Shown piece by piece: positions 1 through 64,000 of a DNA stretch of 64,000 bases; position 1 is the first letter of the stretch; every line of letters starts with the position of its first letter. Source of the DNA: Myxococcus stipitatus DSM 14675 (GTDB lineage Bacteria > Myxococcota > Myxococcia > Myxococcales > Myxococcaceae); NCBI RefSeq assembly GCF_000331735.1, contig NC_020126.1, positions 4,650,001 through 4,714,000 on the forward strand. Reading direction: 5' to 3'. The position numbers were made by a program, and so were the translations under genes. Below the pieces are notes generated by a model. That model was not told the DNA's origin, made no database searches, and saw only the letters and a list, made by a program, of their open reading frames with translations.

Positions 1-63
1 CCGGATGGACGACGGCCATTCGGGTCCGGCAGCATCCCCCGTCTCTCTGTCCCCCGGAGCCTC

Positions 64-2217
64 ATGAGCCCCAAGAAGTTCCTTGCCCAGCGCGCCTGGG
101 CCACCCATGCCCTTGGCACCCTGCTGCTGACGGGCTGTGCCAGCTCGCCGCAGCCCGCGCCCACCGCCGTGACCACTCCCGCCGCGGAGGTCACTCCGGC
201 GGCCGAAGCGGCTCCCGCGAAGTGGTCTGTTCCCGTCGCGGAGTCCCTGTCTTCGGAGGCCGTCCGTGCGCTGGGCGTCGAGCTGAAGAACCTGGATGCC
301 TCGGTCCGGCCGCAGGACGACTTCTACCAGTTCGTCAACGGGACCTGGCTGAAGACCACGCCCATCCCCGCGGACCGCGCGCGCTATGGCACGTTCATCG
401 AGCTCGCCGACAAGGCCGAGCTGGCGATGCGCACCATCATCGAGGAGGCCGCCGCCGCGAAGGACCGCAAGGCTGGCACCACGCCGCAGAAGGTGGGCGA
501 CCTCTACAACAGCTTCATGGACACCCAGCGCATCGAGTCGCTGGGCCTCAAGCCCATCGCCGGTGAGCTGTCGCGGGTGCGGAAGCTGAAGAGCAAGGAC
601 CAGCTCCCGGAGCTGTTCGCGGAGCTCCAGCGCGACGGCGTCCAGACGCCCTTCGGCATGTTCGTGGGCCAGGACCAGAAGCAGGCCACGCGCTACATCG
701 CGTATGTCACCCAGGGCGGCCTGGGCCTGCCGGACAAGGACTACTACTCCAAGCAGGAGCCCAAGTTCGTCGAGATCCGCGCCGCGTACGTCGCGTACAT
801 CGAGAAGCTCCTCACGCTGGCGGGGGAGAAGGACGCGAAGAAGGCCGCGCAGGACATCCTCGCGTTCGAGACGGCGCTGGCCGACAAGAGCTGGACCCGG
901 GTGAAGAGCCGGGACCGCGAGGCCACGTACAACCTCAAGAGCATCCAGGAGCTGGAGGCGCTGACCAAGGGCTTCGCGTGGGCGCGCTTCTTCAAGGCCG
1001 CGGGCGCCGAGTCGACGCCCGCCGTCATCGTGCGTCAGCCCGACTTCTTCGAGTCGCTGGCGGGGCTCATCGACACCACGCCGGTGCCGGTGCTCAAGCA
1101 GTACCTGGCGTTCAAGGTCGTCTCCGCCCGCGCGCCGCTCCTGTCGAGCCCGTTCGAGCAGGCCTCGTTCGAGTTCAACGGCAAGACGCTGCAGGGCCTC
1201 CAGGAGAACCGTCCGCGCTGGAAGCGCGGCGTGGCCTCCGTGGACGAGGCGCTGGGTGAGGCCGTGGGGCAGCTCTACGTGGAGCGGCACTTCAGCCCCG
1301 CGTCGAAGGAGCGCATGAAGGAGCTCGTCAGCAACCTGCGCGAGGCCTTCCGCGTGGGCATCGACGGGCTGCCCTGGATGAGCGCGACGACCAAGGCGCA
1401 GGCGCAGGACAAGCTCGCCAAGTTCAACGTGAAGATCGGCTACCCGGACAAGTGGCGGGACTACTCGAAGCTGCAGATTGTCGCCACGGACCTGGTCGGC
1501 AACATGCGCCGCAGCGACGCCTTCGAGTTCCAGCGCATGGTGGGCAAGCTGGGCAAGCCCATCGACCGTGAAGAGTGGGGCATGACGCCGCAGATGGTGA
1601 ATGCCTACTACAGCTCCACGATGAACGAGATTGTCTTCCCGGCCGCCATCCTCCAGCCGCCGTTCTTCAACCCGGACGCGGACGACGCGACGAACTACGG
1701 CGCCATCGGCGGCGTCATCGGCCACGAGATCAGCCACGGCTTCGACGACCAGGGCAGCCGCTCCGACGGCGACGGCAACCTGCGCAACTGGTGGACGGAC
1801 GAGGACAAGAAGGGCTTCGAGAGCCGCACTTCCGTGCTGGTGGCGCAGTACTCGGGCTTCAGCCCGCTGGAGTCGATGAAGGTCAACGGCGAGCTGACGC
1901 TGGGTGAGAACATCGGCGACCTGAGTGGCCTCACCGTGGCCTACCAGGCCTACAACCTGTCGCTGAAGGGCCAGCCGTCGCCCTCCATCGCGGGCTTCAC
2001 GGGCGCGCAGCGCTTCTTCCTCGGCTGGGGGCAGATCTGGCGCGGCCTGTACCGCGACGACACGATGCGCCAGTTGCTGCTCACCGACAGCCACTCGCCG
2101 CCGATGTACCGGGTGAATGGTGTGGTGCGGAACATGCCGGAGTTCTACGAGGCGTTCGGCGTGAAGCAGGGCGACGCGGGCTGGCTGCCGCCCGAGCAGC
2201 GCGTGAAGATCTGGTAG
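64..2217 (+). CDS. M13 family (neprilysin/PepO-like) zinc metallopeptidase, lipoprotein
   Basis: This 717-residue protein starts with a lipoprotein signal peptide whose lipobox LTGC puts the lipidated cysteine near residue 25, so it should be an envelope-anchored peptidase cutting short peptides. The zinc site is complete: HEISH at about 554-558 and the downstream E-N-I-G-D at about 615-619 supply the two histidines, the third ligand glutamate and the supporting aspartate. The substrate-binding VNAYY motif lies upstream of the zinc site. The length fits the M13 family (about 650-750). A low-complexity Ala/Pro stretch at about 28-55 links the lipid anchor to the catalytic body. The gene appears monocistronic and is followed by two strong hairpins. 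The family call is firm; the natural substrate is unknown. Confidence 0.95.
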   Translation: MSPKKFLAQRAWATHALGTLLLTGCASSPQPAPTAVTTPAAEVTPAAEAAPAKWSVPVAESLSSEAVRALGVELKNLDASVRPQDDFYQFVNGTWLKTTPIPADRARYGTFIELADKAELAMRTIIEEAAAAKDRKAGTTPQKVGDLYNSFMDTQRIESLGLKPIAGELSRVRKLKSKDQLPELFAELQRDGVQTPFGMFVGQDQKQATRYIAYVTQGGLGLPDKDYYSKQEPKFVEIRAAYVAYIEKLLTLAGEKDAKKAAQDILAFETALADKSWTRVKSRDREATYNLKSIQELEALTKGFAWARFFKAAGAESTPAVIVRQPDFFESLAGLIDTTPVPVLKQYLAFKVVSARAPLLSSPFEQASFEFNGKTLQGLQENRPRWKRGVASVDEALGEAVGQLYVERHFSPASKERMKELVSNLREAFRVGIDGLPWMSATTKAQAQDKLAKFNVKIGYPDKWRDYSKLQIVATDLVGNMRRSDAFEFQRMVGKLGKPIDREEWGMTPQMVNAYYSSTMNEIVFPAAILQPPFFNPDADDATNYGAIGGVIGHEISHGFDDQGSRSDGDGNLRNWWTDEDKKGFESRTSVLVAQYSGFSPLESMKVNGELTLGENIGDLSGLTVAYQAYNLSLKGQPSPSIAGFTGAQRFFLGWGQIWRGLYRDDTMRQLLLTDSHSPPMYRVNGVVRNMPEFYEAFGVKQGDAGWLPPEQRVKIW

Positions 2218-2226
2218 TCGTCAGAT

Positions 2227-2285
2227 GCTCCCCACCGTCCGAGTCGGGCGGTGGGGGCTTCCAGGGCCCCTCGGCGAGGGGCCCT
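2227..2285 (+). terminator. Two tandem hairpins after the M13 peptidase gene
   Basis: The first inverted repeat (2227-2258) has long arms with two mismatches. The second is a perfect 10-bp stem, AGGGCCCCTC (2263-2272) and its complement (2276-2285), with a GGC loop. Neither has a run of T, so termination by hairpin alone is an inference from their position directly after a stop codon. Confidence 0.55.
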
Positions 2286-2350
2286 CGAGGCCGGGTGGAC
2301 AGCGCCCTTGGGATGTTTACGCTGGTGCGTCCCTCACCGAGGTCGCTCGC

Positions 2351-2575
2351 GTGAACCCCATCTTGCTTCGCGTCGTCTGTGGTCTGCTGTTCACCGCGCT
2401 GGTGTTGGGGGTCGTCGTGCATCCCCCCGACAACCTCACGCAAGGGCTGGGGATGTTGCTCCCCGCGAGCATGTTCCTGGGTGTGGCCCTGAAGGGCCCC
2501 CGGAGAAGCCTCATCCCGAAGAAGAAGAAGGGCCCCCCGCCCGTCGCCGCGCAGGACGTGTTCCCGCCGACCTGA
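2351..2575 (+). CDS. Small membrane protein, 74 aa, GTG start
   Basis: This small protein is of unknown function. The frame is open further upstream, but that extension would run through the two terminator-like hairpins, so I chose the GTG at 2351. From there the product has two hydrophobic segments (about 4-20 and 30-45) separated by a short loop, then a basic tail with a KKKKG cluster, as expected of a small inner-membrane protein with a cytoplasmic C-terminus. It converges with the fumarase gene 40 bp away. A GGGCGA/TCGCCC hairpin (2576-2595) starts right after its stop and could serve both genes. The reality of the gene rests on the membrane pattern and codon use only. Confidence 0.5.
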   Translation: MNPILLRVVCGLLFTALVLGVVVHPPDNLTQGLGMLLPASMFLGVALKGPRRSLIPKKKKGPPPVAAQDVFPPT

Positions 2576-2615
2576 GGGCGAAGGACCTCTCGCCCCCAGG
2601 GGACCGCGGTGGTGG

Positions 2616-4247
<1,632 letters not shown>

Positions 4248-4440
4248 CGCGTGGCCTCTACGGGGGAGTCTTCGGGGGCAGGAGTAGCGCCCCTGGGGCC
4301 GGGATGGGAGCCAAAAACGTGGCGGGGGGCCTGGACCCGGGGTGAGGAGGGGCTCGGCCTCGGGGAGGGGGAGGGGGGCTGACGGTCGGCTGGTGGTCAG
4401 CCCGCCCGGTCGACAACTCGCGATGTGGCCCGGTTGTGCG

Positions 4441-5811
4441 ATGCTGTGGCCCCCCGTGGCTTCCTCCTCCGTACAGGCTCTGTGGCTGGCTCTCCTGGCG
4501 CTCTCGAGCGGCGCCACGGCACTCGCGGCTGAACCCTCCACCGTCGAACAGCGGGCCCGCGAGGACCTGGACCGGCAGCTCCAGGCCCTGGTCAAGACGC
4601 CTCCCCCGGAGGTCGTCATCACGTACGAGGGCCTTCCGGGCGCGGGCACGTCGCGCGCCTACAAGCTGCTGGAAGTGGACTTCCTCCTCAACGGCCAGCC
4701 GCTCGCGGTGCCAGGGTTGGATGTCCTGAGCGGGCCGGGCGTCCACCGTCTGGCGGCGCTCAAGGTGGACGAGGGCTCCTACACGCTCGTCTCCCGCGTC
4801 ACCTACACCAACGACGCCTGGAACCTGTTCAGCGAGGAGAGTGGCTTCCTCTGGAAGATGACGGCCTCCGTCACGTTCCAGGCGCAGAAGGGCCTGCGGA
4901 TGCGGGTGCGCGTGCTGCCCGCCATCAACCCGACGGCGCCCGACCCTCGGCTCAAGCTGAAGCTGTCGCACGATGTATCGGCGGAGATGACCGCGCCGCT
5001 CGCGGACGCGACGCTGCTGGCGGAGACGACGGACGCGGGCTCGGCGCCCGTGGCGAAGGTGACGCCTCCGCCCGTGACGCCGCCGCCTGTCACGCCGCCC
5101 CCCGTGACGCCTCCACCCGTCGCCGTGACACCGCCGGTGGCGGCGGGGCGCGATGCGCCGGAGCAGGGGCCGGTGGCTCCGGGCCGACTGTCGCTGCGAG
5201 TGCTCGTGGGGAAGAAGCCCGTGGCCGCCACGGCGTTCGTCCGAGGCAAGGGCGCGCCTCAGCGCGTGCTGCTGGAGAAGGGCGCGCGCGGCCCGTCGCA
5301 GGTGATGGTGCCACCGGGTGAGTACACGGTGGATGTGATGGCGAAGGGATTCCTCGCGCAGACGCGGCAGGTGAAGGTCACGCGCGAGAAGGAGTCCTCG
5401 GTGTCCTTCGTGCTGGCGAAGGCGCCGGCGAAGAAGGCGCAGCAGGCGCAGGTGAAGAACGAGCGCGTGGAGTTGCCCAAGCTGCCGCGCTTCGCGGAGA
5501 AGCAGGCCGCGCCTCGCAAGGGCTCCACCACGGCGATGGCTCTGCTGGTGGACATGCTGGTCCGCGACGAGTCCCTGCGGCTGAAGCTGGAGGGCCACAC
5601 GGACAATCGCGAGGTGCCTGCGTCCGCGCGTCAGTCCCTCTCCGAGGCGCGAGCCCGGGCGGTGGCGGACGTGCTGGTCCGCGCCGGACTGAGCCCCTCG
5701 CGCATCGAGTCCGCGGGGCTGGGCGACACGCGGCCCAAGGCGCCGAACCTGATTCCTCGCGGGCGGGAGCTGAACCGCCGCGTGGACATCGTGCTCGTGC
5801 GCGGCAAGTAG
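4441..5811 (+). CDS. Secreted OmpA C-terminal-domain protein with PEGA-like domain
   Basis: A signal peptide (about 1-30, ending at ALAA/EPS) leads into an unrecognised N-terminal domain (about 35-200), a TPPPV-repeat linker (about 205-235) and a PEGA/carboxypeptidase-regulatory-like beta domain (about 245-320). The C-terminal OmpA-like domain contains [12 protein letters not shown] and the ELNRRVDI motif that holds peptidoglycan. The protein is probably periplasmic or outer-membrane associated and tethered to the cell wall. Two in-frame starts, 4423 and 4441, both lack a clear ribosome site; 4441 gives the better signal peptide. The N-terminal domain is not assigned. The OmpA-fold call is secure, the cellular role is not. 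Confidence 0.85.
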
Positions 5812-5819
5812 CGCGGGCG

Positions 5820-6581
5820 TCAGCGGCCCGCGCGCCCGGCCTTCGCCGCGGGCTTCACTTCATAGGCCCCCGTCCTGGCGTTGATGGACGTGCGCGGCAA
5901 CCGGGGGCTCTCCTCGAAGAGGGTGTACGCGGGCTGGAGGCTCTTCCACAGGGCCAGCCGCTGCGCGTCCGTGCCTGCCTCCTTCTCCAGGGCCGCCATG
6001 CCGGCCGCGTCGAGTCGGCGCGGGAAGATGTGGATGGGGGCATCCCGCTTCGTCCGGGCGCGCGTGTCCAGGGCCATCAGGTACAGCTCCTCGATGGGGC
6101 CATCCTGGATGGCGATGCAGCCGATGCTCACACAGTCGCCGTGGACGAAGATGTCGCCGCCCAGCGGGACACCGGGCTTCTGGTGGCGCCTGTCCGCCGC
6201 GTTGGGATAGCTGACGCGAATGGAGAGGTGGTAGTTGCTCCACGGGTTGAAGAGGTCGAGGGTGTAGAAGCCCTCGGGCACCTGGAGGTCGCCCTGGCGG
6301 CGCTTGGGGCCCAGCTCCCCCGACGCGGCGCAGAACGGGTAGGTGCGCACCTTCACCAGCGGCCCGTCCTTGGGGCCGGCCCAGACCTCCAGCTCCCGCT
6401 CGTGCTTGAAGGCCCGGACGTAGAGCTGCTCCGTGGGCCATGGTGTCCCGGCGGCGGCGAAGAGCGCGGTGACGTCCTTCATCCGCTGCTTGCGCGCGGT
6501 CGCGACGCGGTCCTCCGCGTGGGCGCTCAGGGCGAGCAGGGCTCCAAGGACAGCGGCGACTCGGGTCAGGGAGAATGTCAT
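5820..6581 (-). CDS. L,D-transpeptidase (YkuD/ErfK family), secreted
   Basis: The 253-residue product has a cleavable signal peptide (MTFSLTRVAAVLGALLALSAHA) and a YkuD catalytic domain. The signature HG-(n)-S-I-G-C-I (IFVHGDCVSIGCIAI) contains the catalytic cysteine and its partner histidine. Such enzymes form 3-3 peptidoglycan cross-links or attach proteins to the wall in the periplasm. The frame is open to 6782, but the upstream part has no secretion signal, so I take the ATG at 6581. It is tail-to-tail with the OmpA-domain gene only 8 bp away. Some relatives are amidase-like effectors; the enzyme class is clear, the exact bond is not. Confidence 0.9.
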   Translation of the reverse strand: MTFSLTRVAAVLGALLALSAHAEDRVATARKQRMKDVTALFAAAGTPWPTEQLYVRAFKHERELEVWAGPKDGPLVKVRTYPFCAASGELGPKRRQGDLQVPEGFYTLDLFNPWSNYHLSIRVSYPNAADRRHQKPGVPLGGDIFVHGDCVSIGCIAIQDGPIEELYLMALDTRARTKRDAPIHIFPRRLDAAGMAALEKEAGTDAQRLALWKSLQPAYTLFEESPRLPRTSINARTGAYEVKPAAKAGRAGR

Positions 6582-6607
6582 GGCGGGCTTGGACACGTGG
6601 GGGTCGC

Positions 6608-7645
6608 TCACCGTTCCACGGGCCCGGTGGAAGGGGCGTGACGCTCCCGGCGCAGGGGGCGCCAGCGGTAGGCGCACTCCGTCAGGTGCAGCACCGAGTC
6701 CAGCCGCGCACCGGGGGCGAGCGGGCCCTCCTCGAAGTATTCGCAGTACAGCTCCACGGGCGTGCAGAAGCGGGCGTTCCACGGCTCGCGGTCGATGGTG
6801 AGCACGTAGACGAAGTCACCCGAGACGCCGAGCGCGTCGTAGCACTCCACCAGCGGCTCGTGCAGGTCGTGGAGCCCCGTCCACACGCTGCCGAGGGGCG
6901 GCTGCGTCCGCGGCTTCGTGTCGAACATCGCGACCAGCTTGCCTCCGGGAAACGCCGCCTCCGGGTCCACGGCGACGGTGAGCAGGTCTCCCTCGCGCGC
7001 CATCACCATGTTCGCCTCGCCGAAGGCGTGGAAGCGGAACTCGTCCAGCGCGTTGCCCACGTGGCGCATCACCGGGTCATTCGTCTCGCTGCGCACGAAG
7101 TAGCCGCCGCGCCGCCAGTCCCCTTGGGCGTTGCGGTAGCGCACCGCCGCGCGATAGCTGGCCTGGTAGAAGCACACCCCCAACAAGGGCGAGACACCCT
7201 GGGGCCGCATGTCGCGCAGCGACGACATCAGCACCTGGACCCAGGCGGTGCCTCGGTGGATTTCGGGCACCAGCGGAGCGGGGAGCAGCCGCGCGAGCCG
7301 GTCCGCATCCACCGCGTAGTTGATGGACACCGCCTCCACCCAATGTGTCTGCACTTGCGTCAGCCAGGGAATGGAGGGGCACTCATCCATGCCAGGCGAG
7401 CTGGGGCTCGGGTCCTGGCTTTGTTCGAGCAAGCGTGCGGCCTCGCGCAGGGCCTCATGGCCTGGCGGCGTGGGGACCCAGCGGCGCTGCTGTTCGCGCA
7501 CGAGGCCCGCGCTTCGGAGTGCTTGCAACGCCAACATCGGGTCGGTGACACCCGCCCGCGCGAGCCGCGCATGGAGCTCACGCGCCTCCAGGCCGAGCGG
7601 CTCGGTCGCCAGCGCCACCAGGGCCGCGAGGGCTTCGGGTGTCAT
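6608..7645 (-). CDS. Winged-helix domain fused to a DUF2071 domain
   Basis: The 345-residue protein has an N-terminal winged-helix-like domain (about 1-80: EARELHARLARAGV..LQALRSAGLV..) joined to a DUF2071 (YqjF-like, acetoacetate-decarboxylase fold) domain (about 90-335). The DUF2071 part shows the family's opening WVEAVSINYAVDADRLARLLP and the GGYFVRSETNDP segment. No enzymatic activity is established for DUF2071. The start codon overlaps the stop of the upstream membrane-protein gene as ATGA, so the two are translationally coupled. The helix-turn-helix part suggests a ligand-responsive regulator, by inference only; most DUF2071 proteins that I know lack such a domain. Confidence 0.75.
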   Translation of the reverse strand: MTPEALAALVALATEPLGLEARELHARLARAGVTDPMLALQALRSAGLVREQQRRWVPTPPGHEALREAARLLEQSQDPSPSSPGMDECPSIPWLTQVQTHWVEAVSINYAVDADRLARLLPAPLVPEIHRGTAWVQVLMSSLRDMRPQGVSPLLGVCFYQASYRAAVRYRNAQGDWRRGGYFVRSETNDPVMRHVGNALDEFRFHAFGEANMVMAREGDLLTVAVDPEAAFPGGKLVAMFDTKPRTQPPLGSVWTGLHDLHEPLVECYDALGVSGDFVYVLTIDREPWNARFCTPVELYCEYFEEGPLAPGARLDSVLHLTECAYRWRPLRRERHAPSTGPVER

Positions 7646-8256
7646 ACCAGCCGAGCCACGGGCGCCTGGGCCGCGAGCCGCTTGCGCCGTGCGCGATGGA
7701 GCATCAACCCACCGCCGAACTGGACCGCGAACCAGAGCGCGCCCAGCAGGTTGAAGGCCTGGTCCGGCACGAAAGGCATCACCAGGGCCACCGCGGCGAA
7801 GAACGCGGCCACCGAGAACCAGATGCGGCCCATGAGCGCGCCCATCATCGAGAAGGCCGTGGCGAACAGCACGCAGGCCACCGACGGCATGAACAGCCGG
7901 TCCAGGCCCAGCAGCCAGTTGATGAGCGCCACGCAGACCATGCCGCCGATGAAGGTGGTCCAGATGGCCCAGATCTGCCGCTCGACGAAGGAGCGCGCGC
8001 CCGCCGTCTGGCCTCGCTTGAGCACGAAGATGGAGGCGATGTTGAACGCCAGCACGATGCCCCAGAGGAGGACGTAAGCGTGTGGCGTGCGATGTGACTG
8101 GGACCAGAGCCACTGCGTGGCGACGAAGCCCGTGGCGTTGGTGAAGGCATGGAGCATCCAGATGGTGCCCCAGTTCTGCAGCGCCGAATCGTCACGCGCC
8201 TGCGTCACGACGCGGCGGATGAGCTCGAGTGCCTGGCTTGCTTCTTCGCGATTCAT
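7642..8256 (-). CDS. Six-TM-type integral membrane protein coupled to the DUF2071 gene
   Basis: This 204-residue protein of unknown function has a soluble N-terminal helix (about 1-30, MNREEASQALELIRRVV) followed by about five or six hydrophobic segments (about 38-60, 67-85, 100-120, 126-142, 147-165, 170-185) and a basic C-terminus. The layout resembles small myxobacterial membrane proteins encoded next to winged-helix regulators. It overlaps the next gene by 4 bp (ATGA). The start at 8256 was chosen because the upstream extension is arginine-rich and runs towards the divergent beta-helix gene. Confidence 0.75.
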   Translation of the reverse strand: MNREEASQALELIRRVVTQARDDSALQNWGTIWMLHAFTNATGFVATQWLWSQSHRTPHAYVLLWGIVLAFNIASIFVLKRGQTAGARSFVERQIWAIWTTFIGGMVCVALINWLLGLDRLFMPSVACVLFATAFSMMGALMGRIWFSVAAFFAAVALVMPFVPDQAFNLLGALWFAVQFGGGLMLHRARRKRLAAQAPVARLV

Positions 8257-8394
8257 CGTGACTTCGAGTCTACGCGAACTGCTTCCATCTGGCTGTACTC
8301 GAGTACCACCACGCTCGCGGAGCCTGGCTGTCTGGGATGGGACCTTCATGCAATGGTGAGAGTTTCGTCGAAGGTATTACTTGCCAGGGCACAT

Positions 8395-9660
8395 ATGAAA
8401 ACTCTGGCTTTGTCGGATGTGGTGTCTCGGTTCGCGCTGGTCGTTCCGTTGCTGGGCCTGTGTGCCTGCGGTGGTGAGCCGGCTTCGACGACTCTCGCGG
8501 ACGAGGAACTTGGAACTCCAACGCTTCACCTGGAGGCCGCCTCGGCCCCCTCCGAGGACACGGGCTCGCGTGGCACGCTCATCTCGGGCACCTTGTCGGG
8601 GACGCTGACGCTGACGGGCTCTCCCTACCTCATCAGCGGGGATGCGAACGGCGTGGTGACGGTTCCCAAGGGCCACGTGCTCAAGGTGATGCCGGGCGTC
8701 ATCCTCGACTTCAGGGGCCGTCCCGACGTGACGGAGGCCGACGTGGACCCCCACTCCCCCAGCAGCGTGATGAATCACCAGCGCGGGAGGGTGGAGATGC
8801 GCGTGTACGGCGGCATCCAGGTTCGCGGCACGGCGAGCCAGCCCGTCATCTTCACCTCCACGAATCCCTATGGCTGGTGGGGCATGAACTTCTTCGGGGC
8901 GGGCTCCGTGGGAGACGGGCATCCCTACTTCGAGTCCATGGTCTTCGAGAAGGTGCGCAAGAACGACTACAACGGCCCTCGGGGTTCGACGCGCGGCGCG
9001 CTGTGGGCGTACTACCTGGGGCCGGTGACCATCCTGAACTCGGTCTTCCGCAACAACGTCGCGTCGGCCAAGTGCGGTGCCCTGGACTTGATGTTCACGG
9101 TGGGCTCCAGGGTGGAGAACTCCACCTTCGAGTACAACGGGACGTTGGACATCGACCGGTTCGCGCAGGCCGGCTCGTACGCGATGACGGGCGGCGGTGC
9201 GATGTGCGTGACGCACGGACGCAACTCCGTGGTGCGCAACAACGTCTTCCGGGGCAATGGCCTGGAGGCGTTCAGCGGCTTCACCTGGAACAGGCTGGCG
9301 CGCAGGCCCTTGCTCGACTGGCCCAACGTGCAGGGGACGTATGACCTGGGCGGTGGCGGCGCGCTGCACTACTTCCAGCCGGACAACGACCTCATCGAGA
9401 ACAACCGCTTCGTAGGCAACTTCGTGACGCAGGGGCCCGCGGCGGCCATCTACGTGGAGCACATCGGGACTCGCGGCGTCCTCCTGCGCGGCAATCGCTT
9501 CGAGAACAATCAATCCGCGTCCGGGGGCGTGGTGGTGTGCAACCGGGGCAGCGGTGGGGTGAACCTGGTGCTGGCCGCCGACAACCTCTTCAGTGGGAAC
9601 AAGGTGAACGGAGGCATGGCCCCGCCGGTGTCGGGGGACTGCAGCGTGGCCGCCCAGTAG
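8395..9660 (+). CDS. Parallel beta-helix repeat lipoprotein
   Basis: The product (about 421 residues) has a signal peptide ending in an L-C-A-C lipobox, so it should be lipidated on the outer surface of the envelope. The body is a right-handed parallel beta-helix, seen in repeats such as NSVFRNNVAS, ENSTFEYNG, RNNVFRGNG, ENNRFVGNF and LRGNRFENN, the pectate-lyase-like or NosD-like pattern. No clear lyase catalytic residues could be placed, so binding or adhesion to polysaccharide is as likely as enzymatic cleavage. An alternative start at 8353 would lengthen the n-region of the signal. It is divergent from the membrane-protein/DUF2071 pair. Confidence 0.85.
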   Translation: MKTLALSDVVSRFALVVPLLGLCACGGEPASTTLADEELGTPTLHLEAASAPSEDTGSRGTLISGTLSGTLTLTGSPYLISGDANGVVTVPKGHVLKVMPGVILDFRGRPDVTEADVDPHSPSSVMNHQRGRVEMRVYGGIQVRGTASQPVIFTSTNPYGWWGMNFFGAGSVGDGHPYFESMVFEKVRKNDYNGPRGSTRGALWAYYLGPVTILNSVFRNNVASAKCGALDLMFTVGSRVENSTFEYNGTLDIDRFAQAGSYAMTGGGAMCVTHGRNSVVRNNVFRGNGLEAFSGFTWNRLARRPLLDWPNVQGTYDLGGGGALHYFQPDNDLIENNRFVGNFVTQGPAAAIYVEHIGTRGVLLRGNRFENNQSASGGVVVCNRGSGGVNLVLAADNLFSGNKVNGGMAPPVSGDCSVAAQ

Positions 9661-9686
9661 CCCGGGTCCCTCCCACCTCGCGTCGT

Positions 9687-9764
9687 GGTGCGTTGAATCA
9701 AAACGCACCCAGGCCGTCAGTCCTCGTGAACACATCAGCGCGCTTCGCGCTCACGAGGATTTTT
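9687..9764 (+). terminator. Two hairpins, the second a canonical intrinsic terminator with T5
   Basis: The first hairpin is GGTGCGTT (9687-9694) paired with AACGCACC (9702-9709). The second pairs TCCTCGTGA (9721-9729) with TCACGAGGA (9751-9759), has an inner GCGCG-CTT-CGCGC stem (9738-9750) and is followed at once by TTTTT (9760-9764). This is the clearest intrinsic terminator of the window. It ends only 5 bp before the ATG of the next gene, so it may act as a leader attenuator as well as ending the beta-helix transcript. Confidence 0.8.
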
Positions 9765-9769
9765 CCCAC

Positions 9770-10417
9770 ATGAACGTCATCTCTTCGGCCTTGGTCGCGG
9801 GACTTCTCCTGGCGGGAAGCGCCCAGGCGCAGCACCGGCATCCGCAGGGCGAGCGCGCGCAGGACCGGCGCGAGATTCGAGAGACCCGCCGTGAGCTCCG
9901 GGATGACCGCCACGACGTGGCGGAGCTCCGGGCCGTGCTCTCCCGCTTCGACAGTGCCTGGGCCCGCCGCGATGTCCGGGAGATGAGCGCGGTGGAGGAC
10001 CGCCTTCGCGAGCTGCTCCGAGCGGAGATGCGAGAGAGCCGCCGGGAGCTGTCGTCCGCGAACGCGGAGTCCCACCGCAGCCAGCGCGAGCTTCGCGCAG
10101 AGCAGTGGGAGGCGCGGGACGACGCGTCCTGGGGCCGCCGGCATCCGCGGCGCGAGGTGCGCGACGACCGCCGGGACGCGCGGGATGACCGGCGCGATGT
10201 GAGGGCGGAGGTGGCCTCGATTCGCACGCGCCAGGCCATCGCGCGCGAGCTCATGGAGCTGGACGGCCGCCGCAACGGGGGCGCGCTGCACCGCAAGCGG
10301 GACCTCATCCAGGAGCTCATCGAGCTGGCGGAGCGGGAGATCCACCAAGGCCGGCAGGAACTCAAGGAAGACCAGCGCGAGCTGCGCGAGGACCGCCGCG
10401 GCGGCTGGCGCGGCTGA
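9770..10417 (+). CDS. Secreted Arg/Asp/Glu-rich coiled-coil protein
   Basis: The function is unknown. A clear signal peptide (MNVISSALVAGLLLAGSAQAQ) is followed by about 190 residues that are almost entirely charged helix. Repeated RELRDD, RRDARDD and RRDVR units are spaced as in a long single helix or coiled coil. Similar low-complexity secreted proteins are common in myxobacteria. No Shine-Dalgarno site precedes the ATG: the five bases before it follow directly on the T-run of an intrinsic terminator. The codon frame is confirmed by the signal peptide. A periplasmic scaffold or a cation- or polyanion-binding protein are possible roles. Confidence 0.8.
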   Translation: MNVISSALVAGLLLAGSAQAQHRHPQGERAQDRREIRETRRELRDDRHDVAELRAVLSRFDSAWARRDVREMSAVEDRLRELLRAEMRESRRELSSANAESHRSQRELRAEQWEARDDASWGRRHPRREVRDDRRDARDDRRDVRAEVASIRTRQAIARELMELDGRRNGGALHRKRDLIQELIELAEREIHQGRQELKEDQRELREDRRGGWRG

Positions 10418-10526
10418 GCGGACGCCCGACGCGGGGAGTCGAGGTTCGCTCGCCGGGCGACACTTTCGTCGGGGAGCACGACATCCGTGCTTCCGAATGT
10501 CCGCGAGTCGTCATTGACTAGGGCGC

Positions 10527-12002
10527 GTGGGAATCTGGTCGAAGAAGAGCCTCGCGAGGCTCCAGGATGAGGACAGCGCGGGGCATGAGATGCACCGCAC
10601 CCTCAATGGGCTCCAGCTGACGTTGCTGGGTATTGGCGCCATCATCGGCGCGGGAATCTTCGTCGTGACGGGGACGGCGGCCGCGCAGCACGCGGGTCCA
10701 GCCATCGTCCTATCGTTCGTCCTGGCGGGGCTGGGGTGTCTCTTCGCGGGGCTGTGTTACGCGGAGTTCGCCTCGATGATTCCCGTCGCCGGGAGCGCGT
10801 ACACGTACGGCTACGCCACCTTGGGTGAGCTGGTGGCGTGGATCATCGGCTGGGACTTGATGCTGGAGTACCTCTTCGCCTCCTCGGCCGTGGCGGTGGG
10901 GTGGTCCGGTTACATGACGGCCTTCCTGCGCGACTACGTGGGGGTGGCGCTCCCGGCGGCGCTGTCGAACGCGCCGTTCGAGACGGCGCCCGGCTCGCTC
11001 ATCCCGCATGCCACCGGCGCCATCATCAACCTGCCCGCGGTGCTGCTGGTGGGCGTGCTCACGGTGCTGCTGGTCGTGGGCATGCGGGAGTCGGCGCGCG
11101 TCAACAACATCATCGTGTTCCTGAAGATTGGCATCGTCCTGCTGGTCATCCTCTTCGGGGCGTTCCACATCGACCAGGCGAACTGGACGCCCTTCATCCC
11201 GCCCAACACGGGCCGCTATGGCGAGTTCGGCTGGAGCGGCATCCTCTCCGGGGCGGGGGTCATCTTCTTCGCGTACATCGGCTTCGACGCCGTCTCCACC
11301 GCGGCGCAGGAGACGAAGAATCCGTCGAAGGACCTGCCGACGGGCATCCTCGGCTCGCTCATCGTGTGCACGGTGCTCTACGTGTTGATGGCGGGCGTGA
11401 TGACGGGCCTGGCGCCGTACTCCACGCTCGATGTCCCCGAGCCCGTCTACGTGGCCATCTCCAAGGGCGGCCCGGCACTCGCGTGGCTGCGTCCCATCGT
11501 GGGGCTGGGGGCCATCGCGGGCCTGGCGTCGGTGGTGCTCGTGATGCTGATGGGGCAGCCGCGCATCTTCTTCGCCATGTCGCGGGACGGGCTGTTGCCG
11601 CCGTTCTTCGGCCGCATCCACCCGCGCTACCGGACGCCCTACATCTCCACCCTCATCACGGGGGGCGTGTCCATGGTGGTGGCGGGTCTGTTCCCCATTG
11701 GATTGCTGGGGCACCTGGTGTCCATCGGGACGCTGTTCGCGTTCGTGGTCGTCTGCGCCGGCATCCTGGTGCTGCGCTACACGCGGCCGGACCTGCCCAG
11801 GCCCTTCCGCACGCCCTTCGTGCCGGTGGTTCCCATCCTGGGCATCCTCTGCTGTGGCGCCTTGATGCTGGGCCTGGGCCTGGAGACGTGGCTGCGCCTC
11901 ATCATCTGGCTGGGGCTGGGGCTGGCCATCTACTTCTTCTACGGCCGGAAGCACTCCCGGGTGGCGCAGGCAGAAGCACGAGAGGGCGCCCGGGCGCCTT
12001 GA
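10527..12002 (+). CDS. APC-superfamily amino-acid permease (cationic amino-acid transporter-like)
   Basis: The 491-residue protein has about 12 predicted membrane spans and the family's unwound TM1 motif GIGAIIGAGIFVVTG (about 32-46), where the amino-acid backbone binds. The TM6 region has FFAYIGFDAVSTAAQETKNP, typical of the CAT/YfnA branch. The start is GTG at 10527, giving a short cytoplasmic N-terminus (MGIWSKKSLARLQDED). It should import amino acids by proton- or gradient-coupled transport at the inner membrane. The substrate cannot be read from sequence; basic or broad neutral amino acids are usual in this branch. A long inverted repeat lies just downstream. Confidence 0.9.
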   Translation: MGIWSKKSLARLQDEDSAGHEMHRTLNGLQLTLLGIGAIIGAGIFVVTGTAAAQHAGPAIVLSFVLAGLGCLFAGLCYAEFASMIPVAGSAYTYGYATLGELVAWIIGWDLMLEYLFASSAVAVGWSGYMTAFLRDYVGVALPAALSNAPFETAPGSLIPHATGAIINLPAVLLVGVLTVLLVVGMRESARVNNIIVFLKIGIVLLVILFGAFHIDQANWTPFIPPNTGRYGEFGWSGILSGAGVIFFAYIGFDAVSTAAQETKNPSKDLPTGILGSLIVCTVLYVLMAGVMTGLAPYSTLDVPEPVYVAISKGGPALAWLRPIVGLGAIAGLASVVLVMLMGQPRIFFAMSRDGLLPPFFGRIHPRYRTPYISTLITGGVSMVVAGLFPIGLLGHLVSIGTLFAFVVVCAGILVLRYTRPDLPRPFRTPFVPVVPILGILCCGALMLGLGLETWLRLIIWLGLGLAIYFFYGRKHSRVAQAEAREGARAP

Positions 12003-12016
12003 GCGGGTGTTCATGA

Positions 12017-12070
12017 CCGCACGTTGGCGGCTTCCGGACCCCGGGCCGTCGAGCGTCTGGCAACGTGCGG
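12017..12070. repeat. Perfect 10-bp inverted repeat between permease and hydrolase genes
   Basis: CCGCACGTTG (12017-12026) is repeated in inverse at 12061-12070 with a 34-bp spacer. It starts 14 bp after the permease stop and lies 56 bp before the next ATG. It could be part of a long terminator or a regulatory site; there is no T-run. Confidence 0.45.
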
Positions 12071-12125
12071 CCTTGCTCTCCTGGCGGGGTGGCCTGGATG
12101 TGCCCGGGTCGTTAAAGATGTGGGC

Positions 12126-13202
12126 ATGTCTCCTTCCCGCCATGGTTGTCAGTTCTCTGGGGTGCGACTCGAGCGGGTGCGTGCCTCCCGCCAGTTCGAG
12201 GACGGCCGCTTCCGCAACACCGCCCCCGTGGGGCCCGGCATCCAGGGCAACCCGCTGCCGGTGCTGGGGGAGTTCTTCCTAGGCGCCTCGAAGCGGGTGC
12301 CGCCGGGGCCCGTGCCGTTGGAGAGCCCGCTCGAGACCTGGACCCGTCGGCCGGAGAGCGGGTTCCGGGTGACGTGGCTGGGCCACAGCACGATGCTCCT
12401 GGAGCTCGACGGCGCGCGCATCCTGACCGACCCCGTGTTCGGCGAGCGCGCGTCTCCGCTGTCCTTCGCGGGGCCTCGGCGGTTCCACGCCGTGCCCGCG
12501 TCGCTGGAGTCGCTCCCGGAGCTGGATGCGGTGCTGGTGTCGCACGACCACTACGACCACCTGTGCCGGCCGACGATCGAGGCGCTGGTGAAGCGGCGGG
12601 TCCGGTTCGTCACGGCGCTGGGCGTGGGCGCGCATCTGGAGGCGTACGGCGTCGCGCCGGAGCTCATCACCGAGCTGGACTGGTGGGAGCGGACGCAGGT
12701 GGGGCCGGTGGTGTTCACGGCCACGCCGTCACAGCACTTCTCCGGCCGAGGGCTGGGGGACCGCAATCGGACACTGTGGGCGTCGTGGGTGATGGAGGGC
12801 GAGAAGCACCGCGTGTTCTTCAGCGGGGACACGGGTCTGACGGAGGAGCTGGTGGAGGTGGCCCGACGTCACGGCCGCTTCGACCTGGTGATGCTGGAGG
12901 TCGGCGCGTTCCACCCGAGCTGGGGCGGCATCCATCTGGGCCCGGAGAACGCGCTCAAGGCCCACGCGATGCTGGGCGGCGGGACGCTGATGCCGGTCCA
13001 CTGGGCCACGTTCAACCTGGGGCTGCATCCGTGGGACGAGCCCGCGGAGACGCTCCTTCGCATGGCCACCGAGCAGCAGGTGCAGCTCTTCACGCCTCGC
13101 CTGGGCGCGGCGGTCGAGCCGACGCGCTGGGAGCTTTCCACGCCCTGGTGGCGTGAAGTCACCGAGGCCGCGCTGAACCCTCGCCCCGTCATGGGCGGGT
13201 AG
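12126..13202 (+). CDS. Metallo-beta-lactamase-fold hydrolase (RomA/NAPE-PLD/UlaG-like)
   Basis: The product is about 358 residues. The N-terminal region (QFEDGRFRNTAPV, then LPVLGEFFLG) is typical of the RomA/NAPE-phospholipase-D-like group. The binuclear metal site is intact: HDHYDH (within SHDHYDHLCRP), the later aspartate in FFSGDTGLTEE and the histidine of PVHWATFNLG. These enzymes hydrolyse phosphodiester or related bonds, often in lipids; the substrate here is unknown. I start it at the ATG at 12126 because the frame further upstream runs through the inverted repeat. It is probably monocistronic, with an 11-bp palindrome 10 bp after its stop. Confidence 0.88.
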   Translation: MSPSRHGCQFSGVRLERVRASRQFEDGRFRNTAPVGPGIQGNPLPVLGEFFLGASKRVPPGPVPLESPLETWTRRPESGFRVTWLGHSTMLLELDGARILTDPVFGERASPLSFAGPRRFHAVPASLESLPELDAVLVSHDHYDHLCRPTIEALVKRRVRFVTALGVGAHLEAYGVAPELITELDWWERTQVGPVVFTATPSQHFSGRGLGDRNRTLWASWVMEGEKHRVFFSGDTGLTEELVEVARRHGRFDLVMLEVGAFHPSWGGIHLGPENALKAHAMLGGGTLMPVHWATFNLGLHPWDEPAETLLRMATEQQVQLFTPRLGAAVEPTRWELSTPWWREVTEAALNPRPVMGG

Positions 13203-13212
13203 GGCGGGCCGG

Positions 13213-13241
13213 GAGACTGATAGTCCTGGGCTATCAGTCTC
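13213..13241. promoter_or_regulatory. 11-bp perfect palindrome containing ATAG-N7-CTAT (OxyR-like box)
   Basis: GAGACTGATAG (13213-13223) and CTATCAGTCTC (13231-13241) flank a 7-nt spacer. The core reads ATAG-N7-CTAT, which matches the spacing of the OxyR consensus ATAGNTNNNANCTAT. It stands about 75 bp upstream of the UreH-like transporter gene, which converges with an oxyR gene. It could equally be the terminator of the hydrolase gene, which ends 10 bp before it, although there is no T-run. Confidence 0.45.
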
Positions 13242-13314
13242 ATCGAAACGTTGTCTTGGAACGATGAGCGAGGACTGGGCATCTTTTGACTCGCAGGTGA
13301 AAGGAGTCATGCCC

Positions 13315-13905
13315 ATGCCACTGATTGCTCTCGCGGGTGTTGGTTCAGGTGCGCTGCACGCGCTGGCGGGACCGGACCATCTGCTGAGCCTCGCGCCGCT
13401 GTCCGTGGGACGTCGGCAGGGGGCATGGTGGGTGGGGCTGATGTGGGGACTGGGGCACGGGCTGGGCACGCTGCTCGCGGCGGGGGCGCTCCTGGTGCTC
13501 CTGTCGGCCGTTCATCTGGAGTTCGTCGACCGTTGGGCGGAGCGTGTCGCGGGGCTCGCGCTGTTGGGGATGGGCGTGTGGGGATTGACGCGTCGCCAGG
13601 CGGTGGCGGGCGAGGCTCAGCCCCCGCGAGGTGTCGCCGCCGTGGGGCTGGTGCATGGCTTGACGGGCGCTTCCGCGCTGCTGTTGCTGCTGCCCGTCAC
13701 GGTGTCCGGCACGGCGCTGGAGCAGGCGCTCTTCCTCGGCGGGTTCTCGGTGGGGAGCACGCTGGCCATGTCCGCGCTCACCGCGGGCATCGCCGCCGTC
13801 TCTCGAGCGCGCCGGCTCTCCACGAAGGTCGCCGCCCACGTGACGCGAGGGGCCTCGTCGCTCTCCATCCTGCTGGGCGGTGTGTGGATGGCGGGGAGCT
13901 TCTAG
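13315..13905 (+). CDS. UreH/NicO-type transition-metal transporter-like membrane protein
   Basis: The 196-residue protein has about six membrane helices and begins with the UreH-type signature G-x-x-HALAGPDHL (about 13-24), whose histidines and aspartate bind metal in nickel/cobalt and related transporters. The start was set at the second ATG (13315) because AAAGGAG ends 8 bp before it; ATG 13309 is only 2 bp from that site. It should move a divalent metal or a related substrate across the inner membrane. The stop overlaps the stop of oxyR by 4 bp in convergent orientation. Sulfite-exporter-like activity is an alternative in this superfamily. Confidence 0.75.
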   Translation: MPLIALAGVGSGALHALAGPDHLLSLAPLSVGRRQGAWWVGLMWGLGHGLGTLLAAGALLVLLSAVHLEFVDRWAERVAGLALLGMGVWGLTRRQAVAGEAQPPRGVAAVGLVHGLTGASALLLLLPVTVSGTALEQALFLGGFSVGSTLAMSALTAGIAAVSRARRLSTKVAAHVTRGASSLSILLGGVWMAGSF

Positions 13906-14861
13906 CGGCGAGTCGTGCTCGCACGCGACGTGTCCGCGCCTCGGGGACGGGGCTCGGAGGGGTAGCCCTCCCGGAGGGTGGAGGCGAGCTGTCGCAGGGC
14001 CGCGGCGAGCGGGGTGCTGCGTCGCCACACGAGCGCGAGGGTTCGGTGCGGAACCGGAGGCGCGATGGGGCGCACGACGAGCTCCGCGCGACGGCTCTCG
14101 GTGGGGATGGCCAAGGCTGGGAGCAGGGTGACACCGGCTCCGCCCGCGACCATCTGCGCGAGCGTCGAGAGGCTCGTCGCGCGGAACTCCTGCTCGTGGG
14201 CCCGAGCCCGCGTACAGAAGGCGAGGGCCTGCTCTCGAAGGCAGTGGCCCTCGTCGAGCAGGAGGACCTTGGCGTCGCGCAGTTCCGACAGCGAGACGGG
14301 AGTGCTCCTGGCTGCGAGCGGGTGTCCCTTGGGTGCGACGACGAAGAACGCATCCTTGGCGATGTGGTCCCGCTCCACGTCGCCGACATCGGCCTCGAGT
14401 GCCAGCAGGGCCGCGTCGAGAGTTCCTGCCTCCAGGCTTCGTGTCAGTGCCTCGGTCTTGTCCTCGACCCAGGCCAGGGTCAGGCGGGGATACTGCTTGC
14501 GAAGGAGGGGCGTGAGCGCGGGGAGGAGGTACGGCGAGACGGTGGGGATGATGCCGATGCGCAGCGTTCCATCGAGGGGGTTGCCGACGCGCCGAGCCTC
14601 GTCCTGGAGGTCATCGGCCTCCAGCAAGAGGCGCCGGGCTCTCTCCACCAGTCGTTGACCGGCGGCGGTGGGCAGCACCCGCTTGCGGTCGCGCTCGAAC
14701 AGCCGGACTCCGAGCGCTTCCTCGAGCTGTGCGAGCTGGGCACTGAGGGAGGGCTGCGAGACGTGGCACCGCGTCGCGGCTTCGCGGAAGCTCAGCGTGT
14801 CCGCGACGGCGACTGCGTACTGGAGCTGTCGGAGCGTGAAGGGGTGGGGGTTCAGGAGCAC
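13902..14861 (-). CDS. oxyR: OxyR-type LysR-family peroxide sensor/regulator
   Basis: The 319-residue protein has an N-terminal LysR winged helix (about 7-66, AVADTLSFREAATRCHVSQPS) and an effector domain. The effector domain carries the OxyR redox pair: C207 in DEGHCLRE and C216 in QALAFC, nine residues apart as in the known disulfide switch of OxyR. That pair is what separates it from generic LysR proteins. It should activate antioxidant genes when oxidised by hydrogen peroxide. No catalase or AhpC gene is adjacent. It lies 15 bp behind an SDR gene on the same strand and may be co-transcribed with it. The C-terminal tail after about 290 is arginine-rich and probably unstructured. Confidence 0.9.
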   Translation of the reverse strand: MLLNPHPFTLRQLQYAVAVADTLSFREAATRCHVSQPSLSAQLAQLEEALGVRLFERDRKRVLPTAAGQRLVERARRLLLEADDLQDEARRVGNPLDGTLRIGIIPTVSPYLLPALTPLLRKQYPRLTLAWVEDKTEALTRSLEAGTLDAALLALEADVGDVERDHIAKDAFFVVAPKGHPLAARSTPVSLSELRDAKVLLLDEGHCLREQALAFCTRARAHEQEFRATSLSTLAQMVAGGAGVTLLPALAIPTESRRAELVVRPIAPPVPHRTLALVWRRSTPLAAALRQLASTLREGYPSEPRPRGADTSRASTTRR

Positions 14862-14876
14862 GATGCTCCGTCCCTA

Positions 14877-15707
14877 TCACGACGGGCCTGAGCCCATGGC
14901 GCGGAGCCGTGCGTGGACCTCGCGCACGGCGCGCTGTGTGGCGGCATCCTCCGTCGCGGGAGGCCAGGGCTGCTCCGTCTCCTCGACCCACCAGCGCGCC
15001 TGTCCTGGAGGCGACCAGCGCTCCTGGGCGAGGATGCGCGAGAGGCGCTGGGCGCAGACCTCGGGGGCTTCCCAGCCTCGCTTCACGAGCGAGAGCAGCC
15101 ACCCGATGGGGCCTGTGCGGGCTCCCAGGTCCGTACGGACGACACCCGGGTGGAGCACCAGGACATCCACCGCTGGATGCTCGGTGGCCACGTCACGCAT
15201 CGCGAGGGCGAAGCCGAGCTTGGTGTCGCAGTACGTGCGGAGGCTGGAGAAGTCCTCGCCGGTCGGGGTGCGTGCGGCATCGAACCGGCCCTTCACCAAC
15301 AGGCCCGCGCTCACCAGCAGGACGCGCCGCAGTCGCTTCGCCTCGAGCAGGGCTTGTTGCATGACGAGCGGCGCGGCGTGGTTCACCGCGAAGCCTGACT
15401 CCAGTCCGTCCACCGTCAGCTCGCGATGGGTGGGCCAGATGCCCGCGTTGTGCACCAGCGTGGCTCCGGGAGACACCTGCTCCACGAGCTGCTGGCCCAA
15501 CGCGCGGGCTCCCGCGAGCGTCGACAGGTCGCCGGGGATGACGACCGCCTGCCCACCTTCTTCTTGGATGAAGGCGGCCAGTGACTCCAATCGCGCGCGG
15601 TCGCGGGCGACGAGGATGAGCCGGTACTCACGCGACTTCGCGAGTGCTCGCGCCAGCGCAAAGCCAATCCCTCGTGATGCCCCCGTCAGGATGAGGTCGG
15701 TGGTCAT
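14877..15707 (-). CDS. Short-chain dehydrogenase/reductase
   Basis: The 276-residue protein has a classical SDR Rossmann fold: TGASRGIG near the N-terminus binds NAD(P), HNAGIW is the NAG-type motif, and YCDTK is the catalytic YxxxK, with the active serine in VSAG. The substrate is not identifiable. It is the first gene of a probable two-gene unit with oxyR (15-bp gap). A striking AT-rich palindrome lies about 40 bp upstream of its ATG. Members of this SDR subgroup are often annotated as retinol-dehydrogenase-like or protochlorophyllide-reductase-like, but that gives no true function here. Confidence 0.88.
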   Translation of the reverse strand: MTTDLILTGASRGIGFALARALAKSREYRLILVARDRARLESLAAFIQEEGGQAVVIPGDLSTLAGARALGQQLVEQVSPGATLVHNAGIWPTHRELTVDGLESGFAVNHAAPLVMQQALLEAKRLRRVLLVSAGLLVKGRFDAARTPTGEDFSSLRTYCDTKLGFALAMRDVATEHPAVDVLVLHPGVVRTDLGARTGPIGWLLSLVKRGWEAPEVCAQRLSRILAQERWSPPGQARWWVEETEQPWPPATEDAATQRAVREVHARLRAMGSGPS

Positions 15708-15734
15708 GCGGGAAAGCCTGCCAGCCTCGTTCTG

Positions 15735-15757
15735 AAATTGGAAGATTGTTCCAATTT
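15735..15757 (-). promoter_or_regulatory. AT-rich 9-5-9 perfect palindrome, probable operator of the SDR-oxyR unit
   Basis: AAATTGGAA (15735-15743) and TTCCAATTT (15749-15757) are exact complements around GATTG. In a sequence this GC-rich, an AT-rich perfect palindrome 28-50 bp before a start codon is best read as a repressor or activator site. On the minus strand a TATAAA (15760-15755) overlaps its upstream edge and may be the -10 box, which would place the start of transcription inside the palindrome. Confidence 0.6.
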
Positions 15758-15810
15758 ATATCCAAGACACGCCGCCAGGGAAGGGCCGGGTTCGCGCAGG
15801 GCGTCGTCAC

Positions 15811-16269
15811 TCAGTCGCAGTTCTGGAACACGAGGATGCCGGGGCCATAGGGCGTCGTGACGGGCACCCAGGCTTCCGTGGCCTCCGCGATGCGGTCCAG
15901 GTCCAGGGACAGATGAAGAAGTTCCGAGGGTGCGGAGCCCGTCGGCGTCGACCAGAAGGGGACGCGGCTGACGACCTGGGCGAGGCTCTCCACCTGACCC
16001 TGCCTCCACTCCTCGAGCGGTGGAGGGTTTCCGCGGAACTCCTTGTGGAAGAAGCCCAGCAGCGCTCCCTCGACGTCAAATGCTTCGTTCGCCTCGGGGT
16101 CGTAGTCGTTGGAGGGAACAGGCACTAGGAATCCCTCCGCCGCGCGAGTCGAGGTCATGAGGCCTTCGCACTGGTGCTCGTAGGTGACGCCCGTGGGGGC
16201 CAGCACGATGACGGCGAGACCGAAAGGGGAGGTGCCTGCAGGGTCGAGAAAGACATTGTGAGTGGCCAT
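15811..16269 (-). CDS. Uncharacterised protein, resembles DUF6210
   Basis: The 152-residue cytoplasmic protein has no signal peptide. It begins MATHNVFLDPAGTSPFGLAVIV and has PTGVTYEHQCEG and EGFLVPVP, a pattern I associate with DUF6210-type proteins; this assignment is from memory and unverified. It is acidic and single-domain, with a C-terminal GILVFQNCD. The gene is divergent from a TetR-family regulator across 122 bp. The start at 16269 is preceded by a purine-rich AAGAGAG. Proteins of this kind are sometimes found with toxin or polymorphic loci, but no toxin is adjacent, so no role is proposed. Confidence 0.6.
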   Translation of the reverse strand: MATHNVFLDPAGTSPFGLAVIVLAPTGVTYEHQCEGLMTSTRAAEGFLVPVPSNDYDPEANEAFDVEGALLGFFHKEFRGNPPPLEEWRQGQVESLAQVVSRVPFWSTPTGSAPSELLHLSLDLDRIAEATEAWVPVTTPYGPGILVFQNCD

Positions 16270-16391
16270 CACGCTCTCTTCGTCACGGGTTGCATCTCTC
16301 TGACATGTTGCCAGTCTCCCTTGGGTGCGGGGCCTCCGATGCGAAGCACGAGACCGATGACCCCTGGAGGGGCAGCGCATAGGGTAGGGGC

Positions 16392-17000
16392 ATGGGGCCA
16401 GCACGACGGGATGGAGTGAAGCGACGCGACGCGCTGCTGGATGCGGCGCTGCGGTGCTTCGCGGAGCGGGGGCTCCTCGGCACCGGCATCGAGGAGATTC
16501 GCAAGGCCGCTGGCGCGAGCCCTTCGAGCGTCTACCACCTGTTCGATGGACTCCCGGACCTCACGCTCGCGCTGCTGCTCCGCACCTTCGAGCGGCTCTT
16601 CACCCACCTGGTCTCCCGGGTCGTGCCCACCGCCACCGCCGAAGCGGCCGTCGTGGCCCTGGTGGATGGCCACCTGGAGTGGATCCTCTCCCACCGGGAC
16701 GAGGGCCGCTTCATGTACCAGGCGATGGCCGTGGAGCTGGGCACGGACGCGGCGGAGGTGCTCCTGGCCCGCAAGGCGGAGCTGCTCGCGCCCATCGTCC
16801 AGCACGTCGCACGCTTCGTCTCGGAGGGCTCACTGCCGCCCTGGCCTCCCTTGCTCCTGGACGTGGTGCTGCTGGGCCCGAGCCACGAAGCCTGCCGCCG
16901 TTTCCTCGGAGGCGCTCCGCTGGACCCCGTGTGGATGCGAAGCCAACTGCCGAAGCTGGCCTGGCGGAGTGTCAGGCCTCACACACCTCGCGGCGTGTGA
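16392..17000 (+). CDS. TetR-family transcriptional regulator
   Basis: The 202-residue protein has the TetR helix-turn-helix at about 10-55 (DALLDAALRCFAERGLLGTGIEEIRKAAG, then SSVYHLFDG) and a helical ligand-binding C-terminal domain (about 75-195), the family's normal length. It probably represses itself and perhaps the divergent gene at 15811-16269. The ligand is unknown. It is convergent with the TPR gene, with only 1 bp between the stops. Confidence 0.88.
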   Translation: MGPARRDGVKRRDALLDAALRCFAERGLLGTGIEEIRKAAGASPSSVYHLFDGLPDLTLALLLRTFERLFTHLVSRVVPTATAEAAVVALVDGHLEWILSHRDEGRFMYQAMAVELGTDAAEVLLARKAELLAPIVQHVARFVSEGSLPPWPPLLLDVVLLGPSHEACRRFLGGAPLDPVWMRSQLPKLAWRSVRPHTPRGV

Positions 17001-17001
17001 G

Positions 17002-17655
17002 TCAGCGTCCCAAGACCCACGCACGCAGCCACGCCAGGAAGGTGCCCAGTCCGGGTGTCACCTGCGCCTGGGTCCATCGCAGCTTGCGCACCTGCCGGGG
17101 CCCGCGCGCTTCAGCGGCAAGGGGCTCCAACATCGCCAGCGCCTCCTCCCGCTCCCGCTGCCGCGCGAGCTGGAGCACCAGGTCCAGCTTCACCTCGAAC
17201 AGCGTCGCATCCAACGCGAGTGTCTCGCGCAAGAGGAGGATGGCGCCGGGGCGCTCGCTGCTTCTTCGGAAGTGGAGCCGGCCGCGCAGCAACGTCTTCA
17301 CGGCCTCTGCTCGATGTCCCTTCTGCACATGCAGCTGGGCCACCTGTCGCCACAGCTCCAGCTCGAGTGGGAACAGCTCCGTGGCCTGGGCGTAGACGGC
17401 CTGCGCCTTGTCCGCGAAGCCCTTGTCGAGATGGGCCTGGGCCGCCGCGCGGAAGCTCTCGAGCGCGGCCTGGGCTTGGCGGGTCCGAGCGAGCAGCGGC
17501 GCGAGCTTGCCCAGGACGATGGCGTCCTTGGGCTCCAGCTCCAGGGCCTTGCGGTAGCCGGAGATGGCCTTGTTCAAACGGCCCTTCGAGCGCGCCAGGT
17601 CCGCCTCGGTGATGAGCTCTGAGCGGGAGGGGGGCGTCTTGCTTCCGAACAGCAT
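17002..17655 (-). CDS. Tetratricopeptide-repeat protein
   Basis: The 217-residue protein has no signal peptide. It is made of TPR-like helix pairs: AISGYRKALELEPKDAIVLGKLAPLL (about 30-55), ALESFRAAAQAHLDKG and AQAVYAQATELFPLELELWRQVAQLHVQKG (about 65-120), AVKTLLRGRLHF (about 122-134) and a final pair around 150-180. It should be a cytoplasmic protein-protein interaction scaffold; no partner is evident. The start at 17655 is chosen because upstream codons lose the TPR-protein character. The last 20 residues (TPGLGTFLAWLRAWVLGR) form an amphipathic tail that might touch the membrane. Confidence 0.8.
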   Translation of the reverse strand: MLFGSKTPPSRSELITEADLARSKGRLNKAISGYRKALELEPKDAIVLGKLAPLLARTRQAQAALESFRAAAQAHLDKGFADKAQAVYAQATELFPLELELWRQVAQLHVQKGHRAEAVKTLLRGRLHFRRSSERPGAILLLRETLALDATLFEVKLDLVLQLARQREREEALAMLEPLAAEARGPRQVRKLRWTQAQVTPGLGTFLAWLRAWVLGR

Positions 17656-18156
17656 CGCGACTTCGCATTGAAGTCCTCCGCGCTGCTTCCGGCAACCCCA
17701 CCCACGACACTCCGTCACCACTGGAGATTTCTAATAGGTGGGCCCGGTCAAGGTATCCTCCTGACCGGGCCCGGTTGTGCCGCCATGGATGAGGTCCGCA
17801 CGTTTAAGTCTTCGCCTCAGGATGAGGCCTCGCGTCCTGCGATTGAACGACCGCCGCACAAGCAGAAGAAGCGGCGGGCCGGAATTGCACCAGCATCTCG
17901 AGGGAATGGGCGAAGACGGTAGATCGGACCTGCGACGGCGAATGCTGAGTCTGGAGTGAGAGCTTGAAGCTGGGGTGCTTCGCGTCACTCGCTTCGTCGC
18001 GCTTGCCTCTACCAATTGGGCTACCCCGCCACAAAAGGTGGCGATGGCGGGGGCAGGGTTCGAACCTGCACTGGAGGCGACGCGAGAACGCTCGGCGTCA
18101 GGCTGCTGCTGAGTTTGAGTTTGTACTCCGAAAACTGTGTGCGCCGAGCCCGAGGC
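17656..18156. other. 501-bp intergenic region without a protein gene, holding a tRNA-like locus
   Basis: No frame here has a credible coding pattern. About 17980-18092 contains the order-inverted tRNA-like halves described separately. The remainder (17656-17980 and 18093-18156) shows no promoter or repeat that I can support; an imperfect inverted repeat, GAGCC-CGA-GGCTC (18146-18158), overlaps the stop of the next gene on the minus strand. Confidence 0.6.
17982..18091 (-). ncRNA. Candidate circularly permuted tRNA-like RNA (3' half precedes 5' half)
   Basis: Read on the minus strand, the order is as follows. First comes a T-arm, GCAGG-TTCGAAC-CCTGC (18069-18053), then the 3' acceptor CCCCGCC (18052-18046) and an A (18045). 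A 14-nt spacer follows (18044-18031), then the 5' acceptor GGCGGGG (18030-18024), TA (18023-18022) and a D-arm with GCC(C)AATTGGTAGAGGC (18021-18005). The acceptor halves pair perfectly over 7 bp. Outside them, GCGAC (18000-17996) pairs with GTCGC (18081-18077), and GCGAG (17992-17988) with CTCGC (18086-18082), giving a 10-bp helix with a 3-nt bulge where the anticodon stem belongs. A further ACGC/GCGT pair (17985-17982 with 18091-18088) extends it. No CCA is encoded and no anticodon loop exists. It may be a functional permuted RNA or a relic of a tandem tRNA pair. Confidence 0.45.
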
Positions 18157-18888
18157 TCAGCTCAGGAGGTAGCCGAGGATGGCGTCACCCGACTTCAGCT
18201 CCTGGACCTCCACCGCGTTGGCTTCCTCACGCGCGAACTTGACGGCTTGCTGGAGCTTCTCCACGCGCTCGAGCAACTCGTGGACTCGAAGGGCGGGCAG
18301 GGCGCCCGAGTACTTCACCGTCTTCCAGTAACCGACGACGATGTCCTCGTAATACACCTCCACTTGCGCGGGGTGCTTCTCCGTCGCCTCGGCCTTCACG
18401 TGGTTGCGAGGGACCTTCTTCGTCTTCGCCGTCTGCACCGGCTCGGTGGCCCACAGGCCCTGCGCCGGGTCCGGAGTCCAGGTCTCCGACGGGTCCAGGG
18501 TGGGCAGCTTCTTCACGAAGGTGTGCAGGTCCACCAGCTGCTTCTCGAGGAAGAGCAGGTAGGTGGCGGGAGCGCCCTTGAGGAGCACCTTGCCGTCGAC
18601 GCGAACGTCCGCCTTCGCGTGGCAGTTGGTGAGGTCCTTGGTGGCGGTGACGTCGAAGAGACGGGTGAGGATCTCCTTCGTCTTCTTCAGCACGTCATCG
18701 GTGCGCACCTGCACGCGCGTGGACTCAGGAGGGAAGCGTTCACCTTCCTCGTCACGGGGCTGATAGGTGCGGGAGATACCGTTGAGCAGTTGGGGCTTCT
18801 GGAGGTCGTGGTGCGCCTGGGTCAGCTCCTGCAGGGAGCGACTCTTGACGCCCTTCTCGACGGCGACAATCTGGTTGAGCTTGGTCAT
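18157..18888 (-). CDS. Uncharacterised cytoplasmic protein (DUF7873-like)
   Basis: The 243-residue protein has no signal peptide. It opens MTKLNQIVAVEKGVKSRSLQ and continues with a charged, largely alpha/beta sequence (about 40-60 contains TYQPRDEEGERFPPES). I recognise this N-terminus as a widely conserved bacterial family of unknown function, often found in actinobacteria and myxobacteria, and have seen it labelled DUF7873; that label is from memory. The frame is open to 19488 through the neighbouring crotonase gene, which is a shadow; ATG 18888 matches the family start. The tRNA-like locus lies just beyond its stop. Confidence 0.75.
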   Translation of the reverse strand: MTKLNQIVAVEKGVKSRSLQELTQAHHDLQKPQLLNGISRTYQPRDEEGERFPPESTRVQVRTDDVLKKTKEILTRLFDVTATKDLTNCHAKADVRVDGKVLLKGAPATYLLFLEKQLVDLHTFVKKLPTLDPSETWTPDPAQGLWATEPVQTAKTKKVPRNHVKAEATEKHPAQVEVYYEDIVVGYWKTVKYSGALPALRVHELLERVEKLQQAVKFAREEANAVEVQELKSGDAILGYLLS

Positions 18889-18967
18889 GTGCTGGTCAGT
18901 CTGGAAGTTTGGATTGGGGCGCAATGACGGCCCCATCGCTTCCAGGCTGACAAACCCGTGCGAAGAC

Positions 18968-19759
18968 CTAGCGACCGTGGAAAGCGGGAGGACGTCGCGC
19001 CGCCGCCGCCGCGAGCCCCTCGCCCAGGTCCGCGCTGCCATAGCTCTCCGCCTGGAGCCGGGCCTCCTCCTCCAGGGCGCGCTGGAGCGCGGCGCGGTCC
19101 AATCCGAGGCGCTGCTTGACGCCTCGGGTGGCCAGGGGCGCGTTCGCGGCGATGCTCCGCGCGAGCGCCTGGGCCCGAGCGCGCGTCTCCGTGGCCGGAG
19201 TGGCCTCCAGCGCGAGCCCGAGCCGCGCGGCCTCGCGCCCGTCGAAGCGGCGCCCGGTGAGCAGCAGCTCCGAGGCGCGCTGGGGCCCCACCCGCATCGG
19301 CACGAGCCAGGTGGCCCCCATGCCCGGATGCAGTCCCAGCTGCACGAAGTTGAGGGCGAGCTTCGCGTCCTCGGAGACGATGCACACGTCGCACGCGAGC
19401 GCGACGCACAGCCCCGCGCCAATGGCGGCGCCCTCCACCGCGGCCACCGTCGGCACCTCCAGGTCGAGGACGCTGAGGTAGCGCGCATAGAAGTCGAGCA
19501 TGAAGACGCGCGCTTCCTCGAAGGAGGCCTTGCGCAGCCGCTCCAGCATCTGCAGGTCCCCGCCCGCGGAGAAGGTGCCGCCGGCTCCGGCGAGGACCAC
19601 GGCGCGGACGTCCTCGCGCCCGCGCAGCTCGCTCACGCGCGTGCGCAGCGCGTCCCCCAGCTCGGGCGTCATCGCATTGCGCCGAGGCGCATCGTTCAAC
19701 GTGAGGGTGGCGACCCCCTCCGCTACATCGAGGAGCACGCCGTGATTCGGGTCGGTCAT
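18968..19759 (-). CDS. Crotonase (enoyl-CoA hydratase/isomerase) family protein
   Basis: The 263-residue protein has the crotonase fold with the oxyanion-hole motifs FSAGGDLQML (about 63-72) and EGAAIGAGLCVALACD (about 109-124). The two glutamates that act as acid and base in true enoyl-CoA hydratases appear to be missing: the GGGCE-type glutamate aligns with the C of GAGLC, and the PE-type glutamate aligns with the F of ALNFVQLGLHPGMG. It may therefore be an isomerase, a decarboxylase or another CoA-ester enzyme rather than a hydratase. The C-terminal helix region (about 200-263) is normal. No fatty-acid genes are adjacent. Confidence 0.85.
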   Translation of the reverse strand: MTDPNHGVLLDVAEGVATLTLNDAPRRNAMTPELGDALRTRVSELRGREDVRAVVLAGAGGTFSAGGDLQMLERLRKASFEEARVFMLDFYARYLSVLDLEVPTVAAVEGAAIGAGLCVALACDVCIVSEDAKLALNFVQLGLHPGMGATWLVPMRVGPQRASELLLTGRRFDGREAARLGLALEATPATETRARAQALARSIAANAPLATRGVKQRLGLDRAALQRALEEEARLQAESYGSADLGEGLAAAAARRPPAFHGR

Positions 19760-19820
19760 GCGGCGGACTGTAGCCGCATCCGTCCGCGACGCCCGGCGAA
19801 ACCGCGCCGCCGGTGAGTGC

Positions 19821-20207
19821 TCAGTAGAGCGTCAGGTTGAGCTCATCTCCCGGGCGGGCCGGAAGGTCCTGCTCGCTCTCGAAGCGCCGCTCGCTGCCGA
19901 TGGTCTTGTGCCCCAGCGTGCCGATGATCTCGACCGCGAAGCGCAGCCGCTCCGACGTCCCCACCAGGTCCGCGGGAATCACGAAGCTGCGCGTCGACAT
20001 CCCGGGCACCAGCCCCAGCCGCACCCGGCGCACGCCACTGAGCACGTAGAGGTTCACATCGACCGTCTTGCGGCTGTCCACCGCCACCGTGGTCTTGGGC
20101 GGAGGAGGCTTGCTCGGGTCCGACGCGGCCGCATGGGCCCCACCACACGCGGCCAGGACGGAAGCAAGCACCAGCATCAGGACGGGAGCGGCTGACCTTG
20201 TTCGCAT
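19821..20207 (-). CDS. Small lipoprotein of unknown function
   Basis: The 128-residue product has a lipoprotein signal peptide (LASVLAAC lipobox, cysteine about 21), a short Pro/Lys linker (about 30-40) and a beta-rich domain (about 42-128) with no recognised family. It should be anchored to the outer or inner membrane facing the periplasm. It lies between the crotonase and chemoreceptor genes on the same strand, 27 bp downstream of the chemoreceptor stop, so it may be co-transcribed with the receptor. Confidence 0.7.
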   Translation of the reverse strand: MRTRSAAPVLMLVLASVLAACGGAHAAASDPSKPPPPKTTVAVDSRKTVDVNLYVLSGVRRVRLGLVPGMSTRSFVIPADLVGTSERLRFAVEIIGTLGHKTIGSERRFESEQDLPARPGDELNLTLY

Positions 20208-20234
20208 GGGGCCTCGTGAGGTGGGGAGGAGGGG

Positions 20235-22412
20235 CTAGCGCGGATGGGCGGCGGGAGCGGCCTTCTCGGTGCGCAGGGACTGGCTGGCGAGCCCGGACAT
20301 GCTCTCCGCCAGGGATTGGACGGAGCGGGTGGCTTCCTGCGTCTCCTGCACCGTCTTGAGCGTGCGCTGCATCTGCCCGGACAGCTCCTGGATGGCCATG
20401 GCCATCTGCTGGGTGCCCGCGTCCTGCGCGCTGACCGCCGCGGTGATCTGCCGCATGCTCGCGCTGGAGTCGCCAATCAGGATGGCGAGCTCCTGGAACT
20501 GGGCGCTGGACGTGCGGACCGCGTCCAGGCTCTGCCGGACCCGCTCGTCGCCCTTCTCGCTGAACTGGGCCGCCTCGCGCATGCTGGCGCCCACGCCGTT
20601 GAGCACCTCGCGGATGCGGTGGGTGGCGCGGATGGACTGGTCCGCCAGACCGCGCATCTCGCGGGCGACGACGCCGAAGCCCCGGCCGCTCTCACCGCTG
20701 CGCGCCGCCTCGATGGCCGCGTTGATGGCCAGCATGTTGGACTGGTCGGCCAGGTCCTTCACCGAGTCGACGATGCCGGAGACCTCCTTGGTGCGCTCGT
20801 CGAGCGCGAGGATCCTCCGTGCCATCTCCGACACCTCGGCGCGGATGGCGGCCAGGTCCGCCAGCGTGCGCTCCAGCGCGGCGCTGCCTTCGCGCCCCAC
20901 CTGCTCGGCGCCCTCGGCGGACGCGGCGAGCGAGCTGGCCTTCTCCGCCGTGAGCTGCGACGAGCGGCGAATCTCCTTCACCGTCTGCTCGGCCTCCTGC
21001 AGCGCCGCGGCCTGACGGCTCACGCCCTCCGTCTGCTGGTCGCTGGTGGAGCGAAGCTGCTGCACCACCGTGGCCAGCTCGCCGGCGCCGGTGCCCATGC
21101 GCTCGGCCAGGTTGCGCACCTCGGCCTGTCGCTCCTCGAGCTGGCGCGTGTGCGCCTCCAGTGAGCGCACCACCTGCATGGAGCGCCGCGCGACGATGCC
21201 CAGCAGCGACAGCGTGAGCGCCAGGTAGCCCCAGTGGGACACGTTGCCGAACAGCTGCGGCAACACGCCGACGACGGGCAGAATCGTCATCGCGAGGAAG
21301 AGCGTCATGCCGCCCAGGCCCGCGACGAAGATGCGCGCGTCCGGGTTGCCGCGCCACGCCTCCTTCACCGACACGACGAGGACGACGAGCAGCACGCAGA
21401 ACGACGAGGGCAGGAAGGCCGCCATGATGCGCTGGGCGGTGGCCAGGTCCACCACGGCGCTGAGCGCGAAGAGCGAGCAGAGCGTCGTGTAGGCCAGCGC
21501 GCCGATGCGGAACCAGCGGTTGCGGTTCTCGAGCAGCGCGTCCGAGATGAACTCCATGAGGCCCGAGAGCACCATGAAGATGCCAATCACCGTGAAGCGC
21601 GTGGCGGTGAGCGGCGTGTCCCAGAGCGCGTAGGGCAGGCCGCTCAAGCCCAGGAGCAGGCTGCCCGCGCTGCCCGCGAAGATGGCCAGACCCGCGAGCA
21701 TCCGCCGCCGCCAGTGCAGGATGAAGGCTCCGCCCGTGGCGAGGCCCACCGCGAGCAGGAGGATGCCCATCACGAACGACGCCTGGCCCTCGCGCGTCAC
21801 CGTGGCGAGCAGCTGATGGCGCGAGCCGAGCTGCGCGTACTGCGTGATGCCGATGTTCGGATTGCTCGACTGGATGCGCAGCAGGAGGTTGCCGCCCAGC
21901 GCGGTGGCCGGCACGGGAATCAGATGCCAGACCATGTTCTCCGACAGCTCGGGCCCGGACGTGTTCAGGCGGCCGCTCACGTAGACACGCTGGCCGTTGG
22001 CGTACACCTCCACGGCGGTGTTGACCTCGCCCAGGATCAACGCGGGCTCGGCCCAGGGGCCGCGCGGCAGCGGGATGCTCACCCACAAGAACGAGTTCGC
22101 GCCCCGTCCCGGAGGTGGCTTGAGCGCCTCCATCGTGTGCCACTCATCGGTGACACTGGTGGCCTGCGCCCACAGGGGGATGCCATCCGTGCCCGGCGGC
22201 GAGTCACCCCAGCGGTACTTCCACCCTTCCACGACGGGAACGGGAAGTTGCTCCGTGGCGTTGGCCACGGGGGCATGCGCGAGCGCCGCGAGCAAGACGC
22301 AACCCAGCAGAGCCAGGCGTGTCGCTCGGTGCGAAGTCGCGTGACGCCTCACGAAAGTGACTCGCGAGGCAAGGCTGTCGATGCGTGTCGGGGAAGGGTG
22401 GTGGGCAGCCAT
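20235..22412 (-). CDS. Methyl-accepting chemotaxis protein with a 7TMR-DISM sensor
   Basis: The 725-residue protein has a signal-like segment (about 28-46), a periplasmic beta-sandwich (about 60-190) and seven hydrophobic segments (about 200-400), matching the 7TMR-DISM sensory architecture that usually recognises carbohydrates. The cytoplasmic methyl-accepting domain (about 430-715) contains the conserved hairpin tip, DLADQSNMLAINAAIEAARSGE. The start at 22412 is set by GGAGG five bases upstream. The receptor should relay to a CheA-CheW array, but no che genes are near, so it is an orphan. It is a 7TM-sensor MCP rather than the commoner two-TM dCache type. Confidence 0.9.
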   Translation of the reverse strand: MAAHHPSPTRIDSLASRVTFVRRHATSHRATRLALLGCVLLAALAHAPVANATEQLPVPVVEGWKYRWGDSPPGTDGIPLWAQATSVTDEWHTMEALKPPPGRGANSFLWVSIPLPRGPWAEPALILGEVNTAVEVYANGQRVYVSGRLNTSGPELSENMVWHLIPVPATALGGNLLLRIQSSNPNIGITQYAQLGSRHQLLATVTREGQASFVMGILLLAVGLATGGAFILHWRRRMLAGLAIFAGSAGSLLLGLSGLPYALWDTPLTATRFTVIGIFMVLSGLMEFISDALLENRNRWFRIGALAYTTLCSLFALSAVVDLATAQRIMAAFLPSSFCVLLVVLVVSVKEAWRGNPDARIFVAGLGGMTLFLAMTILPVVGVLPQLFGNVSHWGYLALTLSLLGIVARRSMQVVRSLEAHTRQLEERQAEVRNLAERMGTGAGELATVVQQLRSTSDQQTEGVSRQAAALQEAEQTVKEIRRSSQLTAEKASSLAASAEGAEQVGREGSAALERTLADLAAIRAEVSEMARRILALDERTKEVSGIVDSVKDLADQSNMLAINAAIEAARSGESGRGFGVVAREMRGLADQSIRATHRIREVLNGVGASMREAAQFSEKGDERVRQSLDAVRTSSAQFQELAILIGDSSASMRQITAAVSAQDAGTQQMAMAIQELSGQMQRTLKTVQETQEATRSVQSLAESMSGLASQSLRTEKAAPAAHPR

Positions 22413-22605
22413 GAGGACCTCCATGCTCAACCGCCGCACGCATGGCTGTAAATAGGGCTGCCTCCCCTGACATGTAGGAATGGTTTGGAGAGGGCCTTTG
22501 GGGTGGAGAGATTGAACCTTTCTCGACGCGCTACAGCACTTTCGGGGAGGGGCGACAGTGACCCGGGTGCAACTGCCACCGGTTGGTGCCTGGGTGGTGG
22601 GCTTG

Positions 22606-23400
22606 TCAGAACGAGCGGAAGACGCCTCGGAGTCCCAAGGTGAAGAGCGCATGGACGCCATCCTTCACGGCGCCCACGGGAGAGGTTTGCGATGGGAAGC
22701 CGGAGACGGTGACGGTCTGGTCTCCGCTGCGGACGGTGTAGCTGCCGATGGACGCGGTGCCGATGGGGCCCACCGCGAGGAAGTCAGTGACGGGGAAGTC
22801 CGCGCCGAAGGTGAGCCGTGCGTAGGTGATGCCTCGGTCCGTCACCTTCGTGTCGATGTGCGCGGGCACCGGGCCCACGACGGGGAGGGGCACCTGCGTC
22901 GTGCCCTTCACGTGGCTCTTGAGAATCTCCATGCCCATGGAGAGGCCCACCCACGGGTCGAAGCGGGACTCGGGCGCCACATGGACGCGGAGCTCCGGGC
23001 CGAAGCGCCATTGGGAGTTGCTGCAGTCGAAGCTCTCCGGGCACGAGATGTGATTCGTGCGGGAGAAGACCAGCTCCCAGCTCCCCCAGACGCCCACATA
23101 GACGCGGGAGTTGATGCGATAGCCCAGCTCCAGGAGGAAGGGGAGCGAGGCATGGGCGCCGTCGGTGACCTTGAGGTTCTCATCCTCTCCTGTGCGCGAG
23201 GTGCCGTGTTTGTAGACATACCCCGCGCCCAGCCCCAGGTTGACGCTCGCCGCGACCTGCGGGCCAGACATCCCGTGTTCGGCGCGGACGTCCAGCGCCA
23301 CCTCGCCCGACTCGCGCGTCCCCGACTCCCGCGCCAGTGCGGTCCCCGAGACTCCCAAGGCGGCGATGACGGAAAGCGTCCAGCAGTGCCTCATGGCCAT
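22606..23400 (-). CDS. Secreted outer-membrane beta-barrel-like protein
   Basis: The 264-residue product has a signal peptide (MAMRHCWTLSVIAALGVSGTALA). Alternating hydrophobic strands and aromatic girdles follow, such as FLLELGYRINSRVYVGVWGSWELVF and the closing ALFTLGLRGVFRSF with a terminal phenylalanine, which suggest an 8-10-strand outer-membrane barrel. Two cysteines (SCPESFDC) could form a loop disulfide. GGGAGGG placed 6 bp before the ATG at 23400 fixes the start. No specific family is recognised; it resembles myxobacterial outer membrane beta-barrel hypotheticals. Confidence 0.75.
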   Translation of the reverse strand: MAMRHCWTLSVIAALGVSGTALARESGTRESGEVALDVRAEHGMSGPQVAASVNLGLGAGYVYKHGTSRTGEDENLKVTDGAHASLPFLLELGYRINSRVYVGVWGSWELVFSRTNHISCPESFDCSNSQWRFGPELRVHVAPESRFDPWVGLSMGMEILKSHVKGTTQVPLPVVGPVPAHIDTKVTDRGITYARLTFGADFPVTDFLAVGPIGTASIGSYTVRSGDQTVTVSGFPSQTSPVGAVKDGVHALFTLGLRGVFRSF

Positions 23401-23910
23401 TCGTGTGTCCCTCCCCATGCGTCCGTGGAAGTGACGCCCCAGGGGCCTCCTCGTGAACCCGACCCGAGGGCCAAGCGTCGACGGCGGACACAATCCACGC
23501 ACCGATGTTGGCCGCCCATCACCGGGCGCGGTGTGGGGTGTCGACGTGTGGCCAACCGCCGCGGGAGGGGGCCGGGGAATCCGGCTTGCATCGTTGGACT
23601 GGAATTGTTGCAGGAAGCCTTTGTCAAAACTTTCCATGTAGGCTGATTCATGCCCATGCGGGCGTGCGTTGTTTGATGTCTCCGAGGATGAGACATCGAT
23701 TCTTCGGTCGTCAGACGTGGCTTCTCGAAGCCCTGGGTTTCGAGAATGACGGGCGGCCCGTGTGTCCTGGGCATCAGGCGCGGGGGACCGTCGGGCAATG
23801 GTAGGGATTCAGGTTCCAGGCTCGTGCGCCACGCAAAGGCAGGCACCTTCCGTGCAAGGCCACCCGAGTCCCTTCTTGTGAAACCCCCCAAGGGACAGGG
23901 AGACACAAAG
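23401..23910. other. 510-bp divergent intergenic region with an inverted repeat
   Basis: It separates the barrel gene (minus) from a secreted-protein gene (plus) and should hold both promoters. TTCTCGAA (23722-23729) and TTCGAGAA (23739-23746) form an 8-bp inverted repeat with a 9-nt loop. ACGCAAAGGC (23831-23840) followed by a small GGCAC-CTTCC-GTGC hairpin (23842-23855) resembles part of a c-di-GMP-I riboswitch core but does not complete it. No convincing gene is seen. Confidence 0.5.
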
Positions 23911-25560
23911 ATGAATCATAGATGGTTAGGGCTCCTGCTGGGTGCCGTGTTGTGGAGCCCGGCTGTTCTCGCACACGACTTCCGAGCGGAGAAGCTCGTG
24001 AATGGCGTGAAGCAGGCCCGGGTCGTCAGCTATCCCGCCACGTTGAGCTTCACGTTCACCGCCACGAACATCCATCCGACGCTGGACTCCATCCTCCTCA
24101 CCGCGATGGACCCGTTGTTGACGGCGTGCACCCTGTCTCCCGCGCCTCCGCTGACGGTCCCCGTGGGAGGCCATGTCACCTATCAATGCGAGTTCACGAT
24201 TCCGACCTACGAGGCGTGTATCGCATTGGGTGAGCTGGACACCAACCCCTCGAGCCCCAGCGAAGAGGTGTCCTTCACGAATGTCTTCGGCATCACCTGG
24301 GACAATGGCGCCGCGCAGGACGGCGTCAACGTGCTCTGCGTGCAGGAGCGCATCCGGGAATGTGATGACACCGTCTATATCTCGACGGCGTCGTCCACGG
24401 GCGGAGGGCTGCCTTCAGCGCCGTCCCGGCTCTTCACCTTCGACCCGGTGGCGGGGACCCTCTCGCCCCTGGGGGATGCGGGGATGCCTTACAACGCCCT
24501 GGCCTTCAACCACATCGACGGCTTCTTGTATGCCATTGCGGCGGACGGGGTGAGTCAGCCCAACTTCATCCGTGTCGACGCCAATGGTTCGGCGCAGGTC
24601 ATCGCGCCCGTGGTGAGTGGCGCGGCGAACAGCGCCGTCTGGGCCGCGGGAGCCATCCTGGGAGATGGCACCTATCTGGGCTACGAGTCCCAGAGCAATC
24701 ACCTGGTCCGTATCAACACCACCACCGGAGCGGTCCTGTCGGATGTCATCGTGGGCACCACGCTGACCTTCGCCGTGGCCGACTTCGCGGTGAACCCCTT
24801 GAGCGGCCTGCTGTATGGATTCAACGGCGCCACGCAGCGCGTGACGGTCATCGACCCGGTGTTGGGGACGTTCGTGGACTTCCTCCTCCCCACCGTCATC
24901 AATGGCTCACGCTCCGTGGGCAATACGATGGTCTCCGCCGTCTTCTCGGCCGCGGGTCAGTTGTTCTTCTATGGCACGACCAACGCCAACAACAGCCTCG
25001 CCAATACCTTCTACGCGGTGAACCTGGTGACGGGCGCGTTCACGGTCGTGTCCAACGGGCCCGTCACGCAGTTCGCGGACGGGGCGACGTGTGCCTTCCC
25101 GCCGCCTCCGCCGGCGGTGAGGCCTCCCAAGGTGACGCGAGACCATGCCTTCTTCGGCTCCAACGTGGCGGCGCTGGGGGAGTGCATGTCGCGGGGGCCC
25201 GTCGACCTGGGCGGCCTGGGCAAGGTGACCTCGCCGGAGGTGGCGCTGGGGGTGTTGTGGGCGAACCCCGTCATCTCCAAGAGCGGAGAGGTCCGCTCGG
25301 AGGTCGACTCCCTCAAGGTGAAGATTGCCCGGGAGTTGCTGACGGCCACCTGCAATCAGCGCTGCTTCGGCACGGTGGCCCCCGTGGTGTCGGGGCTGGA
25401 CACCTGGATGGAGCTCAATCCCCAGTCGATGGGACAGGCGCTCGGGACGCTGGTGAAGCACAACCGCTCGGGCTCGGACAAGGCCGTGCCGCTGAGCAAG
25501 GAAGGCTGGAAGTTGGATCCGCTGCCCGCACAGGAACGGGCCGTGGAGCCTCGGTACTGA
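23911..25560 (+). CDS. Secreted protein with beta-propeller-like (DUF6923-type) domain
   Basis: The 549-residue product has a signal peptide (MNHRWLGLLLGAVLWSPAVLA). A disulfide-rich beta domain follows (about 22-150, several Cys). A segment at about 155-395 repeats phrases such as LFTFDPVAGTLSPLG, LAFNHIDGFLYAI, LVRINTTTGAVL and LSGLLYGFNGATQRVTVIDPVLG, the DUF6923-like propeller seen in surface proteins. A proline-rich linker (PPPPPAVRPPK, about 398) leads to an unassigned C-terminal domain (about 405-549). The GGGAG eight bases upstream supports the start. A lipoprotein gene follows after 12 bp, so the two form an operon. Confidence 0.8.
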   Translation: MNHRWLGLLLGAVLWSPAVLAHDFRAEKLVNGVKQARVVSYPATLSFTFTATNIHPTLDSILLTAMDPLLTACTLSPAPPLTVPVGGHVTYQCEFTIPTYEACIALGELDTNPSSPSEEVSFTNVFGITWDNGAAQDGVNVLCVQERIRECDDTVYISTASSTGGGLPSAPSRLFTFDPVAGTLSPLGDAGMPYNALAFNHIDGFLYAIAADGVSQPNFIRVDANGSAQVIAPVVSGAANSAVWAAGAILGDGTYLGYESQSNHLVRINTTTGAVLSDVIVGTTLTFAVADFAVNPLSGLLYGFNGATQRVTVIDPVLGTFVDFLLPTVINGSRSVGNTMVSAVFSAAGQLFFYGTTNANNSLANTFYAVNLVTGAFTVVSNGPVTQFADGATCAFPPPPPAVRPPKVTRDHAFFGSNVAALGECMSRGPVDLGGLGKVTSPEVALGVLWANPVISKSGEVRSEVDSLKVKIARELLTATCNQRCFGTVAPVVSGLDTWMELNPQSMGQALGTLVKHNRSGSDKAVPLSKEGWKLDPLPAQERAVEPRY

Positions 25561-25572
25561 AAGGGGGATGAC

Positions 25573-26097
25573 ATGAAGACCAATACAAAGTGGATGGGGC
25601 TGTCGTCGATGTTGCTCGCGTTGGCGCTGGGCGGGTGCGGCGGGAGCGACGGAGTCACTCCCGTCAGCGAGCCGGAGGGAGACCGCTTCGAGCTGCGGCT
25701 GCTGGGGCAGGACGCGGAGCTCTACGAGAAGGTGCTGCTGGGCGTGGGGCGCGTCGAGGTGACCACGAAGGGGGTCCCGGTGCCGTTCCGGTACTCACCC
25801 GCGGCGCGCTCGATGGACCTGGCCCGGACGGACCACGCCTACCTGCTGGGGGCCTTCTACCTTCCGGCCGACGCGCAGGACGCGGACATCCGCGTGCACT
25901 TCGACGACATGGGCGCCTTCCGTGAGCCCGGAGGGACGGGGCTCATCAACGCCCGCTCGGGCTCCATCGGCTTCAAGACGCCGCGCTCGGAGCTGGAGAA
26001 GCGCAACCACGTCGTCATCCAGTTGCACTTGAAGGACAGCCTCTTCCAGACGCGAGGGGCCCGGGTCCTGCTGCCTTCGACCTACGTCGTCCACTGA
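25573..26097 (+). CDS. DUF4382-like lipoprotein
   Basis: The 174-residue protein has a lipobox (LALGGC) and a beta-sandwich-like domain. It opens FELRLLGQDAELYEKVLLGVGRVEV and continues with DLARTDHAYLLGAFYLPADAQDADIRVHFDD, which fits the DUF4382 pattern of a cell-surface domain of unknown role. It lies 12 bp behind the propeller protein gene on the same strand, so the two products probably act at the same site in the envelope. The purine-rich AAAGGGGG upstream of the ATG is a plausible ribosome site. Confidence 0.75.
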   Translation: MKTNTKWMGLSSMLLALALGGCGGSDGVTPVSEPEGDRFELRLLGQDAELYEKVLLGVGRVEVTTKGVPVPFRYSPAARSMDLARTDHAYLLGAFYLPADAQDADIRVHFDDMGAFREPGGTGLINARSGSIGFKTPRSELEKRNHVVIQLHLKDSLFQTRGARVLLPSTYVVH

Positions 26098-26152
26098 AGT
26101 CCAGGCAGGGCGGGGGCTCGATGAAGCCCTCGCTCCGCCTGTCAGGTGGCGC

Positions 26153-27220
26153 TCAGAGCCAGAGCGCCACGCCCACGCCGAGCCCCACCACGGTGGCTCC
26201 GACAACCCACAGCCGCTTCCGCAGGCTGGAGCGGCGCACCGGGGCGGGAGGCGCAGGCACCACGGGCTCGGGGGGGAGGCTCTCCGTGATGTCGATGAAG
26301 GGCCCGGAGGTGGGCTCCGGCCCGAGCTCCGGGGCGACTTCCACCGGGGCCGCCGAGGCGGCGGGCGCGGCCCAGGGCGCCAGCGCGAGGGCCATCTCCT
26401 CCGCGCTGGTGAAGCGCTCCGCGGGGTTCTTGTGCAGCGCCTTCGCGAGCACCTGTGAGAAGGCCTCTGGCACGTCCGGGCGAAGCTCGGTGGCCAGGGG
26501 CGGCACGCGCTCCACGATGGCCGAGAACAGGGCCACCGTGTCGGCCACGTCGATGGGCTGACGCCCGGTGACCATCTGGAACACACACGCGCCCAGCGAG
26601 TAGAGGTCCGCCCTCGCGTCGACCGGCTTGCAGCGGACCTGCTCGGGCGCCATGAACGACGGGGTGCCCACCCAGGCGCCGGCCTCCGCGCCCACCGCCG
26701 CCGCGTCGTCCTCGTTCAGCAGCCGCGCCACGCCGAAGTCCAGCACCTTCACCGTCTCGCCGGCCTCGGTGGAGGTGACGAAGAGATTGTCGGGCTTGAT
26801 GTCGCGGTGGATGACGCCCGCGCGGTGGGCCGTGCCCAGCGCGGACAGCGTCTGCAGCGCGAGCGCCGCCGCGCGGGCGACGGGCATGGGACCTTGCTGC
26901 TTCAGCAACAAGTGCAGCGTCTGGCCGCGGAGCAGCTCCATCACCATGAACGGAGGCTCGTCCGGGTTGCACTGGAAGTCCTTCACCTGCACTAGGTGAG
27001 GGTCGCTCAGTCCGACTGTCGCGTGGGCCTCTCGCTTGAAGCGCGCCAGAATCGCCGGGTTGTCGACCAGGTGCTGCTGAAGCACCTTGATGGCCACCTC
27101 GTCGCCGTCGTCGACTCGGGCCGCCTCATACACGAGGCCCATGGCGCCCACGCCAATTCGCTGGCGCAGCTCATATCGCTGCCCCAGCAATGTTCCGAAC
27201 GAAGCAGACGTGCGGCTCAT
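26153..27220 (-). CDS. Hanks-type Ser/Thr protein kinase with C-terminal TM anchor
   Basis: The 355-residue product has a full kinase domain (about 15-275): glycine loop GVGAMG, VAIK lysine 45, HRDIKPDN catalytic loop, DFG and a SFMAPEQ P+1 region. A Pro/Glu-rich linker follows, then a single hydrophobic segment at the extreme C-terminus (VVGATVVGLGVGVALWL), so the kinase faces the cytoplasm with almost no periplasmic sensor. All catalytic residues are present, so it should be active. Myxobacteria carry many such kinases; its substrates are not deducible. The gene appears monocistronic. Confidence 0.93.
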   Translation of the reverse strand: MSRTSASFGTLLGQRYELRQRIGVGAMGLVYEAARVDDGDEVAIKVLQQHLVDNPAILARFKREAHATVGLSDPHLVQVKDFQCNPDEPPFMVMELLRGQTLHLLLKQQGPMPVARAAALALQTLSALGTAHRAGVIHRDIKPDNLFVTSTEAGETVKVLDFGVARLLNEDDAAAVGAEAGAWVGTPSFMAPEQVRCKPVDARADLYSLGACVFQMVTGRQPIDVADTVALFSAIVERVPPLATELRPDVPEAFSQVLAKALHKNPAERFTSAEEMALALAPWAAPAASAAPVEVAPELGPEPTSGPFIDITESLPPEPVVPAPPAPVRRSSLRKRLWVVGATVVGLGVGVALWL

Positions 27221-27381
27221 GACGCTATGGGTATACCCAAGTGGCCCTCTTGGCGAAAGGGATCCACCCGATGACGTATGTTTCAGTCATTGATACCGGG
27301 AAAGCCAAGATGTGCCGGTTGAGCCGTGAGGATTTCCCGAGCCGCGTTGCTCGAAATGTCTCGGTCCGTGAGTGAATGCGT

Positions 27382-27410
27382 CTCGGCACGTGAGAGCATC
27401 ACGTGCCGAG
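27382..27410 (-). terminator. 11-bp perfect hairpin after the quinone-oxidoreductase-like gene
   Basis: CTCGGCACGTG (27382-27392) and its exact complement (27400-27410) flank a 7-nt loop. It lies 36 bp beyond the stop of the gene at 27446-28351 on the minus strand. No T-run follows in that direction. The core CACGTG occurs in both arms, so a protein-binding role is also possible. Confidence 0.5.
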
Positions 27411-27445
27411 TACCGCGAGACTGGAAGTCGGCCCGGCTCGAGACG

Positions 27446-28351
27446 TCACGGAATGAGGAGGACTTTTCCCACGCCGCCGCGCTCGGCCAGTTGTTGCGCG
27501 GCGCGGGCGTCGGCCAGGGGCATTCGCTTGCCGATGGGGATGACCAGCGCTCCCTTCGCCACGTCCTCGCCCAGTCGCGCGAGTCGCTGGCCGTCGGGGT
27601 GGGCCATCATGGCGTGGACCTTCAGGCCCTTCTCCTTGGCGCCAGGCGGTTCGCCCACGACGCTGCCGAGGGTTCCGCCGGGTTTGACCCGAGTGAGCAG
27701 CCGAGCCACCACGCTTCCACCCACCGTGTCCGCGATGGCGTCCAGCATGGGCAGTCTGTCGAGGTCCGCGGGGTCATCCAGCGCCACGACGCCGTCCGCG
27801 CCGAGGCGGGCCGCGTCCGCCTTCTGCTTGCCTCGGACACCCGCCCAGACCTTGGCGCCTCGGAGCTTCGCGGCATGGACGGCCGAGCGGCCCACGCCCC
27901 CCAGGGCCCCCGTGACGAGCACGATGTCACCTGGAGAGGGATTCACCGCCTCCTCGACGAGCTGGGTGCCTGTCAGCGTGACGAGAGGGAGCGCGGCCGC
28001 GTCCGTCAGGTCGAGCGAGGCGGGGAGGCGTGCCCAGGCTTCGACGGGGGAGACGACCTGCTCCGCGTAGCCGGCATTGACGAGCCCCATCACGCGGTCG
28101 CCCACCTTGAAGGCGGTGACGCCGGGGCCCACTTCCACGACTTCGCCGGAGACGTCCCGCCCGAGAATCGCGGGGAACTTCAGCGGCACGAAGTCCTTCA
28201 TGTCGCCGCGGCGAAGCTTCCAGTCGATGGGGTTGATGCTCGCCGCCACGACGCGGACCTTGAGTTCGCCCGCGGCGGGATGGGGCTCGGGCATGTCCCG
28301 GAGCTCCAGGCAGTCGACATCCCCATACCCCGTCAGCACGATGGCCTTCAT
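27446..28351 (-). CDS. Zinc-independent quinone-oxidoreductase-like MDR protein
   Basis: The 301-residue protein belongs to the medium-chain dehydrogenase/reductase superfamily. It has a GroES-like N-terminal domain (about 1-120, with SINPIDWKLRRGD) and a Rossmann domain with VTGALGGVGRSAV (about 150). The zinc-binding cysteines of alcohol dehydrogenases are absent, pointing to the NADPH:quinone or enoyl reductase branch. The substrate is unknown. The start MKAIVLTGYG at 28351 matches the family. The hairpin at 27382-27410 follows it. Confidence 0.88.
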   Translation of the reverse strand: MKAIVLTGYGDVDCLELRDMPEPHPAAGELKVRVVAASINPIDWKLRRGDMKDFVPLKFPAILGRDVSGEVVEVGPGVTAFKVGDRVMGLVNAGYAEQVVSPVEAWARLPASLDLTDAAALPLVTLTGTQLVEEAVNPSPGDIVLVTGALGGVGRSAVHAAKLRGAKVWAGVRGKQKADAARLGADGVVALDDPADLDRLPMLDAIADTVGGSVVARLLTRVKPGGTLGSVVGEPPGAKEKGLKVHAMMAHPDGQRLARLGEDVAKGALVIPIGKRMPLADARAAQQLAERGGVGKVLLIP

Positions 28352-28503
28352 GTCCGCCTCCCCACGCGCTGGAAAGTCAGGCGCGTCCCCGCCCAAGGTG
28401 GCGAGGAGGGGATGGGGCGACAACAGGCGAGCTCAGGGAGCGCTCCGACGGCCCGCGCCGACAGACACCGGGGCCGCGGTGTCCGTCGGGGGCCGGGTGC
28501 GGC

Positions 28504-29721
28504 CTAGAAGTCCTTGATGCGGTCCGCCAGGTTCGAGTGCTCGATGAACTTGTTGGTGTTGCCCTGGATGGTCGCCACCTTGCGGTTGCGCTCGATTTCA
28601 GCGGCGTCCACCGCGTCCAGCTTGTTCCACTTCTTGAGGGCGGCCTCTTCGTCGTTCGGAATGGGGCGGCCGTACTGCGACGAGAAGTAGAACATCGCGC
28701 GCGCCACGTTGCCCTTGTGGGAGTCGGGCGGCTCGAAGACGGTGTTGCCCTTGGCGTCCGTGCCGAGCTTGGCGCCGTTGTGGCTCCACTTCACGTTCAC
28801 CACTTCGCCGAACGGGAAGCTGCTGCGCTTCGAGTTCGCCTTGCTGTCGGTGGGGAACAGGTGGTGCAGGTCGCTCTTCGCGGGGCCCGTGGCGCCCTTC
28901 GACTGCGGCCAGGTGTGCTCCACGTTCATGACCGAGTTGTTGGGAATCTTCCCGCCCTGGGTCTCGAGGCCCGTGTAGACGCACTCGACCTTGCCGTTGT
29001 CCTTCACGTCCAGGCTGCTGAAGATGTGCTTGCGGGCGTCGTTGTAGCTGACGACCTTGATGCCGCTGTTCGAGTCGCGCACGGCCTTCAGCAGCGCGTC
29101 GTCGCGCAGGCCATCGAACGGGTCATCCGACGGCTCGGGCTCCGGCTCCGGCGCCTTCGTCTCGGGGACGATGTTCAGGCCCCACTGCTTCAGCGTGCCG
29201 CTGTCGCCGCGGGCCTTGTCCTGGACCTCCAGCGTCCAGGTTCCCTTGGTGGACTCGCCCGCGAAGGCGGACAGGTCGAAGGAGCCCTTGAGGTCGTCCG
29301 CGGAGCTGCCCTGGCGGTCGGACACCATCACGCTCTTGCCCGACGGCGCGGTCAGCTTGACCATCAGGTCGCCGCGGTAGGTGTGCTCGATGTCCAGGTC
29401 CAGCTTGAGCGACGACACCTTCGCGTCCTGCGCCATCTCCAGCGTGCTGGTGACGGTGGTGTTGTCCTTGATGTCCGCGTTGGGGCTGATGCTCTGCGTC
29501 AGCGGCGTGGGCTGCGTGCCGGCCGTGGACTTCGCGGACGTCACGGGGACGAAGGTCGCGCCCAGCTTCGTCATCGCCGACTGCGCGTTGGTCGCGCGCG
29601 CGGGCTGGAAATCGCTGCGTGCCGCGTTGGACTTCCGGGGACCGGAGGTCTCACGCGCGGTATCGGCTTCAGTCGAACGAGCTAGGGAGGGCGAGCGGCG
29701 GGGGCCGACGACACTGGTCAT
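28504..29721 (-). CDS. Endonuclease I with N-terminal proprotein-convertase P-domain
   Basis: The 405-residue protein has a P/Homo-B domain (about 65-195: GDLMVKLTAPSGKSVMV, FAGESTKGTWTLEVQDKARGDSGTLKQWGLNI), a Glu/Pro linker and an endonuclease I domain (about 215-400). The nuclease domain shows the family's VEHTWPQS with the catalytic histidine and DLHHLFPTDSKANSKRSSFPFG. It should be a nonspecific DNase acting outside the cytoplasm. No classical signal peptide is seen: the first 60 residues are Ser/Arg/Ala-rich and polar, so export would need another route. A role in predation or DNA scavenging is an inference. Monocistronic. Confidence 0.9.
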   Translation of the reverse strand: MTSVVGPRRSPSLARSTEADTARETSGPRKSNAARSDFQPARATNAQSAMTKLGATFVPVTSAKSTAGTQPTPLTQSISPNADIKDNTTVTSTLEMAQDAKVSSLKLDLDIEHTYRGDLMVKLTAPSGKSVMVSDRQGSSADDLKGSFDLSAFAGESTKGTWTLEVQDKARGDSGTLKQWGLNIVPETKAPEPEPEPSDDPFDGLRDDALLKAVRDSNSGIKVVSYNDARKHIFSSLDVKDNGKVECVYTGLETQGGKIPNNSVMNVEHTWPQSKGATGPAKSDLHHLFPTDSKANSKRSSFPFGEVVNVKWSHNGAKLGTDAKGNTVFEPPDSHKGNVARAMFYFSSQYGRPIPNDEEAALKKWNKLDAVDAAEIERNRKVATIQGNTNKFIEHSNLADRIKDF

Positions 29722-29817
29722 GCCGTCATTATCGGATTCGGCGAAACAAGGTTGTGGCCGCCCTGCTTATTTTTTCATGGCGATAGAATTACAGGAATTC
29801 CAGGCGCCGAAGCGGGG

Positions 29818-30351
29818 TCAGTCCCTCGAGCGGACCAGCTCGGTGACGGGGTGGCCGTCCGGGCCCGTGCCGTCCAGCCGCACGAAGTCGACCGAGAAGG
29901 GCCAGGAGGTCTTCACGAAGATGTGCTCGAGCTGCGCGACGTGGGCGCCGACCCGGGTCCAGGCCTGCACGGTGCATTGGCCCCGGGCCGTGGAGGTGGT
30001 GATGTCGATGGGGCGCTCCGGGAAGGCCCTGAGGCGGATGCGCACCTTCCAGCCGTCGGCGGTGGCCTCCACCTGCTGCGTTCCGTCCAGGCCGTACACG
30101 GGCTGCTCGACGCCCAGCAGGTCTTCTACCTCCGATTCGCCGCGCTCCAGCATCCGCCAATAGACGAAGACGGGCTGGGTCCCCACGGGGCGGCAGGACT
30201 CGTCGACGCGGAGGGCGTAGTGGACCTGGTTCCGGTTCTCGCTCCGGGACAGGAAGAAGGCGGAGGGCGTCGTCTGGGCCGAGGCCTCGGTGGCCGCGAG
30301 GGCGCAGAAGGCCGTCAGCACGGCGACGACAGCGTTCCTGAGCCAAGTCAT
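29818..30351 (-). CDS. Secreted DUF4833-like protein
   Basis: The 177-residue product has a signal peptide (MTWLRNAVVAVLTAFCALAATEASAQ). The mature domain starts SAFFLSRSENRNQVHYALRVD and contains QPVFVYWRMLERGE, a pattern I link to DUF4833 proteins of unknown function; that name is from memory. It is probably periplasmic and beta-rich. Longer upstream starts are open but add no signal peptide, so 30351 was chosen. It is divergent from the YqeY-like gene across 283 bp. Confidence 0.75.
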   Translation of the reverse strand: MTWLRNAVVAVLTAFCALAATEASAQTTPSAFFLSRSENRNQVHYALRVDESCRPVGTQPVFVYWRMLERGESEVEDLLGVEQPVYGLDGTQQVEATADGWKVRIRLRAFPERPIDITTSTARGQCTVQAWTRVGAHVAQLEHIFVKTSWPFSVDFVRLDGTGPDGHPVTELVRSRD

Positions 30352-30634
30352 CGGAAACACAAGGGCCCCCTTCACAGCGGAGTGGCGCGGGCGGTGGATC
30401 ATCTCGCGCTGAAGAGATGAACACCTCGCCGCGACGTTTCTGTCACTCGTCGCCTTCACCTCGAGTCGGCGCTGCCTAGCATGGAATTCCGGGTGGGTCC
30501 GCAATTTGGTGCGCGAGGAACTGGGGCAACCCTGTTGCAGCTCAGAAGAGTGAGAAGGACGGCTCCTGTCGAGGAGGCGCCAGCCTTCGCGTCCACGTTG
30601 GGTGTCCAACAATGTGACGAGATAGGGTGGTCCC

Positions 30635-30991
30635 ATGCGAACGGTCAGTGAGTGGAAGGCGGTCCTGCGCGCGGCGCTGAAGGAGGCGATGCGCACCCGA
30701 GACACCCAGGCGACGGCGGCGCTTCGCGCGACGATGGCCGCCATCGACAACGCGGAGGCCGCCGACCTGAGCGTGGCTCCCGCGGCCGTCCTGGGGGTGG
30801 TCGCCGGAAGCGCGGGAGGGTTGGGCAGCGGTGAGGTTGCTCGGTTGGCCCTGACGCCCGAGGCGGTGCAGGCCGTGGTCGACCGGGAGCTCCAGGAGCG
30901 CCGGGACGCGGTGGCCCTCTACACCCAGCTGGGCAAGACGGACGAGGCCCGCGCGGTCCAGGCTCAGCTCGAGGTGCTGCTGGCGCTGTGA
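30635..30991 (+). CDS. GatB/YqeY-domain-like protein (short form)
   Basis: The 118-residue cytoplasmic protein is helical throughout. WKAVLRAALKEAMRTRDTQATAALRATMAAIDNAEA and EAVQAVVDRELQERRDAVALYTQLGKTDEARAVQAQLEVL match the order of helices in YqeY, the free-standing tRNA-binding-like tail domain related to GatB. YqeY is usually about 148 residues; here the last helices are missing, so it is a shortened member. Its 3' end overlaps the convergent NmrA-like gene by 28 bp. The biochemical role of YqeY proteins is not settled. Confidence 0.7.
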   Translation: MRTVSEWKAVLRAALKEAMRTRDTQATAALRATMAAIDNAEAADLSVAPAAVLGVVAGSAGGLGSGEVARLALTPEAVQAVVDRELQERRDAVALYTQLGKTDEARAVQAQLEVLLAL

Positions 30992-31824
30992 AGCGGGAGG
31001 GTGTCCAGGCCCATGGGGGCGTGGCCCGAGGTGCGCTCGACATCGGTCGTGACGTCCGAGAGTTCCCCCTCCGCGACGGCCGTGTACGTGCTGACCCAGG
31101 CGTCCACCTGCCAGGGCTCGGCCCGGTACTTCGCTCGGGAGCGGTAGGCCTCGTCGATGCTCTCGGCGTAGTACCGGATGCTCCGGCCCAGTCGCCGGCT
31201 CAGCACGGCGGCGATGTCGTCGAAGCTCAGGGACTGAGGGCCCGTCAGTGAGTACGTCTGGCCCCGGTGGGCGCCGGGGTTCAGCAGCACCGCGGTGGCG
31301 ACGTCCGCGATGTCGTCCTGGGCCACGGCGGCGACCCGGCCGTTCCCCGCGGGGCCGCGAATGATGTCGTCCTCGCCGACCATCATCGGGAGGAAGTCCA
31401 GGTAGAGGTTGTCCCGGAGCATCACCGAGGCGAAGCGCTGCTCGCGCAGCTTCTGCTCGGTGGCCCAGTGGTCCCGGGCGAAGGTGAACGTCGCATCCGG
31501 GGCCGCGCCGTAGAACGACGTGTAGACCAGGGTCTCGATTCCCACGGCGGCCGCGGTCTCGATGAAGGCGAAGTGCTCCTCGAGGCGGTGGGGGGATTCC
31601 GTCGCGGAGACGAAGAGCGCGGTTTGTGTTCCCTCGAGCGCTCGCGCCATCGCGTCCCGGTCCTGGTAGGTCGCGACGCGCACCTCGGCACCGGGGAGGG
31701 CGGGGGCCCTCTTCGCATCGCGAGCGATGAGGCGGAGGGGAATACCCCGCGCGGCGAGCCGTCTCGCGATGCGTCCTCCCAACCTTCCCGTGCAGCCGGT
31801 GATGGCAATGGGTGCGTCCGCCAT
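30964..31824 (-). CDS. NmrA-like atypical SDR, NAD(P)-binding
   Basis: The 286-residue protein has an N-terminal TGCTGRLGGRIARRLAARG dinucleotide-binding motif, YTSFYGAAPDATF in the active-site strand and LRDNLYLDFLP typical of the NmrA/HSCARG and NAD(P)H:quinone-type (QOR2-like) atypical SDRs. It may be a quinone reductase or an NADP(H) sensor. The C-terminus runs 28 bp into the convergent YqeY-like gene. The start at 31824 is preceded on the minus strand by GGAGGCTCC. Confidence 0.85.
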   Translation of the reverse strand: MADAPIAITGCTGRLGGRIARRLAARGIPLRLIARDAKRAPALPGAEVRVATYQDRDAMARALEGTQTALFVSATESPHRLEEHFAFIETAAAVGIETLVYTSFYGAAPDATFTFARDHWATEQKLREQRFASVMLRDNLYLDFLPMMVGEDDIIRGPAGNGRVAAVAQDDIADVATAVLLNPGAHRGQTYSLTGPQSLSFDDIAAVLSRRLGRSIRYYAESIDEAYRSRAKYRAEPWQVDAWVSTYTAVAEGELSDVTTDVERTSGHAPMGLDTLPLHSASSTSS

Positions 31825-31996
31825 GGAGCCTCCTGGAGCGTGTGGGCCATGCCCATGGACTCCAGTGTGTTGGCTCCCTCGCGTCCGAGGAAGGTGGCAG
31901 CGACACGGGAGGGGGAATCCCAGGGCCCCCGCTGCCTGTCCGAGGCACCCGACAAGGCGAGCCTGGTGTCCGAGAGCCGTCAGTCGGGCGCTTGGG

Positions 31997-32734
31997 TCAG
32001 CGGACGCTCGACGCGCCGTCGCGTGTGTCCACGCGAAGGACGTCTCGCACGTCGAAAGCCTCCGCGAGGGCGGCCGAGGCCGTACACAGCAGCACCTGGT
32101 GCAGGCTCGACGTGGCGCGGATGCCCTGGGCTCGCTCCCAGATGGCGTTGGGGGGCAGGTCGCGGTCCGCTTCCTCGAAGAAGAAGAGCATCGCCGGAGC
32201 GCAGGAGAGCTCCGGTTCGATGCGAATCCCCATCAGGACCCGTCGCATCCACGCCATCGCGCCATGGAGGACGTGTCCGAGGAAATCTCCCTCGCTGTCG
32301 CTGGGGGCTCGCGGCGCCACGGGCTCGGGCACCTCCAGCGAGTACAGGGACAACGCCGCCTCGGCCCGAGGCGAATCCCGGTCGGGGTCGAGCAGCTGGC
32401 ACGACAGGCCCACGAGGAGGTCCACCGACTCCGAGGCCACCCACCAGGCCCCATCGGGTCGCGGCCGGAGCTCGATGCCGTATTGGTTGTCCTGGAAAGT
32501 CAGCTCCACGCGGACCGCTTCCCGTCCGTGGGCCGGGCCCAGCACCTGGGTCTCGCTCAAGTGTCGCTGAAGTCCCCCCTCCGCGAGGGCCTTCAGCAGC
32601 GCGAGCAGCGAGGCGAGGTCCTTCGTCGCGGTCCCCTTGGCGTCCTCCAGCACGCTGAGGCCCTGGAGGCTCAGGTCGACATCCCGCAGGGAGTGGAAGC
32701 GCGAGACGCGGAGCCGCGTCAGTTCCGTGGGCAT
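31997..32734 (-). CDS. Degenerate RecF/SMC-like (AAA_21-type) ATPase homologue
   Basis: The 245-residue protein keeps the outline of an OLD/RecF-like ABC ATPase but not its catalytic residues. The start LRVSRFHSLRDVDLSLQGLSVL is the usual lead-in to a P-loop, but the P-loop reads EDAKGTATKD instead of GxNGxGKS, so the Walker A lysine is lost. The later FFFEEADRDLPPNAIWERAQ matches Walker B plus D-loop, and VLLCTASAAL replaces the TTHS of the switch histidine. It also lacks the long coiled-coil insertion. It is probably a non-hydrolysing paralogue. No operon partner: the flanks are the NmrA-like gene and mvaS, each over 100 bp away. Confidence 0.65.
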   Translation of the reverse strand: MPTELTRLRVSRFHSLRDVDLSLQGLSVLEDAKGTATKDLASLLALLKALAEGGLQRHLSETQVLGPAHGREAVRVELTFQDNQYGIELRPRPDGAWWVASESVDLLVGLSCQLLDPDRDSPRAEAALSLYSLEVPEPVAPRAPSDSEGDFLGHVLHGAMAWMRRVLMGIRIEPELSCAPAMLFFFEEADRDLPPNAIWERAQGIRATSSLHQVLLCTASAALAEAFDVRDVLRVDTRDGASSVR

Positions 32735-32848
32735 CCCGCAAGCTTATTCCAGCCCTCGGCGCACTCGACACCCCGGGGCGGGGCACCCTCTTGGCCCCCC
32801 GTGCTCCAGGCCGCCCGAGTGACTTCAGGCGGCCCAGGGGGCATCACG

Positions 32849-34111
32849 TCACGCCGCGCCGCCCTCGACGTAGATGCGCTTGTGGTCGCGAATCTCCGCG
32901 AGGCGGAAGGTGCCGGGCGCCGGAGCCTTGGCCTCGGGCGAGTCCGAGGGCAGCTTCATCAGCCGCTCGTACTCCTCGATGGACACGCGCTCGCGTCGGG
33001 CCAGCACGCCCTCCAGGTCCGCGCGGGCCATCCGCTCCGCGGCCTTCTCGCCGACGACGCCGGAGTAGAACTCCGCCATGCAGCCGCTGCCGTAGGACAG
33101 CAGGCCGATGCGCTGCGAGGCGAGCTGCGCCCCTTCGCGCTGGAGCAGCCCCGCCAGGGCCAGGTACAGCGAGGCGGTGTAGACGTTGCCGATGCGCGAG
33201 TTCAGCCCCAGCGACGTGGCCACCTGCGCGTCATAGCTGGCGGAGGACTTCGCCACTTCCTCGCGCGCCTCGGGCGTGCCGGGGCCCGGGCCCACCGCGT
33301 CCTCCAGGTCGCAGAGCCGAAGCTGCGTGTGCGCCTTGCGCGCCATCTTGCAGAAGGGGACGTGGTAGGCGATGCGCGCGAGCTGCTCGCCGGGCATCGT
33401 GCCGGACCAGCGCACCAGCCCGTGCTCCAGCGCCTTCTCGCGCCAGCCCCGGTAGGCCCCCGACAGCGCCTCCAGGTAGCAGTTGATGGAGTAGTGCCCG
33501 TCCACCAGCGCCTCCCGCCGGCCGACGGGCCGCCAGAAGTCGTAGACATCCATGGTGCACGTGCCGTTGAGGCCCACGTCCAGCGCGAGCAGGTCCGGCT
33601 GCTCGGAGACGAGCAGCGCCACCGCGCCGCCGCCCTGCGTGGGTTCGCCCGCGGTGTTGAGGCCGTAGCGCGCGATGTCCGAACAGATGACGATGGCCAC
33701 CTTGCCCGCGCCCGCGCCCGACGCAATCCACTCCGTCGCGGCCATCAGTCCAGCGGTGCCGCCGTAGCACGCGTGCTGCGTGTCGAAGGTGCGCATGGTG
33801 CGCGGCAGCTTCAGCAGGCCCTGGACGTGTGAGGCCACGGGCTTCGAGTGGTCGATGCCCGTCTCGGTGCCCACCACGAGCATGCCGATGCGCGACGTGT
33901 CCACGCCTTGCTGCTGGATGAGCCGGGCGGCCGCCGTCGCGGCCAGCGCCACCGTGTCCTCACCCGGGTCCGTGACGGCCATCTCCCGAGCACCCAGGCC
34001 CGAGGTGAACTTCGCCGGGTCCACGCCCCGCGCCCGCGCCAGGTCCTCGATGTCCACGTACCGCGACGGCACCGCGACCGCCAGCGCCTCGATTCCAACC
34101 CGCTTCTTCAT
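32849..34111 (-). CDS. mvaS: Hydroxymethylglutaryl-CoA synthase
   Basis: The 420-residue thiolase-fold enzyme condenses acetoacetyl-CoA with acetyl-CoA to HMG-CoA. The catalytic set is visible: Glu in VGTETGIDHSK (about E83), nucleophile C115 in QHACYGG and the histidine in YHVPFCKMARK. GAGGAG sits five bases before the ATG at 34111. It is the last gene of the aib operon (56 bp after aibC), where in Myxococcus it feeds HMG-CoA into the leucine-independent route to isovaleryl-CoA as well as into the mevalonate pathway. The dehydratase that links HMG-CoA to the AibAB substrate (LiuC in Myxococcus) is not in this window. Confidence 0.95.
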   Translation of the reverse strand: MKKRVGIEALAVAVPSRYVDIEDLARARGVDPAKFTSGLGAREMAVTDPGEDTVALAATAAARLIQQQGVDTSRIGMLVVGTETGIDHSKPVASHVQGLLKLPRTMRTFDTQHACYGGTAGLMAATEWIASGAGAGKVAIVICSDIARYGLNTAGEPTQGGGAVALLVSEQPDLLALDVGLNGTCTMDVYDFWRPVGRREALVDGHYSINCYLEALSGAYRGWREKALEHGLVRWSGTMPGEQLARIAYHVPFCKMARKAHTQLRLCDLEDAVGPGPGTPEAREEVAKSSASYDAQVATSLGLNSRIGNVYTASLYLALAGLLQREGAQLASQRIGLLSYGSGCMAEFYSGVVGEKAAERMARADLEGVLARRERVSIEEYERLMKLPSDSPEAKAPAPGTFRLAEIRDHKRIYVEGGAA

Positions 34112-34167
34112 GGGACTCCTCGCTTCCAATTCGTGCGTCACTGCCTGGGGTTCGCCGCCTCGTCCGC

Positions 34168-35205
34168 TCACGCCTGGGGGGGCACCAGCACCAGCCGGCC
34201 CGCCACCTCGCGGTTCTCCAGCCGGAAGTGCGCCCGCGCCGCCTCCGCCAGCGGAACCTTGTCCGTGACGAACTGGCGCACGCCGCCGGTGGCCGTCAGC
34301 CGCAGCGCCTCGTCCAGCTCCGCCTGGTTCGTGGCGTACGCGCCGATGATCTCCAGCTCCTTGACGATGACGAGCCCCGGGTTGACCTGGACGATTCCCG
34401 ACTCCAGGTTGCCGACGACGACGAGCCGGCCGCCCGGCGTCAGCGACTTCAGCGTCTGGTCGAACGTGGCGCTGCCGACGATCTCCACCGCCAGGTCCAC
34501 GCCCTGGCCCTTCGTGCGCTTGCGCACCTCCGACGCGAAGTCCAGGCCTCGCGAGAGGATGACCTCGTCCGCGCCCGCCTCGCGCAGGGGCTGCACCTTG
34601 GCCTCGCCGGACGTCACCGCGATGACGCGCGCGCCATCCAGCTTCGCGAGCTGCACCGCGGACATGCCCACGCCACCGCTGGCGCCGGTGATGAGCACCG
34701 TCTCGCCCGCGCGCACCTTGCCTCGCGTGCGCAGCGTGTGCACCGCCGTGCCCGTGGTGCAGCAGACCGTGGCCGCCTCTTCCCAGGGCAGCGACGCGGG
34801 CACCCGGCCCAGGCCCGCCACCGGGGCCACCATGAACTGCGAGTAGCCTCCGGGCAGCTCCTCACCGAAGAAGCGGTTGTCCGTCTTGCACAGGCTGTTG
34901 CGCCCGCTGCGGCACAGCGCGCAGGTTCCGCAGGACAGCCGTTGGAGCGTCGCCGCGCGGTCGCCCGTCCTCCATCCCGGCGTGTCCGGACCCACCGCGA
35001 CGACCTCGCCCGCGGCCTCGTGGCCCAGGATGGCCGGCACGCTGGTGCGCGGCAGGTTGCCCCGGCGGTTGATGACGTCGTGGTAGCAGACGCCACACGC
35101 ATGCACCCGCAACAGGACTTCACCCTTGCCCGGCGTGGGGACCGGGACGTCTTCCATCTTCAGGTTGCCCGCTTCACCGAAACTGCGCAGAACGACGGCC
35201 TTCAT
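34168..35205 (-). CDS. aibC: AibC, dimethylacrylyl-CoA reductase (zinc MDR family)
   Basis: The 345-residue medium-chain dehydrogenase has catalytic zinc ligands (CGVCYHD and GHEAAGEVV), a four-cysteine structural zinc lobe (SCGTCALCRSGRNSLC) and a Rossmann motif GASGGVGMSAVQLAK. Its place in the operon identifies it as AibC, which reduces 3,3-dimethylacrylyl-CoA to isovaleryl-CoA, the starter for iso-branched fatty acids in Myxococcus. GGAGG seven bases before the ATG is a good ribosome site. It lies 48 bp after aibB and 56 bp before mvaS. Without context it would be called only a zinc-binding alcohol dehydrogenase. Confidence 0.9.
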   Translation of the reverse strand: MKAVVLRSFGEAGNLKMEDVPVPTPGKGEVLLRVHACGVCYHDVINRRGNLPRTSVPAILGHEAAGEVVAVGPDTPGWRTGDRAATLQRLSCGTCALCRSGRNSLCKTDNRFFGEELPGGYSQFMVAPVAGLGRVPASLPWEEAATVCCTTGTAVHTLRTRGKVRAGETVLITGASGGVGMSAVQLAKLDGARVIAVTSGEAKVQPLREAGADEVILSRGLDFASEVRKRTKGQGVDLAVEIVGSATFDQTLKSLTPGGRLVVVGNLESGIVQVNPGLVIVKELEIIGAYATNQAELDEALRLTATGGVRQFVTDKVPLAEAARAHFRLENREVAGRLVLVPPQA

Positions 35206-35253
35206 CTCCGTACCTCCGAGAGAATTCTCACGACAATGTCTGGGATTGAGGGG

Positions 35254-35994
35254 TCAGCGGCCGACGAGCTGGTCTCGGTAGCCACGGGGGTCCAACGAGC
35301 GGATGGCCGCGACGGTGCGCGCGTCCGGGAGCGGAGTGATTGCCAGCGACTCATCCACCTCGAACTCGAAGCCGGTGCGCTCGGCGATGTCGTCGGCCGT
35401 GGCCCAGGGGTGACGGGCCCTCAGCCGCGCGCCGGAGGCACCGAGCTCGAAGACACCCAGGTCCGAGATGAGGCGCACCGTGCGGCGAGGGTCCTGTGTC
35501 GTGGCCACCTGGACTTCCGGCACCAGGTTGCGGCGCGACTGCCGAGGCACCAGGAGCACCGGCCGGTGGACCCACTGGCGCAGCGTCGCCGCGCCCGCGA
35601 CTCCCGGGAACTTCGTTCGAGGCTGCTCCAGGCTCCCGCTCGCCGTCATGTTGGTGCGGCCCAGGGCATCGACCTCGGCGGCGCCGAAGAAGACGGTGTC
35701 CACCCGGCCACGCCGCGCGTGGTCGAAGAGGTCGGGGATGGTGATCTCCGCCGAGCGTCCCTCCAGGTAGCCCAGGTCCTCGGAGGAGGGGAGGAGCGAC
35801 GGGATGTCCGGGTCCAACGAGCCGACACAGGCCAGGTACGTCAGGTCCGGCGCGTGGGTGGCCCGCGCGACGGCGATGGCGAGGATGGCCAGCGGCGAGG
35901 CGACGCCCGTGGCCACCACCGCGCCGTCGTCAATCTGCCGCGCGAGCAAGGAGACGACGGTCTCCGCGGGGGTGATGTCGACGGTGGCGCTCAT
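35254..35994 (-). CDS. aibB: AibB, beta subunit of 3-methylglutaconyl-CoA decarboxylase
   Basis: The 246-residue protein has the fold of a glutaconate-CoA-transferase B subunit, but the catalytic glutamate of CoA transferases is replaced by cysteine: C56 in TYLACVGSLD. A cysteine at this position is the hallmark of AibB, which with AibA decarboxylates 3-methylglutaconyl-CoA to 3,3-dimethylacrylyl-CoA instead of transferring CoA. The start overlaps the aibA stop by 4 bp (ATGA), consistent with a 1:1 complex. Conserved patches include FFGAAEVDALGRTNM. Confidence 0.93.
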   Translation of the reverse strand: MSATVDITPAETVVSLLARQIDDGAVVATGVASPLAILAIAVARATHAPDLTYLACVGSLDPDIPSLLPSSEDLGYLEGRSAEITIPDLFDHARRGRVDTVFFGAAEVDALGRTNMTASGSLEQPRTKFPGVAGAATLRQWVHRPVLLVPRQSRRNLVPEVQVATTQDPRRTVRLISDLGVFELGASGARLRARHPWATADDIAERTGFEFEVDESLAITPLPDARTVAAIRSLDPRGYRDQLVGR

Positions 35995-36788
35995 GCCGCC
36001 CTCCGGGGACGCAGCGAGTGGAGGAACTCCGCTTCCTGGCCCGCCTCCGCGAGCGACAGGTAGCGCGCCAGCATGGCGTCATCGTGGGGATACAGCCCGA
36101 CGCAGCCCGTGGGCAGCGCGCCTCGCGGGGACAGGATGATGCGGTCCACCTGGAAGCCCGGGATGGTGACGCGAGGCAGGCGCGACACGCGCTCCTCCAC
36201 CGTGGCGATCACCCGCCGCGCGGCGCCCGCGACGAGCAGGTCCGTGGTCGGGTCCTCCATGAAGAGGTTGCCGCGCTCGTCCGCCGCCCGCGCGTGAATC
36301 AACGCGACGTCCGGGAAGTAGGCCGGCTCCACCGGGACGCTCTCACCCGTGAACGGGTCCACCACGGTGCGAGGGGGCTCCGCGCGCGCCAGCCCCGACA
36401 CGTCCGCGTCGGGCGCGGGGATGAAGGGCAGGCCCATGGAGGCGGCGCGCAGGCGCTGGACGACGCGGTAGCCGTCGTGCTCGCGCCAGGACAGCGTGTT
36501 CTGCTCGATGGCCCGCTTGATACAGGGCATGGGCCGCACACGGCCTTCCAGGCTCAGCGCGCCGAAGGCGATATCCAGGTGGGCCAGGCAGCCCCCCGCG
36601 ACGAGGAACTCCGCGGGCAGCGGGTTGGGCAGCGAGATGAGCCGCAGCCCCCGGCGCTCCTGCGCGATGAGCTCCATCACCAGCGCCATGGGCGCTCGGC
36701 CAAGCATGAAGCCGCCCGTGGCGAGCGAGGCTCCGTCGGGAATCGACGCGACGGCTTCTTCCAACGAACACCAGCGCGCGGTCTTCAC
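35991..36788 (-). CDS. aibA: AibA, alpha subunit of 3-methylglutaconyl-CoA decarboxylase
   Basis: The 265-residue protein belongs to the CoA-transferase family I alpha subunits: SIPDGASLATGGFMLGRAPMALVMELI near the N-terminus, then SLPNPLPAEFLVAGG, and DVALIHARAADERGNLFMEDPTTDLLVAGAARRVIATVEE in the middle. It forms the AibA/AibB decarboxylase. Its start is a GTG that overlaps the aibR stop (GTGA), and its stop overlaps the aibB start, so the first three genes are tightly coupled in translation. Confidence 0.93.
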   Translation of the reverse strand: MKTARWCSLEEAVASIPDGASLATGGFMLGRAPMALVMELIAQERRGLRLISLPNPLPAEFLVAGGCLAHLDIAFGALSLEGRVRPMPCIKRAIEQNTLSWREHDGYRVVQRLRAASMGLPFIPAPDADVSGLARAEPPRTVVDPFTGESVPVEPAYFPDVALIHARAADERGNLFMEDPTTDLLVAGAARRVIATVEERVSRLPRVTIPGFQVDRIILSPRGALPTGCVGLYPHDDAMLARYLSLAEAGQEAEFLHSLRPRRAA

Positions 36789-37465
36789 GGCTCCTCCGTC
36801 CCCGAGCCCGAGGCGGCGGTCCGAGGCACCACGCGCAACGCGGAGACACCCGGCTGACCGTCGACGGCGGCGGCGACGATGGGCGGGAAGAGGAGGTCCA
36901 CCATCCCGTCGGCGATCTGCTCATCCGTCAGCCGACCGTCGGGCTTGAACCACTTGTAGACCCACAACACCATGCCCAGGAACGAGAACGCCCCGATGGT
37001 CGGGTCCACCGGACGGATGCGCCCCTGCTGCGCGGCCTGCGAGAAGGCCTCCTCCAGGAAGCCCACGTAGCGCTTCTTGCGGTTGTCGATGAACGCGCGC
37101 GCCTCACCCGTGAGCGTGGCGTGCTCGTGGAGGATGATGATGACCTCCTTGCTCCACCCCCGCGTCACCAGCAGGATGTTGTGGCGCATGCACGCGCGCA
37201 GGCGGTCCACCGGGTCCGCGATGTCCTGAACGCGCGAGAGGACCTGCTCCTCGAACAGGTCCATCCCGTAGTTCATGATGGCGAAGAGCAGCTGCTCCTT
37301 GTTCTGGATGTGGTGGTAGAGCCCCGCCTTCGTCATCCGGCACGCGGCGGCGATCTCCTGCATCGAAGTGCCTTCGTAGCCGCGCTCGCAGATGAGCCGC
37401 GCCGCCGTCTCCAGAATCGCGCGGTAGCGCTCACCCTCATCTGGCTTCCGTCCGCCTTGCGTCAC
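36785..37465 (-). CDS. aibR: AibR, TetR-family repressor of the aib operon
   Basis: The 226-residue TetR protein has a helix-turn-helix at about 15-60 (AILETAARLICERGYEGTSMQEIAAACRMTKAGLYHHIQNKEQLL) and a TetR_C ligand domain (about 80-200). In Myxococcus AibR represses this operon and senses isovaleryl-CoA, so the pathway is switched on when leucine-derived isovaleryl-CoA is scarce. A perfect 18-bp palindrome 43 bp upstream of its ATG is the evident operator, making it autoregulatory. It is the promoter-proximal gene of the operon. Confidence 0.92.
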   Translation of the reverse strand: MTQGGRKPDEGERYRAILETAARLICERGYEGTSMQEIAAACRMTKAGLYHHIQNKEQLLFAIMNYGMDLFEEQVLSRVQDIADPVDRLRACMRHNILLVTRGWSKEVIIILHEHATLTGEARAFIDNRKKRYVGFLEEAFSQAAQQGRIRPVDPTIGAFSFLGMVLWVYKWFKPDGRLTDEQIADGMVDLLFPPIVAAAVDGQPGVSALRVVPRTAASGSGTEEP

Positions 37466-37767
37466 GTGTGCCTCGTCTCGAAGGACTGTAAATTTTTCAA
37501 ACCCACGACCTACCGACCGGTAGGTAGCATGGCCCGACGCGAGGTGTCAATGCGCGACGGGATGCCCTGGGCTCCAGAAGTCCCGCGAAGTTGCTGGAGT
37601 TTCAGGGGGTTGGGGGTTCGCGAGCGCTTGGGCGCCGAAGGGGGGCGGGGCGGAGGGGGAGGACAGCGACCAGCCGGGCCGCGTCGCCGAGGCCGTGCGT
37701 ACCCTTGGAGCGGTCAGGTCCCAGGGGGCCGTGGCAGCGCGGACCGTGGGGCGAGGGGGGGACGGAC
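37466..37767. other. 302-bp divergent promoter region of aibR and the PfkB-like gene
   Basis: It contains the AibR operator (37508-37525) and, between operator and aibR, an AT-rich tract (about 37487-37500) that probably holds the aib -10 region. The part near the PfkB-like gene (37590-37760) is very G-rich on the plus strand, with no clear promoter. Confidence 0.55.
37508..37525 (-). promoter_or_regulatory. AibR operator, perfect 8+2+8 palindrome
   Basis: ACCTACCGACCGGTAGGT consists of ACCTACCG and its exact complement CGGTAGGT around AC. TetR-family operators have this size and symmetry, and it stands 43-60 bp before the aibR ATG, where the promoter must be. Binding by AibR is inferred from position and from the known autoregulation of the Myxococcus operon. 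Confidence 0.8.
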
Positions 37768-38733
37768 ATGGCTCCGCGGCGGCAGGCCGACATCGTCGTG
37801 GTCGGTGGAATCAGCACGGACTTCCGGGTCCAGGGGGCTCGGCTCCCGAGGCCTGGTGAGCGCGTGGAGGGGTACTCGTTCCAGGAGCAGCTGGGCGGGA
37901 AGGGGGCTCACGGCGCCGTGGCGGTGGCGCGGCTGGGGGCTCGCTCGACGCTGGTGGGGCGCGTGGGGATGGATGTTCGCGGCATGGCGCTCCTGGAGCA
38001 GCTCGAGGAGGAGGGCGTGGAGACGCGCGCCGTCGCGCGGGACCCCGCCGAGAGCACCGGTGTGTTGATGGAGATGGTGGATGAGGCGGGCCGGGCGCAG
38101 TGCCTGTCCGTGGCGGGGGCCAATCGGCGCCTGTGCGTGCGGGACGTGCTCGCCGCCGAGGAGCGCATCACTCGCGCGGATGTGCTCCTCGCGCAGCTGG
38201 GTGTCCCCCTGGACGCGGTCGTCGCCGCTGTCCACATCGCACGCGCCGCGGGCTCGCACATCGTCCTGGCTCCCAGGTCCGCCACCTCGCTCCCGGAGGA
38301 GTTGCTGGAGGCGGTCCATGTCGTGTGCCTGGGAGGCGCGGAGGCCGCGGTGCTGACGGGGCTGGACGTGGGGGACCTCGACTCCGCTCGGCAGGCCGCG
38401 GAGAACCTGGTGCGCCGAGGTGCCGGGGCCGCCGTCATCGCGGCTCCGCAAGGGCACCTGCTCCTGGGAAAGGAGGGAGAGCTGTGGCTTCAGAACCTGC
38501 CCGTGGATTGGGTGGACACGGCCGGTGCTCGCGAGGCCTTCGCCGCGGCGGTGTCCGTGGCCTTGGGAGAGAAGCGCTCACTCGCGGATGCGGTGCGCTT
38601 CGCTCACGCGACGTCGGCGCTGACCGCGATGCGGCTCGGCGCGATGTCGGGACTTCCGGACCGCGATGACGTGGAGGCCTTCGTGGCCCGGCTGGAGGGG
38701 CAGGCCTTGTTGTCGCCTCACGCGTCGTGGTGA
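37768..38733 (+). CDS. PfkB/ribokinase-family protein with altered catalytic motif
   Basis: The 321-residue protein has the ribokinase fold: DIVVVGGISTDFRV at the start, the substrate-lid motif LGGKGAHGAVAVARLG (about 42-57) and the C-terminal nucleotide-binding half. The catalytic signature that normally reads D-T-x-G-A-G-D-x-F is D-T-A-G-A-R-E-A-F here, so the anion-hole glycine is arginine and the catalytic base aspartate is glutamate. It may be slow, have changed chemistry or be a sugar-binding pseudoenzyme. The start at 37768 follows a G-rich stretch that could act as ribosome site. It is tail-to-tail, 13 bp away, with the next gene. Confidence 0.85.
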   Translation: MAPRRQADIVVVGGISTDFRVQGARLPRPGERVEGYSFQEQLGGKGAHGAVAVARLGARSTLVGRVGMDVRGMALLEQLEEEGVETRAVARDPAESTGVLMEMVDEAGRAQCLSVAGANRRLCVRDVLAAEERITRADVLLAQLGVPLDAVVAAVHIARAAGSHIVLAPRSATSLPEELLEAVHVVCLGGAEAAVLTGLDVGDLDSARQAAENLVRRGAGAAVIAAPQGHLLLGKEGELWLQNLPVDWVDTAGAREAFAAAVSVALGEKRSLADAVRFAHATSALTAMRLGAMSGLPDRDDVEAFVARLEGQALLSPHASW

Positions 38734-38746
38734 GGCGCGGAGGCCC

Positions 38747-40549
38747 TCAGTCGCGCGGGCTCCTCGCGTGATGCTCCGCCTTCGCGCGCGCCAGTGCCGC
38801 GTGCGCGCGGGTGAGCATCTCCCGAGGGTCCTCTTCTCCCTCCACGACCACCGACGCGCTGTGGACCCGAAGCGCGGGGGGCAGCTCGGCGTGGAGTCGC
38901 TCTCGCGTGGCCTCGGTCGCGGCGGCGTCGTGGCCCGGCAGCGCGAGGAGCAGCGTGCCTCCTTCCCACCGCACCGCGAGCCCTCCCGAGGGAGGACCGA
39001 GTGACTCCAGCTCGCGGGCCACGTCTCGCAGCGCGGTGTCTCCCGCGTCGAAGCCGTGCCGCAGGTTGAGGGGGCCCAGGTCCACCAGGTCCACCAGCAA
39101 CACGCCGCAGGCCACGCCGTCCCTTCGGCAACGGGCAATCTCTCGCAGCAGGTGTTCTTCCCCCACGCGGCGGGTGGCCAGGCCCGTCAGCGCATCCACT
39201 CGCAGCAGCCGCTCGCGCTCCTCTCGCGGCGAGGCGCCCCCCAGCTCGGAGAGGGTCAGGAGCTGCGCGATGCCTCCCGGAATCCGGAAGGGGCGCGCCA
39301 CCCAACGCACCCGGCGCTGTCGCGGACGCTCCAGCGTGAGGGTGAGGTGCAGTCCCTGCGAGGACTCGGAGGCCAGGTCCAACACGAGCGAGCGCCCCGA
39401 CGGGTCCGCCGTGAGGTCCGCGACGTGCTGCCGGAAGGACTCGAACGTCAGGCTGGGGATGCTCTCCAGCGGCATGCCCAGCATCTCCGACAGCGCGGTG
39501 TTGCCCGCGAAGGGCTGCCGTCCTGGCGCCACCAGCAGCGTCGCGACATCGAGCGCCTGGATGGCGTCGCGCACCTGGGTGAGCGCGGTGCCTTGGGCCA
39601 GCGCGCTTTCGTGCCGGGCGCGCCCCAGGTCCCGAGTCTCCTGTCGCGCGCGAGACCGCAGCTCCAGGTCTCCAGCCACGCGCCGCGCCAGCTCTCGCAG
39701 CGCCACGATGTCCTCGGTGCCGAGCACCAGCGGCCGCGTGTCGATGAGCGACAGCGTGCCCAGCACCTCCCCATGGGGCGTCACCAGAGGTGCCCCCGCG
39801 TAGCTGCCGATGACGCCTTCACGCACCAGCGGGTTGTCGCGAAACACGGGGTGGCGCCGTGCGTCCGGGACGATGAGCGACTCGCGGCCCATCACCACGT
39901 GGTGACAGAAGGCCCAATCCCGAGGGGTGCTTCGGTCGCGCGCGAGCGCATGGGGCAGGCCCACGTGCGCCTTGAACCACTGCCGGTCTCCGAGCACCAA
40001 CGTCAGCAGCGCCACCGGGACCGCGAAGGCCTGGGCCACCTCCGAGACGAGCTCCTGGAGCTCCGCCTCGGGAGGGCCCTCATCCACCAGCCGCATCGCA
40101 TCGACTCGCGCGATGCGTTGCCGCTCCTCCTCCGACGAGCTGCTCTCGGCCGGAGGCGCCTGCACGGAGCGCTGTCCCGCGAGGGCCGTCCGCACGGTGT
40201 CGCGCATCGTCTCGGCGGGCGCACGGCGGCTCAGCAAGGAGTGGATGCCCAGCGTGTCCTTGAGCTGCCAGGCCCGGACGCGCAGCTCGTCGAAGGCCGT
40301 CACCACCACCACGCGCGTGGCCTCGGAGTCCTGCCGTTCGCGCAGCCAGGACAACAGCTCGAAGCCATCCACGCGGGGCAGCGCCAGGTCCGTGAGCAGC
40401 AGGAGGGGGGCGCTGCGCTGGCGCACCAGCTCCTGGGCCTCGGCGCCGTCCCGGGCCAGCACTCCCTCGAGCCCCTCCGCCGTGACGAGGGCCAGCAGGC
40501 TGGCGGCGCGGTGGGGATCCGGCTCGGCGATGAGGGCGTATCGGGCCAT
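38747..40549 (-). CDS. Receiver-GAF-degenerate GGDEF response regulator
   Basis: The 600-residue protein has four parts. An N-terminal receiver (about 3-120) has phospho-acceptor D in LLLLTDLALPRVDGFE and the conserved TA (VVVVTAF), but the usual lysine is arginine. A GAF domain (about 150-300) includes DRSTPRDWAFCHHVVMGRESLIVPD. A PAS-like segment (about 320-430) follows. The C-terminal GGDEF domain (about 445-590) has lost its active-site motif: the GGDEF position reads EGGTL in AVRWEGGTLLLALPG, so it cannot be an ordinary diguanylate cyclase. It is probably a c-di-GMP- or GTP-binding or purely structural output. No operon partner. Confidence 0.85.
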   Translation of the reverse strand: MARYALIAEPDPHRAASLLALVTAEGLEGVLARDGAEAQELVRQRSAPLLLLTDLALPRVDGFELLSWLRERQDSEATRVVVVTAFDELRVRAWQLKDTLGIHSLLSRRAPAETMRDTVRTALAGQRSVQAPPAESSSSEEERQRIARVDAMRLVDEGPPEAELQELVSEVAQAFAVPVALLTLVLGDRQWFKAHVGLPHALARDRSTPRDWAFCHHVVMGRESLIVPDARRHPVFRDNPLVREGVIGSYAGAPLVTPHGEVLGTLSLIDTRPLVLGTEDIVALRELARRVAGDLELRSRARQETRDLGRARHESALAQGTALTQVRDAIQALDVATLLVAPGRQPFAGNTALSEMLGMPLESIPSLTFESFRQHVADLTADPSGRSLVLDLASESSQGLHLTLTLERPRQRRVRWVARPFRIPGGIAQLLTLSELGGASPREERERLLRVDALTGLATRRVGEEHLLREIARCRRDGVACGVLLVDLVDLGPLNLRHGFDAGDTALRDVARELESLGPPSGGLAVRWEGGTLLLALPGHDAAATEATRERLHAELPPALRVHSASVVVEGEEDPREMLTRAHAALARAKAEHHARSPRD

Positions 40550-40625
40550 GTGCCTCGAATGCTGCCACGGAAGGCCGCCCCCGGGTTACCGAGCGCGGGC
40601 GGGACAGGTCATGCCGGCAACGTTC

Positions 40626-42047
40626 CTACCGCGTGTCTCCACCCGGAGGCACCGCCGTGCTCGGAGACGCTTGCGGATAGCGCACGAAGAGCCGGCGCAG
40701 TGCGCCTCGCTGCCGGCCCAGCTCCTCCGCGCGCGCGGCCGAGTCCACCAACAACATCAGCCCGAGCCCCAGGGCCCCAGGCACCAGCGGCACCACCCAC
40801 CCCAGGTCCGCGGCGAGCCAGCCCACCAGCGCCACGTGCACGGCCATGAGCGCTATCGCCGTGCGAATCACCGCGCCCAAGGTCCTCGCGCGGCGGCAGC
40901 GCCAGCCGAAGAACATCAGGAGCACCAGGGTCTCCAGCACACCCGTCACCGCCACCACCCCCGACGAGCGCATCAGCCGGTCCGCGCGGAGGTTGTCCAA
41001 CGCGAAGGCGTGGATCTCCACCCCGGGCACCGCCACCTGTCCCGGCAGCGTGCTCTGGCCATGCAGGCCCGTCGCGGTGACGCCGACGAAGAGCGTCTTG
41101 CCTCGCAGCGCCAGGTCCAACCCCACCGAACGCGGGTCCACCTGGAGCACGTCCGCGAGGCTCACCCTGGGGAGCCAGTCCGGCGCGGGCAGGCGCATCA
41201 GCGGCGCGCCATGGTCCAACGCCGCCCGGCGCATGAGCGTCTCCGCCTGCTCCGGCATCAACCGCAGCGCGGTCGCCAGCGCGAGCGAGGGCCACGCCTG
41301 TCCCCCCACGCCCACGGCATAGGGATAGCGCCGGATGACGCCGTCCGCCTCCACGAGCATGTTGAGCGTGCCGCTGCCATGTGCCGCCAGCCGCAGCGGC
41401 GCGATGCTGCCGGCAATCTCTCGGGATTGAAGCCGCAGCGTCTCCACGGGCAATGGCAGCGGCGTCTCCAGCGCCCCGTCCTCGAGCGGAGGCATCAGCG
41501 ACACATCCTCGGTGAGCGCCGCGGCGCCCAGGATGACGCTCCCGTTCTCCGCGAGCGCCTCCGCGAGCCGCGCATCGCCGTCCTGCGTCCTCAGCCGCGC
41601 CTCCAGCTCCGCCACCAGCGCCGCGCCCGCGGGCTGTTCCGCCAGCCCCGACTCGCGCAGCGATGTCAGCACGTCCTCGCCCAGCTCGAGCGCTTCCCGA
41701 GGACCGGGCTGGTCGAACACCACGTCCACCGCCACCGCCGCGGGACGCTGGGCCGCCAGCGCCTGGAAGACCCGGGCCCACGTCGCGCGGGACAGGGGCC
41801 ACCGCTCGCCCAGCGCGGCCAGGGCCCGGTCATCCACTTCCACCAGCACCAGGTCCGCGCTTCGAGGCACCCCCGGGAGGAGTCGACTCACGGCCTGGTC
41901 GTACAGCAGACGCTCGAGATGTCCTGGCGCCCCTCCCGTCACGGCCGTGATTCCGGCCAGGGCCACCCCCACCAGTGCAGCGGCGATGCGGAGCTGGCCG
42001 GGGGACGGCCGGGGAATGCGGGAGGGGGGCTTGGGACTCGGATTCAT
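40626..42047 (-). CDS. CHASE2-domain membrane sensor without an output domain
   Basis: The 473-residue protein has an N-terminal TM (about 20-40), a large periplasmic CHASE2 domain (about 45-370: LYDQAVSRLL, LVLVEVDDRALAALGERWPLSRATWARVFQAL, AVDVVFDQPG, VIRRYPYAV, LFVGVTATGLHGQSTLPGQVAVPGVEIHAFALDNL) and three TMs near the end (about 378-450). CHASE2 normally feeds an adenylate cyclase, kinase or GGDEF domain, but here only about 30 residues follow the last TM, so signalling would need a partner. It is the last gene of a receiver-OmpA-FecR-CHASE2 unit, 8 bp behind fecR-like. The start at 42047 is chosen because upstream codons lie inside that gene. Confidence 0.85.
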   Translation of the reverse strand: MNPSPKPPSRIPRPSPGQLRIAAALVGVALAGITAVTGGAPGHLERLLYDQAVSRLLPGVPRSADLVLVEVDDRALAALGERWPLSRATWARVFQALAAQRPAAVAVDVVFDQPGPREALELGEDVLTSLRESGLAEQPAGAALVAELEARLRTQDGDARLAEALAENGSVILGAAALTEDVSLMPPLEDGALETPLPLPVETLRLQSREIAGSIAPLRLAAHGSGTLNMLVEADGVIRRYPYAVGVGGQAWPSLALATALRLMPEQAETLMRRAALDHGAPLMRLPAPDWLPRVSLADVLQVDPRSVGLDLALRGKTLFVGVTATGLHGQSTLPGQVAVPGVEIHAFALDNLRADRLMRSSGVVAVTGVLETLVLLMFFGWRCRRARTLGAVIRTAIALMAVHVALVGWLAADLGWVVPLVPGALGLGLMLLVDSAARAEELGRQRGALRRLFVRYPQASPSTAVPPGGDTR

Positions 42048-42055
42048 CTCGAACT

Positions 42056-43225
42056 TCAGGGCCGCAGGTCGAAGGCGTAGATCTTGGAAGGGAAGCCGAT
42101 GAAGCCGTCCGCGTCCACTGCCAAGACACGCCAGAACCATTTGCCCGCGGTCTCCGCGGGCACCGCCAGCTTCACGTCCGGGGCCTCGAGGGTCCGCACG
42201 CCCGCTGCGAAGTCCGCGGTCCGCGCCATCTCCACGCGGTACGTCTTCGCCCCCGGCACGGAGAACCACTCGAGCGTCGGCGCGGCGGTGAAGCTCCCTC
42301 CGCGAGGCCCGTTCAGCAGGGGCGCGGCCAGCAGCGGACGCGGGGGCTCCGGCGCGGCGCCCGGCAGCACGCGCGAGCCCTGGCCGTGGACGACCTCGAC
42401 CTCGGCCTTGTCCGAGCCCAGCGCCACCTTGCCCTCCAGCGTTTCCAGTCGGCTGGTGCCGTCCTCCTGGGCGGAGACCCGGAACTGGGTTCCCCGCACG
42501 CCGGCCACCGCGCCACGCGTGCGCACCTCGAACACGGAGCCGTCTCCACCCGGCGCCGCCACCGTCTCCACGGAGCCTCGCATCAGCTCCAGCCGGACCA
42601 CGCGCTTGCCGTTGGCCCCCAGCTCGATGGCGCCCAGGCGCACGAGGCTGTTCGGCGTCACCCGCACGCGGCTCGCGTCCGCCAGCTCCAGCTCCGCGCT
42701 CGCGTCCGGCGCGGTGTGGAACAGCTCCTGCGTGTAGAGCGAGTCCCCCGTGCCGCGCGGGCGAAGCTCGGCGGGGGAGGGCCCCGCGGAGACCAGCCCA
42801 CTGGAGGCGCGCACCTGGGCCACGCGAGGCTGTGCGGGGCGCTCGACATACGCGAGCTGGAGCCGGCCCGGCTCACCCGGCACCGCGGGCGGCGCCACCA
42901 CGGACACGCGCGTGCGCGGCACCCCCGCCGACACCAACACCTCCGCCGCCGCCTTCGCCACGGCGAGGCCCTGTCCATCCAGCCGCTCCGCGTCCGGCAG
43001 CCGCGCCGCCAACGTCACCGAGCGGATGGCGGGCCTGGACACCAGCGCCTGCGCCACGTGCTTGAGGCACGCCTCCGTCTCGGGCCCCTTGGGCGCGAGC
43101 GGACGTCCCAGCTCCACGCGCCCGTTGACGAATTGCAGCCCCCCACACGGGTCCGCGGTCTGCTCGGCGCGCGCCGACAACGTCACCAGCGCCAACGCCC
43201 ACATCCAAGGCAGGGTCCGGGTCAT
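42056..43225 (-). CDS. Periplasmic FecR-domain protein
   Basis: The 389-residue product has a signal peptide (MTRTLPWMWALALVTLSARA), a short OmpA-like or repeat region (about 25-135) and a FecR domain (about 150-275). The FecR domain includes LYTQELFHTAPDASAELELADASRVRVTPNSLVRLG, ELMRGSVETVA and VRTRGAVAGVRGTQFRVS, the usual strand pattern. A fibronectin/Big-like domain ends the protein (about 290-389, TLEWFSVPGAKTYRVEMA, then GKWFWRVLAVD). Unlike classic FecR it has no N-terminal anti-sigma part. FecR/CHASE2 gene pairs recur in bacteria as envelope sensors. It overlaps the OmpA gene by ATGA and lies 8 bp before the CHASE2 gene. Confidence 0.85.
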   Translation of the reverse strand: MTRTLPWMWALALVTLSARAEQTADPCGGLQFVNGRVELGRPLAPKGPETEACLKHVAQALVSRPAIRSVTLAARLPDAERLDGQGLAVAKAAAEVLVSAGVPRTRVSVVAPPAVPGEPGRLQLAYVERPAQPRVAQVRASSGLVSAGPSPAELRPRGTGDSLYTQELFHTAPDASAELELADASRVRVTPNSLVRLGAIELGANGKRVVRLELMRGSVETVAAPGGDGSVFEVRTRGAVAGVRGTQFRVSAQEDGTSRLETLEGKVALGSDKAEVEVVHGQGSRVLPGAAPEPPRPLLAAPLLNGPRGGSFTAAPTLEWFSVPGAKTYRVEMARTADFAAGVRTLEAPDVKLAVPAETAGKWFWRVLAVDADGFIGFPSKIYAFDLRP

Positions 43226-44991
43226 GGCGTGGTCTCCTTCGCCGAGGACTCGTCGGCGCTCTTCACGACGTTGAACTCGACGCGGCGGTTGTTCTCGCGT
43301 CCCTGCGCTGTCTTGTTGGTGTCGACGGGCTGCGTCTCACCGTAGCCCTTCGCCTCCAGGCGCTCCGGCGCGATGCCCGACTTCACCAGGAACTCGCGGA
43401 CGTTGTTCGCGCGCCGCTGAGACAGGTCCAGGTTGCTCGTGTCCGAGCCCTTGTCGTCCGTGTGTCCCTCCACTCGCACGCGCTCCATCTGCGGGTTGGC
43501 CTTGAGGATGGAAGAGACCTGGGCCAGCAGGCCGTAGGACTTGGGCAGGATGATGTCCTTGCCCGTGGCGAAGTAGACCTTGTCCAGGATGACGATGCGC
43601 GAGCCCTCCAGGCGCACGCTCGACTTGCCCTTGTCCGGGCAGCCGTCTTCGTCCTTCACGCCGTTGATGCTCTCGGCCTCGAGCGGGCACGCGTCCACCG
43701 CGTCCGGCACGCCGTCGCGGTCATTGTCCGGGTCGGGGCAGCCGTCCGCGTCCTCGAAGCCGTCCGCGTCCTCGGCCTCGGCGGGGCAGCGGTCCTCGGT
43801 GTCGATGAGCCCGTCGCCATCCGAGTCCACCGCCGCGGGCACCAGCTTCAGCGGCTCCTCGGGAGTCGACTCCGTCGACGTGCCCTGCGCCGCCGGGACC
43901 TCATCCGGGCAGCCGTCCTCGTCCTGGTACTGATTGAAGGTCTCCGGCTCGCCGGGGCACACGTCGGGGCCGTCGAGGATTCCATCCACGTCGTCGTCCG
44001 GGTCCAGGCAGTGGTCGTCGTCCTGGAAGCCGTCGAAGTCCTCGGGCCCGAGGTCGCACTTGCGCGCGGGCGCGGAGGAGGGCGCCGAGCCCGTCCAGGC
44101 CAGTCCTCCCAGCAAGCGGAACCCCGGGGTGCCATAGCCGCGTGTCAGTCCCGGCCCCGCGCCCAGGTGCGCCGACAATTCTTCCGTGAAGCGGTACTTC
44201 ACCGCGCCCAGCGCCTCCAGCGGGCGCTCCTCCGAGTTGGCCTCCTTCAGCCCAAGCGCCCCCGACACCGTCGCCGCCACCGTCAGCGCTGGCGTGAGGG
44301 GCACCTCCGCGCCCGCCGCGTAGGAGAACTCGTTCCCCACGCGCAGGTTGCGAAGCTGCTGCTCCCCGCGGAGGTTGACGCCCACGTTGGCGAGCAGCCG
44401 CAGCGACGGGCCCGCCCACTCGGCCACGAGCCGGGGCTGGAACGTGGGCCCCTTCGTGCCCAGGAAGCCGGAGGCTCCCGCGGTGGGCAACGTCACGGGC
44501 GCGACGAACGCCAGGTGCACACCGTCTTCGGTCGACAGCAGCAACACCTTGGGCACCAGCCGCAGGTCGCCGACGCCCGTGCTGGCGGCGCCGTCCACGA
44601 GCGACGGCGCGACCGCACCCGCGGGCTGCGAGGACGTGGTGGAGACGGGGAGCGACACACCTATCTCCAGCCGCTCGAACAGCGCCACCGCGCCCATCAA
44701 GTCGAGCGAGAGCTGGCTGTCGACGATGCGGTAGACGAACGCGTCCCTGCGCGGGTCCAGCAGGTTGAGCGGGTCCTCGCCGTAGTTGACCGACAGCCCG
44801 ATGTTCCAATCCAGGTGCTTGCCCACGCGCGCGCCGTGCACTCCCAGCACGTCGTAGGCCCCGGGTCCGGGCTTGTATTGTTGGACATCGATGGCTTGCG
44901 ACGTCTGCGCTTGCGCCCTCGCGACGCTTGTTGTCAGCAGCAGCAGGGCCAGCAGCGCCAAGGGGCGGGGTGGGTGGGCACGCACTCGCAT
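43222..44991 (-). CDS. OmpA-family outer-membrane barrel with thrombospondin-3-type repeats
   Basis: The 589-residue product has a signal peptide (MRVRAHPPRPLALLALLLLTTSVARAQ) and an N-terminal beta-barrel (about 30-300). Calcium-binding Asp-rich repeats follow (about 315-455, units such as DSDGDGLIDTEDRCP and DNDRDGVPDAVDACP). The C-terminal OmpA domain (about 465-580) has VEGHTDDKGSDTSNLDLSQRRA and ENNRRVEF for peptidoglycan binding. It tethers the outer membrane to the wall. The start at 44991 avoids overlap with the upstream receiver gene (32-bp gap). In this operon it could be the surface-facing part of an envelope-sensing complex. Confidence 0.9.
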   Translation of the reverse strand: MRVRAHPPRPLALLALLLLTTSVARAQAQTSQAIDVQQYKPGPGAYDVLGVHGARVGKHLDWNIGLSVNYGEDPLNLLDPRRDAFVYRIVDSQLSLDLMGAVALFERLEIGVSLPVSTTSSQPAGAVAPSLVDGAASTGVGDLRLVPKVLLLSTEDGVHLAFVAPVTLPTAGASGFLGTKGPTFQPRLVAEWAGPSLRLLANVGVNLRGEQQLRNLRVGNEFSYAAGAEVPLTPALTVAATVSGALGLKEANSEERPLEALGAVKYRFTEELSAHLGAGPGLTRGYGTPGFRLLGGLAWTGSAPSSAPARKCDLGPEDFDGFQDDDHCLDPDDDVDGILDGPDVCPGEPETFNQYQDEDGCPDEVPAAQGTSTESTPEEPLKLVPAAVDSDGDGLIDTEDRCPAEAEDADGFEDADGCPDPDNDRDGVPDAVDACPLEAESINGVKDEDGCPDKGKSSVRLEGSRIVILDKVYFATGKDIILPKSYGLLAQVSSILKANPQMERVRVEGHTDDKGSDTSNLDLSQRRANNVREFLVKSGIAPERLEAKGYGETQPVDTNKTAQGRENNRRVEFNVVKSADESSAKETTP

Positions 44992-45023
44992 GTCTTGACG
45001 CTGCCAGAAGGGCACGGGCCACA

Positions 45024-45416
45024 TCAACGTGCCGCCAACAATTGGGAGACGTGCTGGGCCAGGGAGGGCAGCGGTTGCGGCTTGGGCAACACAAGGTCCA
45101 CGCCCAGACCCTTGGCCCGTTCGGACAGCTCCGGCGACGCGAACGCCGTCAGCAGGAGCACGCGTGTCTCGGGGGCGTAACGCCTCACGAAGTCCGCCAG
45201 GACGAGCCCCTCCTCGGACTGTGTGCCACTCAACCGTAGGTCGCTGATGACCAGGTCGTAGCGCCCCGTCGTCATCAACCCCAGCGCTTCGTCCAGCGCC
45301 TGGGCCGAGTCGACCCGATACCCCGCGCCCGAGAAGAACTGACCCAACACCCAGCACAGCGCGGATTCGTCGTCGACGATGAGGAGGTTCTGTGACACGC
45401 GCGGGGCCCGGAGCAA
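45024..45416 (-). CDS. Stand-alone receiver-domain response regulator
   Basis: The 130-residue protein is a single CheY-like receiver. Acidic pocket DDE (LLIVDDESALC), phospho-acceptor D in YDLVISDLRLSG, TA in VLLLTAFAS and K in VLPKPQPL are all present, so it should be phosphorylated. It has no output domain. It is the first gene of the unit with the OmpA, FecR and CHASE2 proteins, so it might carry a signal to or from this envelope complex. No cognate kinase is adjacent on this strand apart from the PAS kinase upstream at 46865-48988. Confidence 0.88.
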   Translation of the reverse strand: MLRAPRVSQNLLIVDDESALCWVLGQFFSGAGYRVDSAQALDEALGLMTTGRYDLVISDLRLSGTQSEEGLVLADFVRRYAPETRVLLLTAFASPELSERAKGLGVDLVLPKPQPLPSLAQHVSQLLAAR

Positions 45417-45506
45417 GCGTGAGGCCAGCCCGCGTCGGGAAGCCCCTCATGACTTTCCCGGCACTTGCGTACGCTCGACCCTCGACGCGCCCCGCCGCTT
45501 TCCAGG

Positions 45507-46868
45507 TTACGGATCCGATTTCTGGAATCCGGATCTGTTGATTCCCAAACGTTTCAGCCGCTCATAGAGGGAGGAGCGGGGGATTCCGAGGCGCAGGGCG
45601 GCCCGCTCGACGTGGCCATTCTCCCGGCGAAGGACGCGCTCGATGTGGCGGCGCTCCAGCTCCTCCAGCGTGAGGTTGTCGTCGCCGCTGGGCTCGTCGG
45701 TGGCGGACTCGAAGCGCAGGTCGCCTCGGGAGAGCGGGCCTCCGCCGGAGAGCAGCACGGCGCGCTCCAGGACGTTGCGCAGCTCGCGGATGTTGCCGGG
45801 CCAGGGGTAGCGCATCAGCGCGCTCTCCGCGTCGGCTTGCAGGCCCACGCCGGCGCGGCCTCGCGCACCGCCCATCTCCGCGAGGAAGTGCCGGGCCAGC
45901 TCGGGGATGTCCTCCGGACGCTCACGCAGCGCGGGCACGTGGAGGATGAGGGTGCTGACGCGGAAGTAGAGGTCGCCTCGGAAGCGCTTCTCCCGGGCCG
46001 CGGCGTTGAGGTCCTGGTGGGTGGCCGCGATGAGTCGCACGTCGACGCGCCGGTCGCGGACATCGCCGAGGCGGCGGAAGCGCTTCTCCTCCAGCACCTT
46101 GAGGAGCTTGGGCTGGACGGTGAGGTCCATGTCGCCAATCTCATCCAGGAAGAGCGTGCCTCGGTCCGCGACCTCCAGCAGGCCCTGCTTGGCGGCCACC
46201 GCGCCGGTGAACGCGCCCTTCTCGTGGCCGAACAGCTCCGAGTCGAGCAGGTCCCTCGACAGCGCCGCGCAGTTCAAGTCCACGAACGGCGCATCCGCGC
46301 GAGGTCCCCCCTCATGCAGCCAGCGCGCGAGCACGCTCTTGCCGCTGCCCGTCTCGCCGGTGACGAGGACGGGGCTGTCGCTGTGCTGCATGCGCTCGGC
46401 TTCGGCGCGCAGGCTCCGGATGGCGGCGCTGCCGCCCAGGAAGGGATTCACGCTGGTGCGAGCCGTGCGCGACTGGTCCGCGCGCAAGCGCTGACGCTCC
46501 CGCCGCTGGGCCACCAGTCGCTCCAGCACCACCTTGAGCACCGCGAGCTCCACGGGCTTGGTGAGGAACTGCTCGGCGCCTTCCTTCACGGCCTGGACCG
46601 CCAGCTCGATGGAGCCATGGCCCGTGAGCACGACCAGCGGCACCGCCGCGTCAATCTCCTTGAGGCGCGGGAGCAGCTCCAGCGCGGTGCCATCCGTCAG
46701 CCGGTAGTCCACGACCGCGACGTCGGGACGGTGCGTGCGGAAGACCTCCTGTGCCTCGGCGATGCTCTGGGCCTCGTCCACGTCGAAGTGGTGGGCGGAG
46801 AGATAGCCCCTCATTCCCAGCCTGACGCCGGGCTCGTCGTCCACGAGCAGGATGCGGGTGCGTGTCAT
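45507..46868 (-). CDS. NtrC-family sigma-54-dependent response regulator
   Basis: The 453-residue protein has a receiver (about 1-118, D in VAVVDYRLTDG, K in FLTKPVELA), an AAA+ sigma-54 domain (about 140-370: Walker A GETGSGKS, sigma-54 contact loop GAFTGA, Walker B LFLDEIGD) and a Fis-type helix-turn-helix (about 400-445, HVERAALRLGIPRSSLYERLKRLGI). It activates sigma-54 promoters when phosphorylated. Its start overlaps the stop of the kinase gene (ATGA), which identifies its partner. Target genes are not evident here. Confidence 0.95.
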   Translation of the reverse strand: MTRTRILLVDDEPGVRLGMRGYLSAHHFDVDEAQSIAEAQEVFRTHRPDVAVVDYRLTDGTALELLPRLKEIDAAVPLVVLTGHGSIELAVQAVKEGAEQFLTKPVELAVLKVVLERLVAQRRERQRLRADQSRTARTSVNPFLGGSAAIRSLRAEAERMQHSDSPVLVTGETGSGKSVLARWLHEGGPRADAPFVDLNCAALSRDLLDSELFGHEKGAFTGAVAAKQGLLEVADRGTLFLDEIGDMDLTVQPKLLKVLEEKRFRRLGDVRDRRVDVRLIAATHQDLNAAAREKRFRGDLYFRVSTLILHVPALRERPEDIPELARHFLAEMGGARGRAGVGLQADAESALMRYPWPGNIRELRNVLERAVLLSGGGPLSRGDLRFESATDEPSGDDNLTLEELERRHIERVLRRENGHVERAALRLGIPRSSLYERLKRLGINRSGFQKSDP

Positions 46869-48988
46869 GAGGCGAGCGGGTCCATCGACATGCGGAGGGT
46901 GGGTGAGGACACCGCTGGTAGCAGCAGAGTGACTTCCGCGCCACCCTCCGGGTGATTTCGCAGGCGGATGCGCCCCTGATGCTCCTCCAGGATGCGCTGG
47001 ACGATGGCCAGGCCCAGGCCCGTGCCGCCCCGGCGCTTGCTGAAGAAGGGCTCGAAGACATGCGGGAGGTCCTCCTCGCGGAAGCCCGGCCCGCCGTCCC
47101 TCACCGTGCAGCTCACCCAGGCGCGGCCCTCCTCCTCCAGCGGAGACGTGGCCACGCTCACCGTCGTGCCCACCGGGGAGTGCTGCACCGCGTTCTCCAC
47201 CACGTTGCGGAAGACATGGAACAGCCGCCGCGAGTCCATGCGCACGCATGGCAGCGCCGCCGCGAGCGTGGGCGTGACGGTGACGCGGGACTGCTCCCCG
47301 GTGCGCGTGCAGGCGGCGAGCGCCTCCTCCACGACGGGCCGGATGGGGCCCTCCACCCACTCGCCCCGGGTGGGGCGGCCGTACTCGAACAGCTCCTGGG
47401 TGAGGTGGTTGAGGCGGCGCACCTCCCCGCGCAGCACGTCCACGTACGGGGCCAGGTCCGCGCGCTGGCCGACGGTGGCCTCCACGGCGTCCACCACGGC
47501 GGAGATGGAGAAGAGGGGGTTGCGCACCTCGTGCGCGACGCCCGCGACGATGGCGCCCATGGCGGCCATGGTCTCACTGCGGCGCAGGCTGGCCTGGAGC
47601 TCCAGCAGCCGGGTGACTTCGGTGGCGACCAGGATGATGCGCGAGTCCTCGCCACCGGCCTCGTCGACCCAGGCGGCGGACAGCTCCCAGGTGCGGCGGG
47701 CCTGCGGGTCCGTCACCTCGCGGGTGATGATGCCGTGGGTCCTGCGCAGCTCGTCCACCAGGGGCGGCGTGCTGGACCAGGGCGGTGAGAAGGCGGCGGT
47801 GGAGAGCGGCTGGCCGGAAGGGTCCAGGCCGCCGAAGAGGATGCAGGCCGCGTCGTTGAGGCGCTGGACGGTGCCGTCCGCGCCGAGCACGACCAGCGGT
47901 GAGCTGACGGCGTCGAACGTGCGGCGCCACTCCTGCGCGGAGCGGCGGAAGCTCTCGTGGAGGCGCTGGCGCAGCTCGTCCGCGAGGTAGCGGTCGGTGA
48001 TGTCGGTGACGACGCAGCCCACGTGCAGCTCGCCTTGCGTGTCCCGGGCGGAGGCCGTCGCGCGGCTGCGCACCCAGCGCACCCGTCCGTCCGCGCAGAT
48101 GATGCGGTGCTCCAGCTCCACCTCCGAGCCGGGCGCGAGCGACTCCATGCGCGTGCGGTAGCGCGTGCGGTCTTCGGGGTGGATCATCCCCGCCCACAGC
48201 GCCGGCGGGCCTCCTCCGGGGCCGGGTTCCGCGAAGGCGGAGGCGGGGTAGCCCGTGGTGCGCTCGATGACGGGGGTGCAGTAGAAGTCCCGCAGCGCGC
48301 CATCGCGCAGCTTGCCGCCCCAGAGGTAGTCGGGCAGCGAGCGCGTCAGCACGTCCAGCCGACCCTCGTGCTCCTGGAGCGTCTGCTCGGCGCGCATGCG
48401 CTCGGTGAGCTCCGAGAGGGAGGCGATGACGCCGAGCACCTCGCCTCCCGAGCCGCTCACCCGTGAGTAGCTGCCGAACCAGAAGCGAGGCTCGCCGGGC
48501 GCCGCGGGTGTCTCCACCTCCAGGCAGGTGTCGGTGATGGGGACATCCGTCTCCAGCGCGCGCTTGAGGCGCGGCGCCAGCAACCGGCCCAGCTCCGGCA
48601 TCACCTCCGAGACGTGGCGACCCAGGTGTCCCCCCGCGGGCAGTCCATTCATGGCCGCGAGCGCGGGGTTGACGTGGATGTAGCGCAGGTTGCGGTCGAA
48701 GAACGCGAAGCCCACGGGCGTGACATCCATGAGTGCGTCGCGGAGCGCGCTGGAGTCGTCGGCGCTGCGCAGGGCCGCGTCGCGCTCGCGTCGGGTGCGC
48801 TCTCGCGCGCGTGCGAGCACCAGCGCGGGAGTGCCGGCGCAGATGAACACCAGGGCCGCGGTGGTGAGGACGCGCGGCAGGGCACTGGCCGCGCTGCCGC
48901 TCGACCAGGTCCACTCGATGAAGGCGGCGAGCATCGAGGCCGCGACGACGGCCATCAGCATCTGCCTGCGGGAGGGGAACTCGTGCAT
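46865..48988 (-). CDS. Membrane PAS histidine kinase, partner of the adjacent NtrC regulator
   Basis: The 707-residue kinase has two hydrophobic segments near the N-terminus (about 12-55) with hardly any periplasmic loop, then three PAS domains (about 80-210, 215-345 and 355-470), a HisKA domain with the phospho-accepting histidine in VAGVAHEVRNPL, and a HATPase with N, G1 and G2 boxes (NVVENAVQHS, VRDGGPGF, GGTGLGLAIV). It probably senses an internal redox or small-molecule cue through PAS. ATG 48988 is preferred over a GTG at 49021; neither has a clear ribosome site. It overlaps its regulator gene by 4 bp. Confidence 0.92.
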   Translation of the reverse strand: MHEFPSRRQMLMAVVAASMLAAFIEWTWSSGSAASALPRVLTTAALVFICAGTPALVLARARERTRRERDAALRSADDSSALRDALMDVTPVGFAFFDRNLRYIHVNPALAAMNGLPAGGHLGRHVSEVMPELGRLLAPRLKRALETDVPITDTCLEVETPAAPGEPRFWFGSYSRVSGSGGEVLGVIASLSELTERMRAEQTLQEHEGRLDVLTRSLPDYLWGGKLRDGALRDFYCTPVIERTTGYPASAFAEPGPGGGPPALWAGMIHPEDRTRYRTRMESLAPGSEVELEHRIICADGRVRWVRSRATASARDTQGELHVGCVVTDITDRYLADELRQRLHESFRRSAQEWRRTFDAVSSPLVVLGADGTVQRLNDAACILFGGLDPSGQPLSTAAFSPPWSSTPPLVDELRRTHGIITREVTDPQARRTWELSAAWVDEAGGEDSRIILVATEVTRLLELQASLRRSETMAAMGAIVAGVAHEVRNPLFSISAVVDAVEATVGQRADLAPYVDVLRGEVRRLNHLTQELFEYGRPTRGEWVEGPIRPVVEEALAACTRTGEQSRVTVTPTLAAALPCVRMDSRRLFHVFRNVVENAVQHSPVGTTVSVATSPLEEEGRAWVSCTVRDGGPGFREEDLPHVFEPFFSKRRGGTGLGLAIVQRILEEHQGRIRLRNHPEGGAEVTLLLPAVSSPTLRMSMDPLAS

Positions 48989-49090
48989 GGGGTGGGGGCG
49001 CACGAGCCTACCCGGAATCACGGCCCGCGCCGCCCTTGTCGGAGGGAGGGCAGGGAAGCGGTGAGGGTCGCGATGGACCGCGCGCCCGGC

Positions 49091-49762
49091 TCAGGCGACG
49101 TGCACGCTGGCCTGCTCCCGGGCGCGGCGCTCCAGGAGTTCTCGCACCTCGGTGTCCGAGGTTTGTTCGAAGTTTCGATACCAGAGGCCCACGGCATAGA
49201 AGGGCTCCGGGGTTCGCGCACACACCACTTCGTCCGCGAGCGCTTCGACCTCTTCACATGTTTCCGCTGGGGCGACAGGGACGGCGACGATGATGTGCGC
49301 GGGCTGTTGTTCGCGGAGCGCGGCCACGGCGGCGCGCATGGTGGAGCCCGTGGCGAGCCCGTCATCCACGAGGATGACCTCGCGCCCCTGGACATCCAGC
49401 GGTGGGCGCCCGGAGCGATAGCTCGACTCGCGGCGCATCAGCTCCAGGGCTTCGCGTCGGGCGACGGCGTCGACCTGTTCGCGCGAGATGTCCAGCTCCC
49501 GCAGCACCTCGGGGTTGAGGACCTGGATGCCGCCGGTGGCGATGGCCCCCATCGCGAGCTCCTCGTGCCCGGGGGCTCCGAGCTTGCGCACGATGAACAC
49601 GTCGAGGGGCGCGTCCAAGGCACGGGCGACTTCATAGCCGACCGGGACTCCGCCGCGCGGCAGGGCCAGCACCCGGGTCTCGGGCTGGTGCGCATGGTGC
49701 GCGAGCTGTCTCGCGAGGACACGGCCGGCCATGAAGCGGTCCTGGAACTCGGGTCCTTGCAT
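49091..49762 (-). CDS. Phosphoribosyltransferase-family protein
   Basis: The 223-residue protein has the type I PRTase PRPP loop, VILVDDGLATGSTM, and an N-terminal FQDRFMAGRVLARQLAH typical of the stand-alone PRTases that often accompany erythromycin-esterase or dienelactone-hydrolase domains in stress loci. The substrate base is unknown. GGAGG five bases before the ATG at 49762 decides the start. The frame stays open to 50086, which would add a 108-residue proline-rich leader. It is divergent from the BON/SRPBCC gene. Confidence 0.85.
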   Translation of the reverse strand: MQGPEFQDRFMAGRVLARQLAHHAHQPETRVLALPRGGVPVGYEVARALDAPLDVFIVRKLGAPGHEELAMGAIATGGIQVLNPEVLRELDISREQVDAVARREALELMRRESSYRSGRPPLDVQGREVILVDDGLATGSTMRAAVAALREQQPAHIIVAVPVAPAETCEEVEALADEVVCARTPEPFYAVGLWYRNFEQTSDTEVRELLERRAREQASVHVA

Positions 49763-50314
49763 GGGGGCCTCCTGGCCGTGCGCGCGTGGCGCGACCTCCT
49801 CTTGTTCGAAGGTGGACATGCTCGCGGTGGCGGAGGCGGGATGTGGCCGGGCTCGCATGCCTGGCGAGGAGGAGCGGGCCTCGGTCGTGGCGCGGCCGAC
49901 AGGCGGCGGTGGCTCGACGAGGGGCGGCGGTCGCCGGTGCGGACGCTCGGACGGCGTCACGGGATTGGGCGGCTCCTGCAGGGGCTGGCGCGGGTCGGGC
50001 TCCTGCACCGGCACGTTGGGCGAAGGCTTGGGACCCGGCGGTGGGGGCGAGGGGAGACCGGGAATCGGCGGCTGCTGAGTAGGCATGCGGATGAGCCTCG
50101 TGCCGAGGGGAATGTCCCCTCATTCCGCCCAACCTGCGCATGCGGACACCTTCCCACCCGAGGCGCCAGGGAGGCGGCGAACGCCTGCATGCGGCTCGCG
50201 TGGCGGACGGGCTCACGAGCCATGGTCCGCAGGGTCGGCGGCTGCTGCACCGCGGCACTCGCGCCTTCACGTTTCCCCGATAGGTCGTATCGACCATCGG
50301 ACAGGAGGCACGAC
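49763..50314. other. 552-bp region: open proline-rich frame (minus) and promoter of the BON/SRPBCC gene (plus)
   Basis: On the minus strand 50086-49763 is in frame with the PRTase and codes for a proline-rich segment (PPIPGLPSPPPPGPKPSP, then PLVEPPPPVG). It may be a natural extension or a separate small proline-rich protein read through. Between 50087 and 50314 there is a GAGGGGA-ATG-TCCCCTC inverted repeat (50105-50121). A second repeat, CCGATaGGTCG-TAT-CGACCATCGG (about 50277-50300, one-base bulge), lies just ahead of the plus-strand ribosome site. No further gene is seen. Confidence 0.5.
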
Positions 50315-51499
50315 ATGAAGGCAGCCTTGTGGGGCCTGGGTGGATTGGGGCTTGGCGTGGGGATGATGTACTGGTCGGACCCTCGAAGTGGCCGCTGGCG
50401 CAGGTCTCACCTGCAGGGCAAGGCGGTGCACGCGGCCCATGAAGCGGGCTGCGCGGCGGGGGTCCTCCGGCGAGACCTGGCGCAGCGCTCGCGGGGGGTG
50501 TTCCTCGAGTCCCTCCATCGCTTTCGTTCGGAGCCCGTGGATGACGTGACGCTCGGCGAGCGGGTGCGCGCCGCGCTGGGGCGGGTGTGTTCGCATCCAG
50601 GCGCGGTGCGCGTCTCGGTGCGGGATGGGAAGGTGATGCTCGAGGGCACCATCCTCGTGGACGAGCTCAAGCGCGTGGTCCCCGCCGTGGGCCGTGTGCG
50701 AGGCGTGCGCGCCGTGGAGAGTCGGCTGGGTCCCTTCGCGCAAGCGGGGCGTCAAGCCGAGCCGCGAGGAGGAGCGCTTCGCCGCGGGCCTCCGAGGACG
50801 TTCGGCTCCTCGCACTGGTCACCTTCCGCGCGATTCTTCGGGGTGATGGGGGGCCTGTCCCTGGCCTCGTGGGCCTTCCGACAGCGCGGGGCGCTGGGGC
50901 TGCTCCTCGGCGTGGGCGGCGCGGTGCTCGGGGTCCGCGCGCTCAGCAACCTGGAGCTTCGCAGGCTCACGGGCATCGGCGTGGGGCCTCGCGCCATCAC
51001 GTTGCACAAGGACATCACCGTCAACGCGCCGGTGGAGGAGGTCTTCGCCTTCTGGGATGCGATGCAGAACTTCCCGCGCTTCATGACCCACGTGGATGAG
51101 ATTCGCGTGGACTCCTCGGGCCGCTCGTACTGGAAGGTGAAGGGCCCCGCGGGGCTGCACTTCGAATGGGAGGCGGAGGTCACCCAGCGCGTGCCGAACA
51201 AGCTGCTCGCGTGGCGCAGCGTGAAGGGCACCTCGGTGGAGAACGCGGGGGTCATCCACTTCGAGCGCACGCCCAAGGGCGGCACGCGACTGGACATCCG
51301 CCTCGCCTACAACCCACCGGCGGGTGCCATCGGGCACGCCTTCGCGCGGCTGCTGGGCGTGGACCCCAAGCGCCAGATGGATGACGACCTGCTGCGCCTG
51401 AAGTCCCTGCTCGAGCGAGGCAAGGCCACCGGCCGCGAGACGGTGACGCGAGAGTCCCTGTCGGTCGGGCGAGGAGGGCGCCAGACGCTGATGCACTGA
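50315..51499 (+). CDS. BON-domain plus SRPBCC (cyclase/dehydrase-like) protein
   Basis: The 394-residue protein has an N-terminal hydrophobic glycine-rich segment (about 3-20), a BON domain (about 78-150: [36 protein letters not shown], then [11 protein letters not shown]) and further hydrophobic segments (about 175-215). A SRPBCC domain (about 230-355) starts [39 protein letters not shown] binds membranes; SRPBCC holds lipids or hydrophobic ligands, so a membrane-lipid stress role is plausible. AGGAGG six bases before the ATG fixes the start. The combination recurs in stress-associated loci of soil bacteria. Confidence 0.85.
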
Positions 51500-51693
51500 G
51501 CTCCTCGCATGGGCCGCGAGCGGTGTCGCTGCTTCGGGTCGCGCAGGATTTGCGCGCCATCGGCGTGGATGCGCCGGGCGCGCACTTCTTGCGTGCTCCT
51601 GGGTCCGCCGGGCCCTCGTGTGGCTGGCGTGATGCTTGCTGCAGAGTTCCTCGTCCGATGTGGGGTGAGCGGTTAGTCTCCAGCCCCGAAACC

Positions 51694-52887
51694 ATGGCGG
51701 AAACTTTGTTCGAGGAGCTGAAGCGGTACGTGGCGTTTGGCGCGGAGGACGAGCAGTCCCTCGTCGGACTCCACGCCACCGCGCAGCCGCATTTCCCCCA
51801 CATCGCGCGCGTCTTCTACGACCGCATCCTGGAGCACGACGGCGCGCGCAAGGCCCTGGAGGGAGGCGAGAGCCAGGTCGGCCACCTGAAGGGCACGTTG
51901 CAGGTGTGGATGGACCAGCTCCTCCGGGGGCCTTGGGACGAGGCGTACTTCGCGCTGCGCTGCCGCATCGGCCGCATGCACGTGCGCATCTCCCTGCCGC
52001 AGCACTACATGTTCGGCGCGATGAACGTGCTGCGCCAGGAGCTCACCGCGGTCATCGACACGGAGCTCCCGGGAGACGCGCGGACGAAGCACCGCACGCG
52101 CACGGCGCTGGGGCGCATCCTGGACCTGGAGCTGGCCATCATGCTCCACACGTACCGCGAGGACCTCCTGGCCCAGCAGGCGCGCACCGAGCGGCTGGCG
52201 ACGTTCGGGCAGCTCGTGGGCTCCATCGGGCATGAGCTGCGCAATCCCCTGGGCGTCATCGAGACGTCGCTCTACATCCTGCGCAGCCGCGCGGGTGCCT
52301 CGGTGGATGAGCGCACGCACAAGCACCTGGACCGCATCGGCGAACAGGTGGGCATCGCCAACCACATCGTCTCCGACCTGCTGGACATGATTCGGGACCG
52401 TCCGCTGCAACGCCAGGAGGTCTGGCTGGACGAGGTCTGGCAGGAGGCCCTCAAGGCCGTGGCGCGTCCGGAGGGCGTGAGCATCCGGACGGAGGGCCTG
52501 GTCTCGCTGCTGCCGGTGCAGGGGGACGCGGGGCAGCTGCGCCAGGTGTTCGTCAACCTGTTGCAGAACGCGGTGCAGGCGCTGGAGGAGTCGGGCGGAG
52601 AGGTGTCGCTGGTGGGCGCGCCTCGCGAGCCGGGCGCGGTGGAGCTGGTCCTGGAGGACACGGGGCCGGGCGTCAGCGAGACCGTCCGCGGGCGCCTCTT
52701 CGAGCCGCTGATCACGACCAAGGCGCGAGGCATCGGCCTGGGGCTGGCGCTCGTGCGGCGCATCCTGGAGCGCCACGGCGGGTCCATCACGTATGCGCCG
52801 CGCGCCGGTGCCGGAGCACGCTTCGTGATTCAGCTCCCCACGTCGTCACAGGAGGGGCCCGATGCGACGCTACCTCCTGCTGGATGA
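51694..52887 (+). CDS. Globin-coupled (protoglobin) sensor histidine kinase
   Basis: The 397-residue soluble kinase has an N-terminal globin sensor domain (about 1-165) with the proximal heme histidine H96 in [22 protein letters not shown] HisKA domain has the phospho-accepting histidine in [13 protein letters not shown] (about 180), and the HATPase follows (about 290-390: [26 protein letters not shown]). It should sense oxygen, NO or CO through heme. It has no membrane segment. Its 3' end overlaps the dual-receiver gene by 26 bp. The start at ATG 51694 has no clear ribosome site; the upstream open frame (from 51523) lacks globin similarity. Confidence 0.9.
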
Positions 52888-53559
52888 CAACCAGGCGTTG
52901 GCGGAGAACCTCGCGGAGATTCTTCGCGACGAGGGACACCAGGCCACCGTGGTGGGCACCGGCGACGAGGCCCTGCGCGCGGTGGGGACCACCCGCTTCG
53001 ACGCGCTCGTGACGGACATGCGCATGCCCGGCATGAGCGGCGCGGACGCGGTTCGGCGCATCCGGCGGCTGGACCCGGGACTTGCCGCCGTGGTCGTCAC
53101 GGCCTACCCCGGCGAGGACGACCTGGAGACGGCCCGGCGCGAGGGCCTGCTCGCGGTGCTCCCCAAGCCCGTGCCCATCTCCACGCTGATGGACCTGCTG
53201 GCCAATGCGCGCAGGGACGGGCTGGTGGTGGTGGCGGAGGACGACCCGGCGCTGAGCGACAACCTCGCGGAGGTGCTGCGGGCGCGGGGCTTCTCCTGTG
53301 TGACGGTAGCCTCGGTGTTGGATACGGACCACCTGTCGTGCACCGCGCCCTTCGCGGCGCTGGTGGACCTGCGCATGCCCGGCGGGCCGGATGGCGAGGC
53401 CTTCCGCAAGCTGCGCGAGCGCTACCCGAGCCTGCCCACCTTCGTCATGACGGCATGGCCGGACCTGGCGCCGCGGGGCGTGGGCGTCGATGTCTTCCCC
53501 AAGCCCTTCGACACGGGTGCGCTCGTGGGCGCGCTGGAGTCGGCACACGCTTCACGAGC

Positions 53560-53563
<4 letters not shown>
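52862..53563 (+). CDS. Tandem double-receiver response regulator
   Basis: The 233-residue protein consists of two CheY-like receivers and nothing else. The first (about 1-118) has DD in YLLLDDNQA, phospho-acceptor D in [12 protein letters not shown] and K in VLPKPVPI. The second (about 120-230) has ED in [10 protein letters not shown] in [11 protein letters not shown] and K in VFPKPFDT. Both look phosphorylatable. The gene lies inside the end of the globin-kinase gene and overlaps the following receiver-kinase gene by 4 bp, so it should be a phosphate relay between the two kinases. CAGGAGGGG sits just before its ATG. Confidence 0.92.
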
Positions 53564-54666
<1,103 letters not shown>

Positions 54667-54699
54667 CGTCAGGCCCGCGCGCGCACCGGGAGCCGAGCC

Positions 54700-56625
54700 T
54701 CAGAAGCCGAGGGGCGGCGTCACGAGGCTGGCCGCGGAGACGCTCGCGCAGAGGACGCAGGCGTTCTGGCTGGAGCCATCCGCGCGCGTTCCCGGAACGT
54801 CCGCGCGGGCGAACCGGCGCTGCTCCTCGACACCGCCACCGGGCTCGTTCGTGAACCAGATGTCGAAGTCGTAGTGGACGGGGACGGGCTTGCCGTCGAG
54901 GGTGGCCGGCGCGTAGCGCCACGTGGTCAGCGTGCGGATGATGCCCTCTTCCAGCCCGGAGAGGCCCTGCAGCGACTTGCAGTCCGTGACGGAGCCGTCG
55001 GTGGTGATGGTGCAGCGGGTCACCACGACGCCCTTGGGGACGGCGGACACCCGCGAGCGGATGTTCTGCGTCAGGTCGGCGAAGTTGAGGCGCGCACCCG
55101 AGACGAAGCGGGGCGGGGTGATGCCGGGCCCCAGCGTGAAGATGCCGTCCTCCGAGGGCATGGGCGCGGGCGGCTGCGCCAGCTCGAGGAGGGGCTCGAT
55201 GACCGGCGCGGGCACGGGCGCGGGGGCGGCCTCGGCGACCTCGACGGGAGGCGGAGGCGGGGACTGGGGCTCCTCCTCGGCGACGGCGATGGCCACCGCG
55301 GGCTCCGCCTCGAGCGGATACGGTGTCCGAGACAGCTCCGTCCGGGCGATTCCCTCCGTGTCGGGGATGAGCAGCGCTGCCGGGGGCGGCGGGACCCCGC
55401 GGGGCTTCTGGGGCGAAGGCTTCGCGGAGAGGCGCACCGGCGACTTGCCGGGGCTGGTGTTGACGGCCGCCGGGAACACCTTCGGGAGCGGCGCGAGGAG
55501 GGGCCGGGGACCCGCGGGCTCGTTCATCGCGAAGGCGCGTGGGGGCTGCTGCACGGCGGGCACCGTGGGGAGCGCGAGAATCGGCGGCGTGACGGGAGCC
55601 ACGGCCATCGCGGGGAGAGGGACCTGTGAGGAACCCAGGGCGACGGCGAGCGCCGCGCCACCCAGGCCGCTGACCAGCCTCCACGGCCGACGAGGAGCAT
55701 GACTCTCGGGGACACCCAACAGGCGGCGGATGCGCGACAGCAAGGAACCACCATTCGCGCCAAGCGCGGGCACGGGGGAAGGGGATGCACGAACCTGCTC
55801 GATGTGGGCGAGGGCTCGGGCGTAGAGGACCGCGTCGCCGCAGGACCGCACGGCCAGGTCATCCGCGCAGTGCTCGCGCTCCTCGCGGATGCGGTGGGAC
55901 AACCACCAGACAGCGGGGTGGTAGAACAGGAAGGTCTCGACCAGCGCCTGGAGCAGGTTCACCAGGTAGTCGTGGCGCTGGATGTGCGCCAGCTCGTGGG
56001 AGAGCACCGCCTCGAGCTGCGCGGGCGTCAGCCCCACGACGGCGCCCGCGGGGACGAGGATGAGCGGACGCCACAGGCCGATGACCTGGGGAACGTCCAC
56101 GCGAACCGAGGCCAGCAGGCGGATGGGGCGCGTCAGCTTCATGCGCGAGAGCGCCTGCTCCAGGGCCCGCGTCCACGCGGCGGCGGGCTCCTGCGTGTGC
56201 AGGCGCGACATGCGCTGAGCGGCGTACCAGGACACGAGCGTCCTCGCGGAGAGGAGCAGCACGCCGCAGCACCACGCCGGAAGCAGCCAGTGCCGGGGCA
56301 GCTGCAGCCAGGAGGGGCTGGCCACCACCGCCTCTCGCGCCGCGGTGTCCACCAGCAGGGTGGTGCTGGCGCGAGTCACCGGGAGGAGCGGCTCGGACAA
56401 CGGGCCCATCGCCGCCACCGGCCCCAGGCCCTCCAGCACCGCGCCCAGGAACGTGACGAGGGGGAGCACCGCCATGGTCAGCAGGCCCAGGCACGCGACG
56501 ACATAGCGTCCATGGGCGGACCGGCGCGACATCAAGGCCATCACCCCAGCCGTCACCAACGCCACCGCCGCTCCCTGCCAGACAAAAGCGAGAAGGGCTC
56601 GTTCTAGCGAGTCCAGCACGTCCAT
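54700..56625 (-). CDS. M56 (BlaR1/MecR1-like) metallopeptidase fused to a TonB C-terminal domain
   Basis: The 641-residue protein starts with BlaR1-like TMs (about 10-60 and 115-135) and an intramembrane-facing zinc peptidase domain with HELAH (about 210-214) and the EREHCADD segment that supplies the third ligand. A further TM lies at about 315-330, then a long Pro/Ala linker (about 335-500) and a TonB-like domain (about 520-620) with GVVVTRCTITTDGSVTDCKSLQG and TTWRYAPATLDGKPVPV. There is no penicillin-binding sensor domain. TGATG couples it to blaI-like; a GTG three bases upstream is an alternative start. It should cleave the BlaI-type repressor in response to an envelope signal, by analogy. 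Confidence 0.9.
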   Translation of the reverse strand: MDVLDSLERALLAFVWQGAAVALVTAGVMALMSRRSAHGRYVVACLGLLTMAVLPLVTFLGAVLEGLGPVAAMGPLSEPLLPVTRASTTLLVDTAAREAVVASPSWLQLPRHWLLPAWCCGVLLLSARTLVSWYAAQRMSRLHTQEPAAAWTRALEQALSRMKLTRPIRLLASVRVDVPQVIGLWRPLILVPAGAVVGLTPAQLEAVLSHELAHIQRHDYLVNLLQALVETFLFYHPAVWWLSHRIREEREHCADDLAVRSCGDAVLYARALAHIEQVRASPSPVPALGANGGSLLSRIRRLLGVPESHAPRRPWRLVSGLGGAALAVALGSSQVPLPAMAVAPVTPPILALPTVPAVQQPPRAFAMNEPAGPRPLLAPLPKVFPAAVNTSPGKSPVRLSAKPSPQKPRGVPPPPAALLIPDTEGIARTELSRTPYPLEAEPAVAIAVAEEEPQSPPPPPVEVAEAAPAPVPAPVIEPLLELAQPPAPMPSEDGIFTLGPGITPPRFVSGARLNFADLTQNIRSRVSAVPKGVVVTRCTITTDGSVTDCKSLQGLSGLEEGIIRTLTTWRYAPATLDGKPVPVHYDFDIWFTNEPGGGVEEQRRFARADVPGTRADGSSQNACVLCASVSAASLVTPPLGF

Positions 56626-57017
56626 CACTTCCCCCGCCTCTCGTGCTCGTCCAGCAGCTTCCGAATCTCCGCCAGCTCCTCCGCGGACGTCCGCTTCATC
56701 GACAGCGCCTGGGCCACGACGCTGGAGGCGGAGCCACCGAACGCTCGGTCCATCAGGTCGCGCAGCAGGTCGCGCTGGGTGCGCTTCTGGCTGAGGGCCG
56801 CCTCGTAGACGTGGGTGCGCTCGGTCTCGTCTCGCTGCACGAGCCCCTTCTCCGTCATGTTCTGCAGGAGCTTGAGGACCGTCGTGTAGCCGGTGTCATT
56901 GTCCTGCGTGTCCCGGAGGGACTCATGCACCTGCCGCACGGTGCTGGGCCCGAGCTGCCAGAGCACCCGGAGGATGGCCAGCTCGGCGCGAGTCGGCTGG
57001 GGAGGAACGGGCATCAT
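56625..57017 (-). CDS. BlaI/MecI/CopY-family repressor
   Basis: The 130-residue protein has the BlaI winged helix (about 8-80: TRAELAILRVLWQLGPSTVRQVHESL, GYTTVLKLLQNMTEKGLVQRD) and a helical dimerisation tail. Such repressors are inactivated by cleavage by their M56 partner, the next gene (1-bp TGATG overlap). Two GTCGT/ACGAC palindromes overlap its promoter, so it controls its own operon. The start lies at the tandem ATGATG (57017/57014). The predicted transcription start is within a base or two of the first ATG, so the message may be leaderless. Confidence 0.92.
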   Translation of the reverse strand: MMPVPPQPTRAELAILRVLWQLGPSTVRQVHESLRDTQDNDTGYTTVLKLLQNMTEKGLVQRDETERTHVYEAALSQKRTQRDLLRDLMDRAFGGSASSVVAQALSMKRTSAEELAEIRKLLDEHERRGK

Positions 57018-57024
57018 CCGCCGG

Positions 57025-57066
57025 AGTATTACGACGGGTGTCGTAACTGTCAACGACGGTTGTCGT
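57025..57066 (-). promoter_or_regulatory. blaI-type promoter with two palindromic operators
   Basis: On the minus strand TTGACA (57053-57048) is a perfect -35 box, followed by a 17-bp spacer and AATACT (57030-57025) as -10. Operator 1, TTACGAC-GGGT-GTCGTAA (57029-57046), fills the spacer. Operator 2, ACGAC-GGTT-GTCGT (57053-57066), abuts and overlaps the -35 edge. The centres are 22 bp apart, two helical turns, so two repressor dimers could bind on one face and block RNA polymerase. Confidence 0.82.
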
Positions 57067-57104
57067 AGACCTCTCCGCGCGGCGAGGGGACCACGCGGAG
57101 GAGG

Positions 57105-58526
<1,422 letters not shown>

Positions 58527-58544
58527 GGATGGGGGCTCGGAGGG

Positions 58545-59069
58545 TCAGGGGAGTGCGAGGCGCGGCGCCGGCCGCGCGTAGGGAGTGGTGTCGGACTGGG
58601 GGCGGACGTTCGTGGCCTGGGTGTGCCACGTCTCCACCACCGGCTCGATGCGGGGGAAGATCTGGATGACGGAGCTGGGGAAGCAGTGCGCGGGCAGCTC
58701 GGAGAAGAGCAGGCGCACCACGTCCGCTTCCGAGTCCGTGGCCACGGCCACGTGGGGACGAACGATGAGGTCCGTGAGGTGCGGCGGCTGGCCTTGGGCC
58801 GCGACGACCCGGGCCACGGCGCTGCTCTGGTAGAAGAGGACGCGCACGCCGGCTTCGCGCGCCCGCTCCAGGAACGCGAGCAGCGTGCGGCCTTCCACCG
58901 CGCCCACGAGCAGCGCCTCCGGTGCCCAGCGACCGCTCTCCGGCGTGCCACGCTCGACGAGCGGGAGTCCGATGGGAACGGGGGGCGCATGGTCGCTTGT
59001 CAGGACGGCACCGCGTTCGCCCTGCCAGTACAGGCGCGTTTCGTACTCTGTGACGGTAACGGACGTCAT
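58545..59069 (-). CDS. OsmC-like protein lacking one redox cysteine
   Basis: The 174-residue protein follows the OsmC/Ohr pattern: RWAPEALLVGAVEGRTLLAFLERAREAGVRVLFYQSSA in the first half and a later C in LPAHCFPSSVIQIFP. In thiol peroxidases the first segment carries the peroxidatic cysteine (as in aaxxC), but here that position is occupied by E-G, and only the second cysteine remains. It may therefore bind a hydrophobic ligand rather than reduce peroxides. The start MTSVTVTEYETRLYW at 59069 is preceded by GGAGGGAG. It follows the SLC13 transporter gene on the same strand at 119 bp, so co-transcription is uncertain. Confidence 0.75.
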   Translation of the reverse strand: MTSVTVTEYETRLYWQGERGAVLTSDHAPPVPIGLPLVERGTPESGRWAPEALLVGAVEGRTLLAFLERAREAGVRVLFYQSSAVARVVAAQGQPPHLTDLIVRPHVAVATDSEADVVRLLFSELPAHCFPSSVIQIFPRIEPVVETWHTQATNVRPQSDTTPYARPAPRLALP

Positions 59070-59188
59070 GGGCTCTCCCTCCGCCGGGCCGTGCTCCGGC
59101 ATTGCCCTTTCAACCCGTGTGCCGCGAAGGTGCTTCATGTTGGACCCGGGATTCGTCCTGCGGTCCGGGACGGGAGGGCGAGGGTAGC

Positions 59189-60598
59189 TCATGGCAGGCC
59201 AAACAGACGCAGGACCCACGGTCCCGTCACGCTGACCAGCAGACAACCGGCCACCATGAGGGGAACCCCGAGTCGCAAGAGCTCGGAGGTGTCGAGCCCC
59301 TCGCCCGCGGCCATCGCGTTGGGTGGCGTGCTGATGGCGAAGGGGATGCCGAACGCGCACCCCATGGCGACGAGGATGGGCGTGGACGCGGAGGGCTCCA
59401 CGCTCAGGGCCAGTGGGAGGAGGAGGGCGGCGGTGCCCGTGTTGCTCATCAAGGCCGACAGCACCGCCGCGACGACGACCAGCGCCCCCAGCCGGGCCTC
59501 GCGGGGCAGGGCCTCCAGTCGAGCGCCGTCGAGCGCATGCGCCACCAGTCCGGAGTGCTCCAGGAGCTTGCCCAGCGCGAGCCCGCCCGCGATGAGCAGC
59601 AGGGTGGACCAATCCAGCCGGCCCAGGTCCTCGCGCCGGAGCAGCCCCGTGCCGAACAGCAGCGCCGTGGCGCCCAGGGCGACCACCGGTGCGGGCACGC
59701 CGTGGAGGGGCTCCGTCAGCCAGGCCGCCACGCAGGCGGCGCTCACCGCGAGGACCCGCCGCCCCGAGGGACTCAGCGCCCGCGTCATCGGTGCGGGCAA
59801 CGTCACCGGCCCCGCCACGCGGAAGCGCAGGAGGATGAGGCCGAAGCCCAGGAGCAGCATCAGCGCGGTGAGGGGCAGCGCGAACGCCATCCAGCCCGCG
59901 AAGGTGACGGGGGCGAAGGTGCTGGCCGCGGACACGGCGAGGGCATTCGGCCCGCTGCCCACGGGTGTCGCCATTCCGCCGAGGTTCGCGCCCAGCGCGA
60001 CGGTCGCCAGCAAGGCGGGCCGCAGGGGCGCGCCGGCCGGAGCGGCGAGCAGCACGGGCCGCAGCGCCGCGAGCATCATCGCCGCGGCGGCCACGTTGGA
60101 CATCCACATGGACAGGAAGGCCACGCCGCCCATCACCAGGAGGAGCAGCAGCCGGGGCCGGCCCCGAGAGCCGCGCACGACGTGGCGAGCGACCGCGGAG
60201 TCGAGGCCGTGTCGCATGGCCGCCACTTCCAGCGTGAAGCCGCCGAGGAAGAGGATGAGCACCGGGTCGGCGCACCACCGGAGCACCGAGGCCAGCTGGT
60301 AGTCCGGCGCCAGCGGTCCCAGCACCACGGGCGTGGCCCCGAGCAGGAGCAGGGTGGGAACAAAAGGGGGCACCAGCTCCGACAGCCACAACACCAGGCA
60401 GACGCCCGCCACCAGCACCGCGCGCGACGCCACCTCGCCCTGCACACCGAAGCCCGCGACCAGTCCCACCGCGACCAGCCCCACGCCCGCGAGGGCGGGC
60501 CGGGTCCAGTGCCGCCGTGAAGCCGGAGCGGCGAGGGCCTCGATGGGCATGGCGGGGGTGGCCTCGGTGTCGGGCATCGAGGCAAGAGGCGGGGACAT
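59189..60598 (-). CDS. SLC13/DASS-family anion:Na+ symporter
   Basis: The 469-residue membrane protein has about 11-12 hydrophobic segments and two repeat-related substrate motifs, MWMSNVAAAAMML (about 160) and SNTGTAALLLPLAL (about 375), the S-N-T-type signature of the divalent anion/Na+ symporters. The segment GCAFGIPFAISTPPNAMAAG is also typical. It should import a dicarboxylate, citrate, sulfate or phosphate; the substrate cannot be fixed. The N-terminus (about 1-28) is a soluble Pro/Ala-rich stretch. It lies 80 bp downstream of the CBS gene on the same strand. Confidence 0.9.
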   Translation of the reverse strand: MSPPLASMPDTEATPAMPIEALAAPASRRHWTRPALAGVGLVAVGLVAGFGVQGEVASRAVLVAGVCLVLWLSELVPPFVPTLLLLGATPVVLGPLAPDYQLASVLRWCADPVLILFLGGFTLEVAAMRHGLDSAVARHVVRGSRGRPRLLLLLVMGGVAFLSMWMSNVAAAAMMLAALRPVLLAAPAGAPLRPALLATVALGANLGGMATPVGSGPNALAVSAASTFAPVTFAGWMAFALPLTALMLLLGFGLILLRFRVAGPVTLPAPMTRALSPSGRRVLAVSAACVAAWLTEPLHGVPAPVVALGATALLFGTGLLRREDLGRLDWSTLLLIAGGLALGKLLEHSGLVAHALDGARLEALPREARLGALVVVAAVLSALMSNTGTAALLLPLALSVEPSASTPILVAMGCAFGIPFAISTPPNAMAAGEGLDTSELLRLGVPLMVAGCLLVSVTGPWVLRLFGLP

Positions 60599-60678
60599 GG
60601 CGGGGATTCACCGTCGCGAGGACGTGGGGAGGGGGAAGCGAACGAGCACCCGCGCCGCGAGGCGTGGGGCCGGGAGGC

Positions 60679-61110
60679 TCAGGCGTTGAACTCGCGCGCC
60701 AGCTCGCGGCGGTCCTTGTCCTCGATGAGGTGCTGCGCGTAGCGCACGAGGTCCGCCTCCGTGAGGATGCCCACCAGCATGCCGTCCGTCGTCACCACCG
60801 GCAGGCAGCCGAACTTGTTGCGCAGCATCAGCGCCACCGCTTCGCGCAGCGAGTCGTTGGGCGTCACCGTCGTCACGTCGCGCGTCATGATGTCCGCGGC
60901 CCACAAGGGCTGCGCGGCCGGGTCCGATGCGTGCGTGGCCGCGGCCCTCAACAAGTCCCGGTGCGTGACGAGCCCCACGAGCTTGCCCTGGCGCGTGACG
61001 GGCAGATGCCGGATGCGGTGCATGCTCAGCAACTCCTCCGCCTTGCCCAGGTTCTGCGTCTCCTTGAGCGTGACCACCTCGCGTGTCATCAGCTCTCCGA
61101 CGATTTTCAT
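60679..61110 (-). CDS. CBS-pair domain protein
   Basis: The 143-residue cytoplasmic protein is two CBS motifs and little else: MKIVGELMTREVVTLKETQNLGKAEELLSMHRIRHLPVTRQGKLVGLVTHRDLL (about 1-54) and DIMTRDVTTVTPNDSLREAVALMLRNKFGCLPVVTTDGMLVGILTEADLV (about 73-122). Bateman domains bind adenosyl nucleotides and regulate a partner. It lies immediately upstream of the SLC13 transporter gene (80-bp gap), so it might gate that carrier; that is inference. The start at ATG 61110 matches the family opening. Confidence 0.9.
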   Translation of the reverse strand: MKIVGELMTREVVTLKETQNLGKAEELLSMHRIRHLPVTRQGKLVGLVTHRDLLRAAATHASDPAAQPLWAADIMTRDVTTVTPNDSLREAVALMLRNKFGCLPVVTTDGMLVGILTEADLVRYAQHLIEDKDRRELAREFNA

Positions 61111-61335
61111 GAGTGGCGCTCTTTCCGTTCGGTGGTTCTCCGGCGGGCCATTGCAGGACGAGGGCCAGACCGGCTTCGCTCGGGGAACGGTGATTCCGGC
61201 GTCCTGCGCGCGCAAGGTTTGCGCCCTTGGGATGGGCTCCGCAGTTCTTGCGCGAGGAGTGTTCACTGGAGGGCCCCAGGCTCCGCCTCCGGGTGGGTTG
61301 AACCCCGGTGCGGTGTGGGCTAGATGCTCACCCAG

Positions 61336-61428
61336 TCGCTAGGGGTGCCCCTCGAGAGGGGCTGAGACGGCCGCGCGGCGCGGCCAACCCTTGGAACCTG
61401 AACCGGGTCATACCGGCGGAGGGAAGCG
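61336..61428 (+). ncRNA. TPP (THI-box) riboswitch
   Basis: The leader of thiC has the conserved TPP aptamer pieces in order: GGGGTGCCC (about 61342-61350), GGGCTGAGA (about 61359-61367), then AACCCTTGGAACCTGA (61386-61401) and CCGGGTCATACCGGCGGAGGGAAG (61403-61426, two segments). The P3 hairpin (about 61368-61385) is GC-rich. Thiamine pyrophosphate binding should turn off thiC expression. The expression platform lies in the 60 bp to the start codon. Confidence 0.95.
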
Positions 61429-61485
61429 GCATGGAGCCCACAGCCTGGGCTCCGTCTGCCTTCCCGCCCGTCCTCGAGGAGTTGA

Positions 61486-63363
<1,878 letters not shown>

Positions 63364-63371
63364 GTCGGAGT

Positions 63372-63401
63372 GCCTCGGGCCCGGGTGCCGGGTCCGAGGG
63401 C
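63372..63401 (+). terminator. Strong GC hairpin after thiC
   Basis: GCCTCGGGCCCGG (63372-63384) pairs with CCGGGTCCGAGGGC (63388-63401) with one bulge, starting 9 bp after the thiC stop. There is no T-run, so it may be a Rho-assisted terminator or a 3'-end stabilising hairpin. Confidence 0.5.
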
Positions 63402-63519
63402 ATCAAACGACCTGGAACATCACCTGTCCGAGACGTGACAATTCGAGGCCGTGCATGCGATGGTAGGTGCGCATGGGTGCGGCATTCGCGCCCTCGACGA
63501 ATATCGGGAGGGAGACTTC

Positions 63520-63909
63520 ATGGAGACTCCACCGCGGGAGCAGATGGGTTCGTACATCACGGGATCGCCGATGCTGACGCAGGATGAGAAGACGATGGGG
63601 CTGGTCGCGCACATCGGCAGCATCCTCGGCAACTTCGTGGGGCTGGGTTTCGCTGTTCCGCTGGTGCTGATGCTGACGAAGGGCAAGGAGTCCTCCTTCA
63701 TCCGCGAGCACGCCGTGGAGTCGCTGAACTTCCAGATCACGTGCTTCATCGCGGCCGCCATCGCGGTGGCCACGTCTTGCATCGGCATCGGCCTGTTGCT
63801 GCTGCCCGTGGTCGGCATCCTGGCGCTGGTGTTCCCCATCATCGGCGGGCTGAAGGCGAATGAGGGTCAGGCGTACAAGTACCCGTTCGCTCTCCGGCTG
63901 GTGAAGTAG
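63520..63909 (+). CDS. DUF4870 (Tic20-like) small membrane protein
   Basis: The 129-residue protein begins METPPREQMGSYITGSPMLTQDEKTMGLVAHIGSILGNF and has three hydrophobic segments (about 27-52, 70-90 and 93-110). It includes IREHAVESLNFQ, the consensus of DUF4870/Tic20-like membrane proteins of unknown function. The segments are joined by short charged loops. GGGAGGGAG sits just before the ATG at 63520. It is preceded by thiC but 156 bp away behind a hairpin, so it is probably its own transcription unit. Confidence 0.85.
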   Translation: METPPREQMGSYITGSPMLTQDEKTMGLVAHIGSILGNFVGLGFAVPLVLMLTKGKESSFIREHAVESLNFQITCFIAAAIAVATSCIGIGLLLLPVVGILALVFPIIGGLKANEGQAYKYPFALRLVK

Positions 63910-63918
63910 TCAGGCACC

Positions 63919-63980
63919 GGCTCCTTCCTGGAGCCAGGTTCCAACGCGGGCGGGTCATGCGCGAAGGCGCGGACCCGCCC
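63919..63980 (+). terminator. Two hairpins after the DUF4870 gene
   Basis: GGCTCC (63919-63924) pairs with GGAGCC (63930-63935). GGGCGGGTC (63948-63956) pairs with GACCCGCCC (63972-63980) around an inner GCGC/GCGC stem. The second is followed by GTCGTGTTT, a weak T-containing tail. Confidence 0.6.
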
Positions 63981-64000
63981 GTCGTGTTTCCAGCGGGTGA

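Follow-up and report, generated by a model that had tools for sequence, protein, structure and literature searches.

The minus strand of the 64,000-nucleotide stretch of Myxococcus stipitatus DSM 14675 DNA analysed here (the window) carries, downstream of a DUF7873 gene, a predicted noncoding RNA of about 400 nucleotides (about 18134-17735), of which an order-inverted tRNA-like element is the first module (module 1). As judged from sequence comparison, this RNA is probably a DUF7873-linked tRNA mimic in which two permuted tRNA-like tops stand on a covarying core, and it probably acts as a ribonucleoprotein (RNP). The order and covarying structure of the elements, the absence of a conserved reading frame, the co-occurrence of gene and RNA and their spread over bacteria and phages were all directly computed. 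A previous sequence-only reading had described module 1 and overlooked the second module, the core and the adjoining DUF7873 gene; it took as a self-standing permuted tRNA what is one of the two modules of the predicted RNA.

Two permuted modules on a covarying core

Module 1 was read directly and by script on the minus strand between 18069 and 18005, in the order T-arm, 3' acceptor strand, loop, 5' acceptor strand and D-arm, with a TA (direct reading) between the 5' acceptor strand and the D-arm (Table 1). This is the inverted topology that had been claimed, and the acceptor paired over all 7 bp, the D-arm with TTGGTA and a C.A mismatch (18021-18005) and the flanks pairing as GTCGC/GCGAC and CTCGC/GCGAG were found as described. 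The acceptor loop, given as a spacer of 14 nt, is 15 nt long (18045-18031) and, as had been stated, no CCA is encoded in the modules of the window. As in a permuted tRNA gene, the 3' half precedes the 5' half and the acceptor strands pair. Between the flank strands there is a simple covarying helix, and no anticodon loop stands at the junction; a permuted tRNA gene with a hidden anticodon was rejected on this ground. The helix that had been proposed in place of the anticodon arm is real, but the window holds no anticodon arm to be rebuilt from it.

The flank helix was followed across relatives in an alignment (A4) of 28 sequences (the window, 26 from the same genus and one Hyalangium; 7 sequences identical to others were excluded). 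Double changes were present at 7/13 pairs of its two helices, with 81.3% and 91.4% of the cells paired, the register being off in the rows of the window (L002), L023, L024 and L028, where there is a small insertion. The covariation proposed as a check of the sequence-only reading was therefore observed. Folding of 118 nt around module 1, from the window sequence alone, gave a z of -2.29 and 5/200 shuffles folded equally well; the single-sequence fold is only moderately better than shuffles and the strong evidence is comparative. ARAGORN found 0 tRNAs over the 64-kb window, showing that permuted tRNA-like modules can escape an ordinary tRNA finder. No Rfam family matched the RNA at threshold in the window: besides two chance-level matches, the search returned the YrlA Y RNAs (RF02553) at 22.8 bits for a gathering cut-off of 69, a family of the same topology that the sequence-only reading had left unnamed when comparing the element with permuted tRNAs and tmRNAs.

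In the whole RNA, helix PA encloses module 1, the long-range helices PB1, PB2 and P9 enclose a second permuted module (module 2, 17894-17834 on the minus strand) together with helix PC, and a terminal hairpin comes last. In A4, the structure has 89 pairs with 97.0% of the cells paired and 28 pairs doubly changed, against 35-43% of cells paired with slid partner strands; since it was drawn from the consensus fold of the same sequences, these pairing figures favour the structure. A second alignment (A6) gathers 28 rows from myxobacteria, actinobacteria, another bacterial lineage and phages. Here 87.5% of the cells are paired against 39-48% in slid versions, percentages that favour the structure because the rows were hand-chosen for clear anchors; double changes occur at 38/43 pairs, and on each of five measures the observed value was equalled by 0/500 shuffles. 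Across these phyla PB2 is 96.4% paired with double changes at 6/7 pairs, and P9 is 81.7% paired with double changes at 9/9, the figures for PB1 (73.1%) and PC (65.2%) being lowered by alignment shifts between clades. The letters of helix PA differ in actinobacterial sequences, for example GAGCG/CGCTC. Two other alignments, A2 and A3, exclude locus L172, whose protein reading ended early.

The elbow of the modules covaries as well. A T at base 55 accompanies G18G19 in 119/126 cases and a G at base 55 accompanies C18G19 in 26/30, but the six examples of the second combination that were displayed are all from the window's genus, so the elbow pairs are not independent events. Module 2 of this genus lacks the usual A9, G18 and U55. 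The aligned region bears a non-coding signature, 319/352 internal gaps in the 28 sequences not being multiples of 3. A 94-aa minus-strand frame, considered as a protein, was rejected: it is open in 7/28 sequences and has a start codon in 5/28, the window included. As the RNA strand has no other long frame and this one is not conserved, the absence of a tag reading frame that had been reported is in agreement with the alignment.

Table 1. Features of the predicted RNA and its gene in the window, and Y-like RNAs of the same genome
Feature	Position	Strand	Basis or remark
DUF7873 (PF25283) gene, 243 aa	18157..18888	-	directly upstream of the RNA, same strand; Pfam 386.8 bits (cut-off 27 bits), E 5.9e-116
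Predicted structured noncoding RNA, aligned extent	17735..18134	-	A4, 85% mean column identity; no kept frame
Helix PA, 5' strand GGAGT	18125..18129	-	pairs with 17957-17953; invariant in 28/28 of A4
Flank helix of module 1, 5' strand: GCGT, CTCGC 18086-18082, GTCGC 18081-18077	18077..18091	-	direct reading; covariation
Module 1 T-arm GCAGG-TTCGAAC-CCTGC	18053..18069	-	script reading; R1 match 32.6 bits
Module 1 acceptor, 3' strand CCCCGCC	18046..18052	-	7/7 pairs; C-G to U-A double change in 6/28
Module 1 acceptor loop, 15 nt	18031..18045	-	A followed by TCG; some relatives have A-CCA
Module 1 acceptor, 5' strand GGCGGGG	18024..18030	-	script reading
Module 1 D-arm GCCC...AGGC, contains TTGGTA, one C.A mismatch	18005..18021	-	script reading
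Flank helix of module 1, 3' strand: GCGAC 18000-17996, GCGAG 17992-17988, ACGC 17985-17982	17982..18000	-	direct reading; covariation
Helix PA, 3' strand ACTCC	17953..17957	-	script reading; A4
Core helices PB1 (GCCGTCG) and PB2 (AGGTCCG), 5' strands	17925..17939	-	A4: 100% of cells paired
Core helix P9, 5' strand	17909..17917	-	A4: 94.6% paired, 6/8 pairs doubly changed
Helix PC, closes module 2, 5' strand CCTCG	17899..17903	-	A4: 98.6% paired
Module 2 T-arm GCTGG-TGCAATT-CCGGC	17878..17894	-	99.3% of cells paired across phyla (A6)
Module 2 acceptor, 3' strand CCGCCGC	17871..17877	-	A6: 99.5% of cells paired, 7/7 pairs doubly changed
Module 2 acceptor loop, 13 nt	17858..17870	-	script reading
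Module 2 acceptor, 5' strand GCGGCGG	17851..17857	-	script reading; A6
Module 2 D-arm GTTC-AATCGCA-GGAC	17834..17848	-	98.2% of cells paired (A6)
Helix PC, 3' strand CGAGG	17828..17832	-	A4
Core helix P9, 3' strand	17808..17816	-	A4, A6
Core helices PB2 (CGGACCT) and PB1 (TGGCGGC), 3' strands	17779..17798	-	A4, A6
Terminal hairpin, GGATA in loop	17740..17772	-	A4: 98.6% paired; terminator-like, without T run
Y-like RNAs, same genome, contig C1 (L001, L208, L221-L223)	2017643-2017781, 2026355-2026502, 8649321-8649461, 5120758-5120889, 2018555-2018678		

The DUF7873 gene and its linkage to the RNA

DUF7873 (PF25283) is a family of unknown function in Pfam. Among the matches listed, the nearest proteins from named organisms are those of Myxococcus and Pyxidicoccus, which are 90-93% identical to that of the window. 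The AF2 model of the window protein (pLDDT 93.5, pTM 0.70; five-model means 70.6 to 93.5) had no match in the PDB by Foldseek at E<=0.001. The top match of VIA-align was 3kdq, a C. diphtheriae protein of unknown function (Z 9.1 and rmsd 8.2 for 147 residues; E 0.36 by Foldseek). Against the viral library, Foldseek gave one match at E 8.5e-4 but with a TM of 0.22, and a protein of Vibrio phage Vp_R1, matched to the model with E 0.013, probability 1.00 and TM 0.42/0.57, is possibly a distant DUF7873 relative. The sequence itself reached an E of only 0.082 in the PDB and matched 0 families in PHROGs and PADLOC. The pI has a median of 6.5 over 205 DUF7873 proteins and is 8.4 for the window protein; the family is not clearly basic, which speaks mildly against simple RNA binding and, together with the lack of a PDB match at E<=0.001, leaves the proposed binding to rest on the gene-RNA linkage. 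No paper naming DUF7873 was found in the literature searched, hence no printed link with an RNA there, and no title or abstract opening that was found describes this RNA. A term search of the main texts of PMC11109978 and PMC2864571 returned neither 'permuted' nor Myxococcus (Myxococc).

The linkage was surveyed in the region following DUF7873 in the genome of the window, 26 same-genus genomes, named bacteria, phages, plasmids and viral contigs, the gene being positioned by tblastn at all 27/27 loci of the genus. In the first 750 nt after DUF7873, a strict module detector found one or more modules in 185/206 loci, and two modules in 85, against 2/206 upstream (472,708 bases), 0/206 on the reverse complement and 5/206 further downstream; these 206 loci are partly non-independent, some repeating one contig or being near-identical, and the D-arm rule of the detector misses module 2 of the window's genus. 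When 14 of the 21 detector-negative loci were inspected, 10/14 scored at least 50 bits with R1, a covariance model of the core and module 2, and L060 scored 21.7; no module was visible by eye in L102, L164 and L178.

R1, whose training set includes the row of the window locus, matches the window at 17941-17772 with 132 bits. In a scan of 61 relatives, own genome included, it gave 120-138 bits in 27/27 genomes of the genus, and 34/34 relatives outside the genus had no DUF7873 and scored at most 56.7 bits, via a partial match; some of the partial R1 matches elsewhere are possibly tandem tRNAs. The family to which a named Kitasatospora (L062) belongs was covered with 101 genomes. DUF7873 occurs in 64 of them, one of which (G215) holds merely a 64-residue fragment, and the RNA was detected at E<=1e-9 in all 63 genomes with the full gene and in 0/38 others. 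In the phylum of the window, 30/195 genomes carry DUF7873. Over the DUF7873 loci from scans, R1 reached at least 50 bits in 93/100 and 70/79, counts that include 20 and 2 training rows, respectively, and some further contig repeats. The 16/179 loci below this score are L039-L043, L060, L102, L141, L145, L148 (contig end), L164, L165, L175, L177, L178 and L191, of which L041 and L042 still have one permuted module. The RNA lies upstream of the gene in L198, and module 1 is absent in at least three Streptomyces copies (L088, L100 and L124).

Phage records with DUF7873 number 73 and plasmid-collection records 4, and its confirmed matching stretches amount to at least 538 in the genome scan and 404 in viral contigs. 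The gene-plus-RNA pair occurs in bacteria (myxobacteria, relatives of Streptomyces and others) and in many phages. The 10 proteins examined as neighbours in 5 loci had no partner in common. Near DUF7873 there is an RNA ligase family gene in a Nocardia locus (L092, 4574-5620) and a RecQ-like helicase in L056, and an upstream gene with weak kinase/AAA matches in L066 (1976-2950) has relatives in L060 and L097 (three actinobacterial loci).

tRNA features, proposed role and alternatives

DUF7873 has a tRNA gene at a distance of 3 kb or less in 54/95 viral, 12/76 other bacterial and plasmid and 0/35 myxobacterial loci. The Rfam families at threshold in 18 other DUF7873 loci were tRNA, tRNA-Sec, tmRNA and HEARO and nothing else; RF02553 had no match at gathering in the 18 loci. 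A phage tmRNA of 89 bits shares a tRNA cluster with DUF7873 in Gordonia phage Phendrix (L036, 1072-1600), and in a cyanophage record (L040, 3950-4159) a HEARO RNA of 129.1 bits comes right after the DUF7873 gene, the R1 match being weak and further away. Hairpins were counted in the 69/95 viral loci with a clear R1 end, repeats and low scorers being excluded. A free anticodon-arm-like hairpin follows the core within about 75 nt in 16/69, and in 9/69, including L142, L169 and L174, such a hairpin is part of an ARAGORN tRNA at or just after the core end; the expectation from shuffles is 0.75 loci. In L142 the tRNA stands between the core and the terminal hairpin.

The modules themselves carry marks of the tRNA 3' end. 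CCA directly follows the discriminator base in 86/259 modules, against 59/2576 other loop offsets. Of the modules assigned as module 1 in bacterial and myxobacterial loci, 82/85 have A as discriminator; of those assigned as module 2 in bacterial loci, 63/64 have T or G. In viral loci the base is mixed (module 1: A 22, T 8, G 4; n=34). The acceptor loops extend from 4 to 117 nt, with medians of only 6-12 nt, and that of module 1 in L138 reaches 607 nt and contains a 186-aa frame which by eye resembles an HNH nuclease; given this range, loop content seems to matter little.

In the explanation that we favour, DUF7873 would bind the RNA, as the linkage suggests. Proteins that act on tRNA (modifying enzymes, PNPase, RNase P, nucleases) may recognise the modules, and the RNP would then be a tethered mimic or decoy that serves the upkeep of tRNA or takes part in tRNA-directed conflict, much as is proposed for YrlA with Ro60. 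The acceptor loops may in addition be cut, giving CCA-ended two-piece modules. Our confidence is highest for the binding, lower for the recognition and mimic role and lowest for the cutting. Points that tell against this explanation, besides the pI of the protein, are the loci in which R1 stays below 50 bits or no module is visible, the copies that lack module 1, the encoding of CCA in just one third of the modules and in none of the window's, the mixed discriminator of viral module 1 and the missing A9, G18 and U55 in module 2 of the genus. More tentatively, and with somewhat less than even confidence, these elements could define a new class of bacterial and phage RNP, in which DUF7873 and a two-headed RNA, matured by RNase P-type cuts into CCA-ended pieces, would serve to handle tRNAs, to protect them or to block tRNA-directed enzymes, with no Ro60 involved, some phages adding an anticodon arm or an adjoining tRNA. 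With the favoured explanation, DUF7873, a family of unknown function, gains a likely RNA partner, Y-RNA-style tRNA mimicry would extend beyond Ro60 systems to a large RNA with two heads, and the pair would bear on the contest between phage and host over the tRNA pool.

Two other readings overlap with this explanation. RNase P and tRNase Z might cut both acceptor loops and leave the RNA in three pieces, its two modules ending in CCA and possibly aminoacylated, in the manner of a permuted tmRNA. The excess of CCA at the expected offset, the nearly constant discriminator A of bacterial and myxobacterial module 1 and the long loops, that of L138 with its HNH-like frame among them, are consistent with such cutting; however, the median loops are short, CCA could reflect tRNA ancestry, and the window has no tag frame and no tmRNA match at gathering. 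We consider this reading, which is compatible with the favoured one, possible but rather doubtful. Slightly less likely still is a special case of the favoured explanation, a phage-derived decoy against tRNA-cutting nucleases that bacterial hosts have retained. It agrees with the proximity of phage copies to tRNA genes, with the anticodon-arm-like hairpins that follow the core far above expectation and with the nuclease-inhibitor role suggested as one possibility for YrlA by Hughes et al. 2020 (PMC7790460), but no anticodon arm is visible by eye in the aligned myxobacterial and actinobacterial copies, DUF7873 has no PADLOC match, and the presence of the RNA in 27/27 genomes of the genus suggests a housekeeping role.

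The remaining alternatives do not agree with the favoured explanation. Identity with YrlA, as one Y RNA or as two fused ones that serve a Ro60 homologue, is improbable: the permuted T-acceptor-D module is shared and RF02553 gives sub-threshold scores in the window and on both modules of a Streptomyces copy (L044; 24.7 and 24.5 bits), but every score is below the 69-bit gathering cut-off and weak RF02553 matches are unspecific, occurring at E<=0.001 in 7/14 control genomes with none above the cut-off. Moreover, the genome of the window has no TROVE match and contains separate, more Y-like RNAs, and the RNA of about 400 nt is built on a core of its own and lacks a closing stem of the Y type. A relic of tandem tRNA genes, which the sequence-only reading had already disfavoured, can be practically discarded. 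Tandem tRNAs do yield a T-arm followed by a D-arm, but the element is kept in 27/27 genomes of the genus with covarying acceptors and flanks, the two-module layout recurs in distant phyla, and this covariation and conservation rule out decay. An intact linear tRNA at the site was sought in relatives and none was found in A4, ARAGORN giving 0 within 3 kb in 35/35 myxobacterial loci.

Comparison with Y RNAs, tmRNAs and permuted tRNA genes

The genome of the window contains at least 5 dispersed RNAs of about 140 nt (Table 1), with one permuted module each and a closing stem of the GCGCCCG/CGGGCGC type. In 15 such sequences from several genomes 98.9% of the cells are paired and double changes occur at 18/30 pairs; the family is present in 33/61 genomes, own genome included, and in 27/27 of the genus. 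One of these RNAs scores 39.7 bits for RF02553, below 69, in this genome without TROVE match. With R2, a model of the Y-like RNAs, the DUF7873-linked RNA scores 35.6 and 30.6 bits, against 53.7-150.4 for the genus matches listed (E<=1e-6). In another genome (L224; G019, contig C33, about 68096-68533), two Y-like RNAs and a third permuted module stand in tandem over about 500 bases. The window also holds a TPP riboswitch at 61331-61441 on the plus strand (72.8 bits).

As in YrlA, which works by tRNA mimicry (PMC8394870), a permuted T-arm, acceptor and D-arm are closed by a flank helix. According to this review, YrlA has one tRNA-like domain, is 90-150 nt long and binds the Ro60-like Rsr through its end stem; its tRNA-like part is modified by DusA and TruB, and it binds PNPase (PMC8394870). 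Hughes et al. 2020 suggest, as one possibility, that this tRNA-like part may be a competitive inhibitor of a nuclease (PMC7790460). The present RNA differs by its two modules, its length of about 400 nt, its different core, its DUF7873 neighbour and the lack of a TROVE match in the genome, where TROVE/Ro60 (PF05731) gave 0 matches at E<=0.001 and the control Deinobacterium chartae was matched. It was not filed as YrlA: its score is too low, its layout is neither short nor single-module and no Ro60 gene was matched in the genome, though the module order is that of YrlA.

In a two-piece tmRNA, the part with the 3' acceptor precedes the 5' part and the two are joined by a loop that is excised. 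The present RNA likewise has the 3' acceptor strand before the 5' one with a loop between them, but it has two modules and no tag frame, and the tmRNA covariance model had no match at gathering in the window. A permuted tmRNA was rejected for the lack of a tag frame, and the likeness drawn by the sequence-only reading does not hold as an identity.

In the permuted tRNA genes of algae and archaea, the 3' half lies upstream of the 5' half with 1-74 bp of intervening sequence (PMC3978253), and a full tRNA matures after splicing at a BHB junction. In the present RNA, in contrast, the flank helix replaces the anticodon arm and the RNA continues into its core. From its sequence, it would belong among the tRNA-mimic noncoding RNAs, appearing to imitate the top half of a tRNA as do the Y RNAs and the head of tmRNA.
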